NCBI GenBank assembly: GCA_021845665.1
Contig: JAJZVO010000005.1
Coordinates: 81,422-128,403, forward strand
Reading direction: 5' to 3'
Origin: Bacteroidota bacterium
GTDB lineage: Bacteria > Bacteroidota > Ignavibacteria > Kryptoniales > JAKASW01
DNA length: 46,982 nt
The notes under the pieces are model-generated. The model was not told where the DNA came from. It was given only the letters and a program-made list of their open reading frames with translations, and made no database searches. Position numbers and translations under genes: made by a program. Below, piece after piece: positions 1 through 46,982 of this stretch (positions are counted from its first letter, which is position 1; every line of letters starts with the position of its first letter).

Positions 1-1
1 A

Positions 2-307
2 GTGCATCTTCGCTGGACGAAGTACGCCGACTTGCTCCTCCAGCATCAGCACGATTCCGATAAGACGATCGAAAAAGGGAAAGGACTGACGTTGAATTTC
101 GCGGTGACGAGCGGGACGGTTGATGAACTGGCGGAACGGGCCCGGCAATACGGCGCAGCGATTGTGAGTGAGCCGAAGAACCAGCCATGGAATGCCCGCG
201 ACTTCAGCGTGGCGGACCCCGACGGGTTTATACTGACATTCACAAAAGGACCTGTCGACGAATGGCTCGAAATGGACAGCATCGTCAAAAGAAACTCCGG
301 CAGGTGA
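2..307 (+). CDS. VOC (glyoxalase/bleomycin-resistance) family protein, 5' end probably cut by window edge
   Basis: The 101 visible residues match the C-terminal half of a vicinal-oxygen-chelate fold protein. The clearest signature is the final strand pair, ARDFSVADPDGFILTF (about residues 65-80), where the family keeps a D-P-[DE]-G-x-x-[IVL] turn before the last metal-side strand. VOC proteins of this kind are usually 120-130 residues, so the start probably lies before base 1; the GTG at base 2 is only the first possible codon inside the window. The substrate cannot be told from the sequence; family members include lactoylglutathione lyases, dioxygenases and drug-binding proteins. It points towards the minus-strand AHSA1-like gene that follows (convergent). 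Confidence 0.75.
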   Translation: MHLRWTKYADLLLQHQHDSDKTIEKGKGLTLNFAVTSGTVDELAERARQYGAAIVSEPKNQPWNARDFSVADPDGFILTFTKGPVDEWLEMDSIVKRNSGR

Positions 308-354
308 CTGTTGCCCGAATTCGATTTCGGCGTGGTGGTGACAGTCACCGTGCG

Positions 355-705
355 CTATTCGTTCTCAAGCAGATGCTTCAGCGCCGGGAGCACGCGGTTC
401 CAGAATCCTTCTGAGTCCTTCCTCCTCGACTCATCGCCGTTGAGGTGATCGGTGAAGACGGTGAGCACCGTCTTACCGCCGTCAGCCTTCAGCTCGTAGC
501 TGACATGAGCGTGGTTTTCTTCCCTATCTGGCACACCGGCCGCCGGATTGAAATCGGAAAACTTCAGGTACTTCCCCGGCTCGATTTTCAGGATCCTACC
601 TTTCCTGTAAGTCTTGATCCTGCCGCTATCTCCCGTCCAGACAACCGGGCTTTCCTCTTTCCAATCCGAATCGATGCTCAGCACGTACATGTATCCTTCT
701 GCCAT
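355..705 (-). CDS. AHSA1/START-like (SRPBCC) protein, N-terminally shortened
   Basis: 116 residues resembling the central and C-terminal part of Activator-of-Hsp90-ATPase-1-like (AHSA1, SRPBCC superfamily) proteins. The conserved run SDWKEESPVVWTG (about 12-25) is followed by strands ending KIEPGKYLKFSDF and by a C-terminal helix with W-N-R-V-L-x-A-L-K. The first ~40 residues of the fold (first strand and helix, usually ending in a V-W-x-A-L-x-x-P segment) are missing. Upstream in the same frame the codons read SISIDA, like the first strand of the family, but join almost directly to the middle of the domain with no helix. It is therefore probably an internally deleted, non-functional paralogue of the relic at 834-1048. 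A short real protein from the ATG at 705 cannot be excluded. Confidence 0.6.
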   Translation of the reverse strand: MAEGYMYVLSIDSDWKEESPVVWTGDSGRIKTYRKGRILKIEPGKYLKFSDFNPAAGVPDREENHAHVSYELKADGGKTVLTVFTDHLNGDESRRKDSEGFWNRVLPALKHLLENE

Positions 706-833
706 TGATGCCGTCCCATAATTTGCATCGATTGATATAGACGCCTCTCAAGACCCTAAACCCAGAGGGTTTTGTGCCGTTGATAGCCGTCCGTTTTATC
801 GGATGGCTGCTTCTGAGACAGCCTGACAAAGCC

Positions 834-1048
834 TTATCTCTCTTCCGCAATCTCTTTTATCTTCTTCATCACCATTCCCCACCCATTTATCGTATCCTCG
901 TATCTCTTCTGTCGGGTTTCCAATCCGACAGTGCTTCGCAATCGGACATATATTTCCGGGTCATCAACGGATTGACCAGCGCGTCCCAGACAAGGGACGG
1001 TGCGGCATCTATGGTTATCGAATCGGTGGCTATCATTTCTGTGCTCAT
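834..1048 (-). pseudogene. AHSA1/START-like gene relic with the middle deleted
   Basis: An ATG at 1048, preceded by a good ribosome site (GGAGG), begins MSTEMIATDSITIDA and continues through V-W-D-A-L-V-N-P to C-E-A-L-S-D-W-K-P, a textbook N-terminus of an AHSA1 domain. Immediately after that the sequence changes reading frame and becomes YEDTINGWGMVMKKIKEI, which is just as clearly the C-terminal helix of the same family, ending at the TAA at 834. About 60-70 codons of the central sheet are missing. The uninterrupted original frame stops after SDWKPDRRDTRIR. The gene must be dead as an AHSA1 protein. Confidence 0.7.
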
Positions 1049-1060
1049 GATTCCTCCCTC

Positions 1061-1260
1061 TTTAAAATTCGAAGCTCTAAATTCTAAATGCCGCGTTCCC
1101 CGATGGACGCCCTCAGCGCGGCATCCCGACATATAAAGAATCTTGACGGGACAAATTCGAAAATCTAAATCTTAAACAATCAGCCGCCGCGTTTGGGAAT
1201 TTGAATTTGAGAATTGGAACATTGTTTAGGATTCCGGATTTCGAGTTTAGGATTTCTTTT
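1061..1260. repeat. AT-rich dispersed intergenic repeat (AAATTC/TCTAAAT type)
   Basis: The stretch contains several degenerate copies of a short motif built on AAATTCGAA, CTCTAAATTCTAAAT and AATCTAAATCTTAAA (1061-1090, 1151-1180), then GGATTCCGGATTTCGAGTTTA (1230-1250 region). The same kind of sequence recurs at 27211-27269. A related piece lies inside a coding sequence at 36296-36325. It lies between the AHSA1 relic and dinB and shows no convincing gene. Such NPKSEIRNPK-type simple arrays are common in uncultured bacterial genomes; their origin is not known to me. Confidence 0.5.
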
Positions 1261-1738
1261 GAAGGTTCGTCCCCGGATCATCCGCGCTCGGTCCGTAAAC
1301 CGACGGCACCTTTCCACCCGCAAGGCGGATGTAGACTGACATCTGTCCGCGATGGTGGATCTGATCGAACAACATGAACTGTATGAATTCCCCGGCGGTA
1401 GACTTGTTTCCCGCAAACTCGACAGGTTTCTTCAGGTCGGAGTCCGCCATCTTCTCCATGTCCGCCAGTACTTTGGAATACGCCTTCTCAAAATCATCCG
1501 CCAGCATAGCTACGTTTGCCGGCGAGTATGTCTTGAATATCGACCTGTCCAAGTTATCGCCGAATACATTTGCGCCTATCAGGTACATCTCGAATACGAA
1601 AGTGGACATCACAGTGACGGCAGGCGACGACCGCGGATGGGGCTTGAACGAGAGCATTCCTTCGGGAAATGCTCTGATAACCTTGAGCGTGGTGGCGAAT
1701 TCCCTTTTCAACAACTTGATCAACTCATCTCTGGACAT
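1247..1738 (-). CDS. DinB/YfiT-like four-helix bundle protein
   Basis: 163 residues of the DinB superfamily, predicted metal-binding four-helix-bundle proteins of mostly unknown activity (some are thiol-dependent transferases). The diagnostic C-terminal segment is QIHHRGQMSVYIRLAGGKVP (about 126-145), holding the conserved H-H-R-G-Q that supplies metal ligands, then VYGPSADD, the usual end of this subgroup. The N-terminal helix starts LIKLLKREFATTLKVI and contains the family's F-K-P-H segment (about 31-34). The usual N-terminal H-x-x-E ligand region reads M-S-T-F-V-F-E-M, so the third histidine ligand seems absent, unlike the second DinB gene at 15507. The start at 1738 follows a weak purine run. 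Confidence 0.85.
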   Translation of the reverse strand: MSRDELIKLLKREFATTLKVIRAFPEGMLSFKPHPRSSPAVTVMSTFVFEMYLIGANVFGDNLDRSIFKTYSPANVAMLADDFEKAYSKVLADMEKMADSDLKKPVEFAGNKSTAGEFIQFMLFDQIHHRGQMSVYIRLAGGKVPSVYGPSADDPGTNLQKKS

Positions 1739-2058
1739 GGTAAAACAATTCCTTTCGATTCTTTTATCCCGATTAAAACCTAATCCTTACGACATATACC
1801 TGAACATTACCGGGGTCAATTCGGTTCTGGGTTAAGATAACAACTCTCCTGTCGCGCTTATTGTAAAAACGCGACAGGGATCACGGCAGGACCAGATCGT
1901 ATCGTTGCTCCTCCAGCGGCTTGCCGAACGATGTCGAATCCTCTATATCCGGTCTTCAGTTCCGTCGCGAACGACACGTTGCTCAATTGGATATAGTCCG
2001 CCGTGCTAAAACCTCTTGCACAAATTAGAACTATTTTATCCGTATGTCTGATATTTGT
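1739..2058. other. Gene-free spacer with a 9-bp hairpin and a possible frameshifted relic
   Basis: No intact gene is visible. Bases 1848-1878 form a perfect 9-bp stem (CCTGTCGCG / CGCGACAGG) with a 13-base loop, a possible terminator or repeat; no long T tract follows. On the minus strand about 1889-2020 can be read in two frames as LSNVSFATELKTGYR and then DSTSFGKPLEEQRYDLVLP followed by a stop. This looks like the broken 3' end of an unidentified gene. Confidence 0.35.
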
Positions 2059-2244
2059 TTAATGAAATCCATTCAACCAGACAAAGCCAACGGTGAATGC
2101 GTATCGACTGAAAATGGAATAATCACCATAGAGTTCAGCCTCGCTGATGTATGCAAGCTTCTGCAGATCTAGTATCTCTTCCGCGTCGGCCAGGCTTGCC
2201 CGTCTTATCAAGACCCGATGATTCAGGTTTGCATCATCGGCCAT
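2059..2244 (-). pseudogene. N-terminal stub of a GNAT acetyltransferase
   Basis: From the ATG at 2244, one base after the stop of the upstream gene, the protein reads MADDANLNHRVLIRRASLAD, then A-E-E-I-L-D-L-Q-K-L-A-Y and E-A-E-L-Y-G-D-Y-S-I. This is the characteristic first strand and helix of GNAT N-acetyltransferases. After DYSI the family consensus is lost and the frame ends about 15 codons later, so the acetyl-CoA-binding motif A (Q/R-x-x-G-x-G/A) and the whole catalytic half are missing. GNAT proteins are normally 140-170 residues and this one is 61. It is a truncated remnant that was once translationally coupled to the AhpD-like gene. Confidence 0.65.
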
Positions 2245-2245
2245 T

Positions 2246-2710
2246 CTACGGTTTCCTTTCAGCAGGCTGGTAAGTCCCCGGAACGCTTCGGAACCCAACG
2301 GCAAGCCTGTTCCATGCGTTTATGGCGATGATCGTCATCGTCAGGTCGACATGCTCCTTCTCATTGAAATGCTTGCTTACCTCTTCGTACAGATCGTCCG
2401 GCGCATGTGTTTCGCTCAAAAGCGTCAAAGCTTCTGTCCACGCGAGTGCGGCGCGTTCCTTGTCGGTGTAGAACGGCGTCTCATGCCACGCGTTCAGAGC
2501 GTACAGGCGCTGCTCGGTCTCGCCGAGTGCGCGCGCATCCTTCGAGTGCATGTCGAGACAATAAGCGCAGCCGTTGATCTGTGAAGCTCTCATCTTAACG
2601 AGCTCGAGAAGCTTGGGGTCAAGTCCGGAGCTGCTTGCATACTTCTGCAGCTGCCGCATCGCCTCGTAAGCGCCGGGTGCTACCTTCGCGTATTCCAAAC
2701 GTGATTTCAT
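2246..2710 (-). CDS. Carboxymuconolactone decarboxylase / AhpD-like alkylhydroperoxidase family protein
   Basis: 154 residues of the CMD/AhpD fold, all helical. The redox-active signature is INGCAYCLDMHSKDAR: a C-x-x-C pair (C48, C51) with the conserved histidine four residues later (H55), as in AhpD-like peroxidases that use a CXXC thiol pair to reduce organic peroxides. The length and the C-terminal helices with V-D-L-T-M-T-I-I-A-I-N-A-W-N-R are typical of the stand-alone subgroup found in many soil and aquatic bacteria. The GNAT stub follows by one base, indicating a former operon. A cytosolic antioxidant role is inferred from the family. Confidence 0.9.
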   Translation of the reverse strand: MKSRLEYAKVAPGAYEAMRQLQKYASSSGLDPKLLELVKMRASQINGCAYCLDMHSKDARALGETEQRLYALNAWHETPFYTDKERAALAWTEALTLLSETHAPDDLYEEVSKHFNEKEHVDLTMTIIAINAWNRLAVGFRSVPGTYQPAERKP

Positions 2711-2781
2711 AGCGTGTCTCCTCTGTGTGAAATAACTTAGAGACCCCGCTCCGAAGAGCGAGGCTTGAAGATCAAGCGTTT

Positions 2782-3099
2782 TTAATACGGAGTTCTATTG
2801 TATTCCGATCGCAGACGTTTCACGCGTAGCCTTTCAAAAGGTGGCTGGGGGTTGTAGCCTCGCCGCTGAAACTCGGCGCCTATCGCCCTGCCGGCATTTT
2901 GAAAAGCTGCTTCACTTTCCCAGACAGCGGTTGTCATGAAATTGAACTCGCTTTCTCCGTTTATTTTTTCGTAAGAAAAGCCTTCAACAAAACCAGGGAT
3001 GGTCTTGATAAGTCCCTGGACCACACGAGACTGCTCAAGGAATTCCTCCGCGGATTCCTTTGGGACGATGAACAAGTCAATCGATACTACTTGCATCAC
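2782..3099 (-). CDS. Antibiotic biosynthesis monooxygenase (ABM) domain protein
   Basis: 105 residues of the dimeric alpha-beta ferredoxin-like ABM fold. The N-terminal strand VVSIDLFIVP, the helix rich in E/Q, the segment PGFVEGFSYEK and the A-V-W-E-S-E-A-A-F-Q-N-A pattern are typical of this family. Members range from quinol monooxygenases (YgiN) to haem-degrading enzymes, and nothing here separates these. The long C-terminal basic tail (R-L-R-V-K-R-L-R) is slightly unusual. It stands between the AhpD-like gene and a membrane-protein gene on the same strand and may share their transcript. Confidence 0.8.
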   Translation of the reverse strand: MMQVVSIDLFIVPKESAEEFLEQSRVVQGLIKTIPGFVEGFSYEKINGESEFNFMTTAVWESEAAFQNAGRAIGAEFQRRGYNPQPPFERLRVKRLRSEYNRTPY

Positions 3100-3152
3100 C
3101 TTTTCTCCTCGTTAACATTTATTTGTCAGCTGCATTCTCCCGGCCTCAGAGC

Positions 3153-3689
3153 TTAGCTTCTCTCATGACCCGCTCGCGGTCCGATCGGAAAGAAGCCCAG
3201 GAGAATGGATACGATGAGTACAATAACGGAAGCGGCCATCGCCGTCTTCACCGTCATCATGTAGACTATTCCGAGAAGAAGCATCGTTCGCAGCCTGATG
3301 GATAAGACCAGCGAATTGTCGGTGGTGCGCTTCCTGAACTCGGGAGTCATGTCCTGAAGCCCGCTCGCGTCTTCCTTCATCGTCCTCATCTTTCGACCGT
3401 TCATGATGCCGCCTATTGCACCGATCAGTATAATGCCCACGAAACCGATGGCGACCCACGCCGCGTTGGGCCAGGCGACAACACCCATATATATCCCCGG
3501 TATCAGAATGAGGAACATCCCGATCCCGCCTACCATGCTTAACTTTGAATAAATGGAAAGTGACTCGCGCGCGCGGTCAACACTCGCGGCCTTCCTCAGA
3601 CCGATAAGGCTTAACCACTCGATCGCCATTGCGCCGGCAAGCATAAGCGCGCCGGTGACATGCAGGAACAACGCTACCAGGTATAACAT
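3153..3689 (-). CDS. Four-to-five-helix integral membrane protein, DUF2269-like
   Basis: 178 residues with hydrophobic segments at about 1-25, 50-70, 75-95, 130-150 and 150-168. The N-terminal LHVTGALMLAGAMAIEWL resembles the first helix of DUF2269 and related small membrane proteins, which have a conserved histidine and glycine-rich helix. The protein ends with a short basic tail. No catalytic motif is seen. The start at 3689 is chosen because the first transmembrane helix begins at once. It is probably an inner-membrane protein of unknown role; the family assignment is tentative. Confidence 0.6.
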   Translation of the reverse strand: MLYLVALFLHVTGALMLAGAMAIEWLSLIGLRKAASVDRARESLSIYSKLSMVGGIGMFLILIPGIYMGVVAWPNAAWVAIGFVGIILIGAIGGIMNGRKMRTMKEDASGLQDMTPEFRKRTTDNSLVLSIRLRTMLLLGIVYMMTVKTAMAASVIVLIVSILLGFFPIGPRAGHERS

Positions 3690-3925
3690 TCCAGACTCCT
3701 CTTTTATTTGAAGTGAAAGAACGTGCGAGCGCCTCTTCTTCTATTCGCTTTCGGTGGAGCTCTCATTCGGTCTCCGGACCGATCCGCTCAGGTTTACCGT
3801 CGACATACTTCCTCCGGTATCGCGTGAGGGGAATACGCATATCCCTCTCACAGACTCCCTCCTTTATATAAACGAATTCAGGTTCGAAATATTGCCCGGA
3901 AAAACGGAAAAAATTCCGGTGCTGT

Positions 3926-4792
3926 TCATTCTTCTTTTCCAAACGAACCCTCGAAACCGAGCGCGTATGCAATTTCACTTACCGACAAGTCGGTCGTTGA
4001 CAGTTTTTCTTTTGCTTTCTCGATCAGCTTATCGTGGATGTGCTGCTGCGTGCTTTGTCCCGTCTGAACCTTGAGCAAGCTGCTCAGGTAATTCGGCGAA
4101 ACATTCAGCGCTTCGGCAACATGCTGAACCGACGGCAAGCCTTTCTCCACTAAGTTGTCACCGTTGAAATATTCTCCGAGAATATCTTCCAGTCGATTGA
4201 GGTTCTTGTGGTTGGTTACTTTTCGTGTTATGAACTGGCGATGATAGAACCGGTCCGAATAATTCAGCAACACCTCAATCTGAGAAATGATAATGTCCTG
4301 GCTGAACTTATCGATATTGGAATGATACTCATCCTTGATGTTCTTTAAGATGCCGGTAACTGTCGCTTCTTCTTTCTCCGAAAGAAACAGCGCTTCATTC
4401 ACGGAGTAGTCGAAATATTCATATTGCCTTATTGTTTTAGCCAAAGACGTATGCCACAAGAAATCGGGATGGACGAGGAGTATCCAACCCGTTTGCGGCG
4501 GCCCTTCGTCGGTGCGAGGCTCAATCCCGAAGACTTGGTTGGGCGACATGAAGAACATCACCCCTTCATCGAAATCATATTGCTGCTGACCGTATCTGAA
4601 TTTGGCGCTGCAATTTCTTTTCAAAGCGATCATGTAAAAATCGTAAACCAGGGTCACCGGCTCGCTCGCAAATGCGTCCTCAATCGATCCGAGATCTATC
4701 ACGCTGATCAGCGGATGTTCCGGTTTGAGCAATCCCCTGAGCTGGTGGAACTCGCTTATGGTTTTGATTCTGCGTACGTGTGTGTTGCTCAT
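3926..4792 (-). CDS. AraC-family transcriptional regulator with shortened second HTH
   Basis: 288 residues. The N-terminal cupin-like sensor half (about 25-170) is followed by an AraC DNA-binding domain: PSVQHVAEALNVSPNYLSSL (first helix-turn-helix, about 222-243) and DLSVSEIAYALGF (start of the second, about 270-282). After G-F the normal recognition segment (x-x-x-S-x-F-x-K-x-F-K, then the L-S-P-x-E-F-R tail) is replaced by EGSFGKEE and a stop, so about 20 residues are missing and the second recognition helix is not formed. A small deletion or frameshift has probably damaged it. It is transcribed downstream of, and in the same direction as, the SDR gene, which it may once have regulated. 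Confidence 0.75.
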   Translation of the reverse strand: MSNTHVRRIKTISEFHQLRGLLKPEHPLISVIDLGSIEDAFASEPVTLVYDFYMIALKRNCSAKFRYGQQQYDFDEGVMFFMSPNQVFGIEPRTDEGPPQTGWILLVHPDFLWHTSLAKTIRQYEYFDYSVNEALFLSEKEEATVTGILKNIKDEYHSNIDKFSQDIIISQIEVLLNYSDRFYHRQFITRKVTNHKNLNRLEDILGEYFNGDNLVEKGLPSVQHVAEALNVSPNYLSSLLKVQTGQSTQQHIHDKLIEKAKEKLSTTDLSVSEIAYALGFEGSFGKEE

Positions 4793-4840
4793 TCTATATG
4801 CATTTCCTTCGTGACTTGATCGGCCTTGTCGTTCTGTGAA

Positions 4841-5566
4841 TTACCATGGTATCACATCATCCTTGAAAAATCCTCCGGTCGGTCCATCGACACCGATAGT
4901 TGCATACTTTACAATCCGTCTTGCGGCTTCCTCAACTGTTTGCGTCCCACTGTGTCCGTTTAAGTCGGTTTCCGTATAACCGGGCCCGATGCTATTTATC
5001 TTGAATTTCGTTCCTCTGAATTCACCGGCCAGCATTACCGTAAAAGCGTTCAGCGCTGTCTTGGAACAACTGTATGCATCGTACATTCCCATATTGGGGT
5101 TATCCGTGGTCCTGCTGTGAGCCGTCAGGGAACCAAGACCACTCGAGACGTTCACAATTCTCGGCTCGTCGGATTTCTTTAGAAGATCAATGAACTGTTG
5201 TGTAGTCTGCACCGCACCGAAGAAATTCGTATCGAACACCCTTCGCAGATTTTCAATCGTGCCCTTAGACATGCTTTGAGGCTGTTCTCCAGCTATGCCC
5301 GCGTTATTTATCAGAACATCCAGAGCGACGATTTTGGTTTCAAGCTCCTGTCTCGCCTCTTTAATGGAGTCGATATTTGTAACATCGATTTCGATAAGTT
5401 CGACATTGAAAATTCCTGACTCCTTTAACATACGAACGGCATCAATACCTCTCGCCTTTTCCCTGCTTCCAAGATGAACGACAAATCCTAGTTGCGCCAT
5501 TTGTCTCGCGGTTTCAAAACCGATTCCTTTATTTGCTCCCGTTATCAATACATTTTTCATCTTCAA
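4841..5566 (-). CDS. Short-chain dehydrogenase/reductase (SDR)
   Basis: 241-residue classical SDR with a Rossmann fold. Visible motifs are TGANKGIG (9-16) for NAD(P) binding, NNAG (87-90), the catalytic serine in V-N-V-S-S (about 140-142) and YSCSK (Tyr165, Lys169). All catalytic residues are present, so it is probably active. An aspartate (D61) in the I-D-V-T segment also fits the family. The C-terminus matches carbonyl-reductase-like SDRs (P-G-x-x-x-T-D-L, then D-G-P-T-G-G-F-F at the end). The substrate is unknown. Next to it lie two NmrA-type reductases and an AraC regulator on the same strand. Confidence 0.92.
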   Translation of the reverse strand: MKMKNVLITGANKGIGFETARQMAQLGFVVHLGSREKARGIDAVRMLKESGIFNVELIEIDVTNIDSIKEARQELETKIVALDVLINNAGIAGEQPQSMSKGTIENLRRVFDTNFFGAVQTTQQFIDLLKKSDEPRIVNVSSGLGSLTAHSRTTDNPNMGMYDAYSCSKTALNAFTVMLAGEFRGTKFKINSIGPGYTETDLNGHSGTQTVEEAARRIVKYATIGVDGPTGGFFKDDVIPW

Positions 5567-5598
5567 CGCCTCTCATGCATAATGATGTTTTCACTTTC

Positions 5599-6480
5599 CT
5601 ACTTGTCACCTGTCTTCGAATACACTTCCGCAAATTCTTTCGCAAAGTCCGTCAGCTTTACTTTCCCGGTTATTACTTCGGACCTGTGGCGGGCAAATTC
5701 TTTTGGCATCAACCCCTTGTGAATGGGCGCCTGCATCTCCACGATATCCGATGCGAGTTTCGGGGACAGTCCGGCCGTTTCCATATTTTTTTGCATTTCT
5801 TCGGCGGCCACGGTAACCCATTTCAAATCGGGCCTTCCGATTGCCGCGCCCAGGATTGCAGCCGCTGCGTTGCAAGTCATTTCGTCGCTGGCTACGTAAC
5901 GAACATTCCTGCCGTTATTGGGATGTGCAATCTCGTCGGCTACAGCGTCGGCAATATCGGAAGGAGCCGATAGTACTATCCTGTCTTCTCCACCAAAGGT
6001 CGCGGCAATGAGGCCCCTTTCTTTGATCGTTTTTATCGAATCAAGAAAATTCGAATAGAAGTATCCCGGACGAATATGGGTAACCGCAACATCGGACAAG
6101 TCGTCGAAAATATTTTCTATATCCTGGTACGCTCCGATTACGCCGGTAGCCCAGCCGCTTAGAAGTACCACCTGTTTTATTCCAGCTTTATCAATAGCGA
6201 ACACGTAGTTGTCGCCGATCTTCTTGAAGTAGGCTATCAGATCCGCTTCCTTCAAATTCATAGGCATCATACAATAAACCGCGTCCGCGCCGGCAAATGT
6301 AGAAGTGAGAAATTCCACATCCTCCAGTTTACCTATCGCACCTTTGGCGCCTATGGCTGCGATATCCCTCTGTCTCTCCGATTTGCTGCTGACAACAATA
6401 ACGGAATGACCTCCGCTCACCAGTTTTGTTGCCAAAGGCTTGCTGATGTTCCCTAACGAACCTGTTATTACGATTTTCAT
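5599..6480 (-). CDS. NmrA-like NAD(P)-binding protein (atypical SDR), copy 1
   Basis: 293 residues with an N-terminal Rossmann motif ITGSLGNISKPL (5-16, T-G-x-x-G-x-x-S) and the NmrA/NAD(P)H-binding layout: a G-A-D-A-V-Y-C-M segment after the fourth strand and R-P-G-Y-F-Y in the substrate part. It lacks the Y-x-x-x-K pair of classical SDRs, as is normal for NmrA-like proteins, which act as redox sensors, quinone reductases (QOR2) or regulators. It is strongly similar along its whole length to the gene at 7065-7967, including the end G-K-V-K-L-T-D-F-A-K-E-F-A-E-V. The pair is a tandem duplication separated by a repeat-rich spacer. Confidence 0.88.
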   Translation of the reverse strand: MKIVITGSLGNISKPLATKLVSGGHSVIVVSSKSERQRDIAAIGAKGAIGKLEDVEFLTSTFAGADAVYCMMPMNLKEADLIAYFKKIGDNYVFAIDKAGIKQVVLLSGWATGVIGAYQDIENIFDDLSDVAVTHIRPGYFYSNFLDSIKTIKERGLIAATFGGEDRIVLSAPSDIADAVADEIAHPNNGRNVRYVASDEMTCNAAAAILGAAIGRPDLKWVTVAAEEMQKNMETAGLSPKLASDIVEMQAPIHKGLMPKEFARHRSEVITGKVKLTDFAKEFAEVYSKTGDK

Positions 6481-7064
6481 AAGAATCCTTCTCTCTGATC
6501 AAAGTGATAATACTTACAGAATTCCTAGCGAAGCTAGGCCTGAGACCGCCGGGTTCTATGTTTGGCTCACAGCGGAACTTGCGTTATGCGACTGTTTCCT
6601 CATCGAAAAGTGTTTCTCCCGCCCATCACTATCACTGATGGGTAAAGCGGGATGCCGAAAGGCGGCATTTGGTTCTTTGCATCAAGACAAAGGAAAAAAA
6701 GCCCTTCGAAAACGGATCCACGGTGAATCCGTACAGGACGGAAGTTTGATGTTGCTTGTTCATTTTCTTTTGCTCGCCCGAAAAGAAAATGAACCAAAAG
6801 AAAAGGGCGCCCTGCGGAAATGGTTCCGACCACGCCGTGGCATGGTCGGACACGTCCCGTCCCCCGATACGGGAGGCGATCTTGATACACGGTGGTTCGT
6901 ATATCATGGATGAGACTCCAAAGATCGCCTCCTCAGGTAAAATGAACCTCTCTGTGAAAAGGGGACGGGACTCCATTTTCGCAAGGGATTTTGCGGCCTT
7001 GCGTGCCGCAAGACAACTCGTATCATTTATCTGAGCTTTGCTATATGATGGTACGCAGTTGACT
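6481..7064. repeat. Structured, hairpin-rich dispersed repeat between the two NmrA-like genes
   Basis: 584 bases without a credible gene. It holds CCTAGC-GAA-GCTAGG (6524-6538); CCCATCA/TGATGGG nested in CCCGC/GCGGG (about 6618-6650); ATGCCG/CGGCAT (about 6652-6668); a perfect 14-bp stem GTTCATTTTCTTTT / AAAAGAAAATGAAC with a 9-base loop (6758-6794); and TCCGACCA/TGGTCGGA (6825-6850). Sequence of the style TTCATTTTCTTT...AAAGAAAATGAACCAAA is a dispersed element I recognise in many Bacteroidota/Chlorobi genomes. Translations in all frames give only low-complexity products rich in K, E and N. It may be a palindromic repeat or a degraded element; a structured RNA is possible but unsupported. Confidence 0.6.
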
Positions 7065-7967
7065 TTAATCCCGGTGATTGAATACTTCCGCAAATTCCTT
7101 CGCGAAGTCCGTCAGCTTCACTTTGCCGAGCGCCGGCCTGTTGCGGTTGTAATCTTCACACAGTTTCCCCGTCTGCGTAGCCGCATTCATCTCGACCAGG
7201 CCTGCGGCAATTTTCGGGTTCATACCTGAGGCTATCATGCTGTTCAAGAGTTGTTCGTCTGGAATGACTACCCATTTCAAATCCGGCTTGCCGATGGCTG
7301 TTCCCAGAATAGTCGCGAGCTCGTTGCAGCTTACTTCGTCGCTCGCGACGTAACGTACCTTTCTCCCTTTGAATGGTGTTGTGAGCTCTTCGGTAACAGC
7401 GGCGGCGATGTCTAATGGAGAAACCCACGGCTTTTTGCTATCCCCACCGTAGTTCGTTGCTATGACGCCCTGCGCCTTTATCGTCTGTATGAAGCCGAAG
7501 AGATTATAGTAGAAACCGACGGGGCGCATGAAAGTGATGGCGACGTCGGACGGGAGTTCCTCCAGAATGTCCTCCATGTGACGATAGAAGGCGAGGATAC
7601 CGTTGCCTTTTTCCGTATGAGCGCCTATGCTGCTGAGAACGACCGCTCGTTTTACGCCCGACTGTTGAATCGCATGTTTGTAATTGTTGGCAATTGTGGT
7701 CGTGTACGCCTTCAGGTCCAGATTATGATCGAAGAAATTGCTGCCTGACGAGATCATGCAGTACACTGCATCCGCACCTGCAAAAGTGGATGCAAGAAAG
7801 TCGGCATCTTCCATCGTGCCGATAGCTGCTGTCGCACCCAACGCTTCAATGTCTTTTTGTTTTTCCTGCTTGCTGCTGATTACCGTAACCGCATGTCCCT
7901 TTCGCACCAGCTCTTCCGCAAGCGGCTTGCTTATATGTCCCAGTGAGCCTGTTAATACTATCTTCAT
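7065..7967 (-). CDS. NmrA-like NAD(P)-binding protein (atypical SDR), copy 2
   Basis: About 300 residues and a close paralogue of the 5599-6480 gene. The start is placed at the ATG at 7967 (MKIVLTGSLGHISKPL), because the paralogue begins the same way and an AGGA lies five bases upstream; ATG at 7973 is also possible. It has the Rossmann T-G-S-L-G-H-I-S motif, the G-A-D-A-V-Y-C-M-I segment and the common C-terminus K-V-K-L-T-D-F-A-K-E-F-A-E-V-F. Compared with copy 1 it has longer loops and a segment V-L-S-S-I-G-A-H near the active site, nearer to the NmrA/QOR2 consensus than copy 1's L-L-S-G-W-A-T. Predicted role: NAD(P)H-dependent reductase or sensor. Confidence 0.88.
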   Translation of the reverse strand: MKIVLTGSLGHISKPLAEELVRKGHAVTVISSKQEKQKDIEALGATAAIGTMEDADFLASTFAGADAVYCMISSGSNFFDHNLDLKAYTTTIANNYKHAIQQSGVKRAVVLSSIGAHTEKGNGILAFYRHMEDILEELPSDVAITFMRPVGFYYNLFGFIQTIKAQGVIATNYGGDSKKPWVSPLDIAAAVTEELTTPFKGRKVRYVASDEVSCNELATILGTAIGKPDLKWVVIPDEQLLNSMIASGMNPKIAAGLVEMNAATQTGKLCEDYNRNRPALGKVKLTDFAKEFAEVFNHRD

Positions 7968-8102
7968 TTTCATCCTGGATCCGAGGGCGCTAATGAGCAA
8001 ATCTTTTGGGTTGACGGATTACTGCAAATCGTTCGAACTGATCATGAGGGCAGCGATCCCAGGGGGAAAGAAACTCGGTGGGGTCGTTAGATTACCCACG
8101 GC

Positions 8103-8510
8103 CTATGCGTCTGAGTGCAATCCTACCCTGTTTCCTTCGGTATCGATGAAAACACATATGTAACCCGCAACAATCTTCTTCACTGAGGATATCACCTTAC
8201 CCCCTGCAGGTTCGATCCTATCAATCACTGCCCGGATTGAAGGCGCGGCGTTCAGATAAACCAGAACTCCTTCCGATCCCGGCTTCAACCGTGAGTTCCT
8301 GACCAGGGCGCCGGATACTCTCCCGGAAGTGGCTTGAATCACGCCTGGCACTGATGGAAAGAAGGACAACTCTTCGTCGGTCTCTTCCATATATTGGGTT
8401 CGCATCTTTATGTCGAGAATAGTTTCATAGAATTTCTTCGCCCGCGCCATATCCGTCACCGGAAGATCGAACCAGTTTATGACATTCGTCTTTTCATCGA
8501 GTTTGCGCAT
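8103..8510 (-). CDS. VOC (glyoxalase/bleomycin-resistance) family protein
   Basis: 135 residues, a complete two-module VOC domain. The N-terminal NVINWFDLPVTDMARAKKFY (9-28) is the typical first strand and helix (D-x-x-[RK]-A-x-x-F-Y), and the C-terminal half ends in I-D-T-E-G-N-R-V-G-L-H-S, the usual final metal-binding strand. It resembles the YyaH/PA1353-like subgroup with the K-x-F-Y-E-x-x-x-D pattern. The ligand is unknown. The AraC regulator immediately upstream on the same strand may control it. Confidence 0.88.
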   Translation of the reverse strand: MRKLDEKTNVINWFDLPVTDMARAKKFYETILDIKMRTQYMEETDEELSFFPSVPGVIQATSGRVSGALVRNSRLKPGSEGVLVYLNAAPSIRAVIDRIEPAGGKVISSVKKIVAGYICVFIDTEGNRVGLHSDA

Positions 8511-8555
8511 GATACCTCCTTATTGCCGGTTTTTGTTTTCAATTGCAATAGAATG

Positions 8556-9311
8556 TTACTTCCTGCGCAATGTAGATAATTGTACAAATCGGTCGTCTTC
8601 GTTGTCAGCAAGCTGCTTCGGCGTCGCTCCGGAATATTTCTTACTTTCCTTTATGAAGTGAGACTGATCTGCGTATGCCTGTTCCGGAAAGAGACGCTTC
8701 TCCTTGAGCTTGTCGAATGAAGCTCGAAAGCGCAAAACGTTGCAGTACGACTTGAGTGAAATTCCAAAACGATTCCTGAAATATCTGTTGATTTGTCTGC
8801 TGCTCCAGTTTACCTTGTTCGCCACGTTCGCCACTTTTACCGCTCCGTTACTCATATACAGAGTGCGAAACAACTCGCGTTTCCTGGAATCGATTGGTTC
8901 TTTCGGCGTCATGTCAAGTAGAACTCGCCTAGTTTTGCTTTCGAAGCTGACGAAATCAGATAAATCTTTTCCAGAGATTCCACCGAAGCCTTCCGGCAAC
9001 ACGGTTTCACTATTGAATAATTGCGCGATCTTCACACCGAGCAAATATTCAACCGCAAGCAATCTAAAACTGACACCGAACAATTCTCCATCTCCGGGAA
9101 CTATACATAGATACTCCTGGGTCCAAAGTCCAATCAGTGAACTTACCGGCTCCTTCCGGGGAGACTTCGTGAAGACTATATCAAAGTAGCCGTCCGGTAA
9201 TACTGAGAATTGCCTCTCCTTATCAGAGGAATTGTGGACATACCAAATTGATTTTACAAATTCGGAAAGGGAACCGCCGGGTTCCGCTTCTCTATACGTG
9301 ACGTCTTCCAT
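8556..9311 (-). CDS. AraC-family transcriptional regulator with DUF6597-type sensor
   Basis: 251 residues. The N-terminal part, Y-R-E-A-E-P-G-G-S-L-S-E-F-V-K-S-I-W-Y, with V-L-P-D-G-Y-F-D-I-V-F, is the DUF6597 sensor domain often attached to AraC HTH modules. The C-terminal HTH_18 domain includes W-S-S-R-Q-I-N-R-Y-F-R-N-R-F-G-I-S (about 168-184) and the end helix Y-A-D-Q-S-H-F-I-K-E-S-K-K-Y-S-G-A-T-P-K-Q-L, which is complete. It is therefore likely a working regulator, in contrast to the shortened AraC protein at 3926. It probably acts on the neighbouring VOC or oxidoreductase genes; no operator was identified. Confidence 0.88.
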   Translation of the reverse strand: MEDVTYREAEPGGSLSEFVKSIWYVHNSSDKERQFSVLPDGYFDIVFTKSPRKEPVSSLIGLWTQEYLCIVPGDGELFGVSFRLLAVEYLLGVKIAQLFNSETVLPEGFGGISGKDLSDFVSFESKTRRVLLDMTPKEPIDSRKRELFRTLYMSNGAVKVANVANKVNWSSRQINRYFRNRFGISLKSYCNVLRFRASFDKLKEKRLFPEQAYADQSHFIKESKKYSGATPKQLADNEDDRFVQLSTLRRK

Positions 9312-9386
9312 CTTGCTGCGCCGTTGATCAAGTTAGCAATTCAGTTCTCTGTGATTCGAAGCCGTGTCGAAATTCGTTAAGCTTTC

Positions 9387-10343
9387 CTAAAGGACAACCA
9401 CAATCTTTCCCACCGTTTTTCCCGTCTCAATTTGTTGATGAGCTTTCGGAAGATCCTCGAATTTGTATCTTGCCGAGACGTGCGAATGAAGCTTTCCTTC
9501 CGCCATGAGTCTCGCTACCTGCTTCATGTCCTCGCCGTTCGACTGGACCAATATCCGAAACGTCTGTACGTCTCTCGCTTTTGCCGCTTTGAAATGTTCA
9601 TCTCCGAAGTTAGCCTTTATGGAAACCACCCTTCCGCCTTTCTTCGCCGCGGCAATCGAACGAAGAAGATGTTCACTGTCAGCAATCGAGTCGAAAACTA
9701 TGTCTGCGTCCTTGACCTCGTCTTCAAATTTCTCCGAGGTGTAATCAATGAATTCGTCGGCACCGAGCTTCAAGACAAAATCCTTCTTGGCGGTCGACCC
9801 GGTGCCGATAACGTGAGAGCCGAAGCTTTTTGCTATCTGAACTGCATAATGGCCCACTCCGCCGCCAGCTGCATGAACGAGAACTTTGTCGCTTTTCTTC
9901 ACCTTCGCATTGGCAACGAGTCCTTGCCACGCCGTCAGTGCCGCAAGCGTTGCAGCAGCAGCTTCTTCGTGCGAGACATTCTTCGGTTTCAAAGCCAGCT
10001 GGTTTGATGGTACAGCAACATACTCAGCATACGCCTTTCCATTTCCTGGAAAGTTGACCATCCCAAAGACCTCATCACCCTTTTTGAATTCTCTTACATT
10101 ACTTCCGGCCTCTTCAACCACTCCGGAAATATCCCATCCCAATATGTAAGTTTCTTCGCCTTCCTTCGGTCTCAGCATTCGAAGCAGCGTAGCCCTGTCA
10201 CGCCTCACGCCCGCGTCGACGGGGTTGATGGAGATTGCTTTCACTTTTACCAGCACTTCCCCGGCGTTTGCCTCCGGCTTTTCCATTTCTGATAATGTGA
10301 AGTTTTCTATGCCGCCGTTTTCTTTCAATATCATTGCTTTCAT
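9387..10343 (-). CDS. Zinc-independent NADP-dependent medium-chain dehydrogenase/quinone oxidoreductase-like protein
   Basis: 318 residues from the ATG at 10343, chosen because it begins MKAMILKENGG as in this family and has GAGG six bases upstream; the open frame further upstream is non-coding repeat-like sequence. A GroES-like N-terminal half contains I-S-I-N-P-V-D-A and G-W-D-I-S-G-V-V. The Rossmann half has the NADP motif AAGGGVGHYAVQ (about 158-169). No structural-zinc cysteine cluster is present, so it belongs to the quinone oxidoreductase/enoyl reductase branch. Such enzymes reduce quinones or alpha,beta-unsaturated carbonyls. Confidence 0.92.
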   Translation of the reverse strand: MKAMILKENGGIENFTLSEMEKPEANAGEVLVKVKAISINPVDAGVRRDRATLLRMLRPKEGEETYILGWDISGVVEEAGSNVREFKKGDEVFGMVNFPGNGKAYAEYVAVPSNQLALKPKNVSHEEAAAATLAALTAWQGLVANAKVKKSDKVLVHAAGGGVGHYAVQIAKSFGSHVIGTGSTAKKDFVLKLGADEFIDYTSEKFEDEVKDADIVFDSIADSEHLLRSIAAAKKGGRVVSIKANFGDEHFKAAKARDVQTFRILVQSNGEDMKQVARLMAEGKLHSHVSARYKFEDLPKAHQQIETGKTVGKIVVVL

Positions 10344-10711
10344 AGACTTCCTCGATTTCTCATCTGTTAAACGGCTCCGTTTCCCTTGCCGTGCCTCCTT
10401 GTGTGCAATTTCACTAACAATTCCCGTGAAGTCAAACATGTGAACCCCGTTACCGGCCTCGCCTGGCCCGGTCAGCCCATCCTTCGGCTCATCCGTGCGA
10501 CTGACACAGCCGGCCGGATTCGCTGGGATGACCACGCAGAGAGGGCTCAATGTATCCAGGGACAAAGATCCTCCTTCACTCTACGCAATACCAAGGCTGT
10601 CTCAAAAGTGGCATTGACCCACACGCCCATGGTGTGTACGCACCCCTGATTCCGCCCGGTCCAAGTCGAAGTTTCCTTCCTCATGCGAAGTGCTTATCTT
10701 GATAACGCGAG
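10344..10711. other. Gene-free divergent spacer with low-complexity repeat-like sequence
   Basis: 368 bases separate two divergently transcribed genes and must contain both promoters. About 10440-10550 reads on the minus strand as GTCATCCCAGCGAATCCGGC and then a GC-rich run translating as P-A-N-P-A-G-C-V-S-R, a composition resembling dispersed GTCATCCC-type intergenic repeats. No tRNA, conserved short gene or confident promoter was seen. Confidence 0.4.
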
Positions 10712-11875
10712 TTGAAAAACAATAGAAGCGTTATCCCCGATACCAGACAACGTCCCGACGACATCGCGATCAAGAACGATGGCACCGGAGCCGGAAAGAA
10801 GTCTTATCCCTCAAGTCCGGCTGCGCGGTGGGCTTCGCGGAAGCTGCTCGGAATAGCCCTCAGACTTCTCGCCGTTTCAATTGTCGCGTTCGTACTCTGG
10901 CATCAGTTTGCCGGTGTGAAGATCGGCGCCGTACTTGTGCTCGTTGACAGGGTCAGATTTGCCTTATTCCTCGTTCTCATACCGCCTGTTCTCGAATTGA
11001 TCGCCGAGACCTTCGGGCTCGCGCTTTGCATTCCGGGCAGCCCAACCCCCGGACGTCTGTTGAAGGTTCTCCCGGCGCGTATCGGCTGCGATGCCCTTAC
11101 CAACTCCCTGCCCGCCGGTGTGGTAGCGGCCGAGACACTGCGTCCTGTGCTGGTAAGCCGCGCGTGCAAGCTGCCGATAGAGGAGGGTGTTGCGGCATGC
11201 CTGATGGGAAAGATCAACATGGCAGCCGCGCAGGGTTTGTTCCTTGCGATCACGATGGCGCTGGTTGCTCTCGGAAGTTCCGGACATGCTTATTCAGGCA
11301 CACTGTCCGTGAGTACGATTATAACCGTTATCGTTGTCCTCGGTTTAGTCTTCGCCGCAGTCGGATACATTTACACCGGCGAGCGCCTCACTCAGCTAAC
11401 CTCGCTGCTGAAACGAATTGCCTGGAATCGCTGGCGGCGTTTCCTTTCGCGAATCGAGTCGAGTGTGCACCGTATCGACGCGACGATTCTACATTTCGCG
11501 CGGCGCGATCAAAAGGCGGTCGTTGCTTCCCTCGTATCGTTTGTTGTAGGATGGATACTGCTGGGGAGCGTGTCATTTTTGATATTGAGAATTCTCGGTG
11601 AGCACGTTTCACTCGGACAGGGACTTCTCATGGAAGGTACCGTTTCGCTTCTCAGGATTGCATTCTTCTTCATACCGTCGGCGTTCGGTCCTGCTGAAGC
11701 CGCGTATGTTTCTTTCATCACCGCATTCGGTGTAGCAGATCCCGCGGCGGTGGCGCTTGCATTCATCGCCATCAAACGGTCCCAGGAGCTTCTCTGGATC
11801 GCTCTCGGATATCTTGCATTGCTCTTTTCGGGGAAACAGAAATCCCGTGACAGCGTGTCGCTTCCTACGCAATAG
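10712..11875 (+). CDS. Lysylphosphatidylglycerol-synthase-TM/UPF0104-like (flippase-like) membrane protein
   Basis: 387 residues with a cytosolic basic N-terminal tail (1-45) and about eight hydrophobic segments. The pattern of polar turns between helices, S-L-P-A-G-V-V-A-A-E (about 131-140), then F-I-P-S-A-F-G-P-A-E-A-A-Y and I-K-R-S-Q-E-L-L-W, matches the LPG_synthase_TM/AglD family, which moves or modifies lipid-linked substrates in the inner membrane. The start is a TTG at 10712 with no clear ribosome site; an in-frame start slightly later is possible. It is convergent with the T9SS gene at 11896, 20 bases away. Confidence 0.8.
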   Translation: MKNNRSVIPDTRQRPDDIAIKNDGTGAGKKSYPSSPAARWASRKLLGIALRLLAVSIVAFVLWHQFAGVKIGAVLVLVDRVRFALFLVLIPPVLELIAETFGLALCIPGSPTPGRLLKVLPARIGCDALTNSLPAGVVAAETLRPVLVSRACKLPIEEGVAACLMGKINMAAAQGLFLAITMALVALGSSGHAYSGTLSVSTIITVIVVLGLVFAAVGYIYTGERLTQLTSLLKRIAWNRWRRFLSRIESSVHRIDATILHFARRDQKAVVASLVSFVVGWILLGSVSFLILRILGEHVSLGQGLLMEGTVSLLRIAFFFIPSAFGPAEAAYVSFITAFGVADPAAVALAFIAIKRSQELLWIALGYLALLFSGKQKSRDSVSLPTQ

Positions 11876-11895
11876 CATATGGACCTCACTTGCTA

Positions 11896-14832
11896 TTATT
11901 TGATCATGACCATCTTCTTTAGTGCCACGAAGCTCTTTCCATCCCCACCAACCGCGTCGATTCGGTAGAAATATACGCCGCTCGCGAAACGGGACATGCC
12001 TACTGTTTCATCATAAATTCCTGCGCTCATTCGTCCAAGGTCGAATGTCTCAACTCTTTGTCCGAGTACGTTATAAATGGCAAGTGTCACGCTTGAGTTT
12101 TCTTTGAGCGCGAACCTGATGGTCGTACTCGGATTGAACGGATTAGGAAAGTTCTGGAGCAAAGCGAAATGCGCCGGTATCCCTCCCGTTAATTTTATAC
12201 CCAGGACTCCTGATCCTGTTACAAAGGGAACCGCAGCAGAGAACGCGCCTGTGCCACCCGCATCGATTCCGGCCACCCGCCAATAGAATGTCCGGTTTGC
12301 GGCGAGAGTATCAGAGATTTGGATCAAAGTGTCTGTAACGGTCGTGTCGACGATAACGGGTGTGAAGGCACTGTTCGAAGCGACCTGGAGCTCGTATCTG
12401 ACGGCAGACGCCGACCCTTTCCAGAGGAAAGTGGCCATGCGAGGTTCACCTGCGTTGCCATCGGGGTATATCGCTGCCGGAGATGGAGGGGTGTTCACAG
12501 TAGTGGTAAAAGAGTCGGCCGGACTGTACCCGCTTATTCCGGCAGGATTGTATGCCACAACCTGCCAGTAGTACTTGGCGAGTTCCTCCAGATTCGTTAC
12601 CGTAAGGGAAGTGTCCTTCGTTGAATCCTGAATCATGGAAACCACGGTCGATAAGCCGGTCCAGATCCGGCAGACATATCCGCTCTCATTTTGCACCGCG
12701 TGCCATGTTAGCGTAAGCGTATCAGGAGGAATGTGCATCGCATCCTGCCCCGGGTAAACAGTAACAGGGGTTCCCGGCAGAGGCATAACGGTGAAAGAAT
12801 CCACCGGAGAAAACGGAGACGCGCCCAGCGGATTCACCCCCTGCACTCTCCAGTAATACTTCGTGCCGGGGAGAAGTGGATCGATCGCATTTGTGGTGTC
12901 GACAGTGGAGTCATTGACTACGAAACCCTTAGCCGATGTGAACATCGTGTCTGTCCGCACCTGCCAGTGAAATTGAGAGGCATCCGATTTGCGAGCGCAG
13001 ACCAGCTCGACAGCCGGAATCACATCAGTCGAACCGTTGAGAGGTGAAACCGGGTTGGGAATTTCCGTTGCGGCGACCAATTTCGTCGTGAAAGTGTCGA
13101 CAGGAGAGTAGGCGCTCTTGGTCCATGGGGTATAAGCGAGGACGCGCCAGTAATAAGGAGTACCGAGACCGACCCGAACTACGTCGCTCGTGTCCGCAAC
13201 CGATGAATCGTTTACGGCCATTTTGCTCGCGTTTCCAAATGTCAAATCGATGGAAACCTGGAGATGGTAGCCTGTCGCGCCTGACACTTTGCTCCAGGTA
13301 AGCGTGTCTTTGTCCGCCAGACCAACTTCGGCATTGGAAGGACTTATAAGCCTGGGAATTCCAAGCCCTGACGTGATCAGGATACCTGACGGAAACAGGG
13401 CGTTCGAGATCTCCTGGTGTTCCTGAGCTGCCTGAGCTTTCCATTTACCGTAATCGGCCGGGAACCAATGGTAAAGGTCTCCAAGGGGAAAGCCGCTCAT
13501 TCCGGCGCTGAGGAGTGTGTCGTTAGTATAAGCAAGGTTTTCTTCCATGGGCCAGACCTGGCCGACGTCATTGCCCGGTTGAAACGCCCAGTTCACGCTA
13601 TTGTCGGCGCTCCAGTGTTCGTACAGGAACTGTTTTATAGAGTCTGTGTTCGTTGGTGGAGCGACGAAGTGCGGGGAGACGCTGTCGTACGCGTTGATCA
13701 TGTTCATGTTTGGGAACAGTCTTGCGCCGCTCGAATTTGTGGTATCGAAGAAGGCAAGTGTGCTCGTGTTCGTCATAGGCTGGGGAACGGGTATGAGCCC
13801 GGTCTGCCCGGTCGTTTTAAGGCTGCCGGTGTAAGGATTGTCCTGCATCCAATTGACGAGCCACGGCTGGATGTCATAGCTGTTGTCCGCGAAAAGTATG
13901 TGACGCTGCTGATCCGCGAACGGTACCGAAAAGCCGAACTGCGCAACGCTATCGATGTAAATGGTCCCGCCGAACGGCACGCCTTCCGCAGGTGTAGTCC
14001 CAAACATGAATGTGTTCTCAAATATGCAGTTCGTGACTGTCAGGTCCTTCCACCATCCCGACTCGATAGCGAACATCATGATGTTCATGAAAGTGCAGTG
14101 GTTGAAGGAGACGTAGTCACCATAATCGCCGTCTTCCTGCTGGTACACGTATCCCAGGTTGGCAAATGTACAATTTTCGAATGAGACGCTGTCGCTGTGA
14201 TATCCCGACTGGTCGTAAGGAAATGAAAGGGCTCTTCCATAATACCGAAGACGAGGATCGATATCGTTTCTGAAATAGCAGTTCTCGAAAATTCCCTTGA
14301 AATGCCTCGCGGTGATGGTGACGCATCCTCCGCCGTTGGGAGGCGTATCGCCGTAGTCGAATATGACTCCATCGAATGTAGCACGTTCCCCCGCGCCCGA
14401 TATATCCGCAGTAGAGTCGTCTTCAATCTCGATGGACGTACTCACCTGAACACCATCCGTGTCTGCATACAATATCCATAAGTTTTTCAAAGTCACGTTT
14501 CCATAACAGTCAAAGATGAAATTTCTCAAAACGGCTGTGTTCGGGGTCCATAGTATTTGAGGCGGAGCAGTAGCCTGAGTCACGCCGGGATTAGGTGCGA
14601 CTATCGTTAGACTTGAATCGGCAGGAGTTGTTACCGAATTGGTAAGGACGTACCGTCCGTCGCGTTTAAGTTCAAACACAGTCTCGGACAGTCTGCCCGC
14701 ATTTATATATGCCTGGATGGAATCGTTGAGAGATCCCTGCTCAGGCGGGACATGCACCGTATCGATTTGCGCCTGTAGTGTTGCCGGGACTAAAAGCGCG
14801 ACGACCAGATAAGAGAAAACAAGGTGCTTCAT
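11896..14832 (-). CDS. Secreted right-handed beta-helix protein with four Fn3-like repeats and a T9SS type A sorting domain
   Basis: 978 residues. A signal peptide (1-22, ending L-Q-A-Q) is followed by a region of short repeated strands (about 65-310, with repeats such as F-E-N-C-T-F and F-N-H-C-T-F) characteristic of a right-handed parallel beta-helix. There is a linker to about 490, then four fibronectin-III-like modules (about 492-584, 592-683, 690-778, 784-872), each with the Y-Y-W-R/Q-V motif. The C-terminal sorting domain has NFPNPFNPSTTIRFAL (about 894-909), L-G-Q-R-V and the final strand V-A-L-K-K-M-V-M-I-K. It should be exported by Sec and then by T9SS, and may bind or process extracellular polysaccharide; no catalytic residues were identified. 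Confidence 0.92.
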   Translation of the reverse strand: MKHLVFSYLVVALLVPATLQAQIDTVHVPPEQGSLNDSIQAYINAGRLSETVFELKRDGRYVLTNSVTTPADSSLTIVAPNPGVTQATAPPQILWTPNTAVLRNFIFDCYGNVTLKNLWILYADTDGVQVSTSIEIEDDSTADISGAGERATFDGVIFDYGDTPPNGGGCVTITARHFKGIFENCYFRNDIDPRLRYYGRALSFPYDQSGYHSDSVSFENCTFANLGYVYQQEDGDYGDYVSFNHCTFMNIMMFAIESGWWKDLTVTNCIFENTFMFGTTPAEGVPFGGTIYIDSVAQFGFSVPFADQQRHILFADNSYDIQPWLVNWMQDNPYTGSLKTTGQTGLIPVPQPMTNTSTLAFFDTTNSSGARLFPNMNMINAYDSVSPHFVAPPTNTDSIKQFLYEHWSADNSVNWAFQPGNDVGQVWPMEENLAYTNDTLLSAGMSGFPLGDLYHWFPADYGKWKAQAAQEHQEISNALFPSGILITSGLGIPRLISPSNAEVGLADKDTLTWSKVSGATGYHLQVSIDLTFGNASKMAVNDSSVADTSDVVRVGLGTPYYWRVLAYTPWTKSAYSPVDTFTTKLVAATEIPNPVSPLNGSTDVIPAVELVCARKSDASQFHWQVRTDTMFTSAKGFVVNDSTVDTTNAIDPLLPGTKYYWRVQGVNPLGASPFSPVDSFTVMPLPGTPVTVYPGQDAMHIPPDTLTLTWHAVQNESGYVCRIWTGLSTVVSMIQDSTKDTSLTVTNLEELAKYYWQVVAYNPAGISGYSPADSFTTTVNTPPSPAAIYPDGNAGEPRMATFLWKGSASAVRYELQVASNSAFTPVIVDTTVTDTLIQISDTLAANRTFYWRVAGIDAGGTGAFSAAVPFVTGSGVLGIKLTGGIPAHFALLQNFPNPFNPSTTIRFALKENSSVTLAIYNVLGQRVETFDLGRMSAGIYDETVGMSRFASGVYFYRIDAVGGDGKSFVALKKMVMIK

Positions 14833-14883
14833 GAATCACCTTTACCGTTTTGTGATGTCTTTACCTGACTATCTCTTTTATCT

Positions 14884-15025
14884 CTAAAGTCGAAAGGACA
14901 GCTGAAACCCGATCCTGCTACTGCGGGTCGGCACCGCAATTTCGCCATCCCTTGTCCATATCGGACGAATCGTTGATTTGAATTTCACTACTTCGGGAAA
15001 AAGAAGCAACTTGAGACAATGCTAA
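14884..15025 (-). pseudogene. C-terminal fragment, probably of an outer-membrane beta-barrel or large secreted protein
   Basis: Immediately upstream of the T9SS gene the minus strand reads F-K-S-T-I-R-P-I-W-T-R-D-G-E-I-A and then SSRIGFQLSFRL with a stop at 14884. The alternating hydrophobic ending with an aromatic near the C-terminus resembles the last strand of an outer-membrane protein. There is an in-frame stop at about 15026 and no start codon context, so this is only the tail of a lost gene. The family is not recognised. The rest of the spacer, to 15182, shows nothing else. Confidence 0.35.
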
Positions 15026-15233
15026 ATCGGCAAACGTGTATCGCTGACTGAACAGATTACCGCGGATTCTTTTTGACCCTTTCCTCTGCATAAATCCGTT
15101 TTCTCCGTCCGATGCGTGTTAAGATCATCCTTGCAGGACGCTGGCGAAGCTCATCGCAGCAAGCATTGTTGATAAACATAAGATGGAATGGACTCGAGAC
15201 AGAAACGGCCATACGAAAGGCGTTCTCCGCCCC

Positions 15234-15455
15234 ATGGAGATCGATCGAAAATTCACCCTCGCCCGTCGCGCTCCTTCCGGCGAACTCGCTTTTTTCGTGG
15301 AGCACTACTGGGTCGTGCGCTGGGACCTTCGAGGAGCGGAGCCGTACGAATACGAAACGCTTCCTTATCGAAGTAAGCCCGGGGGAATATTCGAGGTCCG
15401 CGGTGCGACTATGATGGATCGAGGCAAGATTGATTTTACGCCGGGCTTAAGTTAG
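15234..15455 (+). pseudogene. N-terminal fragment of an AraC-family regulator (DUF6597 sensor)
   Basis: From the ATG at 15234 the protein contains G-E-L-A-F-F-V-E-H-Y-W-V-V-R-W-D-L-R-G and Y-E-T-L-P, a characteristic start of the DUF6597 sensor domain of AraC regulators. After about residue 45 the match becomes poor (a small indel is likely near 15376), and the frame ends at 15453-15455 without the rest of the sensor or any HTH. A full protein of this kind is 240-270 residues. It is a relic just upstream of the DinB gene. Confidence 0.55.
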
Positions 15456-15506
15456 TTTCATTCAGATTCGATTCAATATCAAAGATAACCCAAGGGAAGA
15501 AGAATT

Positions 15507-15998
15507 ATGACAATAGCTAATCAACTCAGCCATGAACTTCTGCAGCAGGCAGTTAACACGAAAAGACTCCTCGAGAGAATTCCAAACGACAAACTCACGT
15601 GGAAGCCGCACGAGAAGTCGACGCCGATCGGGAGACTCGGGATGCACATAGCAGAACAGCCCAACACTATAGTGCGCGCCATGACGACCAGGGAATTCGA
15701 TATGGCGACAAATCCATTCAAACCGGTTTTCCCGAACAGCACCGCTGAAATTCTTGAGACTCTGGACAAATCAATCGCAAAGGCCGTCGAAGCGCTCGCT
15801 AATGCGTCGGACAGAGACATGGAAGCGGTCTGGACTTTCAGGAGAGGCGACCAGATCATTTACGAGATGCCGCGGCTCGCCGTGGTCCGCCGCGCTCTCG
15901 AGCACACCATTCATCATCGCGGACAACTTACGGTCTATCTCCGTCTGCTCGACATTCCCGTCCCCGGTACTTTCGGACCGAGCGCCGACGAAAGATAG
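15507..15998 (+). CDS. DinB family protein
   Basis: 163 residues, a complete DinB-fold four-helix bundle. Visible features are the F-D-M-A-T-N-P-F middle region, the first-helix L-L-E-R-I-P and L-T-W-K-P-H-E-K-S, then G-R-L-G-M-H-I-A-E (first metal histidine, about residue 47) and HTIHHRGQLTVYLRLLDIPV (about 132-151) with the H-H-R-G-Q pair. It ends F-G-P-S-A-D-E, as do many bacterial relatives. All three putative metal ligands are present, unlike the DinB gene at 1247. The upstream AGGGAAGAAG serves as ribosome site. The enzymatic activity is unknown. Confidence 0.9.
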   Translation: MTIANQLSHELLQQAVNTKRLLERIPNDKLTWKPHEKSTPIGRLGMHIAEQPNTIVRAMTTREFDMATNPFKPVFPNSTAEILETLDKSIAKAVEALANASDRDMEAVWTFRRGDQIIYEMPRLAVVRRALEHTIHHRGQLTVYLRLLDIPVPGTFGPSADER

Positions 15999-16065
15999 GA
16001 ACCGGACCTTCTCCGGGAGGGAGTGAGCACCACGCAGTACGGGTTCCGCCGCATTCCAGTCAATA

Positions 16066-16111
16066 GATTCCCACGGCTTGATTGTCGTGCTAACGATCAT
16101 CCGTGGGAATC
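16066..16111 (+). terminator. Strong inverted repeat, probable transcription terminator or repeat
   Basis: An 11-bp perfect stem (GATTCCCACGG / CCGTGGGAATC) encloses a 24-base loop that can itself pair weakly. A T-rich tract (CCCTTTGTTCCCTTTTTG) follows. The position, after the DinB gene and before the pirin gene, suits termination. Confidence 0.5.
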
Positions 16112-16280
16112 CCTTTGTTCCCTTTTTGTCCGTGTCCTCACGCGAGGGACATGGACCAGGAACCACTTACCTTTCACTCCCTGTTATCGATATGAATCCC
16201 GGAGATGCCAGCTGCATCAAATCCGCACAGAGAGGCGGGACCTCGCACACACCGGCGTTCCCGAAAGGAGGAGATAAGAA

Positions 16281-17195
16281 ATGACCGAATATAGAAAGAT
16301 AAAGAGAGTATTTAAGAGCAGAGCCACGCTCGAAGGCGCCGGAGTACACCTTAAACGCGCTTTCGGATTCCACGAAGTAAAAATGTTCGACCCGTTCCTC
16401 TTGCTCGACGACTTCAGATCGAACAATCCCGAACAATATCTGAAAGGCTTTCCCTGGCACCCACATCGAGGCATCGAAACGATCACGTACGTTCTCAAAG
16501 GCGATGTTGAGCACGGCGACAGCATGGGAAACAAGGGTGTGATAAACGCCGGCGATGTTCAGTGGATGACGGCAGGGAGCGGTATCATTCACCAGGAGAT
16601 GCCGAAAGGCGACAACGCCGGCGGCATGTATGGCTTCCAGCTCTGGGCGAATCTGCCGAAGGCACATAAGATGATGGACCCGCGCTACCAGGAAGTGAAG
16701 AGCGCTCAGTTTCCCACTGTGACAAGGCAAAACGGTACGAAGATAAAAGTCGTGGCGGGAGAAATCGAAGGCGTCAAAGGTCCGGTTACCGATATCGTGA
16801 TCACGCCGCAATATCTCGACGTGACATTGCCAGCCAACGCGAGCTTCGACCTTCCGACCGCCAAAGGTCACAAGGTCATTGCGTATGTGATCGAAGGGAA
16901 AGGATACTTCACGAAAGAGAAAGACCTGTTCTCGTACGAGATCGAAGGTTCGGACGGCTTGATGACGGATACTAACCAGATTATAGGGAATGAGAGCCTG
17001 ATATTGTTCGATGACGGCGAAGGTGTGGAAGTGTCGACCGCCGGCGAGCCTGTCAGGTTCCTGCTGTTCTCCGGCAAACCTATAGGCGAACCTATTGCAT
17101 GGTACGGTCCTATCGTGATGAACCACGAGGGTGAGCTGCGTACCGCGTTCGAGGAACTTGAAAGAGGGACGTTCGTCAAGGAGCACGTCGCTTAG
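16281..17195 (+). CDS. Pirin-family bicupin protein
   Basis: 304 residues, two cupin domains. The metal ligands of pirins are visible: HPHRGIETI gives H60 and H62, and GSGIIHQEMP gives H104 and E106, the usual three-histidine-one-glutamate set. Pirins of this type bind iron and some have quercetin 2,3-dioxygenase activity in vitro; bacterial relatives also tune pyruvate dehydrogenase or stress responses. The C-terminal part has F-L-L-F-S-G-K-P-I-G-E-P-I, the conserved second-cupin strand. The start follows a strong GGAGGAG ribosome site. The protein is cytosolic. Confidence 0.95.
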   Translation: MTEYRKIKRVFKSRATLEGAGVHLKRAFGFHEVKMFDPFLLLDDFRSNNPEQYLKGFPWHPHRGIETITYVLKGDVEHGDSMGNKGVINAGDVQWMTAGSGIIHQEMPKGDNAGGMYGFQLWANLPKAHKMMDPRYQEVKSAQFPTVTRQNGTKIKVVAGEIEGVKGPVTDIVITPQYLDVTLPANASFDLPTAKGHKVIAYVIEGKGYFTKEKDLFSYEIEGSDGLMTDTNQIIGNESLILFDDGEGVEVSTAGEPVRFLLFSGKPIGEPIAWYGPIVMNHEGELRTAFEELERGTFVKEHVA

Positions 17196-17228
17196 CGGCC
17201 CGGTCAGAACCATCGCGTCTTGTTTCTT

Positions 17229-17263
17229 GAGGTCATGCCGGGAGCGGACCCGGCGTGACCCTC
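17229..17263. repeat. Long imperfect hairpin of the GTCATGCCGG type
   Basis: GAGGTCATGCCGGG pairs with CCCGGCGTGACCCTC around the loop AGCGGA, with one bulge and one wobble. This GTCATGCCGGxxxxxxCCGGCxTGAC form is a common dispersed intergenic repeat. It lies 34 bases after the pirin gene and could also stabilise its transcript end. A second short GC hairpin (CGGGGG/CCCCCG) is at about 17305-17324. Confidence 0.55.
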
Positions 17264-17360
17264 GAAGTTGTGAATTACCTGCGGATTGTTTAACATCAGA
17301 CAAACGGGGGAGTGGATAGCCCCCGCGGGACAACGACAAAACAAGAAGGAGCATTCTGCC

Positions 17361-17762
17361 ATGAAGAAGATCCTATTATCCTCGGCGACTCTCATCGGTA
17401 TTTTCCTCCTGACGTCAGCTGCGGCTAATGCACAGCAAATGAAAATGAAGGCAACGGGGCCGGAAGTCGCCGAATTGAAACTCGGCACCTCGGTTCAGGA
17501 CAGGGAAATCGCCGGGGCCGACTCTACATTCAAAATGGGCGAAAAGGTCTACGCCTGGATGCGGGTCACTCACGCCAGCGGAGACTCTGTGACGGTGACA
17601 TGGAAACACGCCGACATGACTCAAAGCACCACCGTTTATATCGGCAGCAATTCATGGCGCACATGGGTCTATAAGACGATGACCGCGTCCGGCGAATGGA
17701 CCGTCAGCATTTCCACACAATCCGGAAAGGTGTTGAAAGAGCTCACCTTCACAGTGAAATGA
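17361..17762 (+). CDS. Small exported DUF2914-like protein
   Basis: 133 residues from the ATG at 17361, which follows AAGGAG by about ten bases and begins a clear signal peptide (MKKILLSSATLIGIFLLTSA, cleavage near A-N-A-Q). The mature part has the DUF2914-like order: a strand with K-V-Y-A-W-M-R-V, V-T-W-K-H-A-D, a W-R-T-W-V-Y-K-T-M segment, and S-G-E-W-T-V-S-I ending in L-K-E-L-T-F-T-V-K. DUF2914 is a beta-sandwich domain of unknown role in envelope proteins. It is probably periplasmic. Confidence 0.75.
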   Translation: MKKILLSSATLIGIFLLTSAAANAQQMKMKATGPEVAELKLGTSVQDREIAGADSTFKMGEKVYAWMRVTHASGDSVTVTWKHADMTQSTTVYIGSNSWRTWVYKTMTASGEWTVSISTQSGKVLKELTFTVK

Positions 17763-18287
17763 AAGACCCTGTAATCTAGTAACGGATGAACGTGGTCGCC
17801 GTGATCACGGAGCGGGCTCTCCTTCCCCGTGATTCCCGGACCATAATTCGGAATCACGGTAAAAGCTTTCAAGGGGACCACTCAACTTCGTGGCTCTGAA
17901 TATCTCACGGAGTTCCACTAATGACACATTACGGCATCCCGCATTATCCTTTTGGGATATTGATGAGCTGGAGGAGCGCAGAGAGATACAAAATGCGTTT
18001 TCTTTTCTCTGTGGCCCTCCCTTTTCTTTCTCGGTGGCTCTCCCGAAGGGTCCTTCGGACTGTGTAATCGCTCAACTTCTGCCTGGCAAACAGAGGCTGC
18101 TCTGCTTCAAACATTTCAAATAGTTTTATACCCGTATGGTACTTGTGCGAGACGACTCTTCTCGACCACCCATGAGCACCGCAAGCGATCGAGATTTTCC
18201 TGATCCGATACCGATCGAACAACTCAAAGTGAAAATCGAGATTCCCGAAAAGTGGTTTGCTAACGTACCTGCCGGAACCGGGAGTTT
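17763..18287. other. Gene-free region with a 10-bp hairpin
   Basis: CCGTGATTCC (17827-17836) pairs perfectly with GGAATCACGG (17850-17859) around a 13-base loop. It lies 65 bases after the DUF2914 gene and is a candidate terminator or repeat. CCGTGATCACGG, a 12-bp palindrome, lies just before it, near 17800. Beyond it the 18.0 kb stretch has only short unconvincing open frames. A minus-strand frame at 17944-18222 has no recognisable domain. Confidence 0.45.
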
Positions 18288-18503
18288 CTATTGTGGGCCG
18301 GAAGCAAGCCTGTTCAACTCGTCCACAAACTCCGCGACCTGGTCGTCGCCGAAGCCCTTTTCTCTCGCCGCCTCCTCAAGCGTTCCCCATATCGGTTCTC
18401 CGCATGCGATGCACTTGATACCTTTCTCCATCAGATAAGTAACCGACGCCGGAAGGACGGATACAAGCTCTTCGATCGTTGTGTCTGCGCTCAGTTTGTT
18501 CAT
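18288..18503 (-). CDS. DUF1858 domain protein
   Basis: 71 residues, the full size of a stand-alone DUF1858 domain. It starts with the typical S-A-D-T-T-I-E-E-L-V-S-V-L-P helix, then V-T-Y-L-M-E-K-G-I-K-C-I-A-C-G with the C-x-x-C pair (C31, C34), and ends with helices T-L-E-E-A-A-R-E-K-G and V-A-E-F-V-D-E-L. DUF1858 proteins are small redox-disulfide proteins often linked to hybrid-cluster-protein operons; no such partner is visible here. The start is supported by the conserved first helix. Confidence 0.85.
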   Translation of the reverse strand: MNKLSADTTIEELVSVLPASVTYLMEKGIKCIACGEPIWGTLEEAAREKGFGDDQVAEFVDELNRLASGPQ

Positions 18504-18616
18504 TTGAAGGATTGGATGCGGGAGAAAGAAACGGGTTTCAAAGTGAAAGTGGGCAGGAAAGCCAGAAGGGAGAAAGAGGCTCGAGAACCTCTTCCTCCCG
18601 TTCTGCGAGGTTATTG

Positions 18617-19423
18617 CTACTTACTCGAAAGCATTATCGTACCGACTTTGGTCGTCTGGCCGTCCGTGACACTGATGTTCGAAATAGTGGTATCGTTGAA
18701 CGCCGTGTCGCTTGGGACTATCTGCAGGCTGTATGTGCCCGAAGAAAGATATCCTATCGTGAAATTGCCGGTGGTATCGGCGATAGTCGAGACCGTGTCG
18801 GACGAACCAAAAGCCGTTACAGTCGGCCGTGCGCTGTCGGGGAGCACGGTTCCAGAAATCGCGCCGTTGGAAGATGTCGTGATCACGTGGATGACCGGTT
18901 TCAAAATGAAATTGCCGCTAATGATGTTGCCTGCCAGTACAATGGATTGGCTTGCGTTGAAGTCAAGCGTGAGCACGTAAGTAATGTTTGACTGGATTGT
19001 CGTGTTGACATTCAGCTTCAAGCCGCTTTGCATCCCGCTGGGAATCGTCAGTGGATAACTAGTTCCTGCAACGACGACATTCGAACCGCTGCCGATAAAC
19101 AGCCTGACCTGTGAATAGCGTCCGGCCGGTACGCTAGCCTTTCCAATGACAGCGTTAACGCCGTTGGTAAGCTGCAGCAAGTTGTAAGTAGAGGGAGTGC
19201 TGTTCAGTGTCACCCACCCGGACGTGCTGTCTGACGTCGCGATGTGAGCCTGGACGCTGTCGACCACGATATTTACCGCGTCGAACGACCCCGGGCTGTC
19301 GATCATGTTTACCTGGAAAGTGCCGCTCCCCGCGGCCGACGTCGGTGAAGACGATCGGCTGCAACCTGTTACGAGGATTGCGAGAAACGCCAATGTACTG
19401 ATTATGACGACTTTTCTTACCAT
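18617..19423 (-). CDS. DUF4382-domain lipoprotein
   Basis: About 268 residues from the ATG at 19423. An ATG at 19435 is in frame, but the AAGGAG box abuts it directly, so the later start is more plausible. A lipobox follows the hydrophobic stretch (A-I-L-V-T-G-C, about 15-21), so the protein should be anchored in a membrane. The body carries the DUF4382 signature: G-T-F-Q-V-N-M-I-D-S-P-G, V-N-I-V-V-D-S-V-Q-A-H, and the paired strands of L-L-Q-L-T-N-G-V. The C-terminal part resembles a carboxypeptidase-regulatory-like beta-sandwich (I-S-G-T-V-L-P-D). Its role is unknown, likely at the outer surface or in the periplasm. Confidence 0.85.
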   Translation of the reverse strand: MVRKVVIISTLAFLAILVTGCSRSSSPTSAAGSGTFQVNMIDSPGSFDAVNIVVDSVQAHIATSDSTSGWVTLNSTPSTYNLLQLTNGVNAVIGKASVPAGRYSQVRLFIGSGSNVVVAGTSYPLTIPSGMQSGLKLNVNTTIQSNITYVLTLDFNASQSIVLAGNIISGNFILKPVIHVITTSSNGAISGTVLPDSARPTVTAFGSSDTVSTIADTTGNFTIGYLSSGTYSLQIVPSDTAFNDTTISNISVTDGQTTKVGTIMLSSK

Positions 19424-19667
19424 TGTCCTACTCATCTCCTTTGCATGTGTGACAGAATCACGCAATCGGCGTGCCGGTTGTAATATACTCATCGGTTCAG
19501 AAAAGGGAAGTGCTGAATGGAATTCAGTGAATTATTTGCACCGACTCGCGCAAACCGTGCGCACACCGACCTTCAAACCCCGTGGAGTCGCTTCTATGAT
19601 AGAGCGAGTGAGGCGCTTGACACTTTCCGGGAATTATAAGATCGACTTGAATAGGCTGCCGTCTACC

Positions 19668-20946
19668 TCATTTCAACAATACGATCTTGCGTGACATCGT
19701 TAAGCCGCCCGCCCGTAGCCTGCACAGGTAAACTCCGCTCGACGCCTGAGTACCGTGGTCATCTCTCCCGTCCCAGCGAACTGTGTAGTTGCCCGCCGGG
19801 AGTTCTTTTGCCAACAAGCGCTTTAAAGGACTCTGTGGAGAAAGCCTTTCTCGGCATCGGAGAGCTCAGTGCCGGAGAGCTCCTTGCGCAAAATCGAGTC
19901 GAGAGTGTCGGCCGCGTTTCTTAGATTATGAAAATACGCTGCTCCGTTTGTGGCATTATATGGAGGATGGCTGAACTTCAAGAAAGCCGCATCGGCGAAG
20001 GAGCTGTGAAAGAATCCTTTGGAACGCGAACGATTTGGTCAGTAAAGTATCCTGGAATTCTCTCCACCGCGTCGTATCCAGGAGTTCGTGAGCGTCCAGC
20101 AGGTTAATCGAGTTCGTTACCGAAGCTAAGTTCGGAAGAGTCACATTATGAGACTCGCCGACGAAATACTTAATGATGTCGTCTATCATCCCGAGGCGCG
20201 AAATGGTGTTTCCCGCTTCCACTAGCTCCTTGATAAGCACCGCATCGATCGTCTGTCTCTGTATGCCTGCGTCCGTCTGTATGTTGTCGATCGACTTCGG
20301 CGATGTCAGATGCAGTTCGATTCTACCGAGCCACATCATCGCCTTGAAATAGCGAGTCAGCTGCTGAGACTGGGTATAATGACCGCGCGGCGTGAACTGG
20401 CTGAAATCTATTTCCCGCGGCGCAGAAGAGAAAAGCGGATACTCCACAACATTCTGCTCCGATACGAATCAGAGGAGAGAATCAGCGAGTGACGAGTTAT
20501 CCGCATGAACCGGAGAAGCGGAGCCGTCAAGAAGCCAACGGGGAACAGTAAGGTAAACGTCCACGTCCCTGAGCATCGTCTTCATTTCCGGGTAACCGGA
20601 ATATTTCATTGCAAGGAAAGGGAGCTGCATGTGCATCGCAGCAAGGAGTGAATCGAGCTCCGGAATAAGCGTCTTCTCCTCGACGCTCATTAGAATTGCG
20701 TCGTAGGACATATGGATTTAATGCAGAATGGCGTCGGTGGAGATGAATACCGGGAGATCTTTATGGTACACATCCGCAAAAGCTGTCCCGAACGAGTAGT
20801 TGCTCAGTCTCTCCGTAACGACAAAGCCATTCCTTTTCGGGAATTGCTTGTGAATCGACGCTGAAATTGCTCCCCTGCTGGGCGTACCCGATGCCCGTGA
20901 GGAGTCCAACCCAAAGCGCTACAGACGATACGCACGACTTCTTCAT
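19668..20946 (-). pseudogene. Decayed DUF3160 protein with T9SS-type C-terminal domain
   Basis: At least four frame fragments in order make one dead gene. A signal peptide-like start is at 20946 (M-K-K-S-C-V-S-S-V-A-L). The DUF3160 core motif Y-H-K-D-L-P-V-F-I-S-T-D-A-I-L-H ends at 20718. Y-D-A-I-L-M-S-V-E-E-K-T and P-R-W-L-L-D-G lie within 20469-20711. D-F-S-Q-F-T-P-R-G-H-Y-T and Y-F-K-A-M-M-W-L-G-R lie within 19956-20447. Finally a FlgD/T9SS-like tail, L-P-A-G-N-Y-T-V-R-W-D-G-R-D, S-S-G-V-Y and R-K-I-V-L-L-K, stops at 19668. The whole span is under 1.3 kb, whereas DUF3160 proteins are usually 700-900 residues, so large internal deletions accompany the frameshifts and stops. Confidence 0.75.
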
Positions 20947-21162
20947 CGTCTTATCCTCCCTGTTTGATGCGTTATGAAGTCACGCATACACGCCCCGGTA
21001 TTTCAACTCAAAGCAGTCACGTGGCCACTGCCGGCGCCGCGGTCTCCTCCTGTCACGGGTGCATGACATCGTGCAACGCCAGTTAGCTTGAATTTGGTGG
21101 ATGGTCTGAGTAAAATCACACGGTTCTTTTGTCGCTCAACATATCCTCACGGGAGATGCAAG

Positions 21163-21585
21163 ATGGAAATCAGCGTGATAGACGCGAGCAATTACTTCAA
21201 GGGGCTGTTGCTCCTCATTAGAAAAGACCATAAAGTCACGGATCCGGAGGCGGCCATGATATCCCGCATCGGCAAGCAGCTCGGATTCGAGAGGGAATTT
21301 TGCGAGACCGCCATCAGGGAAATCATCACAAACAAATACATCGAAGACGACCCGCCGCTATTCTCTTCCCGAGAACTTGCAATGATGTTCGTAAAAGACA
21401 GCCTGGCGGTAGCGCTTTCTGATGGTATACTGGACTACAAAGAAGAGAAGTGGCTGCGGACAGTAGTGGACAGGAACCAGTTGAGCAGACGCTGGTTCGT
21501 CAGGGAGCTCGAGAATGCTGCCTCGCAAAGAAGAAACGTGGATCATCTCGAGGCGGACGGACTCACGGTAATGTACACTGTATAG
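21163..21585 (+). CDS. TerB-like small helical protein
   Basis: 140 residues from the ATG at 21163, preceded by GGGAG. The helices D-H-K-V-T-D-P-E-A-A-M-I-S-R-I-G and F-C-E-T-A-I-R-E-I, followed by F-V-K-D-S-L-A-V-A-L-S-D-G-I-L-D-Y-K-E-E-K-W-L, resemble the TerB/DjlA N-terminal helical domain, where the second D-x-[DE]-G segment is the metal-associated loop. TerB-type domains bind divalent cations and appear in tellurite-resistance and stress proteins. No partner ter genes are nearby, so the assignment is by fold similarity only. Confidence 0.6.
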   Translation: MEISVIDASNYFKGLLLLIRKDHKVTDPEAAMISRIGKQLGFEREFCETAIREIITNKYIEDDPPLFSSRELAMMFVKDSLAVALSDGILDYKEEKWLRTVVDRNQLSRRWFVRELENAASQRRNVDHLEADGLTVMYTV

Positions 21586-21907
21586 CCGGAGAATAGCGGA
21601 GTCCATCGCTGAGACGGTAACCACAGGCATAACCTCCTCACTGACCACATTCATCAAAGTCACTTTTTCCCAAATTTAGATATCCAGACATCTCAATGTT
21701 CACTTTGCCAAGAAATCGGGAACGCCTAAGGCGGCTATCGTCGTTAGACTCTATATTGGCGCGCAATTAACTAGGGGCAGAAATAGGAGAGTTGTTTAAG
21801 ATCGGCACGATAATACCCGGCATCCATAAGGCGACGTACTATACTTTTTCTTCCGCCGAAAAAACGGCCATCATCGCCTCTCAGAATAAAACCGAAGGAC
21901 CCGAGAG
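21586..21907. other. Spacer without recognised features
   Basis: 322 bases between two plus-strand genes. No open frame, hairpin with a T tract, tRNA or repeated motif was noticed. The promoter of the TMEM175-like gene probably lies here but could not be assigned with confidence. Confidence 0.3.
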
Positions 21908-22483
21908 ATGAGCAAAGGGAGAATGGAAGCGTTCAGCGACGGCGTTCTCGCGATCATCATAACCATTATGGTCCTCGATCTCGCAATGCCGCGTGGGAAA
22001 ACACCGGGTTCGCTAGTGCCGCTCATACCAGTCTTCCTCAGCTATATACTGAGCTTCATCAACCTTGGGATTTACTGGAACAATCATCACCACATGCTGC
22101 AGGCGGTAAGTCACGTCAACGAACGGGTCCTCTGGGCAAACCTGCATCTTCTTTTCTGGCTTTCTCTCTTTCCGTTCGGTACGGCGTGGATGGGCGAGAA
22201 CAGCTTCGCAGTGTGGCCCGTTGTCGCGTACGGTGTCATCTTGCTTTTCGCGGCAATTGCATACTTCATACTTGCGAAGACGCTCGTCACATTGCACGGG
22301 AAGGATTCTGTAATCGCAGTTGCTCTCGGACACGACTTCAAAGGAAAGATATCGATCGTGATTTATATCGCAGCGATCGCATCAAGTTTACTTAGCAGAT
22401 GGATAACCTGTGCGTTGTATGTTGCAGTTGCCGTAATGTGGCTCGTTCCGGACAGGCGAATCGAAAAAACGCTCGCCGGCTGA
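21908..22483 (+). CDS. TMEM175/DUF1211-family potassium-channel-like membrane protein
   Basis: 191 residues with six predicted membrane helices, the normal size of bacterial TMEM175 proteins. The N-terminal signature R-M-E-A-F-S-D-G (5-12) starts the first pore-lining helix; F-S-D-G is the family hallmark, and the following I-I-I-T-I-M-V-L-D-L supplies the hydrophobic pore constriction. N-H-H-H and N-x-x-x-L-x-F-W are also conserved. Bacterial members form tetrameric leak-type potassium channels. The protein lies in the inner membrane. The ATG at 21908 directly precedes the conserved helix. Confidence 0.92.
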   Translation: MSKGRMEAFSDGVLAIIITIMVLDLAMPRGKTPGSLVPLIPVFLSYILSFINLGIYWNNHHHMLQAVSHVNERVLWANLHLLFWLSLFPFGTAWMGENSFAVWPVVAYGVILLFAAIAYFILAKTLVTLHGKDSVIAVALGHDFKGKISIVIYIAAIASSLLSRWITCALYVAVAVMWLVPDRRIEKTLAG

Positions 22484-22553
22484 ATTGCCGTTCGTTTGAG
22501 CTCCCCTTCTCCGGGATGTCGGCCTTTCAGGAAAACGGAAGGAGTCGCCAAGT

Positions 22554-23060
22554 ATGATTGAGAATCAAGAATTCCCTGCTTCGCCGCCGTTCAAGCAGGC
22601 GGGAGCAGTCAAGCCGATTCTTTCGGCCTGGCTTCTTGCCGGGACCCTCGACATTGCCGTTGCGTCGATTTACTACCCGCTGGCCTATGGGCTGAGATTG
22701 ATCGTTCTTTACCGGGGAATCGCAAGCGGTGTCCTCGGAGCCGCTGCTTTCTCCGGCGGGATAAGGACCGCCGTGCTTGGGCTGGCGCTGCACTATTTGA
22801 TCGCACTGATATGGACCTCCTTTTTCTTCTTCTTTTTTCCGCTCGTGAGAAAATTATCGAGGAATATTTCTCTTAACGCGGCGGGGTACGGAATTTTTGT
22901 GTCATGCGCCATGACATTTGTGGTTCTCCCTCTCAGCAATGTGCGTCACAGGAGCCAGCCGTTGAATATTCTCCACTTCGCGATAGATACCGCGATACTC
23001 ATTTTTACAATCGGAACGCCTATCTCGACAATCATCGGAAAGTATTATTCGCGTAAATGA
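22554..23060 (+). CDS. Four-helix membrane protein, tandem paralogue 1 (unnamed family)
   Basis: 168 residues with about four hydrophobic segments. Recognisable features shared with the next gene are A-W-L-L-A-G-T-L-D-I-A-V-A, G-I-A-S-G-V-L-G-A-A-A-F-S-G-G, L-H-Y-L-I-A-L-I-W-T, V-V-L-P-L-S and the ending G-T-P-I-S-T-I-I-G-K-Y-Y-S. I know this arrangement from many Bacteroidota and Proteobacteria membrane proteins of unknown function, loosely like the YagU/DUF1440 group. Its TGA overlaps the next start (ATGA), so translation of the two is coupled. Confidence 0.8.
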   Translation: MIENQEFPASPPFKQAGAVKPILSAWLLAGTLDIAVASIYYPLAYGLRLIVLYRGIASGVLGAAAFSGGIRTAVLGLALHYLIALIWTSFFFFFFPLVRKLSRNISLNAAGYGIFVSCAMTFVVLPLSNVRHRSQPLNILHFAIDTAILIFTIGTPISTIIGKYYSRK

Positions 23061-23575
23061 ATAGAAGATACTCGGCGTTGAAAGCAATATTCGCCGCGTG
23101 GCTGGTTGCAGCTACGCTGGATACAACCGCGGCCACGTTGAATTATCTATTCACCTTCGGCGGGAGGCTGACGATACTCTACCAGTTCATAGCGAGCGGC
23201 GTGTTCGGAAGAAACGCGTTCGCGGGCGAACTCTTGATGGCGTTTCTCGGCCTCCTCTTTCATTACACGATTGCGCTTATATGGACTCTCATCTTCTACT
23301 TCGTGTATCCCAGGGTGAAGCCTTTTCATAGGAACAGGCTCGTGACCGGCGTTATCTACGGGCTCGTCGTGTGGACGGCCATGAATTTGGCGGTTCTTCC
23401 TTTGAGCGGCGTGCCTCATACGCCTTTCCGCCCCGTTCAAACCACACTCGCCATTCTTTATGTGGTATTCTGCATCGGTGTGCCCATATCGATGATCATC
23501 GGAAAGTACTACTCAATTGATCATGCTAATCACCGGCAGGCCGGATTTGATAACGAAACATTAACTCACTCTTAA
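23057..23575 (+). CDS. Four-helix membrane protein, tandem paralogue 2
   Basis: 172 residues, homologous to the preceding gene over its whole length. It has A-W-L-V-A-A-T-L-D-T-T-A-A, Y-Q-F-I-A-S-G-V-F-G-R-N-A-F-A-G-E, L-F-H-Y-T-I-A-L-I-W-T and G-V-P-I-S-M-I-I-G-K-Y-Y-S, then a longer polar C-terminal tail. The tandem arrangement, the 4-base overlap and the moderate divergence suggest an old local duplication whose products may form a hetero-oligomer in the inner membrane. The function is unknown. Confidence 0.8.
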   Translation: MNRRYSALKAIFAAWLVAATLDTTAATLNYLFTFGGRLTILYQFIASGVFGRNAFAGELLMAFLGLLFHYTIALIWTLIFYFVYPRVKPFHRNRLVTGVIYGLVVWTAMNLAVLPLSGVPHTPFRPVQTTLAILYVVFCIGVPISMIIGKYYSIDHANHRQAGFDNETLTHS

Positions 23576-23650
23576 GTGAAGTGAAGAGGAATATCCGTTA
23601 TATTCATAAAGAAGTTCGTAGAAAAGGCTAATACAAATCGGGCAAACCTA

Positions 23651-24232
23651 ATGAAGAGAATATGTGTTTATTGTGCATCAAGCAGTAAGATAGACGAATC
23701 ATATTTTGAGGCGGCGGAGAGACTCGCCGCCCAGCTTGTCTCTCACGATGTGACCATAGTTTACGGAGGCGGGGCGGCAGGATTGATGGGATGTATCGCG
23801 GATACTGCGATCGAACATGGCGGGCACGTCGTCGGGATAATTCCGAAGTTCATGACGGAAGTCGAGTGGCAGCATAAGGATCTCGAAGAGATACACGTCG
23901 TCTCCGATATGCATGAGAGGAAAAAGAAGCTTCTCGAAGGCACCGATGCTGTGATTGCTCTTCCCGGCGGGAGCGGGACGCTTGAGGAGCTCCTGGAAGC
24001 TATCTCGATGAAGCGGCTCGGCTTTTACACGAAGCCGATAGTGATCCTGAACATTAATAATTACTACGCGCCGCTGATCGAGATGCTCGAGAGAAGCATT
24101 CGCGAGAACTTCATGTCGGAGACTCACCGGAAGATGTGGACTGTCTTGTCGGATCCGGACGATATAATGAGCGCTATCGAAAGCTCTCCGGAGTGGTCCG
24201 CGGACGCGATCTCATTTGCAGCAGTGAAATAG
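23651..24232 (+). CDS. LOG-family (TIGR00730) nucleotide phosphoribohydrolase
   Basis: 193 residues, standard length for LOG/YvdD proteins, which release bases from nucleoside 5'-monophosphates and, in plants and some bacteria, activate cytokinins. The two signatures are intact: the Rossmann start I-C-V-Y-C-A-S-S with Y-G-G-G-A-A-G-L-M-G (38-47), and PGGSGTLEE (105-113), the P-G-G-x-G-T-x-x-E active-site loop. M-H-E-R-K (87-91) supplies the conserved arginine. No good ribosome site is seen before the ATG, which is common in this phylum. It is cytosolic. Confidence 0.93.
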   Translation: MKRICVYCASSSKIDESYFEAAERLAAQLVSHDVTIVYGGGAAGLMGCIADTAIEHGGHVVGIIPKFMTEVEWQHKDLEEIHVVSDMHERKKKLLEGTDAVIALPGGSGTLEELLEAISMKRLGFYTKPIVILNINNYYAPLIEMLERSIRENFMSETHRKMWTVLSDPDDIMSAIESSPEWSADAISFAAVK

Positions 24233-24405
24233 GAAAGCGTCAAACGGCAAGTACCAAGTTCCAATAAAGAGCTAACTTCCAAAGAGATGAACGGATACTT
24301 CATGCTGTCATGTCAACGTTGTTCCTTTGTCCCCGTTTCACGCACGTATCGAATCTTTGTGGATAAACTCCATTTTTGTGAGGCTGCGCGGAGCTTCGTC
24401 GTCCA

Positions 24406-25470
24406 ATGACGCGGTTTGACATCTTACACCGCAGGCTCGTCAATCAACTCCTTGTCGCGAGCAACGCCGAAACGCCCCGGGATGTCGTCAGCCATCTCGG
24501 AGCTGTTCAGGCACAAGACTACTCCGGCGGCGAGTGGTCGATTGGGCTCCGTCTACCCGGTTCGAAGCTCGCTCACGTTGAGAAAGAAATTTCGGAAGGA
24601 AAGATTGTCCGCACGTGGGCGTTGCGCGGGACGCTGCATTTTCTCGCGGGGGCAGACGTGCGCTGGATCCTGGAGCTTCTCGCGCCGGGAATAATCCAGG
24701 GTCTCGCTCGACGTTACAGGGAATTAGAACTCGATTCCTCCACGTTTAAAAAGGCTGACTCCATTCTCGAGAAGGCGTTGAGCGGAAACGGGCATTTAAC
24801 ACGCAACGAATTGAGAACCATCATTGAGAAACGCGGAGTCTCGTGCGAGGGCCAGCGAATGGCTTTCATATTACACCGCGCTTCGCTCGACAGGGTCATT
24901 TGTTTTGGTGTGACTCGAGAAAGGCAGCAGACACACGCAATGTTCGATAAAATGGTGACGAGGAGCAAGCCGAAAGAGCGGGAGGAGTCTCTTGCCGAAC
25001 TTACCCGCCGATATTTCACGAGCCACGGCCCCGCCACGATACAGGATTACATGTGGTGGTCGGGCCTTTCGGCTGCGGACGCGAAGGACGGGTTGGAGAT
25101 GGCAAAATCGGAGCTCGTTCACGATAGCATCGGTGACAAAGTTTACTGGATGCCTCCGAAGAATCTTGCTCCCAAATCAGCCGTGCCTACGGTTCACCTC
25201 CTCCCGCCGTTTGACGATTTCCTTATCGGCTACAAGGACCGGAGCGCGTCCATGGACGGAACCGTGTTGAGGCGACTACGGACCGGCGGGATGCCGGATC
25301 CTACCATCATGATAGATGGAAAGATTGCGGGTAAATGGAGCAGGACATTGAAGAAAGACAGCGTGACCATTCAAACGAAGTTGTTTCGGAAATTCAACAA
25401 GCACGAAGCGCAGTCCCTTGATGATGCAGTGGAAAGATACGCGGACTTCATCGGAAAGAAGTTTGAATGA
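24406..25470 (+). CDS. HTH_42 winged-helix protein, AlkZ/YcaQ-like DNA glycosylase candidate
   Basis: 354 residues of the winged-helix (HTH_42) superfamily that includes Streptomyces AlkZ and E. coli YcaQ, glycosylases that unhook interstrand crosslinks and bulky alkyl adducts. A QAQ motif (Q35, Q37, in G-A-V-Q-A-Q-D) corresponds to their catalytic Q-x-Q/D. The succeeding segments T-W-A-L-R-G-T-L-H-F and L-L-P-P-F-D-D-F-L-I-G-Y-K-D-R are also family hallmarks. The substrate is unknown. It is not in an obvious biosynthetic cluster, so a housekeeping repair role is possible. Confidence 0.85.
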   Translation: MTRFDILHRRLVNQLLVASNAETPRDVVSHLGAVQAQDYSGGEWSIGLRLPGSKLAHVEKEISEGKIVRTWALRGTLHFLAGADVRWILELLAPGIIQGLARRYRELELDSSTFKKADSILEKALSGNGHLTRNELRTIIEKRGVSCEGQRMAFILHRASLDRVICFGVTRERQQTHAMFDKMVTRSKPKEREESLAELTRRYFTSHGPATIQDYMWWSGLSAADAKDGLEMAKSELVHDSIGDKVYWMPPKNLAPKSAVPTVHLLPPFDDFLIGYKDRSASMDGTVLRRLRTGGMPDPTIMIDGKIAGKWSRTLKKDSVTIQTKLFRKFNKHEAQSLDDAVERYADFIGKKFE

Positions 25471-25551
25471 AGAAGCTGAACCGTGGTACCGGCGGTGCAA
25501 AACCCTTCGGTACAAATGAGAGTCTGCATACTGACTACGGGAGCACTTTCC

Positions 25552-26472
25552 ATGGTTACGAACACAACAACCACTTCCAAAATCACCCACATCTCCGACA
25601 CCGCGCTCTGGGTCGCCGTCTACCGCGCGATGGAGACGAAACGCAAGGACGCATTGTTCCATGACCCTTACGCTGAGCTACTCGCAGGCAAGCGGGGAAA
25701 ACAAATCGTCAAGAATTTGAAAGACGGCAAGGCGAGCGCTTGGTCGATGATCGTGAGAACCGTCGTCTTGGACGAGTTCGTTTACAAGGTAATTAAAGAA
25801 GACGGGGTGGACACCGTCGTCAACCTCGCGGCCGGACTCGACACGCGTCCATACCGGCTTGAACTTCCACCATCACTTCGCTGGATAGAGGTCGATCTCC
25901 CGGATATTCTCACATACAAAGAACAGAAACTCGCCGATGCTAAGCCGCGCTGTTCGCTCGAACGCGTACGACTTGACCTTACCGATCCGGCGGCACGGAA
26001 GAAGTTTTTCGAACGAATCAACCGCGATTCGAAGCGCGTGCTTGTGATCACGGAAGGGCTTCTTGTCTACCTGACACAGGAAGATGTCGCTACGCTCGCG
26101 TCAGACCTCTATTCCCAGCCTAACTTCCGCTGGTGGATAATGGACCTGCTGTCGCCGGTATTGCTCGACTGGCTCAAGAAACGCTCGTTCAAACAGTTCA
26201 CCGAAGGTAACGTGAAGATGCATTTCGCACCGGATGGAGGCGCCGACTTCTTCAAACCTTTCGGCTGGAAAGCGGACGACCTCCGCTCCGTGGCGAAGGA
26301 AGCAAGGAGATTGAAAAGAGAAATGCCGCGCGCGTGGCTGTACCGGCTAATGTCGCCGCTCGCGTCAAAGAAACAGCGGGAGTTCTACTCGAAGATGGAC
26401 TTATATTTCGTGTTGTTGAATCGAGATAACATGGCGAAACCGTACGAAAACCGATTGTCCGAAGCGGCTTGA
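25552..26472 (+). CDS. SAM-dependent methyltransferase, leucine-carboxyl-methyltransferase (Ppm1/Tcmp) type
   Basis: 306 residues from the ATG at 25552, preceded by GGGAG. The cofactor motif V-V-N-L-A-A-G-L-D-T-R-P-Y (about 88-100) is the characteristic G-x-D-[TS]-R of the Ppm1/TcmP group, followed by W-I-E-V-D-L-P and V-L-V-I-T-E-G-L-L-V-Y-L. Bacterial members methylate small acids or polyketide intermediates; the true substrate is unknown. It overlaps nothing and ends just before the toxin-antitoxin promoter. Confidence 0.9.
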   Translation: MVTNTTTTSKITHISDTALWVAVYRAMETKRKDALFHDPYAELLAGKRGKQIVKNLKDGKASAWSMIVRTVVLDEFVYKVIKEDGVDTVVNLAAGLDTRPYRLELPPSLRWIEVDLPDILTYKEQKLADAKPRCSLERVRLDLTDPAARKKFFERINRDSKRVLVITEGLLVYLTQEDVATLASDLYSQPNFRWWIMDLLSPVLLDWLKKRSFKQFTEGNVKMHFAPDGGADFFKPFGWKADDLRSVAKEARRLKREMPRAWLYRLMSPLASKKQREFYSKMDLYFVLLNRDNMAKPYENRLSEAA

Positions 26473-26497
26473 CATCCGCATTCACTGTTTGTACATT
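26469..26497 (+). promoter_or_regulatory. Sigma70-type promoter of the VapBC-like operon
   Basis: TTGACA (26469-26474) and TACATT (26492-26497) are separated by exactly 17 bases, an excellent -35 element and a fair -10 element. The -10 overlaps the edge of the palindromic operator at 26496. This is the best-defined promoter in the window. Confidence 0.7.
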
Positions 26498-26515
26498 TGA
26501 ATTGTACAATTCAAA
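26496..26515. promoter_or_regulatory. 20-bp perfect palindrome, candidate toxin-antitoxin operator
   Basis: TTTGAATTGTACAATTCAAA is fully self-complementary and lies between the -10 element and the antitoxin start codon, 12 bases upstream of the ATG. Toxin-antitoxin operons of this type are repressed by the antitoxin alone or by the complex binding such palindromes. TGTACA also occurs at 26490-26495, giving a possible second half-site. Confidence 0.7.
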
Positions 26516-26527
26516 ATGGAGGAGAAG

Positions 26528-26767
26528 ATGAATACGATTGCAGTGAGCGAGCTGAGAGCCAACCTGATGAAAGTGTTGAAGGAGGTTGCACGGGGCTCTG
26601 TTGTCGACGTCGCATCCAGAGGGAAGGTCGTGGCCAAAATCGTGCCGCCGGACCATATCAGAGAAGGGGCAAGAAACAGGTTGAAGGAAGTTGGCAAGAG
26701 CGCTGTGCTTGCCGACGTGATTTCTCCTATCGATTCCAAGTGGAAAGCTTCGGATGATAACAGTTGA
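26528..26767 (+). CDS. Phd/YefM-family antitoxin
   Basis: 79 residues, start ATG at 26528 because a GGAGGAG lies directly upstream (an earlier in-frame ATG at 26516 would overlap the ribosome site). The N-terminal half is a typical Phd/YefM DNA-binding fold: I-A-V-S-E-L-R-A-N-L-M-K-V-L-K-E-V and V-V-D-V-A-S-R-G-K-V-V-A-K-I-V-P. The C-terminus, rich in K, D and S and expected to be disordered, should wrap the toxin. It overlaps the toxin gene by 14 bases in a different frame, the normal coupling for these operons. It neutralises VapC and represses its own promoter by analogy. Confidence 0.9.
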   Translation: MNTIAVSELRANLMKVLKEVARGSVVDVASRGKVVAKIVPPDHIREGARNRLKEVGKSAVLADVISPIDSKWKASDDNS

Positions 26768-27149
26768 TACTCACGTCATAATCTGGTATGCCTTGAAACC
26801 CGCGCTATTAAGCAAGACTGCCAAAAGGGCGATTGACAAGGCGAATGAAACTGACGGTATCATCTTTTGCGAAATTTCCCTGTGGGAAATAGCCATGCTG
26901 ATCAAAAAGAAAAGGGTTGTCATAGATATCTCGTACGCTGAATTCATAAACTTAGTGAAGGCATCGAACAATTATGTCTTCAGAGGTTTGTCCCCGGAAG
27001 CAGCGGAGTTGTCGGCAAGCCTGCCATCTGAAATAAATCAGGACCCGGCAGACAGAATAATCTGTGCTACCTCCATAGTGAGTAATTCACCGTTGGTAAC
27101 TGCGGATAAGAATCTCAGGAAAGCGAAGAGCATAAGGAGTATCTGGTAG
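26754..27149 (+). CDS. VapC-type PIN-domain toxin
   Basis: 131 residues, a complete PIN ribonuclease domain. The acidic residues that hold the metal are visible: D5 in I-T-V-D-T-H, an E in the S-L-W-E segment (about 45), D100 in Q-D-P-A-D-R and D118 in V-T-A-D-K-N-L-R. VapC toxins cleave tRNA or rRNA to stop growth. Codon use and GC are similar to neighbours. It immediately follows its antitoxin with a 14-base overlap, so co-transcription is almost certain. Confidence 0.9.
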   Translation: MITVDTHVIIWYALKPALLSKTAKRAIDKANETDGIIFCEISLWEIAMLIKKKRVVIDISYAEFINLVKASNNYVFRGLSPEAAELSASLPSEINQDPADRIICATSIVSNSPLVTADKNLRKAKSIRSIW

Positions 27150-27210
27150 CAGACAGGGTTTTGGGAGACGAACTCGTATTTTGTGCTGCTTAGGAGAACA
27201 AAAACCGGGG

Positions 27211-27269
27211 TAAACTCTAAATCCTAAATTCGAAACTCTAAATAGATCCTAATTCTCAAAACACAAATG
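27211..27269. repeat. AT-rich dispersed repeat, second copy
   Basis: TAAACTCTAAATCCTAAATT, followed by CGAAACTCTAAATAGATCC and AATTCTCAAAACACAAATG, is the same kind of sequence as at 1061-1260. It occupies the spacer after vapC and before the PGPGW fragment, and contains no gene. Confidence 0.5.
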
Positions 27270-27312
27270 TCCGGTGGCAGGCGACTTTTCCAGAGCTGCT
27301 TTCTAATTTCTA

Positions 27313-27639
27313 TTGATAGGCACGGCGATGCTCGTTCTCCCGGGCCCGGCGATTGTGGTCATTCCGCTTGCGCTGGCAATACTCGCGACGGAATTTGTAT
27401 GGGCGAGACGGCTGACGGAGAAGGTGAAGAGCAAGATGAACCTGAAGGGAAAGCGTCTTACAAAGACCCTTCCATCAGAGAACCGAATCTGCGCGGGCTT
27501 TGGCCGGTGCAAGGGCGATACGTACTCGCATTCAAAGCAGGTCTTGCAACTCTTGATAATCGAGTTTGGCCTGCCGCAGGATAGACCTCAGAGTTTCGGA
27601 ATTCAAGTCGCGATTGTGAACTGGAACTGTCACGAGTAG
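27313..27639 (+). pseudogene. Fragment of a PGPGW-type transmembrane protein
   Basis: The frame begins inside a known pattern: A-M-L-V-L-P-G-P-A-I-V-V-I-P-L-A-L-A-I-L-A-T-E-F-V-W-A-R-R, which matches the second half of PGPGW membrane proteins (PF09656). The first helix is absent and a stop lies six bases before the TTG start, so the N-terminus is gone. The frame continues beyond the usual end of the family into probably random sequence. It lies beside the defence island and is likely a relic. Confidence 0.6.
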
Positions 27640-27798
27640 GTTTCCATTCTTCGGTTGGACATGACTCCCTTCAGTTCTTACCTCAGCGAAACCAGAGACC
27701 TTCGGGGGCCCAACAATTTGAACAACGTCAAGGCGGTGTCGACCGTCAGCCGCCGCTTTCAGTTTATGATATTTGGAACAGAGGCCGTCGCAATCCAA
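27532..27798 (-). pseudogene. HicA-like mRNA interferase toxin, probably degenerate
   Basis: The C-terminal half matches the HicA (YcfA) double-stranded-RNA-binding-like fold: V-R-T-E-G-S-H with the catalytic G-S-H histidine (about residues 43-45), V-T-V-P-V-H-N-R-D-L, and L-R-S-I-L-R-Q-A-K-L. The N-terminal part (C-D-G-L-C-S-K-Y-H-K-L) does not resemble the first HicA helix, and no ATG or HicB partner is present. It is a truncated or recombined gene lying between the PGPGW fragment and the restriction gene tail. A short functional HicA from a later start is possible but unlikely. Confidence 0.5.
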
Positions 27799-27923
27799 GT
27801 CTCTCTGATAAGTCGAGATGACCCCAGGCGGTTTGGAACGAGTTTTTGCTCGGTCAGTATCTCCGCCACAGTTGGAACGCGACGCTTTCCTATCGCTCTC
27901 TTCATGGTTGGCCTTCCTCTTTC

Positions 27924-28203
27924 TCAGTGGGGGCCCACGAACCGGTTGCCGTTGAAGTGAATCATGTGATCGGGGAAATCCGCCAACCAGACTTCTGTCT
28001 CCCAGGCAATATCGTCCGTGTGTTTCCGAAATTCTTTGAAATCGGGAAAGGCGGCCACATGCACCTTCCCGCCTTTACAGTTCTCTAAAATCTTCTCCAG
28101 CTCAATAATACGCTTCGGCGACACCGGGCCATGGGAGGTGACTGCCTCTATGAGAAAGAGCCAGTTCCGCTTCTTGTCGTATAGGACAACATCAGGAAAT
28201 TTG
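27924..28203 (-). pseudogene. 3' part of BsuBI/PstI-type restriction endonuclease, cut off by the insertion
   Basis: On the minus strand, from 28203, the frame reads [25 protein letters not shown] and later [21 protein letters not shown] with the stop at 27924. This is the catalytic second half of BsuBI/PstI endonucleases, holding the P-D ... E-A-V residues of their PD-(D/E)xK-like active site. There is no start codon or ribosome site. It continues, in the same frame after one copy of the AATTTG repeat is removed, the 5' part at 29672-30376. Confidence 0.9.
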
Positions 28204-28217
28204 GTCTAATGGGCTAT
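28204..28217 (+). repeat. Left terminal inverted repeat of the inserted element
   Basis: GTCTAATGGGCTAT follows the AATTTG target repeat at 28198-28203 directly. It matches the right end at 10 of 14 positions. Confidence 0.75.
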
Positions 28218-28333
28218 GGAGTTGGTAGGATTTGTTGAGCTATGGAAAAAAGAATAGCGACATAGTAGCGAAGATTTCATACGAATATTCGCGGTATTAG
28301 CCGCTTTCTGTTGTGAGATATTGCACTATCACC

Positions 28334-28363
28334 TTGATTTATTGAATGAATCAATGCTAATAT
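28334..28363 (+). promoter_or_regulatory. Candidate promoter/operator of the three-gene cassette
   Basis: TTGATT and TAATAT are 18 bases apart (each matching four of six consensus bases), and TTGATT pairs with AATCAA (28349-28354) in an inverted repeat that fills the spacer. The layout resembles an autoregulated toxin-antitoxin promoter. The distance of about 105 bases to the first start codon is rather long. Confidence 0.35.
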
Positions 28364-28467
28364 GGATATCAATGGTTAACCTGTAGAGTCGAGTCCTCTG
28401 AGGCAGACTATCAAGCGAGTCAAGAAATGCGATCAGAATGTCGAAGAGATTAGTATAGGAGAATAGT

Positions 28468-28812
28468 ATGTCGGAGAATCCACAGCCTCTTCCTAGTAAG
28501 GTGACTTTTTCATTTAAAAAAGCGCCTGATTATCGAATTTATCCCGCGACCGGAGCGTGGGGAGGTCCAACGATAGACCAAAGACATCTATTGATGAATA
28601 TCTCAATCGACCACCCGACTCTTCCAAGCTATACTGCACACTCTGTAGATGAGGGCGGGAAAATTGACCTGCAACATATTACCGACAGTGCATCTGCAAG
28701 CGATCTTGAGCGCGAACTTCTTTGTGGAATTTTGCTTGACAAGGGAACAGCCAAAGTTCTTGGGCAGTGGTTAATAGATAATGCCGAAAAACTTATGGGA
28801 GAACCTAAATGA
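28468..28812 (+). CDS. Cassette gene 1, hypothetical 114-residue protein
   Basis: The ATG at 28468 has AGGAGA upstream. The protein is soluble, with features V-T-F-S-F-K-K-A-P-D-Y-R-I, A-T-G-A-W-G-G-P-T, and a C-terminal helix A-K-V-L-G-Q-W-L-I-D-N-A-E-K-L. The G-G-x-T turn after an A-x-G-A-x-G segment is reminiscent of small Bacteroidota proteins of unknown function that have an R-V-I-H-x-D-G-x-x-G-G-x-T pattern; the similarity is weak and from memory. It is the first gene of the element and its stop overlaps the next start (ATGA). Function unknown. Confidence 0.75.
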   Translation: MSENPQPLPSKVTFSFKKAPDYRIYPATGAWGGPTIDQRHLLMNISIDHPTLPSYTAHSVDEGGKIDLQHITDSASASDLERELLCGILLDKGTAKVLGQWLIDNAEKLMGEPK

Positions 28813-29306
28813 ACGCGAACACAAACACCGCATCCGAAACCCAAATACAAAGTAAGATACTATCAAACCCATGGGAGAAGGTTGGGTCTATAAGTGGAGA
28901 CGTGACCTTGACGAATTTGAGACCCGAACCAAGTGCCCGAGCCCAGATTCTAAAAAGAGAAATCCCGTTCTCATACCTTAGCGAGGATGACAGCGCAAAG
29001 GTAGTTGCCCCGGTCATTTCTGCTAATAGTACGGTCGAACACGAGGTCATTTTCACCAAGAAATACGAGCCGACAATTGAGCTTTTCGGAGACCATTTCA
29101 TCCTGTCTCAGGATCCAGAAGGGGTTTTTCTCTATCACCCCATCTGGACTTTGTCGGGAAGTGGAGATAGCCTTGAGGCCGCTATGGTAGATTTAAAAGA
29201 AACGATCCAATTCCTTCGCCATGATCTTGATAATACTCCAACCTGGAAACTGGATGCGAACGCATTTGCCTTCAGAGAATATTTGCATGAGAAGCTAACC
29301 GTTTAA
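28809..29306 (+). CDS. Cassette gene 2, hypothetical protein with antitoxin-like C-terminal half
   Basis: 165 residues beginning at the ATGA overlap with gene 1. The N-terminal 60 residues are polar and probably flexible. The C-terminal half reads F-L-Y-H-P-I-W-T-L-S-G-S-G-D-S-L-E-A-A-M-V-D-L and then F-R-E-Y-L-H-E-K-L. The order of strand, H-P-x-W-x-L-x-G-x-G-x-[ST]-L-E-x-A and a helix resembles HicB-type antitoxins and similar partial-RNase-H-fold domains (G-D-T-x-E-E-A). With the next gene it forms a candidate antitoxin-toxin pair. This is inference; no homologue search was possible. Confidence 0.7.
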   Translation: MNANTNTASETQIQSKILSNPWEKVGSISGDVTLTNLRPEPSARAQILKREIPFSYLSEDDSAKVVAPVISANSTVEHEVIFTKKYEPTIELFGDHFILSQDPEGVFLYHPIWTLSGSGDSLEAAMVDLKETIQFLRHDLDNTPTWKLDANAFAFREYLHEKLTV

Positions 29307-29325
29307 TCTTATCATCTCCTGAACG

Positions 29326-29622
29326 ATGCCAGTTGAAAGAGAGGTGATTCGATCAAATATTAGCCAAAAGGGATTTGAGTTGGCACCCGACGGGGATCAC
29401 GATTACTATTGGCTTTACATGAATGGAAGAAAAACAAAGTGGTGGATTAAACTGTCAAGGGGATCAAATTACAGGGTCTATTCTGATAATTTATTGAAGA
29501 GACAGGCAAAGACTCTTAGAGTAACATTTCGTCAGCTCGTAGATTTTGTCACATGTAAGACCAAGAAGCAAGAATTCTATAATATCCTCTGCCAAAACGA
29601 TAGCTTTAACTGTAAATCGTAG
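29326..29622 (+). CDS. Cassette gene 3, small basic HicA-like protein
   Basis: 98 residues starting 19 bases after gene 2. It begins V-I-R-S-N-I-S-Q-K-G-F and then has D-G-D-H-D-Y-Y-W-L-Y and K-L-S-R-G-S-N-Y-R, followed by a helix pair R-Q-L-V-D-F-V-T-C. The K-G-F ... G-D-H arrangement with a conserved histidine after the first strand recalls the G-S-H site of HicA toxins and other small double-stranded-RNA-binding-like folds, and the protein is rich in lysine and arginine (basic). It is the likely toxin of the pair with gene 2, though an RNA- or DNA-binding regulator is an alternative. Confidence 0.7.
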   Translation: MPVEREVIRSNISQKGFELAPDGDHDYYWLYMNGRKTKWWIKLSRGSNYRVYSDNLLKRQAKTLRVTFRQLVDFVTCKTKKQEFYNILCQNDSFNCKS

Positions 29623-29671
29623 TTTTGACACCACTTGATTAGATGGTTCCCAGGTTTCGTTTTACAAACTT

Positions 29672-30376
29672 TCAAAATAGCCCACTACCGAATTTGCTGT
29701 CCTGGTCGAACGATACGCCGAGACTTTTTAATCCCTCCTTATCGATGAATAGATCCTTATTCGCGGTATCTCCGACATAAAGCAGGGCGTTGCCGCGCGC
29801 GAACCGGGGAGCAAACTGCTTGATGATCGCTATCTGAAGCTCGTTGTGCTTTCCGGGAGAAAAATCTAGTCCGGTGCCATTAGTAAGCTTGAGAGAAAGC
29901 ATCTTAACCTTTCGCTCGCCAGCATATTTTTGCCGAAGGGTTCCGAACTTCTTCTTAAAATTCTCAAGTTCTACGTTCCACTTATTGGTCCCGAAAGCCT
30001 GCACGACTCTGAGTGCTTCGCCTGTCAGCCTATAATGGTTATCCTTGCTGTTGGTCGGCAAATTGGGTTCCTCGGGGTTATGGTCAACAACGCCGGCCTG
30101 AACAAACTGATGGAGCGTTTGGCGCCTGAACGTCTCCCGTGAATTCTCCGCGTAGCGTTTTGCATAGTGCCCAGCAATGAAACGCATAACGCCAGGGTAT
30201 TTGGGATTCTTCCTATTCCCCACAACCGACATGCTCACCTGTTTCGCCTGAGACCATTTGTCTGTTTTCTTGACATTACACAACGCTAAAAAGGTGAGAG
30301 CCGAACGTTCGTTCTGCTGTTTTTTAGGAAGCCCCAATGCCTCCAGAATTTTCCTGGCTTCGTCGAGTTTGCTCAT
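29672..30376 (-). pseudogene. 5' part of BsuBI/PstI-type restriction endonuclease, interrupted before the catalytic site
   Basis: 234 residues. The N-terminal half of a BsuBI/PstI endonuclease is plain: L-D-E-A-R-K-I-L-E-A-L-G-L-P, then N-E-R-S-A-L-T-F-L-A-L, then V-M-R-F-I-A-G-H-Y-A. Residue 230 is the F of S-K-F, after which the frame enters the inserted element (G-S-G-L-F, stop at 29672). Joined with the 3' part at 27924-28203 it would encode 320 residues; BsuBI and PstI are about 316 and 326. The ATG overlaps the methyltransferase stop (ATGA), so expression was coupled. The shortened product lacks the PD-(D/E)xK centre and should be inactive. Confidence 0.9.
29677..29690 (-). repeat. Right terminal inverted repeat of the inserted element
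   Basis: Read on the minus strand it is CGGTAGTGGGCTAT, ending at the second AATTTG copy (29691-29696). Confidence 0.75.
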
Positions 30377-31584
30377 ACGGATGTGATTTCCTCCGGATTA
30401 AAGAACTCTGCTACCGTCGCACCAACCTTCGACTCTGCAAAATCGTTGTCTTGGATAATTCGGTTGCCGATTTCTTTAATCGTTTCTAATGGTGGCAGCG
30501 GTATTTCTCTCAATTCGGTCGCGCTTACGTTTACGTTTCCGTTAAACGTCCTGAAATACGTATCGAAAAGCTTGCTGTTCAGAAGTGCCGCAAGCCCGAC
30601 CGCCTCACTTCTCTCCAACTCCCCTTTCGGACGGTAGATGTAGTTGAGTTTGTTCTCGACACCTATGTAGTCCGGCTCATTCGGGTTAACAAAATATGGC
30701 GCGGCGATTAATCGACTCTTATCGTCCTTCGCGCTGAACCGCCGCAGCAGCACATAGTTGCGATTCGGAATGAGCACCGGCTCACTGGCATCGCAAATCT
30801 CAATGTACTGACCTTTCCCGATCTTATGAACCGGCCATTCGATGCTCATCTTAATCACGTTGTGCAGCCAGTAAAGGGGTGCCAAAACGACCTTCCCGTT
30901 TTCAAATCTCTCCCGGATGAACTTTCGCGCCCTGAAAGCAACGACGGGTCCGGTGGATATTTCGATACCGTAGTCTCTCAACCGGTGGTTCCAATTCCTG
31001 AAGATGTTGATAACGTCTTCTTCTGCACCGCTGCCAGAGACCTTTGTTCTCGGGTCTTCTTTCGAGAGTTTGAAATATGGCGGATTGGAAATGATGTAAT
31101 CAAATTGTTCCTGTTGTGGTCGGTCGAAGAGACTGATAGTATGACCGTCCTCAAAGACGCGAGCGTTTTCGAGTATGAAGTCTTTCGAGATAATCTTATA
31201 TACGAGCTCAATGCTTCTGCTTTTTAGCCAGGCTTTCAGATACTCAAACGCTCTTTCGGTGTATGGCAGAATCTCTTGATCTGTCTCGTAAGCAGTTACG
31301 TCAATTGCCCTCAGGTTCTCTGCCCCGCCGGTAAGCTTTTCCACGAGCGCACAAGTCAGTATTGCGGTGCCGCAACCCGGATCAAGAATACGAACGCGCT
31401 CCTTCGGCGAGCCAGCAAGGCCGCCCATGAAACGAGCGATTGCTGTTGGTGTAAAGAACTGTCCGTTCTGTTTTTTGTGTCCCTTCGTAACGCGGGCGGT
31501 GTAGTCGGTTCCTAGCCTGTCGGCGAAGTCACCTGGGAGCTCGTCTTCAAACGGCGCTATATCAAGGATATCTATCACGGTCAA
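30373..31584 (-). CDS. BsuBI/PstI-type N6-adenine DNA methyltransferase, possibly internally deleted
   Basis: 403 residues from a TTG at 31584 (GTG at 31578 is an alternative). Motif X is seen in G-Q-F-F-T-P-T-A-I-A-R-F-M (41-53), motif I in L-D-P-G-C-G-T-A-I-L-T (67-77) and motif IV in N-P-P-Y (167-170), all as in BsuBI/PstI methyltransferases, which protect the CTGCAG site. The C-terminal target part has G-I-E-I-S-T-G-P-V-V-A-F-R and ends in L-N-S-K-L-F. Such enzymes are about 500 residues. After N-P-P-Y-F-K-L-S-K-E-D-P-R the sequence jumps within 13 residues to a region expected about 100 residues later (I-N-I-F-R-N-W-N), so a large in-frame deletion of the late motifs is likely. Confidence 0.85.
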   Translation of the reverse strand: MTVIDILDIAPFEDELPGDFADRLGTDYTARVTKGHKKQNGQFFTPTAIARFMGGLAGSPKERVRILDPGCGTAILTCALVEKLTGGAENLRAIDVTAYETDQEILPYTERAFEYLKAWLKSRSIELVYKIISKDFILENARVFEDGHTISLFDRPQQEQFDYIISNPPYFKLSKEDPRTKVSGSGAEEDVINIFRNWNHRLRDYGIEISTGPVVAFRARKFIRERFENGKVVLAPLYWLHNVIKMSIEWPVHKIGKGQYIEICDASEPVLIPNRNYVLLRRFSAKDDKSRLIAAPYFVNPNEPDYIGVENKLNYIYRPKGELERSEAVGLAALLNSKLFDTYFRTFNGNVNVSATELREIPLPPLETIKEIGNRIIQDNDFAESKVGATVAEFFNPEEITSV

Positions 31585-31808
31585 AAGTTAACACTCATTC
31601 TAAGCGTGAGCAAGAAACGGTGTTTCTGTCAAAATCCAAAATCCGTGGGAATTACAGTGGGGTCAACTTGATTTTCCCCGTGCTACTGATTAAAATGAAT
31701 CGGCTCTTTTAGAGGTGTGTGCGGAAGAAAACACAGGCCCACGATATCAAAGACACGCTGCGTTTGACACGAATGCAGGCGTTTCAGAGATAGATAACAA
31801 CGGAGAGT

Positions 31809-32747
31809 ATGCAAATGGCACACGGGGGCGGAAACCAAGGAAAGAAAAGGGCAACTGAAAAGAGGCAAGGTATTATCAAACAATCAAAGCTTACCAGGCA
31901 TCCTGTAATTCGGAAAAGGTCCGTATCGGAGGAGAAAGCGCGGTACCGAAAGAAGATCGCGTTCGGATGGTACGGCGGCAAGTATAGTCACCTGGAATGG
32001 CTTCTACCTCTCCTTCCAGAATGCCATCATTACTGTGAACCGTTTGGGGGCTCGGCAGCTGTGCTACTCAACAGAGACCCGTCACCTGTCGAAACCTATA
32101 ATGATCTTGACGGCGACGTTGTGAATTTCTTCCGCGTGCTCAGAGAACAGAAGGATGATCTCTTGTACTCTATTGGTTTGACTCCGTTTTCTCGAGAAGA
32201 GTTTTTGGCAGCTATCCAGACCAATGGGAACGGAAAAAACCTATCGCCGCTTGAACGTGCAAGACGCTTCTATATTCGTGCCCGGCAAGTTCGCACCGGT
32301 CTTGCACAGACTGCATCCATAGGTCGTTGGGCTAACTGCCTCAATACAAGCCGAGCTGGAATGTCCGGGGCGGTCTCGCGATGGCTGGGTAGTGTAGAGG
32401 GTCTCGAATACATTGCCACTCGTCTGTTGCGCGTCCAAATTGAAAACGACAAGGCCGAAAAGGTAATACAACGCTATGATAGCGGCGAGACACTATTCTA
32501 CTGCGATCCGCCGTACCCTCACGAATCTCGCGGCGATTCAAAAGCGTATCAGTTCGAACTAAGCGACGAAGAACATGTAGCTCTGGCAAAATTGCTGAAC
32601 GGCGTGAAGGGAAAGGTCGCTGTTTCGGGCTATGACTGTGAGTTAATGCGGACTCTATATAAAGAGTGGAATATTCACAAAGAAAAGCCGAAACAGGCGA
32701 TGTCTATAAAGCAGGAGCGACAAGAAATCCTCTGGACAAACTATTAA
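31809..32747 (+). CDS. D12-class (Dam-like) N6-adenine DNA methyltransferase
   Basis: 312 residues. The start at 31809 has GGAG just upstream; a second in-frame ATG at 31815 has better spacing. The N-terminal 45 residues are basic and low complexity, then F-G-W-Y-G-G-K-Y-S (52-60) gives the D12 N-terminal motif, P-F-G-G-S-A-A-V (78-85) gives motif I, and Y-C-D-P-P-Y-P-H (231-238) holds the catalytic D-P-P-Y. The family methylates adenine in short palindromes. It begins the second restriction-modification pair, transcribed away from the first, and its stop overlaps the next start (TAATG). Confidence 0.92.
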   Translation: MQMAHGGGNQGKKRATEKRQGIIKQSKLTRHPVIRKRSVSEEKARYRKKIAFGWYGGKYSHLEWLLPLLPECHHYCEPFGGSAAVLLNRDPSPVETYNDLDGDVVNFFRVLREQKDDLLYSIGLTPFSREEFLAAIQTNGNGKNLSPLERARRFYIRARQVRTGLAQTASIGRWANCLNTSRAGMSGAVSRWLGSVEGLEYIATRLLRVQIENDKAEKVIQRYDSGETLFYCDPPYPHESRGDSKAYQFELSDEEHVALAKLLNGVKGKVAVSGYDCELMRTLYKEWNIHKEKPKQAMSIKQERQEILWTNY

Positions 32748-33634
32748 TGGATGACGCGAAGTCATTTACTGAAAGATGTCAAGACTTCCTTGATAAAGGG
32801 TGGAGATCCATTTCAATTGTCCCATTCGATCAGGCGAACCACAGAGTATTGGGCGGTTCGACAGAGCCATACGTCAATAACCCGCTTCGCTGTCCGGCGG
32901 TGACTAAGAAGTACAGATTTCAACAGAAGAACAAAGAAGACTGGGACAGACTGGTTACGGTGCTGGACGAAGTGGAGAAAAGAAGCGACATATCATTCAC
33001 GTCGGTCGTGTTCGACCAGGTTCTGGTTGAGATTTATCACCTTCTCGCCGATGTGCAAGTCGTTTATCCTACCCCAAACAGAGTGAGTCTCGCACAAACT
33101 ATCGATCTCGTCTCTGAATATGTCTACGACAAATCAGGCGGCGACCGCATGGAGGCCGTATGCACGGCATTATTCAGAGCGATCACAAAGGAATTTCGAA
33201 TCTTTGATGATGTACGAAGACAGAAAGTCAACACCGCTGACGCATCCTCCGGGATGGGCGCGGATATCGAGTGTCGCCTCAAAGGCAAGATAGTTCTTCT
33301 CGTGGAGGTTAAAGATCGCTCATTGACCCTTACACAGATCGATTCAAAACTAGATGTTGCCAGAGCGCGGAAGATGTCTGAGATTTTGTTCTTGGCTGAA
33401 CAGGGACTCGACAAGGCAGACAAAGAGAATGCCGAGGCAAGAATCCTGTCTGAGTTTACCAGCGGTCAGAACGTCTACGTCTCGAATTTCCTGGAGTTTT
33501 CCTCCGGTATTCTGATCTTACTCGGTGAGAAAGGAAGGGTCCTTTTCTTATCCTTTATCGGCGAGGAGCTTGACCGAGCAACCTCCTCAATTGTTCACCG
33601 GAAGGCGTGGGCAAATCTTCTCAAGACAATCTGA
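32747..33634 (+). CDS. Type II restriction endonuclease candidate (PD-(D/E)xK, SacI-like?)
   Basis: 295 residues, coupled to the methyltransferase gene by a one-base TAATG overlap. The active-site candidate is S-G-M-G-A-D-I-E-C (D173, E175) followed by L-L-V-E-V-K-D-R (E187, K189), a D-x13-E-x-K arrangement typical of PD-(D/E)xK nucleases. The segments D-A-S-S-G-M and V-E-V-K-D-R-S-L-T-L-T resemble what I remember of the SacI-family nuclease, but I am not certain of this. Nothing suggests disruption, so the pair is probably functional. It may have replaced the BsuBI/PstI-type system. Confidence 0.75.
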   Translation: MDDAKSFTERCQDFLDKGWRSISIVPFDQANHRVLGGSTEPYVNNPLRCPAVTKKYRFQQKNKEDWDRLVTVLDEVEKRSDISFTSVVFDQVLVEIYHLLADVQVVYPTPNRVSLAQTIDLVSEYVYDKSGGDRMEAVCTALFRAITKEFRIFDDVRRQKVNTADASSGMGADIECRLKGKIVLLVEVKDRSLTLTQIDSKLDVARARKMSEILFLAEQGLDKADKENAEARILSEFTSGQNVYVSNFLEFSSGILILLGEKGRVLFLSFIGEELDRATSSIVHRKAWANLLKTI

Positions 33635-33676
33635 CACCACCCAAAACGACAGAATCATTCTCTGGTATGAACTCTC

Positions 33677-35932
33677 TCACTTCTCAATCACCACCTCCTG
33701 CTCCATCCCCTTCTGGATCTCAACCTCCACCGTTTTCTTCTCCTTATCTATCTTCGCCTCAGCTTTCTTCCCGTTCACCATCAGACTCCCTTTCGGAACC
33801 ACGTTGTAGACGAGAACCTTCCCTTCGCACCCGAGAGCGGGAACGCCGACGCTAATCCGATTCCCTTTCTGGGAGATCGTGATAACCTTCAGGCTGTCGT
33901 TTGAGAATCGATCCATATAAGCGAAGCTGTTCGTGAAATTCCCGTTGCCCGGGAAGGCATTTATGACAAGTTGCGGCTTCGCCTTTCGGTTCCAGTTCAC
34001 CGAGTTTCCATTCAGCCAGTTCTCGCCGGTGACGAATATCGCGTTCTGCTTCACGAATACAGGAATGTGCTCTGTGGAAAGCACGCAGGTGTATGTCTTC
34101 CCACCGGCGTAAGCTCTTGATGGCGAATACCAATCGTACCAGGTGCCCGCAGGAAGATAAATGTCGCGTGTCGCCTGGCCGGGCTCGGTCACCGGCGCGA
34201 CAAGAAACGAGTTGCCGAACAAATATTCATTCCAGATGTCGTACGTGTTGGCGTCAGCGGGGAACTCATACGCGAGCGGCTTCATCAGAACGCCGTTGAC
34301 GTCCGAAGTGTTCAGCTGAGAATAAACATACGGCGCGAGTTCCATTCTCTCCTCGCACGCGCGCCTGAAGTTGTCCTGGAGAGTCCTGCCGTAATGCCAT
34401 GGTGCCCTGTCCTCTCCATGACCGCCGGCGCCGTCAAGCTTTATCTCGAACAATCCCGACCAGGTGCCGAACTGCAGCCAGCGCGTGAAGAGCTCTTCAG
34501 GCTCCATTCCCGGGTCACCCAGGTATCCGCCGACGTCGCTCCCCCAGTCGGGGAAACCGATGAAGCCAACTCGCATCGCGTTGGCAACACTGCATGCGAG
34601 ACCGTCCCAGCTTTCGCGCGAGTCGCCGCCCCAAAGGGCACTCAGATATTTCTGGCTTCCCTGCATTCCGGCGCGTGCGTAGTTGAAGTTATCCTTTCCC
34701 CATTTCGTGGTAAGAACAGAGCTGATTACTTTATCGTAAAGATAGATGTACTTGTTCCTCCGTTCCCACGGTGGAGTCTTATCATGCCATGCCTGCTCGA
34801 CGGGGAACGCCTCGTCGGCGCGGTCCATCTTGTTTCCCTGCACGCCGTAGTCGTAAATGTTTTTGATGAGCACACTGCCGAATTTCGAAACCGTCATAGG
34901 ATTGCTCAGATCGATGTAACCGTGTGTCCCCGGCATTCCTTTGATTATGGTCGTGTCTCCGAATGTGCATGGCGCGACCCACGACATGAACTTAAGATTG
35001 TAGTCCGAGTTCAGTTCGTGTATCCATTCCCCGGGGTCGCCGAAACCTTTGCCGAAATCCATCTTAGACCATCCCTGTACTCCGTTGCTGTACGGCCTGT
35101 CGACCATGATCGACGTTATCGGAATCTTCAGCGCCGTCATCTCCTTTGCATCGTTGAGTATATCTTCCTTGCCCTTCCAATCCTGGTCCCTCCAGATCGC
35201 AACGCCGCACGCCCATGCAGGCACGTACTTGGGAGCACCGATCACTTTGTAATACGCTTTCATGATCTCATCGCCGTTCGTGCCGGTGAATATGTACCAG
35301 TTTAGGTTGCCGGTCCGGTGATAGATTTCTGTGACGCCGTTTATCGCAAACTGGTATTGTCCCTCCGCGAAAGTATCGAAGAACGAAGCGTAGCCGAGGC
35401 TGTTCATGAAAAATGCGGACCAAGCCGAGGCATAATTCTCGTGATACCTTGTGTCTTCGCCTTTGACATCGAAGCTCTGGACGGAACCGGTAATATCCGG
35501 ACTCTTGTGATTATCGGGAACGAGGTTCTCGCGTATTCCGAAGAAGTGTCCGCCGAGATATTTCAGATAGATCGACACGTCGCGCGCCCACTTCGGATGT
35601 GCGTAGATGTGCCAGCCGCCGTCGATGCTGTCGATATTGAGATCCACCGTGTAGTCGTTCTTCGTGTTCACCAGCCCGGGATTCCAGACCTTTTCATAGA
35701 GAAGCTCCAGCTCTATGCGCTCTGCGCTTTGCCGTTTCACTTTCATCGATGACGGGGTAATGAAGTTGTACTGAATGCTGTCGACTTCCATGATGGGTTT
35801 GTTGTCCCGCATGAGTACAATCTGGGCTTCATCTGGAAACACGGATATCGAATAGTCCGGCTTCTGTGTTTGCGCAATGATTGAAACGGGAATGAAAATG
35901 AGAGAGACAAATATGGTAGACAGCAGCTTCAT
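33677..35932 (-). CDS. Secreted glycoside hydrolase family 31 protein
   Basis: 751 residues with a signal peptide (1-21, ending I-I-A-Q). The N-terminal beta-sandwich (about 25-230) precedes the GH31 barrel: P-A-W-A-C-G-V-A-I-W-R-D (238-249), nucleophile D370 in G-N-K-M-D-R-A-D-E, and acid/base D466 in W-G-S-D-V-G-G-Y. A C-terminal beta domain follows from about 585 (Y-L-P-A-G-T-W-Y-D-W). Family members are alpha-glucosidases, alpha-xylosidases and sulfoquinovosidases; the specificity is not predictable here. It is periplasmic or extracellular. The two catalytic aspartates are present, so it is probably active. It is convergent with the endonuclease gene, 42 bases away. Confidence 0.93.
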   Translation of the reverse strand: MKLLSTIFVSLIFIPVSIIAQTQKPDYSISVFPDEAQIVLMRDNKPIMEVDSIQYNFITPSSMKVKRQSAERIELELLYEKVWNPGLVNTKNDYTVDLNIDSIDGGWHIYAHPKWARDVSIYLKYLGGHFFGIRENLVPDNHKSPDITGSVQSFDVKGEDTRYHENYASAWSAFFMNSLGYASFFDTFAEGQYQFAINGVTEIYHRTGNLNWYIFTGTNGDEIMKAYYKVIGAPKYVPAWACGVAIWRDQDWKGKEDILNDAKEMTALKIPITSIMVDRPYSNGVQGWSKMDFGKGFGDPGEWIHELNSDYNLKFMSWVAPCTFGDTTIIKGMPGTHGYIDLSNPMTVSKFGSVLIKNIYDYGVQGNKMDRADEAFPVEQAWHDKTPPWERRNKYIYLYDKVISSVLTTKWGKDNFNYARAGMQGSQKYLSALWGGDSRESWDGLACSVANAMRVGFIGFPDWGSDVGGYLGDPGMEPEELFTRWLQFGTWSGLFEIKLDGAGGHGEDRAPWHYGRTLQDNFRRACEERMELAPYVYSQLNTSDVNGVLMKPLAYEFPADANTYDIWNEYLFGNSFLVAPVTEPGQATRDIYLPAGTWYDWYSPSRAYAGGKTYTCVLSTEHIPVFVKQNAIFVTGENWLNGNSVNWNRKAKPQLVINAFPGNGNFTNSFAYMDRFSNDSLKVITISQKGNRISVGVPALGCEGKVLVYNVVPKGSLMVNGKKAEAKIDKEKKTVEVEIQKGMEQEVVIEK

Positions 35933-36116
35933 GGTGAATTCCTTTCTCCGGCGTTTCGAATGAAAGAGTCTAACAGACTCGGATGAAAGATGGTAGCGGG
36001 GCGGCCCCCTCTAAAATGGCTGAAAGTGGAGTGAAGATCCGCGTGAAAGTTGCACCCGGTAGGTGGAACGATTGACCTGCCGACTACATTGATGCACCTC
36101 GAAAGGTTAGCACTCG

Positions 36117-37424
36117 CTATTTCAAGAGAACCATCTTCATCGTCTTGTGGTAACTTCCCGCATCGAGCCGGCAGAAATAGACACCGCTCGAAAGACCCGT
36201 CCCGTTGAAGATGACGTTGTATTCTCCCGGTCGCTTCGTACCATTAACAAGCGTCGCAACTTCCTGGCCAAGTACGTTATAGACTTTAAGTGCTACAAAT
36301 CCGAAATCCGCAATCCGAAATTCGATATCGGTAGTGGGATTGAACGGGTTGGGATAATTCTGGCTCAATGAAAAACCGGTCGGCTGCCGGGGCGCTACGC
36401 CCTGAACCGATGTCACAATATCTTTAACAGGAATCTTGTACGCACCGTCCTGTGTCCCGGCGAAGACGAACTTTTTATTCGCAGCAAGTGCACTGATCGT
36501 GCCAACTCCGAGGTCAGAGATATCCAGCTCTATCCAATTTTCGCCGAGGTTCGTCGTCAGGTAGAGTTCATGCCTGAAGTTGAATCCGGAACGGTTGCTG
36601 ACTCCCAGATAGGCAAAAAACAGGCTGTCATATTTCGCGAAGAGAATAGAGTTAACCTCGCTCGAATCTGTAAAGGGAAGACCGCTGTCCCTTTCGATCC
36701 ACGTCGAATCCCGGCTGTACATGAACACGCCCTTGTTTGTACCCACAAAGACATCTGAATCCAGCGATGTTATCACAAACCCATCGGCGGTATCCAGCCC
36801 GATATTTTTCCACGCTATGCTATCCGGATATGTTGAATACACCCCCTTGCCCGTCATGGACTCCAGCGTGTACAACTTATTTCCGGCAGAAGTGATTCCG
36901 ATCGTTCCATATATTAGGGGGGCGCCGGGGACAAGTGGCTGTCCCAGGTTGAGTCCGGTATCGTCCGCCTTCCATATTGTACCATTATCTTTAGAGCTGA
37001 GCACGCCATCGTTCGTTGCCGCGTACGTGACGCTGTCGAGGTATGTCATGTCGTTAACGTTGGTACCCGCTGGAAGGCCCTGGCCGGACGCGCTCCACGA
37101 CTCTCCGTTGTCGGAAGAGCGGTAGAGACTGACCGGAGCGTTAGTACCCGCGAAGAGATAGCCGCCGCAATTATCCAGCGAGAATATGGAATCCGTTCCC
37201 ATCCCTGTCGGTGTGATTGGTGTCCAGCTCACGCCGCCGTCGGTCGATTTGATGAAGCCGCCGTTGAATGCCCCAAGGATCACTGTCGTGTCGTTGATGA
37301 CTAATATTCCTGTAATAGTGGAATACTGTAAGTTGGGGATAACCGACCATTGTGCCGGAAGAATACGCGGCGCAAAGAGAACGAGCAATATTGCTACTAG
37401 TCCCGAAACGAATCCAGTTTTCAT
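36117..37424 (-). CDS. BNR/sortilin-like repeat protein with T9SS type A sorting domain
   Basis: 435 residues from the ATG at 37424 (a GTG two codons earlier is possible; GAGG is well spaced for the ATG). A signal peptide ends near P-A-Q. The body contains repeated beta-propeller blades with S-x-D-x-G-x-x-W motifs (S-T-D-G-G-V-S-W, S-S-D-N-G-E-S-W, T-N-L-G-E-N-W), typical BNR/Asp-box repeats. The C-terminal domain is N-Y-P-N-P-F-N-P-T-T-D-I-E-F-R-I, then L-G-Q-E-V-A-T-L-V and K-M-V-L-L-K. The F-R-I-A-D-F-G-F stretch is encoded by a copy of the dispersed AAATCCGAAATCC-type repeat. It should be exported by T9SS. Confidence 0.9.
   Translation of the reverse strand: MKTGFVSGLVAILLVLFAPRILPAQWSVIPNLQYSTITGILVINDTTVILGAFNGGFIKSTDGGVSWTPITPTGMGTDSIFSLDNCGGYLFAGTNAPVSLYRSSDNGESWSASGQGLPAGTNVNDMTYLDSVTYAATNDGVLSSKDNGTIWKADDTGLNLGQPLVPGAPLIYGTIGITSAGNKLYTLESMTGKGVYSTYPDSIAWKNIGLDTADGFVITSLDSDVFVGTNKGVFMYSRDSTWIERDSGLPFTDSSEVNSILFAKYDSLFFAYLGVSNRSGFNFRHELYLTTNLGENWIELDISDLGVGTISALAANKKFVFAGTQDGAYKIPVKDIVTSVQGVAPRQPTGFSLSQNYPNPFNPTTDIEFRIADFGFVALKVYNVLGQEVATLVNGTKRPGEYNVIFNGTGLSSGVYFCRLDAGSYHKTMKMVLLK
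36296..36325 (-). repeat. Dispersed repeat embedded in a T9SS domain
   Basis: CAAATCCGAAATCCGCAATC followed by CGAAATTCG is read, in the sense of the gene, as F-R-I-A-D-F-G-F between the first and second strands of the sorting domain. It resembles the simple arrays at 1061-1260, and the reading frame is kept. Confidence 0.45.
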
Positions 37425-37624
37425 GTCCACCTCACATTTTACCCTCGATAATTCCCTCCCAAGCTCTCGCTACGCTCAATAACCCAGGAATCGAAGGGCC
37501 TTTGTGGAATTTACTCGCGAGTCGGAGAAATGTCAACTCCGTGTTGAGTAGCGCTGCTGAAATGGTAAAAAAAGCGGAAACGAAGCATCGTGCTCTCCAA
37601 GTCAAGCACCCGAATACCGGCGAA

Positions 37625-37662
37625 TGACAAAGGCGGCATGGTTTCCACACCGCCTTTTGTCA
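37625..37662 (-). terminator. Probable terminator downstream of gyrA
   Basis: TGACAAAGGCGG (37625-37636) pairs with CCGCCTTTTGTCA (37650-37662) apart from one bulged base. It lies 35 bases beyond the gyrA stop. In the minus-strand sense the stem ends in CCGCCTTT. It may act in both directions, since the T9SS gene and gyrA are co-directional. Confidence 0.6.
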
Positions 37663-37696
37663 TAGCTTGATTGCGAACCGGTTGGCTACCGGTACA

Positions 37697-40189
37697 TTAC
37701 TTTTCTTCTTCTTCGAAGAGGTCCGCCTGGTCGTCGTTGTTTTCGGATCCGTTCGATTCGCCGTCTTCTTCGGCGAGCACTCTTGCAACGGCTGCGATGA
37801 CGTCCGAATCCTGCAAACGTATCAGGCGCACGCCCTGCGTATTTCTGCCGGCTAGGCGGATGTCCTTCACGTGCTGGCGGATAAGGAAGCCCTTCGTCGT
37901 CACGATCATGATGTCATCGTTGTCGATGACCTCCTTGATCGAAAGGAGCTTGCCGTTCTTGTCGCCGGTCTTGACGGTGAATATTCCTTTGCCGCCACGG
38001 TGACGGAGGCTGTACTCTCCGACCTCGCTCCTCTTTCCGAAACCCTTGTCTGTAACGACAAGCACGCTGGCTCCGGGCCTGCTGACGGTTATCATACCGA
38101 TAACCTCGTCGCCCTTGCCTAAATTCATTCCTCTCACGCCGCGTGCGTTTCTTCCCATCGGGCGCACGTCCTTCTCGTTGAACCTGAGCGCCATACCGTT
38201 CTTGCTCCCGATGATAATATCGAGCTTGCCGTTCGTAAGCCAGGCGTCCATTAGCCTGTCGCCTTTGTCCAGGCCGATCGCGATGATTCCGATCTTCCTC
38301 GGGTTGGAGAACTCGCTGAGCGCAATCTTCTTCACGTTGCCGCGTCTCGTCACCATCGTCACGAAAAGATCTTCGCTGAAATCCTTGACCGGCAGGAACG
38401 TGGTTATGTCTTCGTCCGGCATTTTGCCGATGAGGTTCACGATCGACCTCCCTCGCGATGCTCTTCCTCCCTCAGGCACCTCGTGCACCTTCAGCCAATA
38501 CGCCCTTCCCTTGTCGGAGAAGAAGAGTATGTACTGGTGCGTCGATGCGATGAACATGTGCTCTACAAAATCGTCCTCGCGCGTAGTCTGAGCGGTTATT
38601 CCCTTGCCGCCGCGGCTCTGTCTCCTGTATCCGCTTACGGGATAACGCTTGATGAAGCCGTTATGCGTGATCGTGATGACTACGTCCTCCTCGGCGATCA
38701 TGTCTTCGATGCTGAACTCGGATGCCTCCTCGACGATCTCGGTGCGGCGCTCGTCACCGAAATTCTTCTTCAGTTCGAGAAGCTCGTCGCGGATGATTTC
38801 CATCCTCATATCCTTGCTGGCGAGAATGGCACGCAATTTCTCGATGAGCTTAATAGTCTCACGGTATTCGTCTTCGATCTTCTTTCTTTCCAGGCCGGTC
38901 AGCCTCTGGAGCGTAAGCGCGAGAATAGCCTTGGCCTGTATATCGCTAAGCTTGAACCTCTTCATCAATGCGGTTTTGGCCGACTCGGGGTCCTTAGATT
39001 TCTTTATCAGCTGTACGACTTCGTCGATGTTGTCGAGCGCTATCTTATAGCCTTCGAGTATGTGCGCCCGTCTTTCCGCCGCCTCGAGGTCGAACTTGGT
39101 CCGCCTTACGACAACTTCATGCCTATGCTTTATGAAGTACTCCATCACCTGCTTGAGGTTCAGCACCCTCGGAACGCCCTCGACGAGGGCAAGCATGATC
39201 ACGCCGAATGTCGTCTGCATCTGTGTATGCTTGTAAAGGTTGTTCAGAACGACCTGCGGCTCAGAGTCTCTCTTCAGCTCGATGACGACGCGGATGCCAT
39301 CCCTGTCCGACTCGTCCCTGATGTCAGAGATGTCTTCGAGCTTCTTTTCGCGGACAAGGTCCGCGATCTTCTCGATCAGGTTGGACTTGTTCACCTGGTA
39401 CGGGAGCTCGGTGACTATGATATTTACCCGTCCGTTCTTGAGAGTCTCGATGTTTGCCTTCGCGCGTACGATAATCCTGCCGCGGCCCGTCTTGTAAGCC
39501 TCGACCACTCCCTCGTACCCGAATATTATCCCGGCAGTCGGAAAATCTGGCGCCTTGATTATCTTGATCAGCTTCTCGATGGGCATCTCGGGATTCTTTA
39601 TCAGGTTCGCGATCGCGTCGACTGTGTCGCTGAGGTTGTGCGGCGGGATGTTCGTGGCCATGCCGACGGCAATTCCGCTGGAGCCGTTGACGAGGAGGTT
39701 CGGCACGAGTGAAGGAAGGACGACCGGCTCTTTCAGAGATTCGTCGAAGTTCGGCGTGAAGTCGACTGTGTTTTTCTCAAGATCCCGGAGCGTTTCGGCG
39801 GCGATCCTTGAAAGCCTCGCCTCGGTGTAACGCATTGCCGCGGGCGAGTCGCCGTCGATGGAACCGAAGTTGCCCTGTCCGTCGACCAGCGGATATCGCA
39901 TCGAGAAGTCCTGGGCCATTCTCACGATCGTGTCGTAAACTGCCGAGTCGCCGTGAGGATGGTATTTCCCAAGCACTTCTCCGACAATTCTCGCGCTCTT
40001 CTTGTACGGCTTGTTGTAGTCCAGGCCGAGATCATTCATTCCGAAGAGCACTCTCCTGTGCACCGGTTTCAGGCCGTCGCGCACGTCAGGAAGGGCCCGC
40101 GCCACGATGACCGACATAGCGTAGTCTATATACGAGCCTTTTATCTCGTCTTCTATATCGACCGGTACAAGTTTTTCATTCAAAGACAT
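37697..40189 (-). CDS. gyrA: DNA gyrase subunit A
   Basis: 830 residues, a normal length. The conserved N-terminus is [20 protein letters not shown]. The quinolone-determining region is [15 protein letters not shown] with S82 and D86 (wild-type residues). The active-site tyrosine is Y121 in M-R-Y-T-E-A-R-L. The gyrase box appears as Q-S-R-G-G-K-G, and blades with R-x-x-R-G-x-x-G follow. The last residues are acidic (E-E-E-K). GyrA with GyrB introduces negative supercoils. It is last in the dnaA-to-gyrA cluster, 33 bases after the WG-repeat gene. Confidence 0.98.
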
Positions 40190-40222
40190 AATGTTTCCTG
40201 TTGTTTATAAAACTCTAGAATC

Positions 40223-41206
40223 TCACCTGGGGTATTTCCAGACGATCTTTCCGTCGTGGTTTATGTAACCGTGCCAGTTGGCAGTTTCCACGAATGCGAG
40301 TCCGTGCCAAAATGGGTTCGCGTCGGTGAACTCCGGTTTTATTGCGAAGTATCCTGCCGTGTCTACGAATCCCCATAGGCCGTCAATTTCGACCGGGGCC
40401 ATTCCTTCGCTGAACTTCCTGGCGTTCGAAAAGTTCAGCCGGAACGCTTCCTCTCCAGTTCTCGTGACATACTTCCATCCGGAACCTTCCAGTACCAGTG
40501 CAAGGCCGTCGGAAAAAGTCCGCGCGGAGCGGAACCGGGGTTTTATCACTTCTCGTCCTGTTCTGTCGATGTACCCCCACATACCACTTTTCTCGACGGG
40601 AGCCAGCCCGCAGGAGAATTTTCCTGCATGCTGGTACTGAAGCGGAACGACAACTTGCCCTGCCGTGTCGATGTAACCGGAGTGTCCGTCGATTGAAACG
40701 TTTGCGAGGCCTTCGGAGAAATCTCCCGCGACGCCGTATTTGTAACCGATAACCAGCCTGCCGGTGCGATCGATGTAACCGAACCTGTCGCGGCTGAAGA
40801 ATGGAAAGAATACCGGACGCTTCAACACTCGCGCCAGACCCTCGTGGAAATCTCCTGCCTCAGAGTATTCATGCGGAATTACCTCACGTCCCGCAGAGTC
40901 GACGAATCCCCATCTCTGCCCGGCGAATACAGTCCACTTCGCAGTTTTCTCGAGACCATCGGACATTTTCGGCAGAAATCGGAGTATCGGCTGCACAACC
41001 ACACTGCCGCACGAGTCTATGAAGCCGTAACGGCCGTTTTCCTCAATCGGATATCTCGTTCCCTGTGCTTTTGCGGAGACCGCGACGCATGCAAAAGAGA
41101 ACATCAGCACCGACATCAAAGAAAAAGAACGACGGAGCGAGCCGATGGACAACACTGGCGATGTGCGGGATTTGCAGCCGGTAGTAATGGAAAAGTATCG
41201 ATTCAT
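40223..41206 (-). CDS. Secreted WG-repeat protein
   Basis: 327 residues. A hydrophobic segment (about 31-47, L-M-S-V-L-M-F-S-F-A-C-V-A-V-S-A-K-A) acts as a signal peptide with a long basic n-region; an internal ATG at M31 is a possible true start. The rest consists of six or seven WG-type repeats, each with G-[YF]-I-D-x-x-G-x-x-V or a close variant (G-F-V-D-S-A-G-R-E-V-I, G-Y-I-D-R-T-G-R-L-V-I, G-F-V-D-T-A-G-Y). WG repeats are beta-rich binding modules found in surface and KWG proteins. It is unusual for a gene between gyrB and gyrA. Confidence 0.88.
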   Translation of the reverse strand: MNRYFSITTGCKSRTSPVLSIGSLRRSFSLMSVLMFSFACVAVSAKAQGTRYPIEENGRYGFIDSCGSVVVQPILRFLPKMSDGLEKTAKWTVFAGQRWGFVDSAGREVIPHEYSEAGDFHEGLARVLKRPVFFPFFSRDRFGYIDRTGRLVIGYKYGVAGDFSEGLANVSIDGHSGYIDTAGQVVVPLQYQHAGKFSCGLAPVEKSGMWGYIDRTGREVIKPRFRSARTFSDGLALVLEGSGWKYVTRTGEEAFRLNFSNARKFSEGMAPVEIDGLWGFVDTAGYFAIKPEFTDANPFWHGLAFVETANWHGYINHDGKIVWKYPR

Positions 41207-41211
41207 TTCGG

Positions 41212-41880
41212 TTATATCCCGACCTTATTAAGCAAATAATCGAGTTTGCCGCGGAAGCCCAAACCGTAACCGAACCTTGAAGCTGTACCTCTTCCCGCGT
41301 GGCGGATGTAGGCATCGATATCGAAGTTGATCAGCACAAACCCTCTCGTCCTCGCATTGGAGAAGTTTTCGAGAGTCGGCATGCCGTGATGAATGAACGG
41401 CGGGAGAATCATGTAAACACTCCGCTTCAGCATCATATACGCCGATATCAGTATCGTCTCGCTTCCATTCTCGGTAGCAAACCCCCGTCTATTGACCCTG
41501 TCGACCCTACCGATTCCGTAGACTCGTTCGTCACCATCAAGTTCTGCCAGCATCTGTTCCAGGAAGCCGCTCCTGTAAGTCTCGGTGTCCGTATCGAGGA
41601 AGAAAGCGGCCTCTTTGGTACTCGCGCGGATAGCTGTATCCATCGCCGGACCGTGGAAGTAGTTCTTTTCCAGCATCATCTTCTTCGTCTTCACCGGGTT
41701 AGAGGAGACCAGTTTATTTATCACATCCGCGGATCGGTCGTTTGAACCGTTATCTACGATAGTCATTTCGACATCCGGATAAAAATTCCTGAAAGACAAC
41801 GCGGCTCGCTCGAGCAGATCGGGCGTGCGGTAGTTGACTATGAATACCGAAATGTCGTCAGACGTCAAGGTTCCTGACAT
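41212..41880 (-). CDS. Glycosyltransferase family 2 protein
   Basis: 222 residues from the ATG at 41880, which lies inside the last codons of gyrB (23-base overlap). Longer in-frame extensions would run far into gyrB and are rejected. The GT2 features are I-S-V-F-I-V-N-Y-R-T (10-19), the nucleotide-binding V-D-N-G-S-N-D-R-S (42-50) and the catalytic D-T-D-T-E motif (96-100). Unlike many GT2 proteins it has no membrane segment. The product is likely a cell-surface sugar transferase; the acceptor is unknown. It shares the transcript with gyrB. Confidence 0.85.
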   Translation of the reverse strand: MSGTLTSDDISVFIVNYRTPDLLERAALSFRNFYPDVEMTIVDNGSNDRSADVINKLVSSNPVKTKKMMLEKNYFHGPAMDTAIRASTKEAAFFLDTDTETYRSGFLEQMLAELDGDERVYGIGRVDRVNRRGFATENGSETILISAYMMLKRSVYMILPPFIHHGMPTLENFSNARTRGFVLINFDIDAYIRHAGRGTASRFGYGLGFRGKLDYLLNKVGI

Positions 41881-43921
41881 ACTTCGCGTTCTTTTCGATG
41901 AATTCTTTTCTCGGATCGACGTCTTCTCCCATGAGTATTGAGAAAGTCCTGTCGGCATCCGCCGCACTTTCGATACCCACCTGGAGGAGGGTCCGCTTCG
42001 ACGGGTCCATGGTGGTCTCCCAGAGTTGTTCTGGATTCATTTCGCCGAGACCTTTAAACCGAGACACGACCACTTCCGAATCTCCTCCCTTCTTCAGCTC
42101 TTTCACAAGCTCTTCACGCTCCTCGTCGCTGTAGGCATATTGTTCCATCTTTCCTTTCTTGACTTTGAAAAGCGGCGGCTGGGCTATATAGACTTTTCCC
42201 AGTTCAACGAGCTCCTTCATGTACCTGAAGAAGAACGTCAGGAGTAAAGTTCGGATGTGGCTGCCGTCAACGTCGGCATCGGCCATGAGGATGACCTTTC
42301 CATACCTGGCCTTCGACGCATCGAACTCATCGCCGTCTCCGATTCCGGCGCCGATGGCCTGGACGATCGCCCTTATCTCATCGTTCTCCAGTATCTTGTT
42401 GATCCTTGCCTTCTCGACGTTAAGGATTTTTCCTTTCAGCGGGAGTATCGCCTGGAACTGCCTGTCGCGTCCCTGTTTTGCTGAACCACCCGCGGAGTCT
42501 CCCTCGACTATGAATATCTCGCAGTGCTCGGGATCGCTTATCGAGCAATCGGCAAGCTTGCCGGGAAGGTTTGAAGACTCGAGCGCATTCTTTCTTCTGA
42601 CTATCTCTCTCGCCTTGCGTGCGGCCTCGCGCGCCTCCGCCGAGTTGACTGCCCTCTCTACGATTCTCCTGGCTATGCCGGGATTTTCTTCGAGATATTG
42701 TCCCAGTTTGTCGTTGACGATTGTCTGTACGATGCTTTCGACTTCGCTATTGCCGAGTTTTGTTTTCGTCTGACCCTCGAACTGAGGTTCCGGGACTTTT
42801 GTGCTGATGACGACTGTAAGACCTTCGCGGAAATCGTCGCCGGTAAGATTGATCTTATCGGACTTCACAAGATTATTTTTATCCGCATACGATTTCAGGG
42901 TTCTCGTAAGGGCGCTCCTGAAACCGCTGACGTGCGTTCCACCTTCAACAGTATTGATATCGTTGACGTAAGAGAAGAGATTTTCCCTGTAGTCGTCGCA
43001 GTACTCGAATGCGATCTCGACTGCAACACCTTCGCGCTCGCCTGTAACGAAGATAGGATCCTTGGCAAGAGTCTTCCTTGTGCCGTCAATGTAGTGAACG
43101 AATTCGACTATGCCACCCTCGTAGTGGAACGCCTCCTCGTTGCCGTCGCGCTTGTCGGTAAGTTTTATCGTAATCTCCGGATTGAGGAACGCGAGCTCTC
43201 TCATCCTCTCGGCGAGCGTCTCGAACTTGTAGTTCCCGTTCTTGAAGATTTCCTTATCCGGCATGAAGTTGGTCGTGGTGCCAATCTTCTTAGCTTCTTT
43301 CCCGATGACCTTGACGGCTTCGACTGGCTCTCCGCGTTTGTACTTCTGATAGAATATTTTTCCTTCCCGGTAAACGTACACTTCAGCCCATTCGGAGACT
43401 GCGTTTACGACTGCGGCTCCGACGCCGTGCAATCCGCCGGATACTTTGTAAGTGGACTTATCGAACTTGCCGCCCGCATGGAGCATCGTCATGACAACCT
43501 CGAGGGCAGACTTCTTCTCTACCGGGTGCATATCTGTAGGAATTCCGCGGCCATCGTCTTCAACTGTTATGCTTCCATCCTTGTTAATCATTACCAGTAT
43601 GTTCCTGCAATATCCGGCCAGCGCCTCATCGATCGAGTTGTCGACGATTTCATAAACGAGGTGGTGGAGACCTCGTTGGCCGACATCTCCGATGTACATA
43701 GCGGGCCGTTTCCTGACGGCTTCGAGTCCTTTAAGTATCGTAATACTTTCGGCGTTGTATGCCTTGCTGTTGTCGGTCTTTATACTTTTTGCCTCTTCGG
43801 CCACGTTTGTTTTTTCCTTCTTGAAGTTAGAATCTTTTACGGCGGTTTTATGCGCGGGCGGCTTCTCTGGTGCAGCGTTCTTCTTCTGCTTCTGTTTTGC
43901 CACCTCTTTTTTCTTTGCCAT
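41858..43921 (-). CDS. gyrB: DNA gyrase subunit B
   Basis: 687 residues from the ATG at 43921, which has GAGG six bases upstream (the TTG at 43927 is less likely). A lysine/alanine-rich tail of about 55 residues precedes the normal start A-Y-N-A-E-S-I-T-I-L-K-G-L-E-A-V-R-K-R-P. The ATPase motifs are E-I-V-D-N-S-I-D-E and D-D-G-R-G-I-P, with G-G-L-H-G-V-G. The toprim motifs are F-I-V-E-G-D-S-A-G-G-S and L-M-A-D-A-D-V-D-G-S-H-I-R. Standard bacterial GyrB proteins of this clade are about 640-650 residues, so the basic extension is the odd feature. The ATPase subunit pairs with GyrA, encoded at the end of the cluster. Confidence 0.98.
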   Translation of the reverse strand: MAKKKEVAKQKQKKNAAPEKPPAHKTAVKDSNFKKEKTNVAEEAKSIKTDNSKAYNAESITILKGLEAVRKRPAMYIGDVGQRGLHHLVYEIVDNSIDEALAGYCRNILVMINKDGSITVEDDGRGIPTDMHPVEKKSALEVVMTMLHAGGKFDKSTYKVSGGLHGVGAAVVNAVSEWAEVYVYREGKIFYQKYKRGEPVEAVKVIGKEAKKIGTTTNFMPDKEIFKNGNYKFETLAERMRELAFLNPEITIKLTDKRDGNEEAFHYEGGIVEFVHYIDGTRKTLAKDPIFVTGEREGVAVEIAFEYCDDYRENLFSYVNDINTVEGGTHVSGFRSALTRTLKSYADKNNLVKSDKINLTGDDFREGLTVVISTKVPEPQFEGQTKTKLGNSEVESIVQTIVNDKLGQYLEENPGIARRIVERAVNSAEAREAARKAREIVRRKNALESSNLPGKLADCSISDPEHCEIFIVEGDSAGGSAKQGRDRQFQAILPLKGKILNVEKARINKILENDEIRAIVQAIGAGIGDGDEFDASKARYGKVILMADADVDGSHIRTLLLTFFFRYMKELVELGKVYIAQPPLFKVKKGKMEQYAYSDEEREELVKELKKGGDSEVVVSRFKGLGEMNPEQLWETTMDPSKRTLLQVGIESAADADRTFSILMGEDVDPRKEFIEKNAKYVRNLDV

Positions 43922-43933
43922 CCGCAACCTCTT

Positions 43934-44218
43934 TTAAATGAAAAAAATGTCCTGTACTCCGGAATCGGGATAACCATCCCTGATCTTCTTGAGTATCGAC
44001 GGCTTCATGAAGACAAGCTCGTTCCGCCACGCGCTGGTGGCAACCTTCACATACAGAATGCCGTTCTCGATACGCGAAATCTCCGTATTCCTGCCGATCG
44101 CTTCGCCGACTATCTTCTCCCATTCCGCGACGACCTGATATGCGCGGAGCTTTTCTGAAACGTTCTCCTGCCTCGAAAACTCCTTTATGAGCTCGCCGAT
44201 GCTCTTCGCCTCAGGCAT
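43934..44218 (-). CDS. DUF721 (DciA-like) protein
   Basis: 94 residues from the ATG at 44218, overlapping the recF stop by eight bases. The C-terminal L-Y-V-K-V-A-T-S-A-W-R-N-E-L motif and the preceding helix (Q-V-V-A-E-W-E-K-I-V-G) are the DUF721 signature. DUF721 overlaps in family terms with DciA, which helps load the replicative helicase DnaB in bacteria without DnaC, and this gene is typically between recF and gyrB. The location in the replication cluster supports that role here. Confidence 0.9.
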   Translation of the reverse strand: MPEAKSIGELIKEFSRQENVSEKLRAYQVVAEWEKIVGEAIGRNTEISRIENGILYVKVATSAWRNELVFMKPSILKKIRDGYPDSGVQDIFFI

Positions 44219-45329
44219 GCTCGTACACGACGCTGCCATCCTTCACGGAATGGTATTTTACATCCTGCATATCTACCATCTTCTCGTCGAAGCTGAGCAT
44301 GTCGGTCGCCGTAATGAAAGCCTGACCGAGACCCTCTACCGTCCTGATCGTCTTAGTGGCGCGTGTGAAATCGAGCTCCGTCATAACGTCGTCTAGAAGC
44401 ATAGCGGGCGTCTCTCCGAGCTTATGCTTGATGTAGTGGAACTCCGCAACTTTCAGCGCGACAAGAAACGTCTTATGCTGTCCCTGCGACGCGAAATCCT
44501 TGATCGGCATGCCGTTCAGGAAAAACCCGATATCGTCACGGTGCGGTCCTGCCAGCGTCGACCCGCGGGCTCGCTCGATCTTTAAGAGACCGTTGACCGC
44601 CTTCCGGAACGAGGAGTCGACACATCCATCCAGTGCGAAAGATGGTTCGTACTTGAGGCTCGGTGTTTCGCCCGATTCGACAAGGGACCTGTAAGCAGCG
44701 GAGAAGACGCCGCTAAACTCCTCGACGAACGAGATCCGTCTCGCCACGATTTTTGTTCCGTGCGATATGAGCGCGTCCGTCCAGGCAGAAAGGAGATCGA
44801 TGTCCAGAAAGTTATTCAGCTTTCCGTCCAGGAGAACCTTGTTCCGTTGTTTGAGGGCGCGCCTGTACTCAGTCAGTTCCTCCAAATACGATCTTGATAC
44901 TTGTGAAAGGACAATGTCGATGAAAACTCTCCGCTCTGATGGTGCACCTCCTGTGAGTGCAAAATCGCCCGGAGAAAGGACAACTATGGGAAACAACCCG
45001 ATGACATCGGAGTTTTTTCTAAGCTCATTGGAGTCCAGGTGATACTTTTTGCCGGCGCCCGTTTCGTACGCGACGCGCACCTTGTTGATAACATTCTTGT
45101 CCGTCTCGATCGCCGCGTCGACAGAAAAGTTGTCGCCACCCAGCCTGGCGACACTCGAATCGCACTGCTGAAGAAAGCTTCTCGTCAGGCAGACATACGA
45201 AAGCGCTTCGAGTATGCTGGTCTTCCCCTGTGCGTTTGCTCCGGTAATGAAGTTCACCCCTCCGCTAAACTCAAGGGAAGATTCCGTGTGGTTCCTGAAA
45301 TTTGTCAGCTGGACCTTCTTTATTCGCAT
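44211..45329 (-). CDS. recF: DNA replication/repair protein RecF
   Basis: 372 residues, a standard length. The Walker A motif is G-A-N-A-Q-G-K-T-S (30-38); the ABC-like region has V-V-L-S-P-G-D-F-A-L-T-G-G-A-P-S-E-R-R; and M-L-L-D-D-V-M-T-E-L-D is the Walker B. RecF with RecO and RecR loads RecA at gaps. It starts three bases after the dnaN stop, so the two are translated together. The C-terminal residues E-H-A overlap the start of DUF721. Confidence 0.97.
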   Translation of the reverse strand: MRIKKVQLTNFRNHTESSLEFSGGVNFITGANAQGKTSILEALSYVCLTRSFLQQCDSSVARLGGDNFSVDAAIETDKNVINKVRVAYETGAGKKYHLDSNELRKNSDVIGLFPIVVLSPGDFALTGGAPSERRVFIDIVLSQVSRSYLEELTEYRRALKQRNKVLLDGKLNNFLDIDLLSAWTDALISHGTKIVARRISFVEEFSGVFSAAYRSLVESGETPSLKYEPSFALDGCVDSSFRKAVNGLLKIERARGSTLAGPHRDDIGFFLNGMPIKDFASQGQHKTFLVALKVAEFHYIKHKLGETPAMLLDDVMTELDFTRATKTIRTVEGLGQAFITATDMLSFDEKMVDMQDVKYHSVKDGSVVYEHA

Positions 45330-45332
45330 GCG

Positions 45333-46469
45333 TCAGTTGAGTCTCAGAGGCATCACGAGAATGAGAATATCTTGTTCAGGCACCGCCGCTTTTTTTTCCT
45401 CGTGGATAGGTTTGATAGTGGCAGCACGCGTCGCAGACGAAAGAGCAAATCTGACTTTAGGCGCATCGATGCTCCCCATCGCTTCCGTTATGTAAGTGGA
45501 ATTGAAGCCTATGTTCATTGAATCGCCGCCGCTCCATTGGACCTGGAGTTTTTCTTCCCCCATCTCGCCGCGGTCTGCGTCTTCCGCCGATATCGTCAGG
45601 ACGTCTTTGTCGACCGTAAACTTGACGAGGTGATTGACGGTGTCGGAGAGAATCGATACGCGCCGCACCTTGTCAAGAAGTTCGGCTCTCGTGACGGTCA
45701 TCAGCTTATTGTTGTCGATGTCGCTCGGTATGACGGCCTCGTAGTCGGGATGCGGCTCCTTGATGAGTCTTGTTATGAGCTCGGTATCGGCATTCTTCAG
45801 CCGGATGTGGTCGTCCGTAATCGTTATTTCCACCGCCGATGCTTTGAAGCTTTTCGCCGCGAGTGAAAGTGCTTTCTCCTGGATGTTCGCCTCTTTCTTC
45901 AGCGGCTTGTCTACGAGTGATTTGTCTTCTATACGAACCAGCCTGTGCCCGTCGGTAGAATATATTTTTGCCCCTTTTCCCGAGAAGAGAAACAGGACGC
46001 CGTTCATAGATCTCCTGTGTTCATCTTTCGAAACGGCAAAGATGGTTCGCTCGATGACTGTTTTCAGTGTCTCTGCCGCGATCGTCGAAGATTCAGCCGC
46101 CTCGGCGAGCGTCGGAAGAGTAGGATATTCGTCGGCAGGTGAACACGCAAACTTGTAAGATCCCGATTTAGTCTTCAGAGTCAGTTTGAGACTCTCATCG
46201 ACGTTAACATCGATTTCCGAATCATCGAGGTTTCTTACAATGTCGAAAAACTCTTTTGCGTTGACCGTTACCTTGCCGTCGGTTGCATCCATGACGTCTG
46301 TTTGCGTCGACATCGATATTTCGAGGTCCGTTGCGGAAACGGTAAGTTTCTTTTTGCTCGTTTCCAACAACAGGTTTTCTATTGCCGGAATCGTAGTGCG
46401 AACAGGGACGACTCCGATAACACGACCAATGACATCGCGGAGTTCCCTGCTGTTTGCTTTAAACCTCAT
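45333..46469 (-). CDS. dnaN: DNA polymerase III beta subunit (sliding clamp)
   Basis: 378 residues from the ATG at 46469, preferred to the in-frame ATG at 46481 because GGAGG lies five bases before it, inside the longer frame. Clamp features include the N-terminal M-R-F-K-A-N-S-R-E-L-R-D-V-I, then I-E-N-L-L-L-E-T, F-A-C-S-P-A-D-E-Y-P-T-L-P, R-S-M-N-G-V-L-F, A-T-D-G-H-R-L (as S-T-D-G-H-R-L) and the C-terminal M-P-L-R-L. The protein encircles DNA and tethers the replicase. Its spacer to dnaA holds DnaA-box-like sites. Confidence 0.97.
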   Translation of the reverse strand: MRFKANSRELRDVIGRVIGVVPVRTTIPAIENLLLETSKKKLTVSATDLEISMSTQTDVMDATDGKVTVNAKEFFDIVRNLDDSEIDVNVDESLKLTLKTKSGSYKFACSPADEYPTLPTLAEAAESSTIAAETLKTVIERTIFAVSKDEHRRSMNGVLFLFSGKGAKIYSTDGHRLVRIEDKSLVDKPLKKEANIQEKALSLAAKSFKASAVEITITDDHIRLKNADTELITRLIKEPHPDYEAVIPSDIDNNKLMTVTRAELLDKVRRVSILSDTVNHLVKFTVDKDVLTISAEDADRGEMGEEKLQVQWSGGDSMNIGFNSTYITEAMGSIDAPKVRFALSSATRAATIKPIHEEKKAAVPEQDILILVMPLRLN

Positions 46470-46584
46470 TTCCGCCTCCATTATTTGCAGAATTTTGCAA
46501 GTTCGAGTTGTTTGATTTTAATCTAAATTTAGCTTTTTTGGGGCTAACTTTCAATTTAGAAGTGCACTGACGAAGGTCTCCAGA

Positions 46585-46593
46585 TGTGCATAA
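46585..46593 (-). promoter_or_regulatory. DnaA box
   Basis: TTATGCACA on the minus strand agrees with TTWTNCACA at all nine positions. Confidence 0.6.
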
Positions 46594-46652
46594 CTATCTA
46601 TTACTATAATAGTAGTTCTATATACTTAAGAAAGAATAGTAATAAGATAGAC

Positions 46653-46669
46653 TGTGGATATGTTGATAA
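46653..46669 (-). promoter_or_regulatory. Two adjacent near-consensus DnaA boxes
   Basis: TTATCAACA (46661-46669) and ATATCCACA (46653-46661) share one base and each differ from TTATCCACA at one position. Confidence 0.5.
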
Positions 46670-46868
46670 TTCTGTTGGTATTTAGTAATCCGTATTCAAA
46701 CAGCGAATTACGACTACCATCATGGATATATTTGTCAACGTCATGATATATCACGTCTGTTGGTAAGTCGAATTCAATTAACACTGGCGATCTGTACCAC
46801 AAATTTCTGTTGATATCACGCACGTAATCAACAACCTGTATTCCCTTTTCAACACGGACGCCAACAAG

Positions 46869-46877
46869 TTTTTCACA
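46869..46877 (+). promoter_or_regulatory. DnaA box overlapping the dnaA stop codon
   Basis: TTTTTCACA agrees with TTWTNCACA at all nine positions. Confidence 0.5.
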
Positions 46878-46982
46878 TTCCTATCATTTCAATTTTTTTC
46901 TTGATCCTGTCGTACTTTTCGCGGAACCGATCGTCGGTAGCGAGTTGGTCAGAAATTATCTGGCAAGCATATATGACGGTTG
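46873..46982 (-). CDS. dnaA: DnaA C-terminal end (partial)
   Basis: Only the last 35 codons are inside the window. The minus strand reads T-V-I-Y-A-C-Q-I-I-S-D-Q, the end of the domain IV signature helix (the R-D-H-T-T-V-x-x-A motif that contacts the DnaA box), followed by a basic helix R-E-K-Y-D-R-I-K-K-K-I-E and a TGA at 46873. The 5' part lies beyond base 46982. It is oriented like dnaN and recF. DnaA binds oriC and opens it; the boxes just downstream fit that role. Confidence 0.9.
   Translation of the reverse strand, partial: TVIYACQIISDQLATDDRFREKYDRIKKKIEMIGM

Follow-up and report, generated by a model that had tools for sequence, protein, structure and literature searches.

The locus

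The window, the whole stretch of 46,982 nucleotides that was analysed, comes from a bacterium of the class Ignavibacteria and carries a compact operon of three small genes, all read in the same direction:

28468-28812, forward strand: gene 1, 114 aa, a member of a DUF3467-related family
28809-29306, forward strand: gene 2, 165 aa, a putative HicB-like antitoxin
29326-29622, forward strand: gene 3, 98 aa, a putative HicA-like RNase toxin

These are the positions given in the preliminary description, as are the ATGA by which genes 1 and 2 overlap and the gap of 19 bases between genes 2 and 3. Each gene has a single copy in the host genome. When the window is compared with the copy in a sister species of the same genus (L053), gene 1 has a dN of 0.14 against a dS of 1.7, while the dN is 0.45 for gene 2 and 0.20 for gene 3, with the synonymous sites saturated in both. 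Nonsynonymous change is far below synonymous change, the mark of purifying selection on all three genes. This constraint, together with homologues in the same order in other genomes, means that the three open reading frames are more than chance.

The window proteins themselves have zero matches in Pfam, NCBIfam and PADLOC, and none at a significant E-value in PHROGs. For gene 3, tblastn searches of plasmids and phages returned nothing, and neither did scans of viral and genome contigs for patterns of this gene alone or a scan of viral contigs for gene 1; PDB sequence searches with the profiles of genes 1, 2 and 3 gave chance matches only.

Conservation of the three-gene order

Eleven gene 1 loci, each in a different genome, keep the succession of gene 1, gene 2 and gene 3 in order and strand; the count includes intact copies, diverged and decayed ones and copies that a contig end truncates. 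A class-wide search detected gene 1 in 11 of 391 genomes, and nine of those 11 loci are triads, so that with L050 and L024, which come from elsewhere, there are 11 in all. Intact copies are found in an Aliifodinibius MAG (L050), an Ignavibacteria MAG (L051) and at L058 and L059, and L024 has all three genes in order, while at L057 genes 1 and 2 are followed by the end of the contig. Two further triads, L060 and L061, have diverged, with gene 3 still matching its family at 2e-9 and 1.5e-7, respectively, and keeping its histidine. Decay is visible in two others: at L053, in the sister species, part of the interior of gene 1 is gone and gene 3 contains two stop codons, and at L015 there is a stop in gene 1 and a frame change in gene 3. 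In other genomes of the genus and the class, genes 2 and 3 are adjacent and gene 1 homologues lie just upstream.

Gene 1 overlaps or nearly touches gene 2 in almost all of the triads, and this is the reason why a physical partnership between their products is favoured here. The gene 1 family also occurs in front of different genes, at two loci among the 391 genomes and on a Bipolaricaulota contig:

L062, 605-1806: gene 1 relative with other small genes downstream, which encode an 'NWNGYGS' protein and an 'NRPSSAxFKDSxGVSVDR' protein
L064, 544-1809: gene 1 relative with other small genes downstream
L052, 1831-2651: gene 1 relative with other small genes downstream, on the Bipolaricaulota contig

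Since its relatives precede different small genes, gene 1 may be a component common to several modules. The Bipolaricaulota contig also has an IS1595-type transposase gene near the gene 1 homologue (L052, 3037-3903, reverse strand). IS1595 elements are known for 8-bp duplications, a length equal to that of the duplication around the element in the window described below.

Genes 2 and 3 as probable remote relatives of HicB and HicA

The preliminary description had likened gene 3 to HicA by a KGF...GDH layout and gene 2 to HicB by an HPxWxLxGxG...LEAA segment. Both patterns are present: K15, G16, F17 and H25 of gene 3 are invariant in 13 relatives, and the segment in gene 2 (HPxWxLxGxG...L(E/x)xA) is the most conserved part of the gene 2 family. 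The relationship was then assessed at the level of profiles, with a canonical HicA alignment of 28 sequences taken from genomes with PF07927 matches and a canonical HicB alignment of 27 sequences from the genes adjoining those HicA genes. The gene 3 family (alignment A5) aligned to canonical HicA by hhalign with a probability of 93% and an E-value of 3.5e-7 over 67 columns, as compared with at best 1.1% and E 0.05 in 60 column-shuffled controls. The gene 2 family (A6) aligned to canonical HicB with 65.9% and E 5.7e-5 over 44 columns, against 0.4% or less in its own 60 column-shuffled controls, and the crossed comparisons of gene 3 with HicB and gene 2 with HicA both gave 0.1%. Four of the 13 gene 3 relatives match the Pfam HicA_toxin family (PF07927) with E-values of 1.5e-5 to 7.8e-5, which lie below its 27-bit cut-off; the gene 3 protein of the window does not match it. 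His25 of gene 3 aligns with the region of the GSH histidine in canonical HicA, and in several species HicA requires an active-site histidine for its activity (PMC11594946).

These comparisons support a remote homology of gene 3 to HicA and of gene 2 to HicB. The HicA/HicB reading thus holds for the profile comparisons with their shuffled controls and for the sub-threshold relatives, but does not extend to a match of the window proteins to any curated family. As the strict family cut-off is missed, the pair is described here as remotely homologous and as probably HicBA-like in its working, and not as a curated member of HicBA. Like the type II HicAB systems with a PF07927 toxin, it consists of adjoining small genes whose products are both remotely similar by profile and include the active histidine; it differs from them in lying below the curated cut-off, in having the toxin gene last and in having a third gene.

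The AF2 model of gene 2 has a pLDDT of 50.5 and is too poor to confirm a HicB fold, with the C-terminal half, at a pLDDT of about 70, modelled as four strands followed by helices. Foldseek found nothing at E <0.001 for this model, and VIA-align gave low Z-scores only (up to 4.1); the VIA-align results for the models listed no SecB, HicB or DUF3467 structure, an absence that is not evidence against any of these. The weak models and the missed cut-offs speak for a reading in which genes 2 and 3 are no toxin-antitoxin pair, the similarity to HicA and HicB being that of generic small alpha/beta domains. This is improbable in view of two independent profile links that join the expected partners in the expected surroundings, while controls, both shuffled and between families, stay close to zero, and of an active histidine that is kept in 13 of 13 gene 3 relatives.

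A probable shortened Class-8-like pair

The closest published counterpart is found among the 14 HicA gene arrangements that have been catalogued, all of them bicistronic or fused and none with three genes (Gerdes 2024, PMC10865869). Class 8 of this catalogue is a bicistronic hicBA with a three-domain HicB of 331-356 aa (Gerdes 2024, PMC10865869). Several gene 3 relatives elsewhere in the phylum (L025, L026, L036 and L008) have partners of 348-372 aa that are Class 8-like, and the conserved C-terminal half of gene 2, the N-terminal half being variable, aligns with the C-terminal domain of these long partners at E 1.1e-3, where shuffles reached at best 0.092. Because of this alignment, genes 2 and 3 are best read, from their sequences, as a shortened Class-8-like hicBA pair. 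The window operon resembles Class 8 in a HicA-like protein of about 95 aa with extra C-terminal residues, in a putative antitoxin gene that lies upstream of the toxin gene and in a putative HicB-type domain at the C-terminal end of the partner. It falls outside the class as defined, with an antitoxin-like protein of 165 aa in place of 331-356 aa and a separate upstream gene. The idea that genes 1 and 2 are a Class 8 HicB split in two was considered and rejected, as gene 2 corresponds to the C-terminal domain and gene 1 matches no part of the long protein. Many hicBA modules were also seen in one genus of the same phylum (L025, L026, L029-L032, L034 and L036), with antitoxin-like partners of 327-360 aa that are Class 8-like (Gerdes 2024).

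Gene 1, the third component

Gene 1 had been described as a conserved-looking protein with function unknown, and it proved to be a conserved partner of genes 2 and 3 whose family is probably related to DUF3467. Members of the family (alignment A7) share the conserved motif GA(W)GG, one strand and a helix at the C-terminus. Gene 1 of the window does not match DUF3467 (PF11950), while its relative at L062 does so with 28.7 bits against a cut-off of 25, and the family profile aligns to DUF3467 by hhalign at E 3.7e-4, with shuffles reaching at best 0.021. Of 61 related genomes searched, 59 contain DUF3467. A literature search returned no function for it, only an incidental mention, and a position of DUF3467 genes beside rpoC was not seen in any of the 30 loci examined.

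The model of gene 1 is of low confidence (mean pLDDT 69.7). Foldseek found nothing at E <0.001, and the VIA-align scores, with COMM domains at Z 4.5, Pur-alpha at 3.6 and a PC4-like fold at 3.2, are too weak to decide whether its role lies in binding proteins or nucleic acids. Two readings of gene 1 are as a chaperone and as a repressor.

The first is that gene 1 would serve the gene 2 antitoxin as its dedicated chaperone, in the manner of SecB-TA systems but without homology to them. There is a precedent in HicAB-type toxin-antitoxin-chaperone (TAC) systems, which have a SecB-like chaperone and function in E. coli, such as the HicAB-SecB of Methylomonas methanica (PMC5105189). The window operon shares with that system a three-gene layout in which a HicA/HicB-like pair is joined by a third protein that is small and beta-rich, and the coupling of gene 1 to gene 2 in nearly all triads would suit co-translational assembly, just as the presence of gene 1 relatives before other small gene pairs (L062 and L064) would suit a general helper. 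Against this, SecB is not matched at E-values up to 1 by any of 11 gene 1 family members, the third protein of the window is DUF3467-related and encoded by the first gene, and known antitoxins of this type carry a C-terminal extension, while gene 2 lacks one and has its variable part at the N-terminus. A chaperone of this kind is therefore conceivable and on balance doubtful.

The same precedent bears on the claim of the preliminary description that a toxin-antitoxin module with a third component would be a new arrangement. The three-gene module and its conserved partner stand, but the novelty does not lie in the number of components, as three-component HicAB systems with a SecB-like partner were already known (PMC5105189); what is absent from the 14 published HicA contexts is a DUF3467-related third component and the gene order of the window.

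The palindrome and a candidate promoter

The second reading makes gene 1 the transcriptional repressor of the operon, and it depends on a feature upstream of the gene:

28334-28354: palindrome TTGATTTATTGAATGAATCAA, 9/10 pairs, a candidate operator

An inverted repeat had been noted about 105 bases upstream of gene 1. The repeat exists and is a stronger one than was claimed: a near-perfect palindrome of 21 bp that lies 114-134 bases upstream. It overlaps a weak TTGATT (28334-28339) and stands just before a TAATAT (28358-28363), forming TTGATT-N18-TAATAT, a candidate promoter that the promoter scan omits because it misses the 9-of-12 rule. In simulations, the chance of any such palindrome in the spacer was about 0.02. 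In the sister copy (L053), TTGACA-N17-TAATAT stands at about the same distance, at -125. Conservation of the palindrome does not extend to the other triads.

Gene 1 is put forward as the protein that would bind this palindrome since no DNA-binding domain is recognisable in gene 2, which matched no DNA-binding family. The overlap of palindrome and promoter agrees with repression, and the model of gene 1 is weakly similar to the nucleic-acid-binding Pur-alpha and PC4-like folds. Z-scores as low as these are common for unrelated folds, however, the best rows are COMM domains, neither a helix-turn-helix nor a ribbon-helix-helix was found, and the palindrome is not kept in the other triads. Gene 1 as the repressor is somewhat less probable than gene 1 as the chaperone.

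A mobile cassette within a restriction gene

The operon lies within an element, which is listed here with its parts and the genes it separates from each other:

28205-29689: cassette of 1,485 bp bounded by terminal inverted repeats, which interrupts the frame of a restriction endonuclease gene and whose ends belong to a multi-copy family of the genus
28197-28204: left copy of the target duplication, AAATTTGG, 8 bp, 6/8 identical to the right copy
29690-29697: right copy of the target duplication, GAATTTGC, 8 bp, with two changes relative to the left copy
28205-28219, forward strand: left terminal inverted repeat, TCTAATGGGCTATGG, diverged, with the core TAATGGGCTAT pairing with the right end
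29672-29689, reverse strand: right terminal inverted repeat, GGTAGTGGGCTATTTTGA, equal to the family consensus
29690-30376, reverse strand: 5' part of a BsuBI/PstI-type restriction endonuclease gene, with PF17728 and PF06616 positions 3-69
27924-28196, reverse strand: 3' part of the same gene, with PF06616 positions 95-153, the frame resuming at PDVV
30373-31584, reverse strand: adenine methyltransferase gene of the broken BsuBI/PstI-type system, its frame still open

In the 4.64-Mb host genome, TARTGGGCTAT occurs twice, at the two ends of the cassette and in inverted orientation, and the wider end motif GNRGTGGGCTANTTT was counted 30 times across 13 genus genomes, as compared with once for a reversed control pattern. 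Scattered through the genomes of the genus are miniature elements of 104 to 381 bp whose ends are of the GGTRGTGGGCTAYTTT type, among them the following, to which a larger sister element is added:

L206, 2354-2457: 104-bp element with a perfect 8-bp target duplication
L204, 3731-4011: 281-bp element with a perfect 8-bp target duplication
L201, 4068-4448: 381-bp element with a perfect 8-bp target duplication
L171: 235-bp element with the paired ends of the cassette family
L207, 2090-2970 (G004:C83): 881-bp sister element in a different species, with the same end family

The sister element carries cargo of its own, a 94-aa antitoxin-like open reading frame and a decayed fragment of a MazF-type toxin (PemK/MazF, 3.1e-10). 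The cassette in the window contains the three operon genes only and no transposase, and a transposase for the end family was not found at three representative end loci (G009, G011 and G010); the end copies in G009 and G011 have only about 100-150 bp beside the end in common. An apparent longer element with paired TARTGGGCTAT on contig C47 of G011 was discarded, as the 4-kb interval holds ordinary genes and the pair is due to chance. Given paired family ends and target duplications with no transposase between them, the cassette is a non-autonomous element with cargo, from a MITE-like end family. Toxin-antitoxin passengers have been described for Tn3-family transposons, MITEs and mobile insertion cassettes (PMC7157771; PMC4133298). 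The cassette shares with these the inverted ends, the target duplication and the passenger toxin-antitoxin genes, and with the miniature forms the lack of a transposase of its own; it differs in its end family, which has an 8-bp duplication.

When the flanks are joined at the duplicated site, they form one frame (DSKF/PDVV) of 319 aa with a single PF06616 match covering positions 3-153 of 154, from which it follows that the cassette broke a BsuBI/PstI-type restriction endonuclease gene. As the methyltransferase frame is still open, the host may go on methylating its DNA while lacking the nuclease.

The surroundings hold further genes of related kinds. Directly downstream of the broken restriction gene is the remnant of a canonical HicA gene (27535-27798, reverse strand; PF07927, 44.2 bits, profile positions 12-58) with no obvious intact HicB partner. 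Farther along, at 26496-27149 on the forward strand, is a Phd/YefM antitoxin and PIN-domain (VapC) toxin pair (genes at 26516-27149); immediately in front of the antitoxin start stands TTTGAATTGTACAATTCAAA, a perfect palindrome of 20 bp that is likely to be an operator. On the other side, a second restriction-modification pair (31809-33634, forward strand) consists of a D12-class adenine methyltransferase gene that overlaps a gene for a SacI-like restriction endonuclease.

A stretch so rich in defence genes, with the broken BsuBI/PstI-type genes, the second restriction-modification pair and the Phd/VapC pair, invites the thought that the operon is a three-gene anti-phage system, borrowing HicA/HicB-like folds without being an addiction module, in which gene 1 would sense infection. 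HicA contexts have been proposed to act in phage defence (PMC10865869). PADLOC, however, gave no match, and since the operon arrived by transposition, the neighbouring genes say little about its function; a dedicated anti-phage system is therefore an unlikely reading.

How the operon may work

The reading preferred here, to which a probability of roughly seven in ten is given, is that of a three-gene toxin-antitoxin-like operon on a small non-autonomous transposable element, with a HicA-like toxin, a HicB-like antitoxin and gene 1 as a helper or repressor. The sequences show the operon with its conservation and constraint, the remote homology, the ends of the element and the broken restriction gene, whereas each functional step that follows is inferred. 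Gene 3 would most likely be a HicA-like ribonuclease with a dsRNA-binding fold and an active His25, and gene 2 most likely a HicB-like antitoxin whose conserved C-terminal half would bind and block gene 3, while another contact may be made by the variable half at its N-terminus. Gene 1, small, beta-rich and translationally coupled to gene 2, would assist gene 2 or co-repress with it, as an antitoxin partner, a chaperone or an operator-binding repressor. The operon would be transcribed from the promoter that overlaps the 21-bp palindrome and would repress itself. If the gene 2 (or gene 1) protein, which would be labile, were lost, gene 3 would be freed to cut RNA, and growth would stop, the outcome being either addiction to the element or phage defence.

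A broader proposal, tentative and in its joint form rather doubtful, is that the gene 1 family represents a third component of a new, modular kind, one that helps or regulates antitoxins, is not SecB and is common to unrelated small two-gene modules, and that MITE-like elements shuttle toxin-antitoxin modules in Ca. Kryptoniota, so that in this instance a three-gene HicBA-like module would have entered and silenced a restriction enzyme.

Significance

In a bacterium of a candidate phylum, a 1.5-kb cassette with an apparent HicB/HicA-type toxin-antitoxin pair and an extra protein broke a restriction-enzyme gene. Its operon adds a three-gene arrangement to a catalogue of HicA contexts that were hitherto two-gene or fused, and gives relatives of DUF3467 their first functional setting. 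With the decayed MazF-type module of the sister element, it also offers a testable case of toxin-antitoxin modules as the cargo of miniature elements, cargo whose spread came here at the cost of a restriction enzyme, the methyltransferase gene of which is still open.
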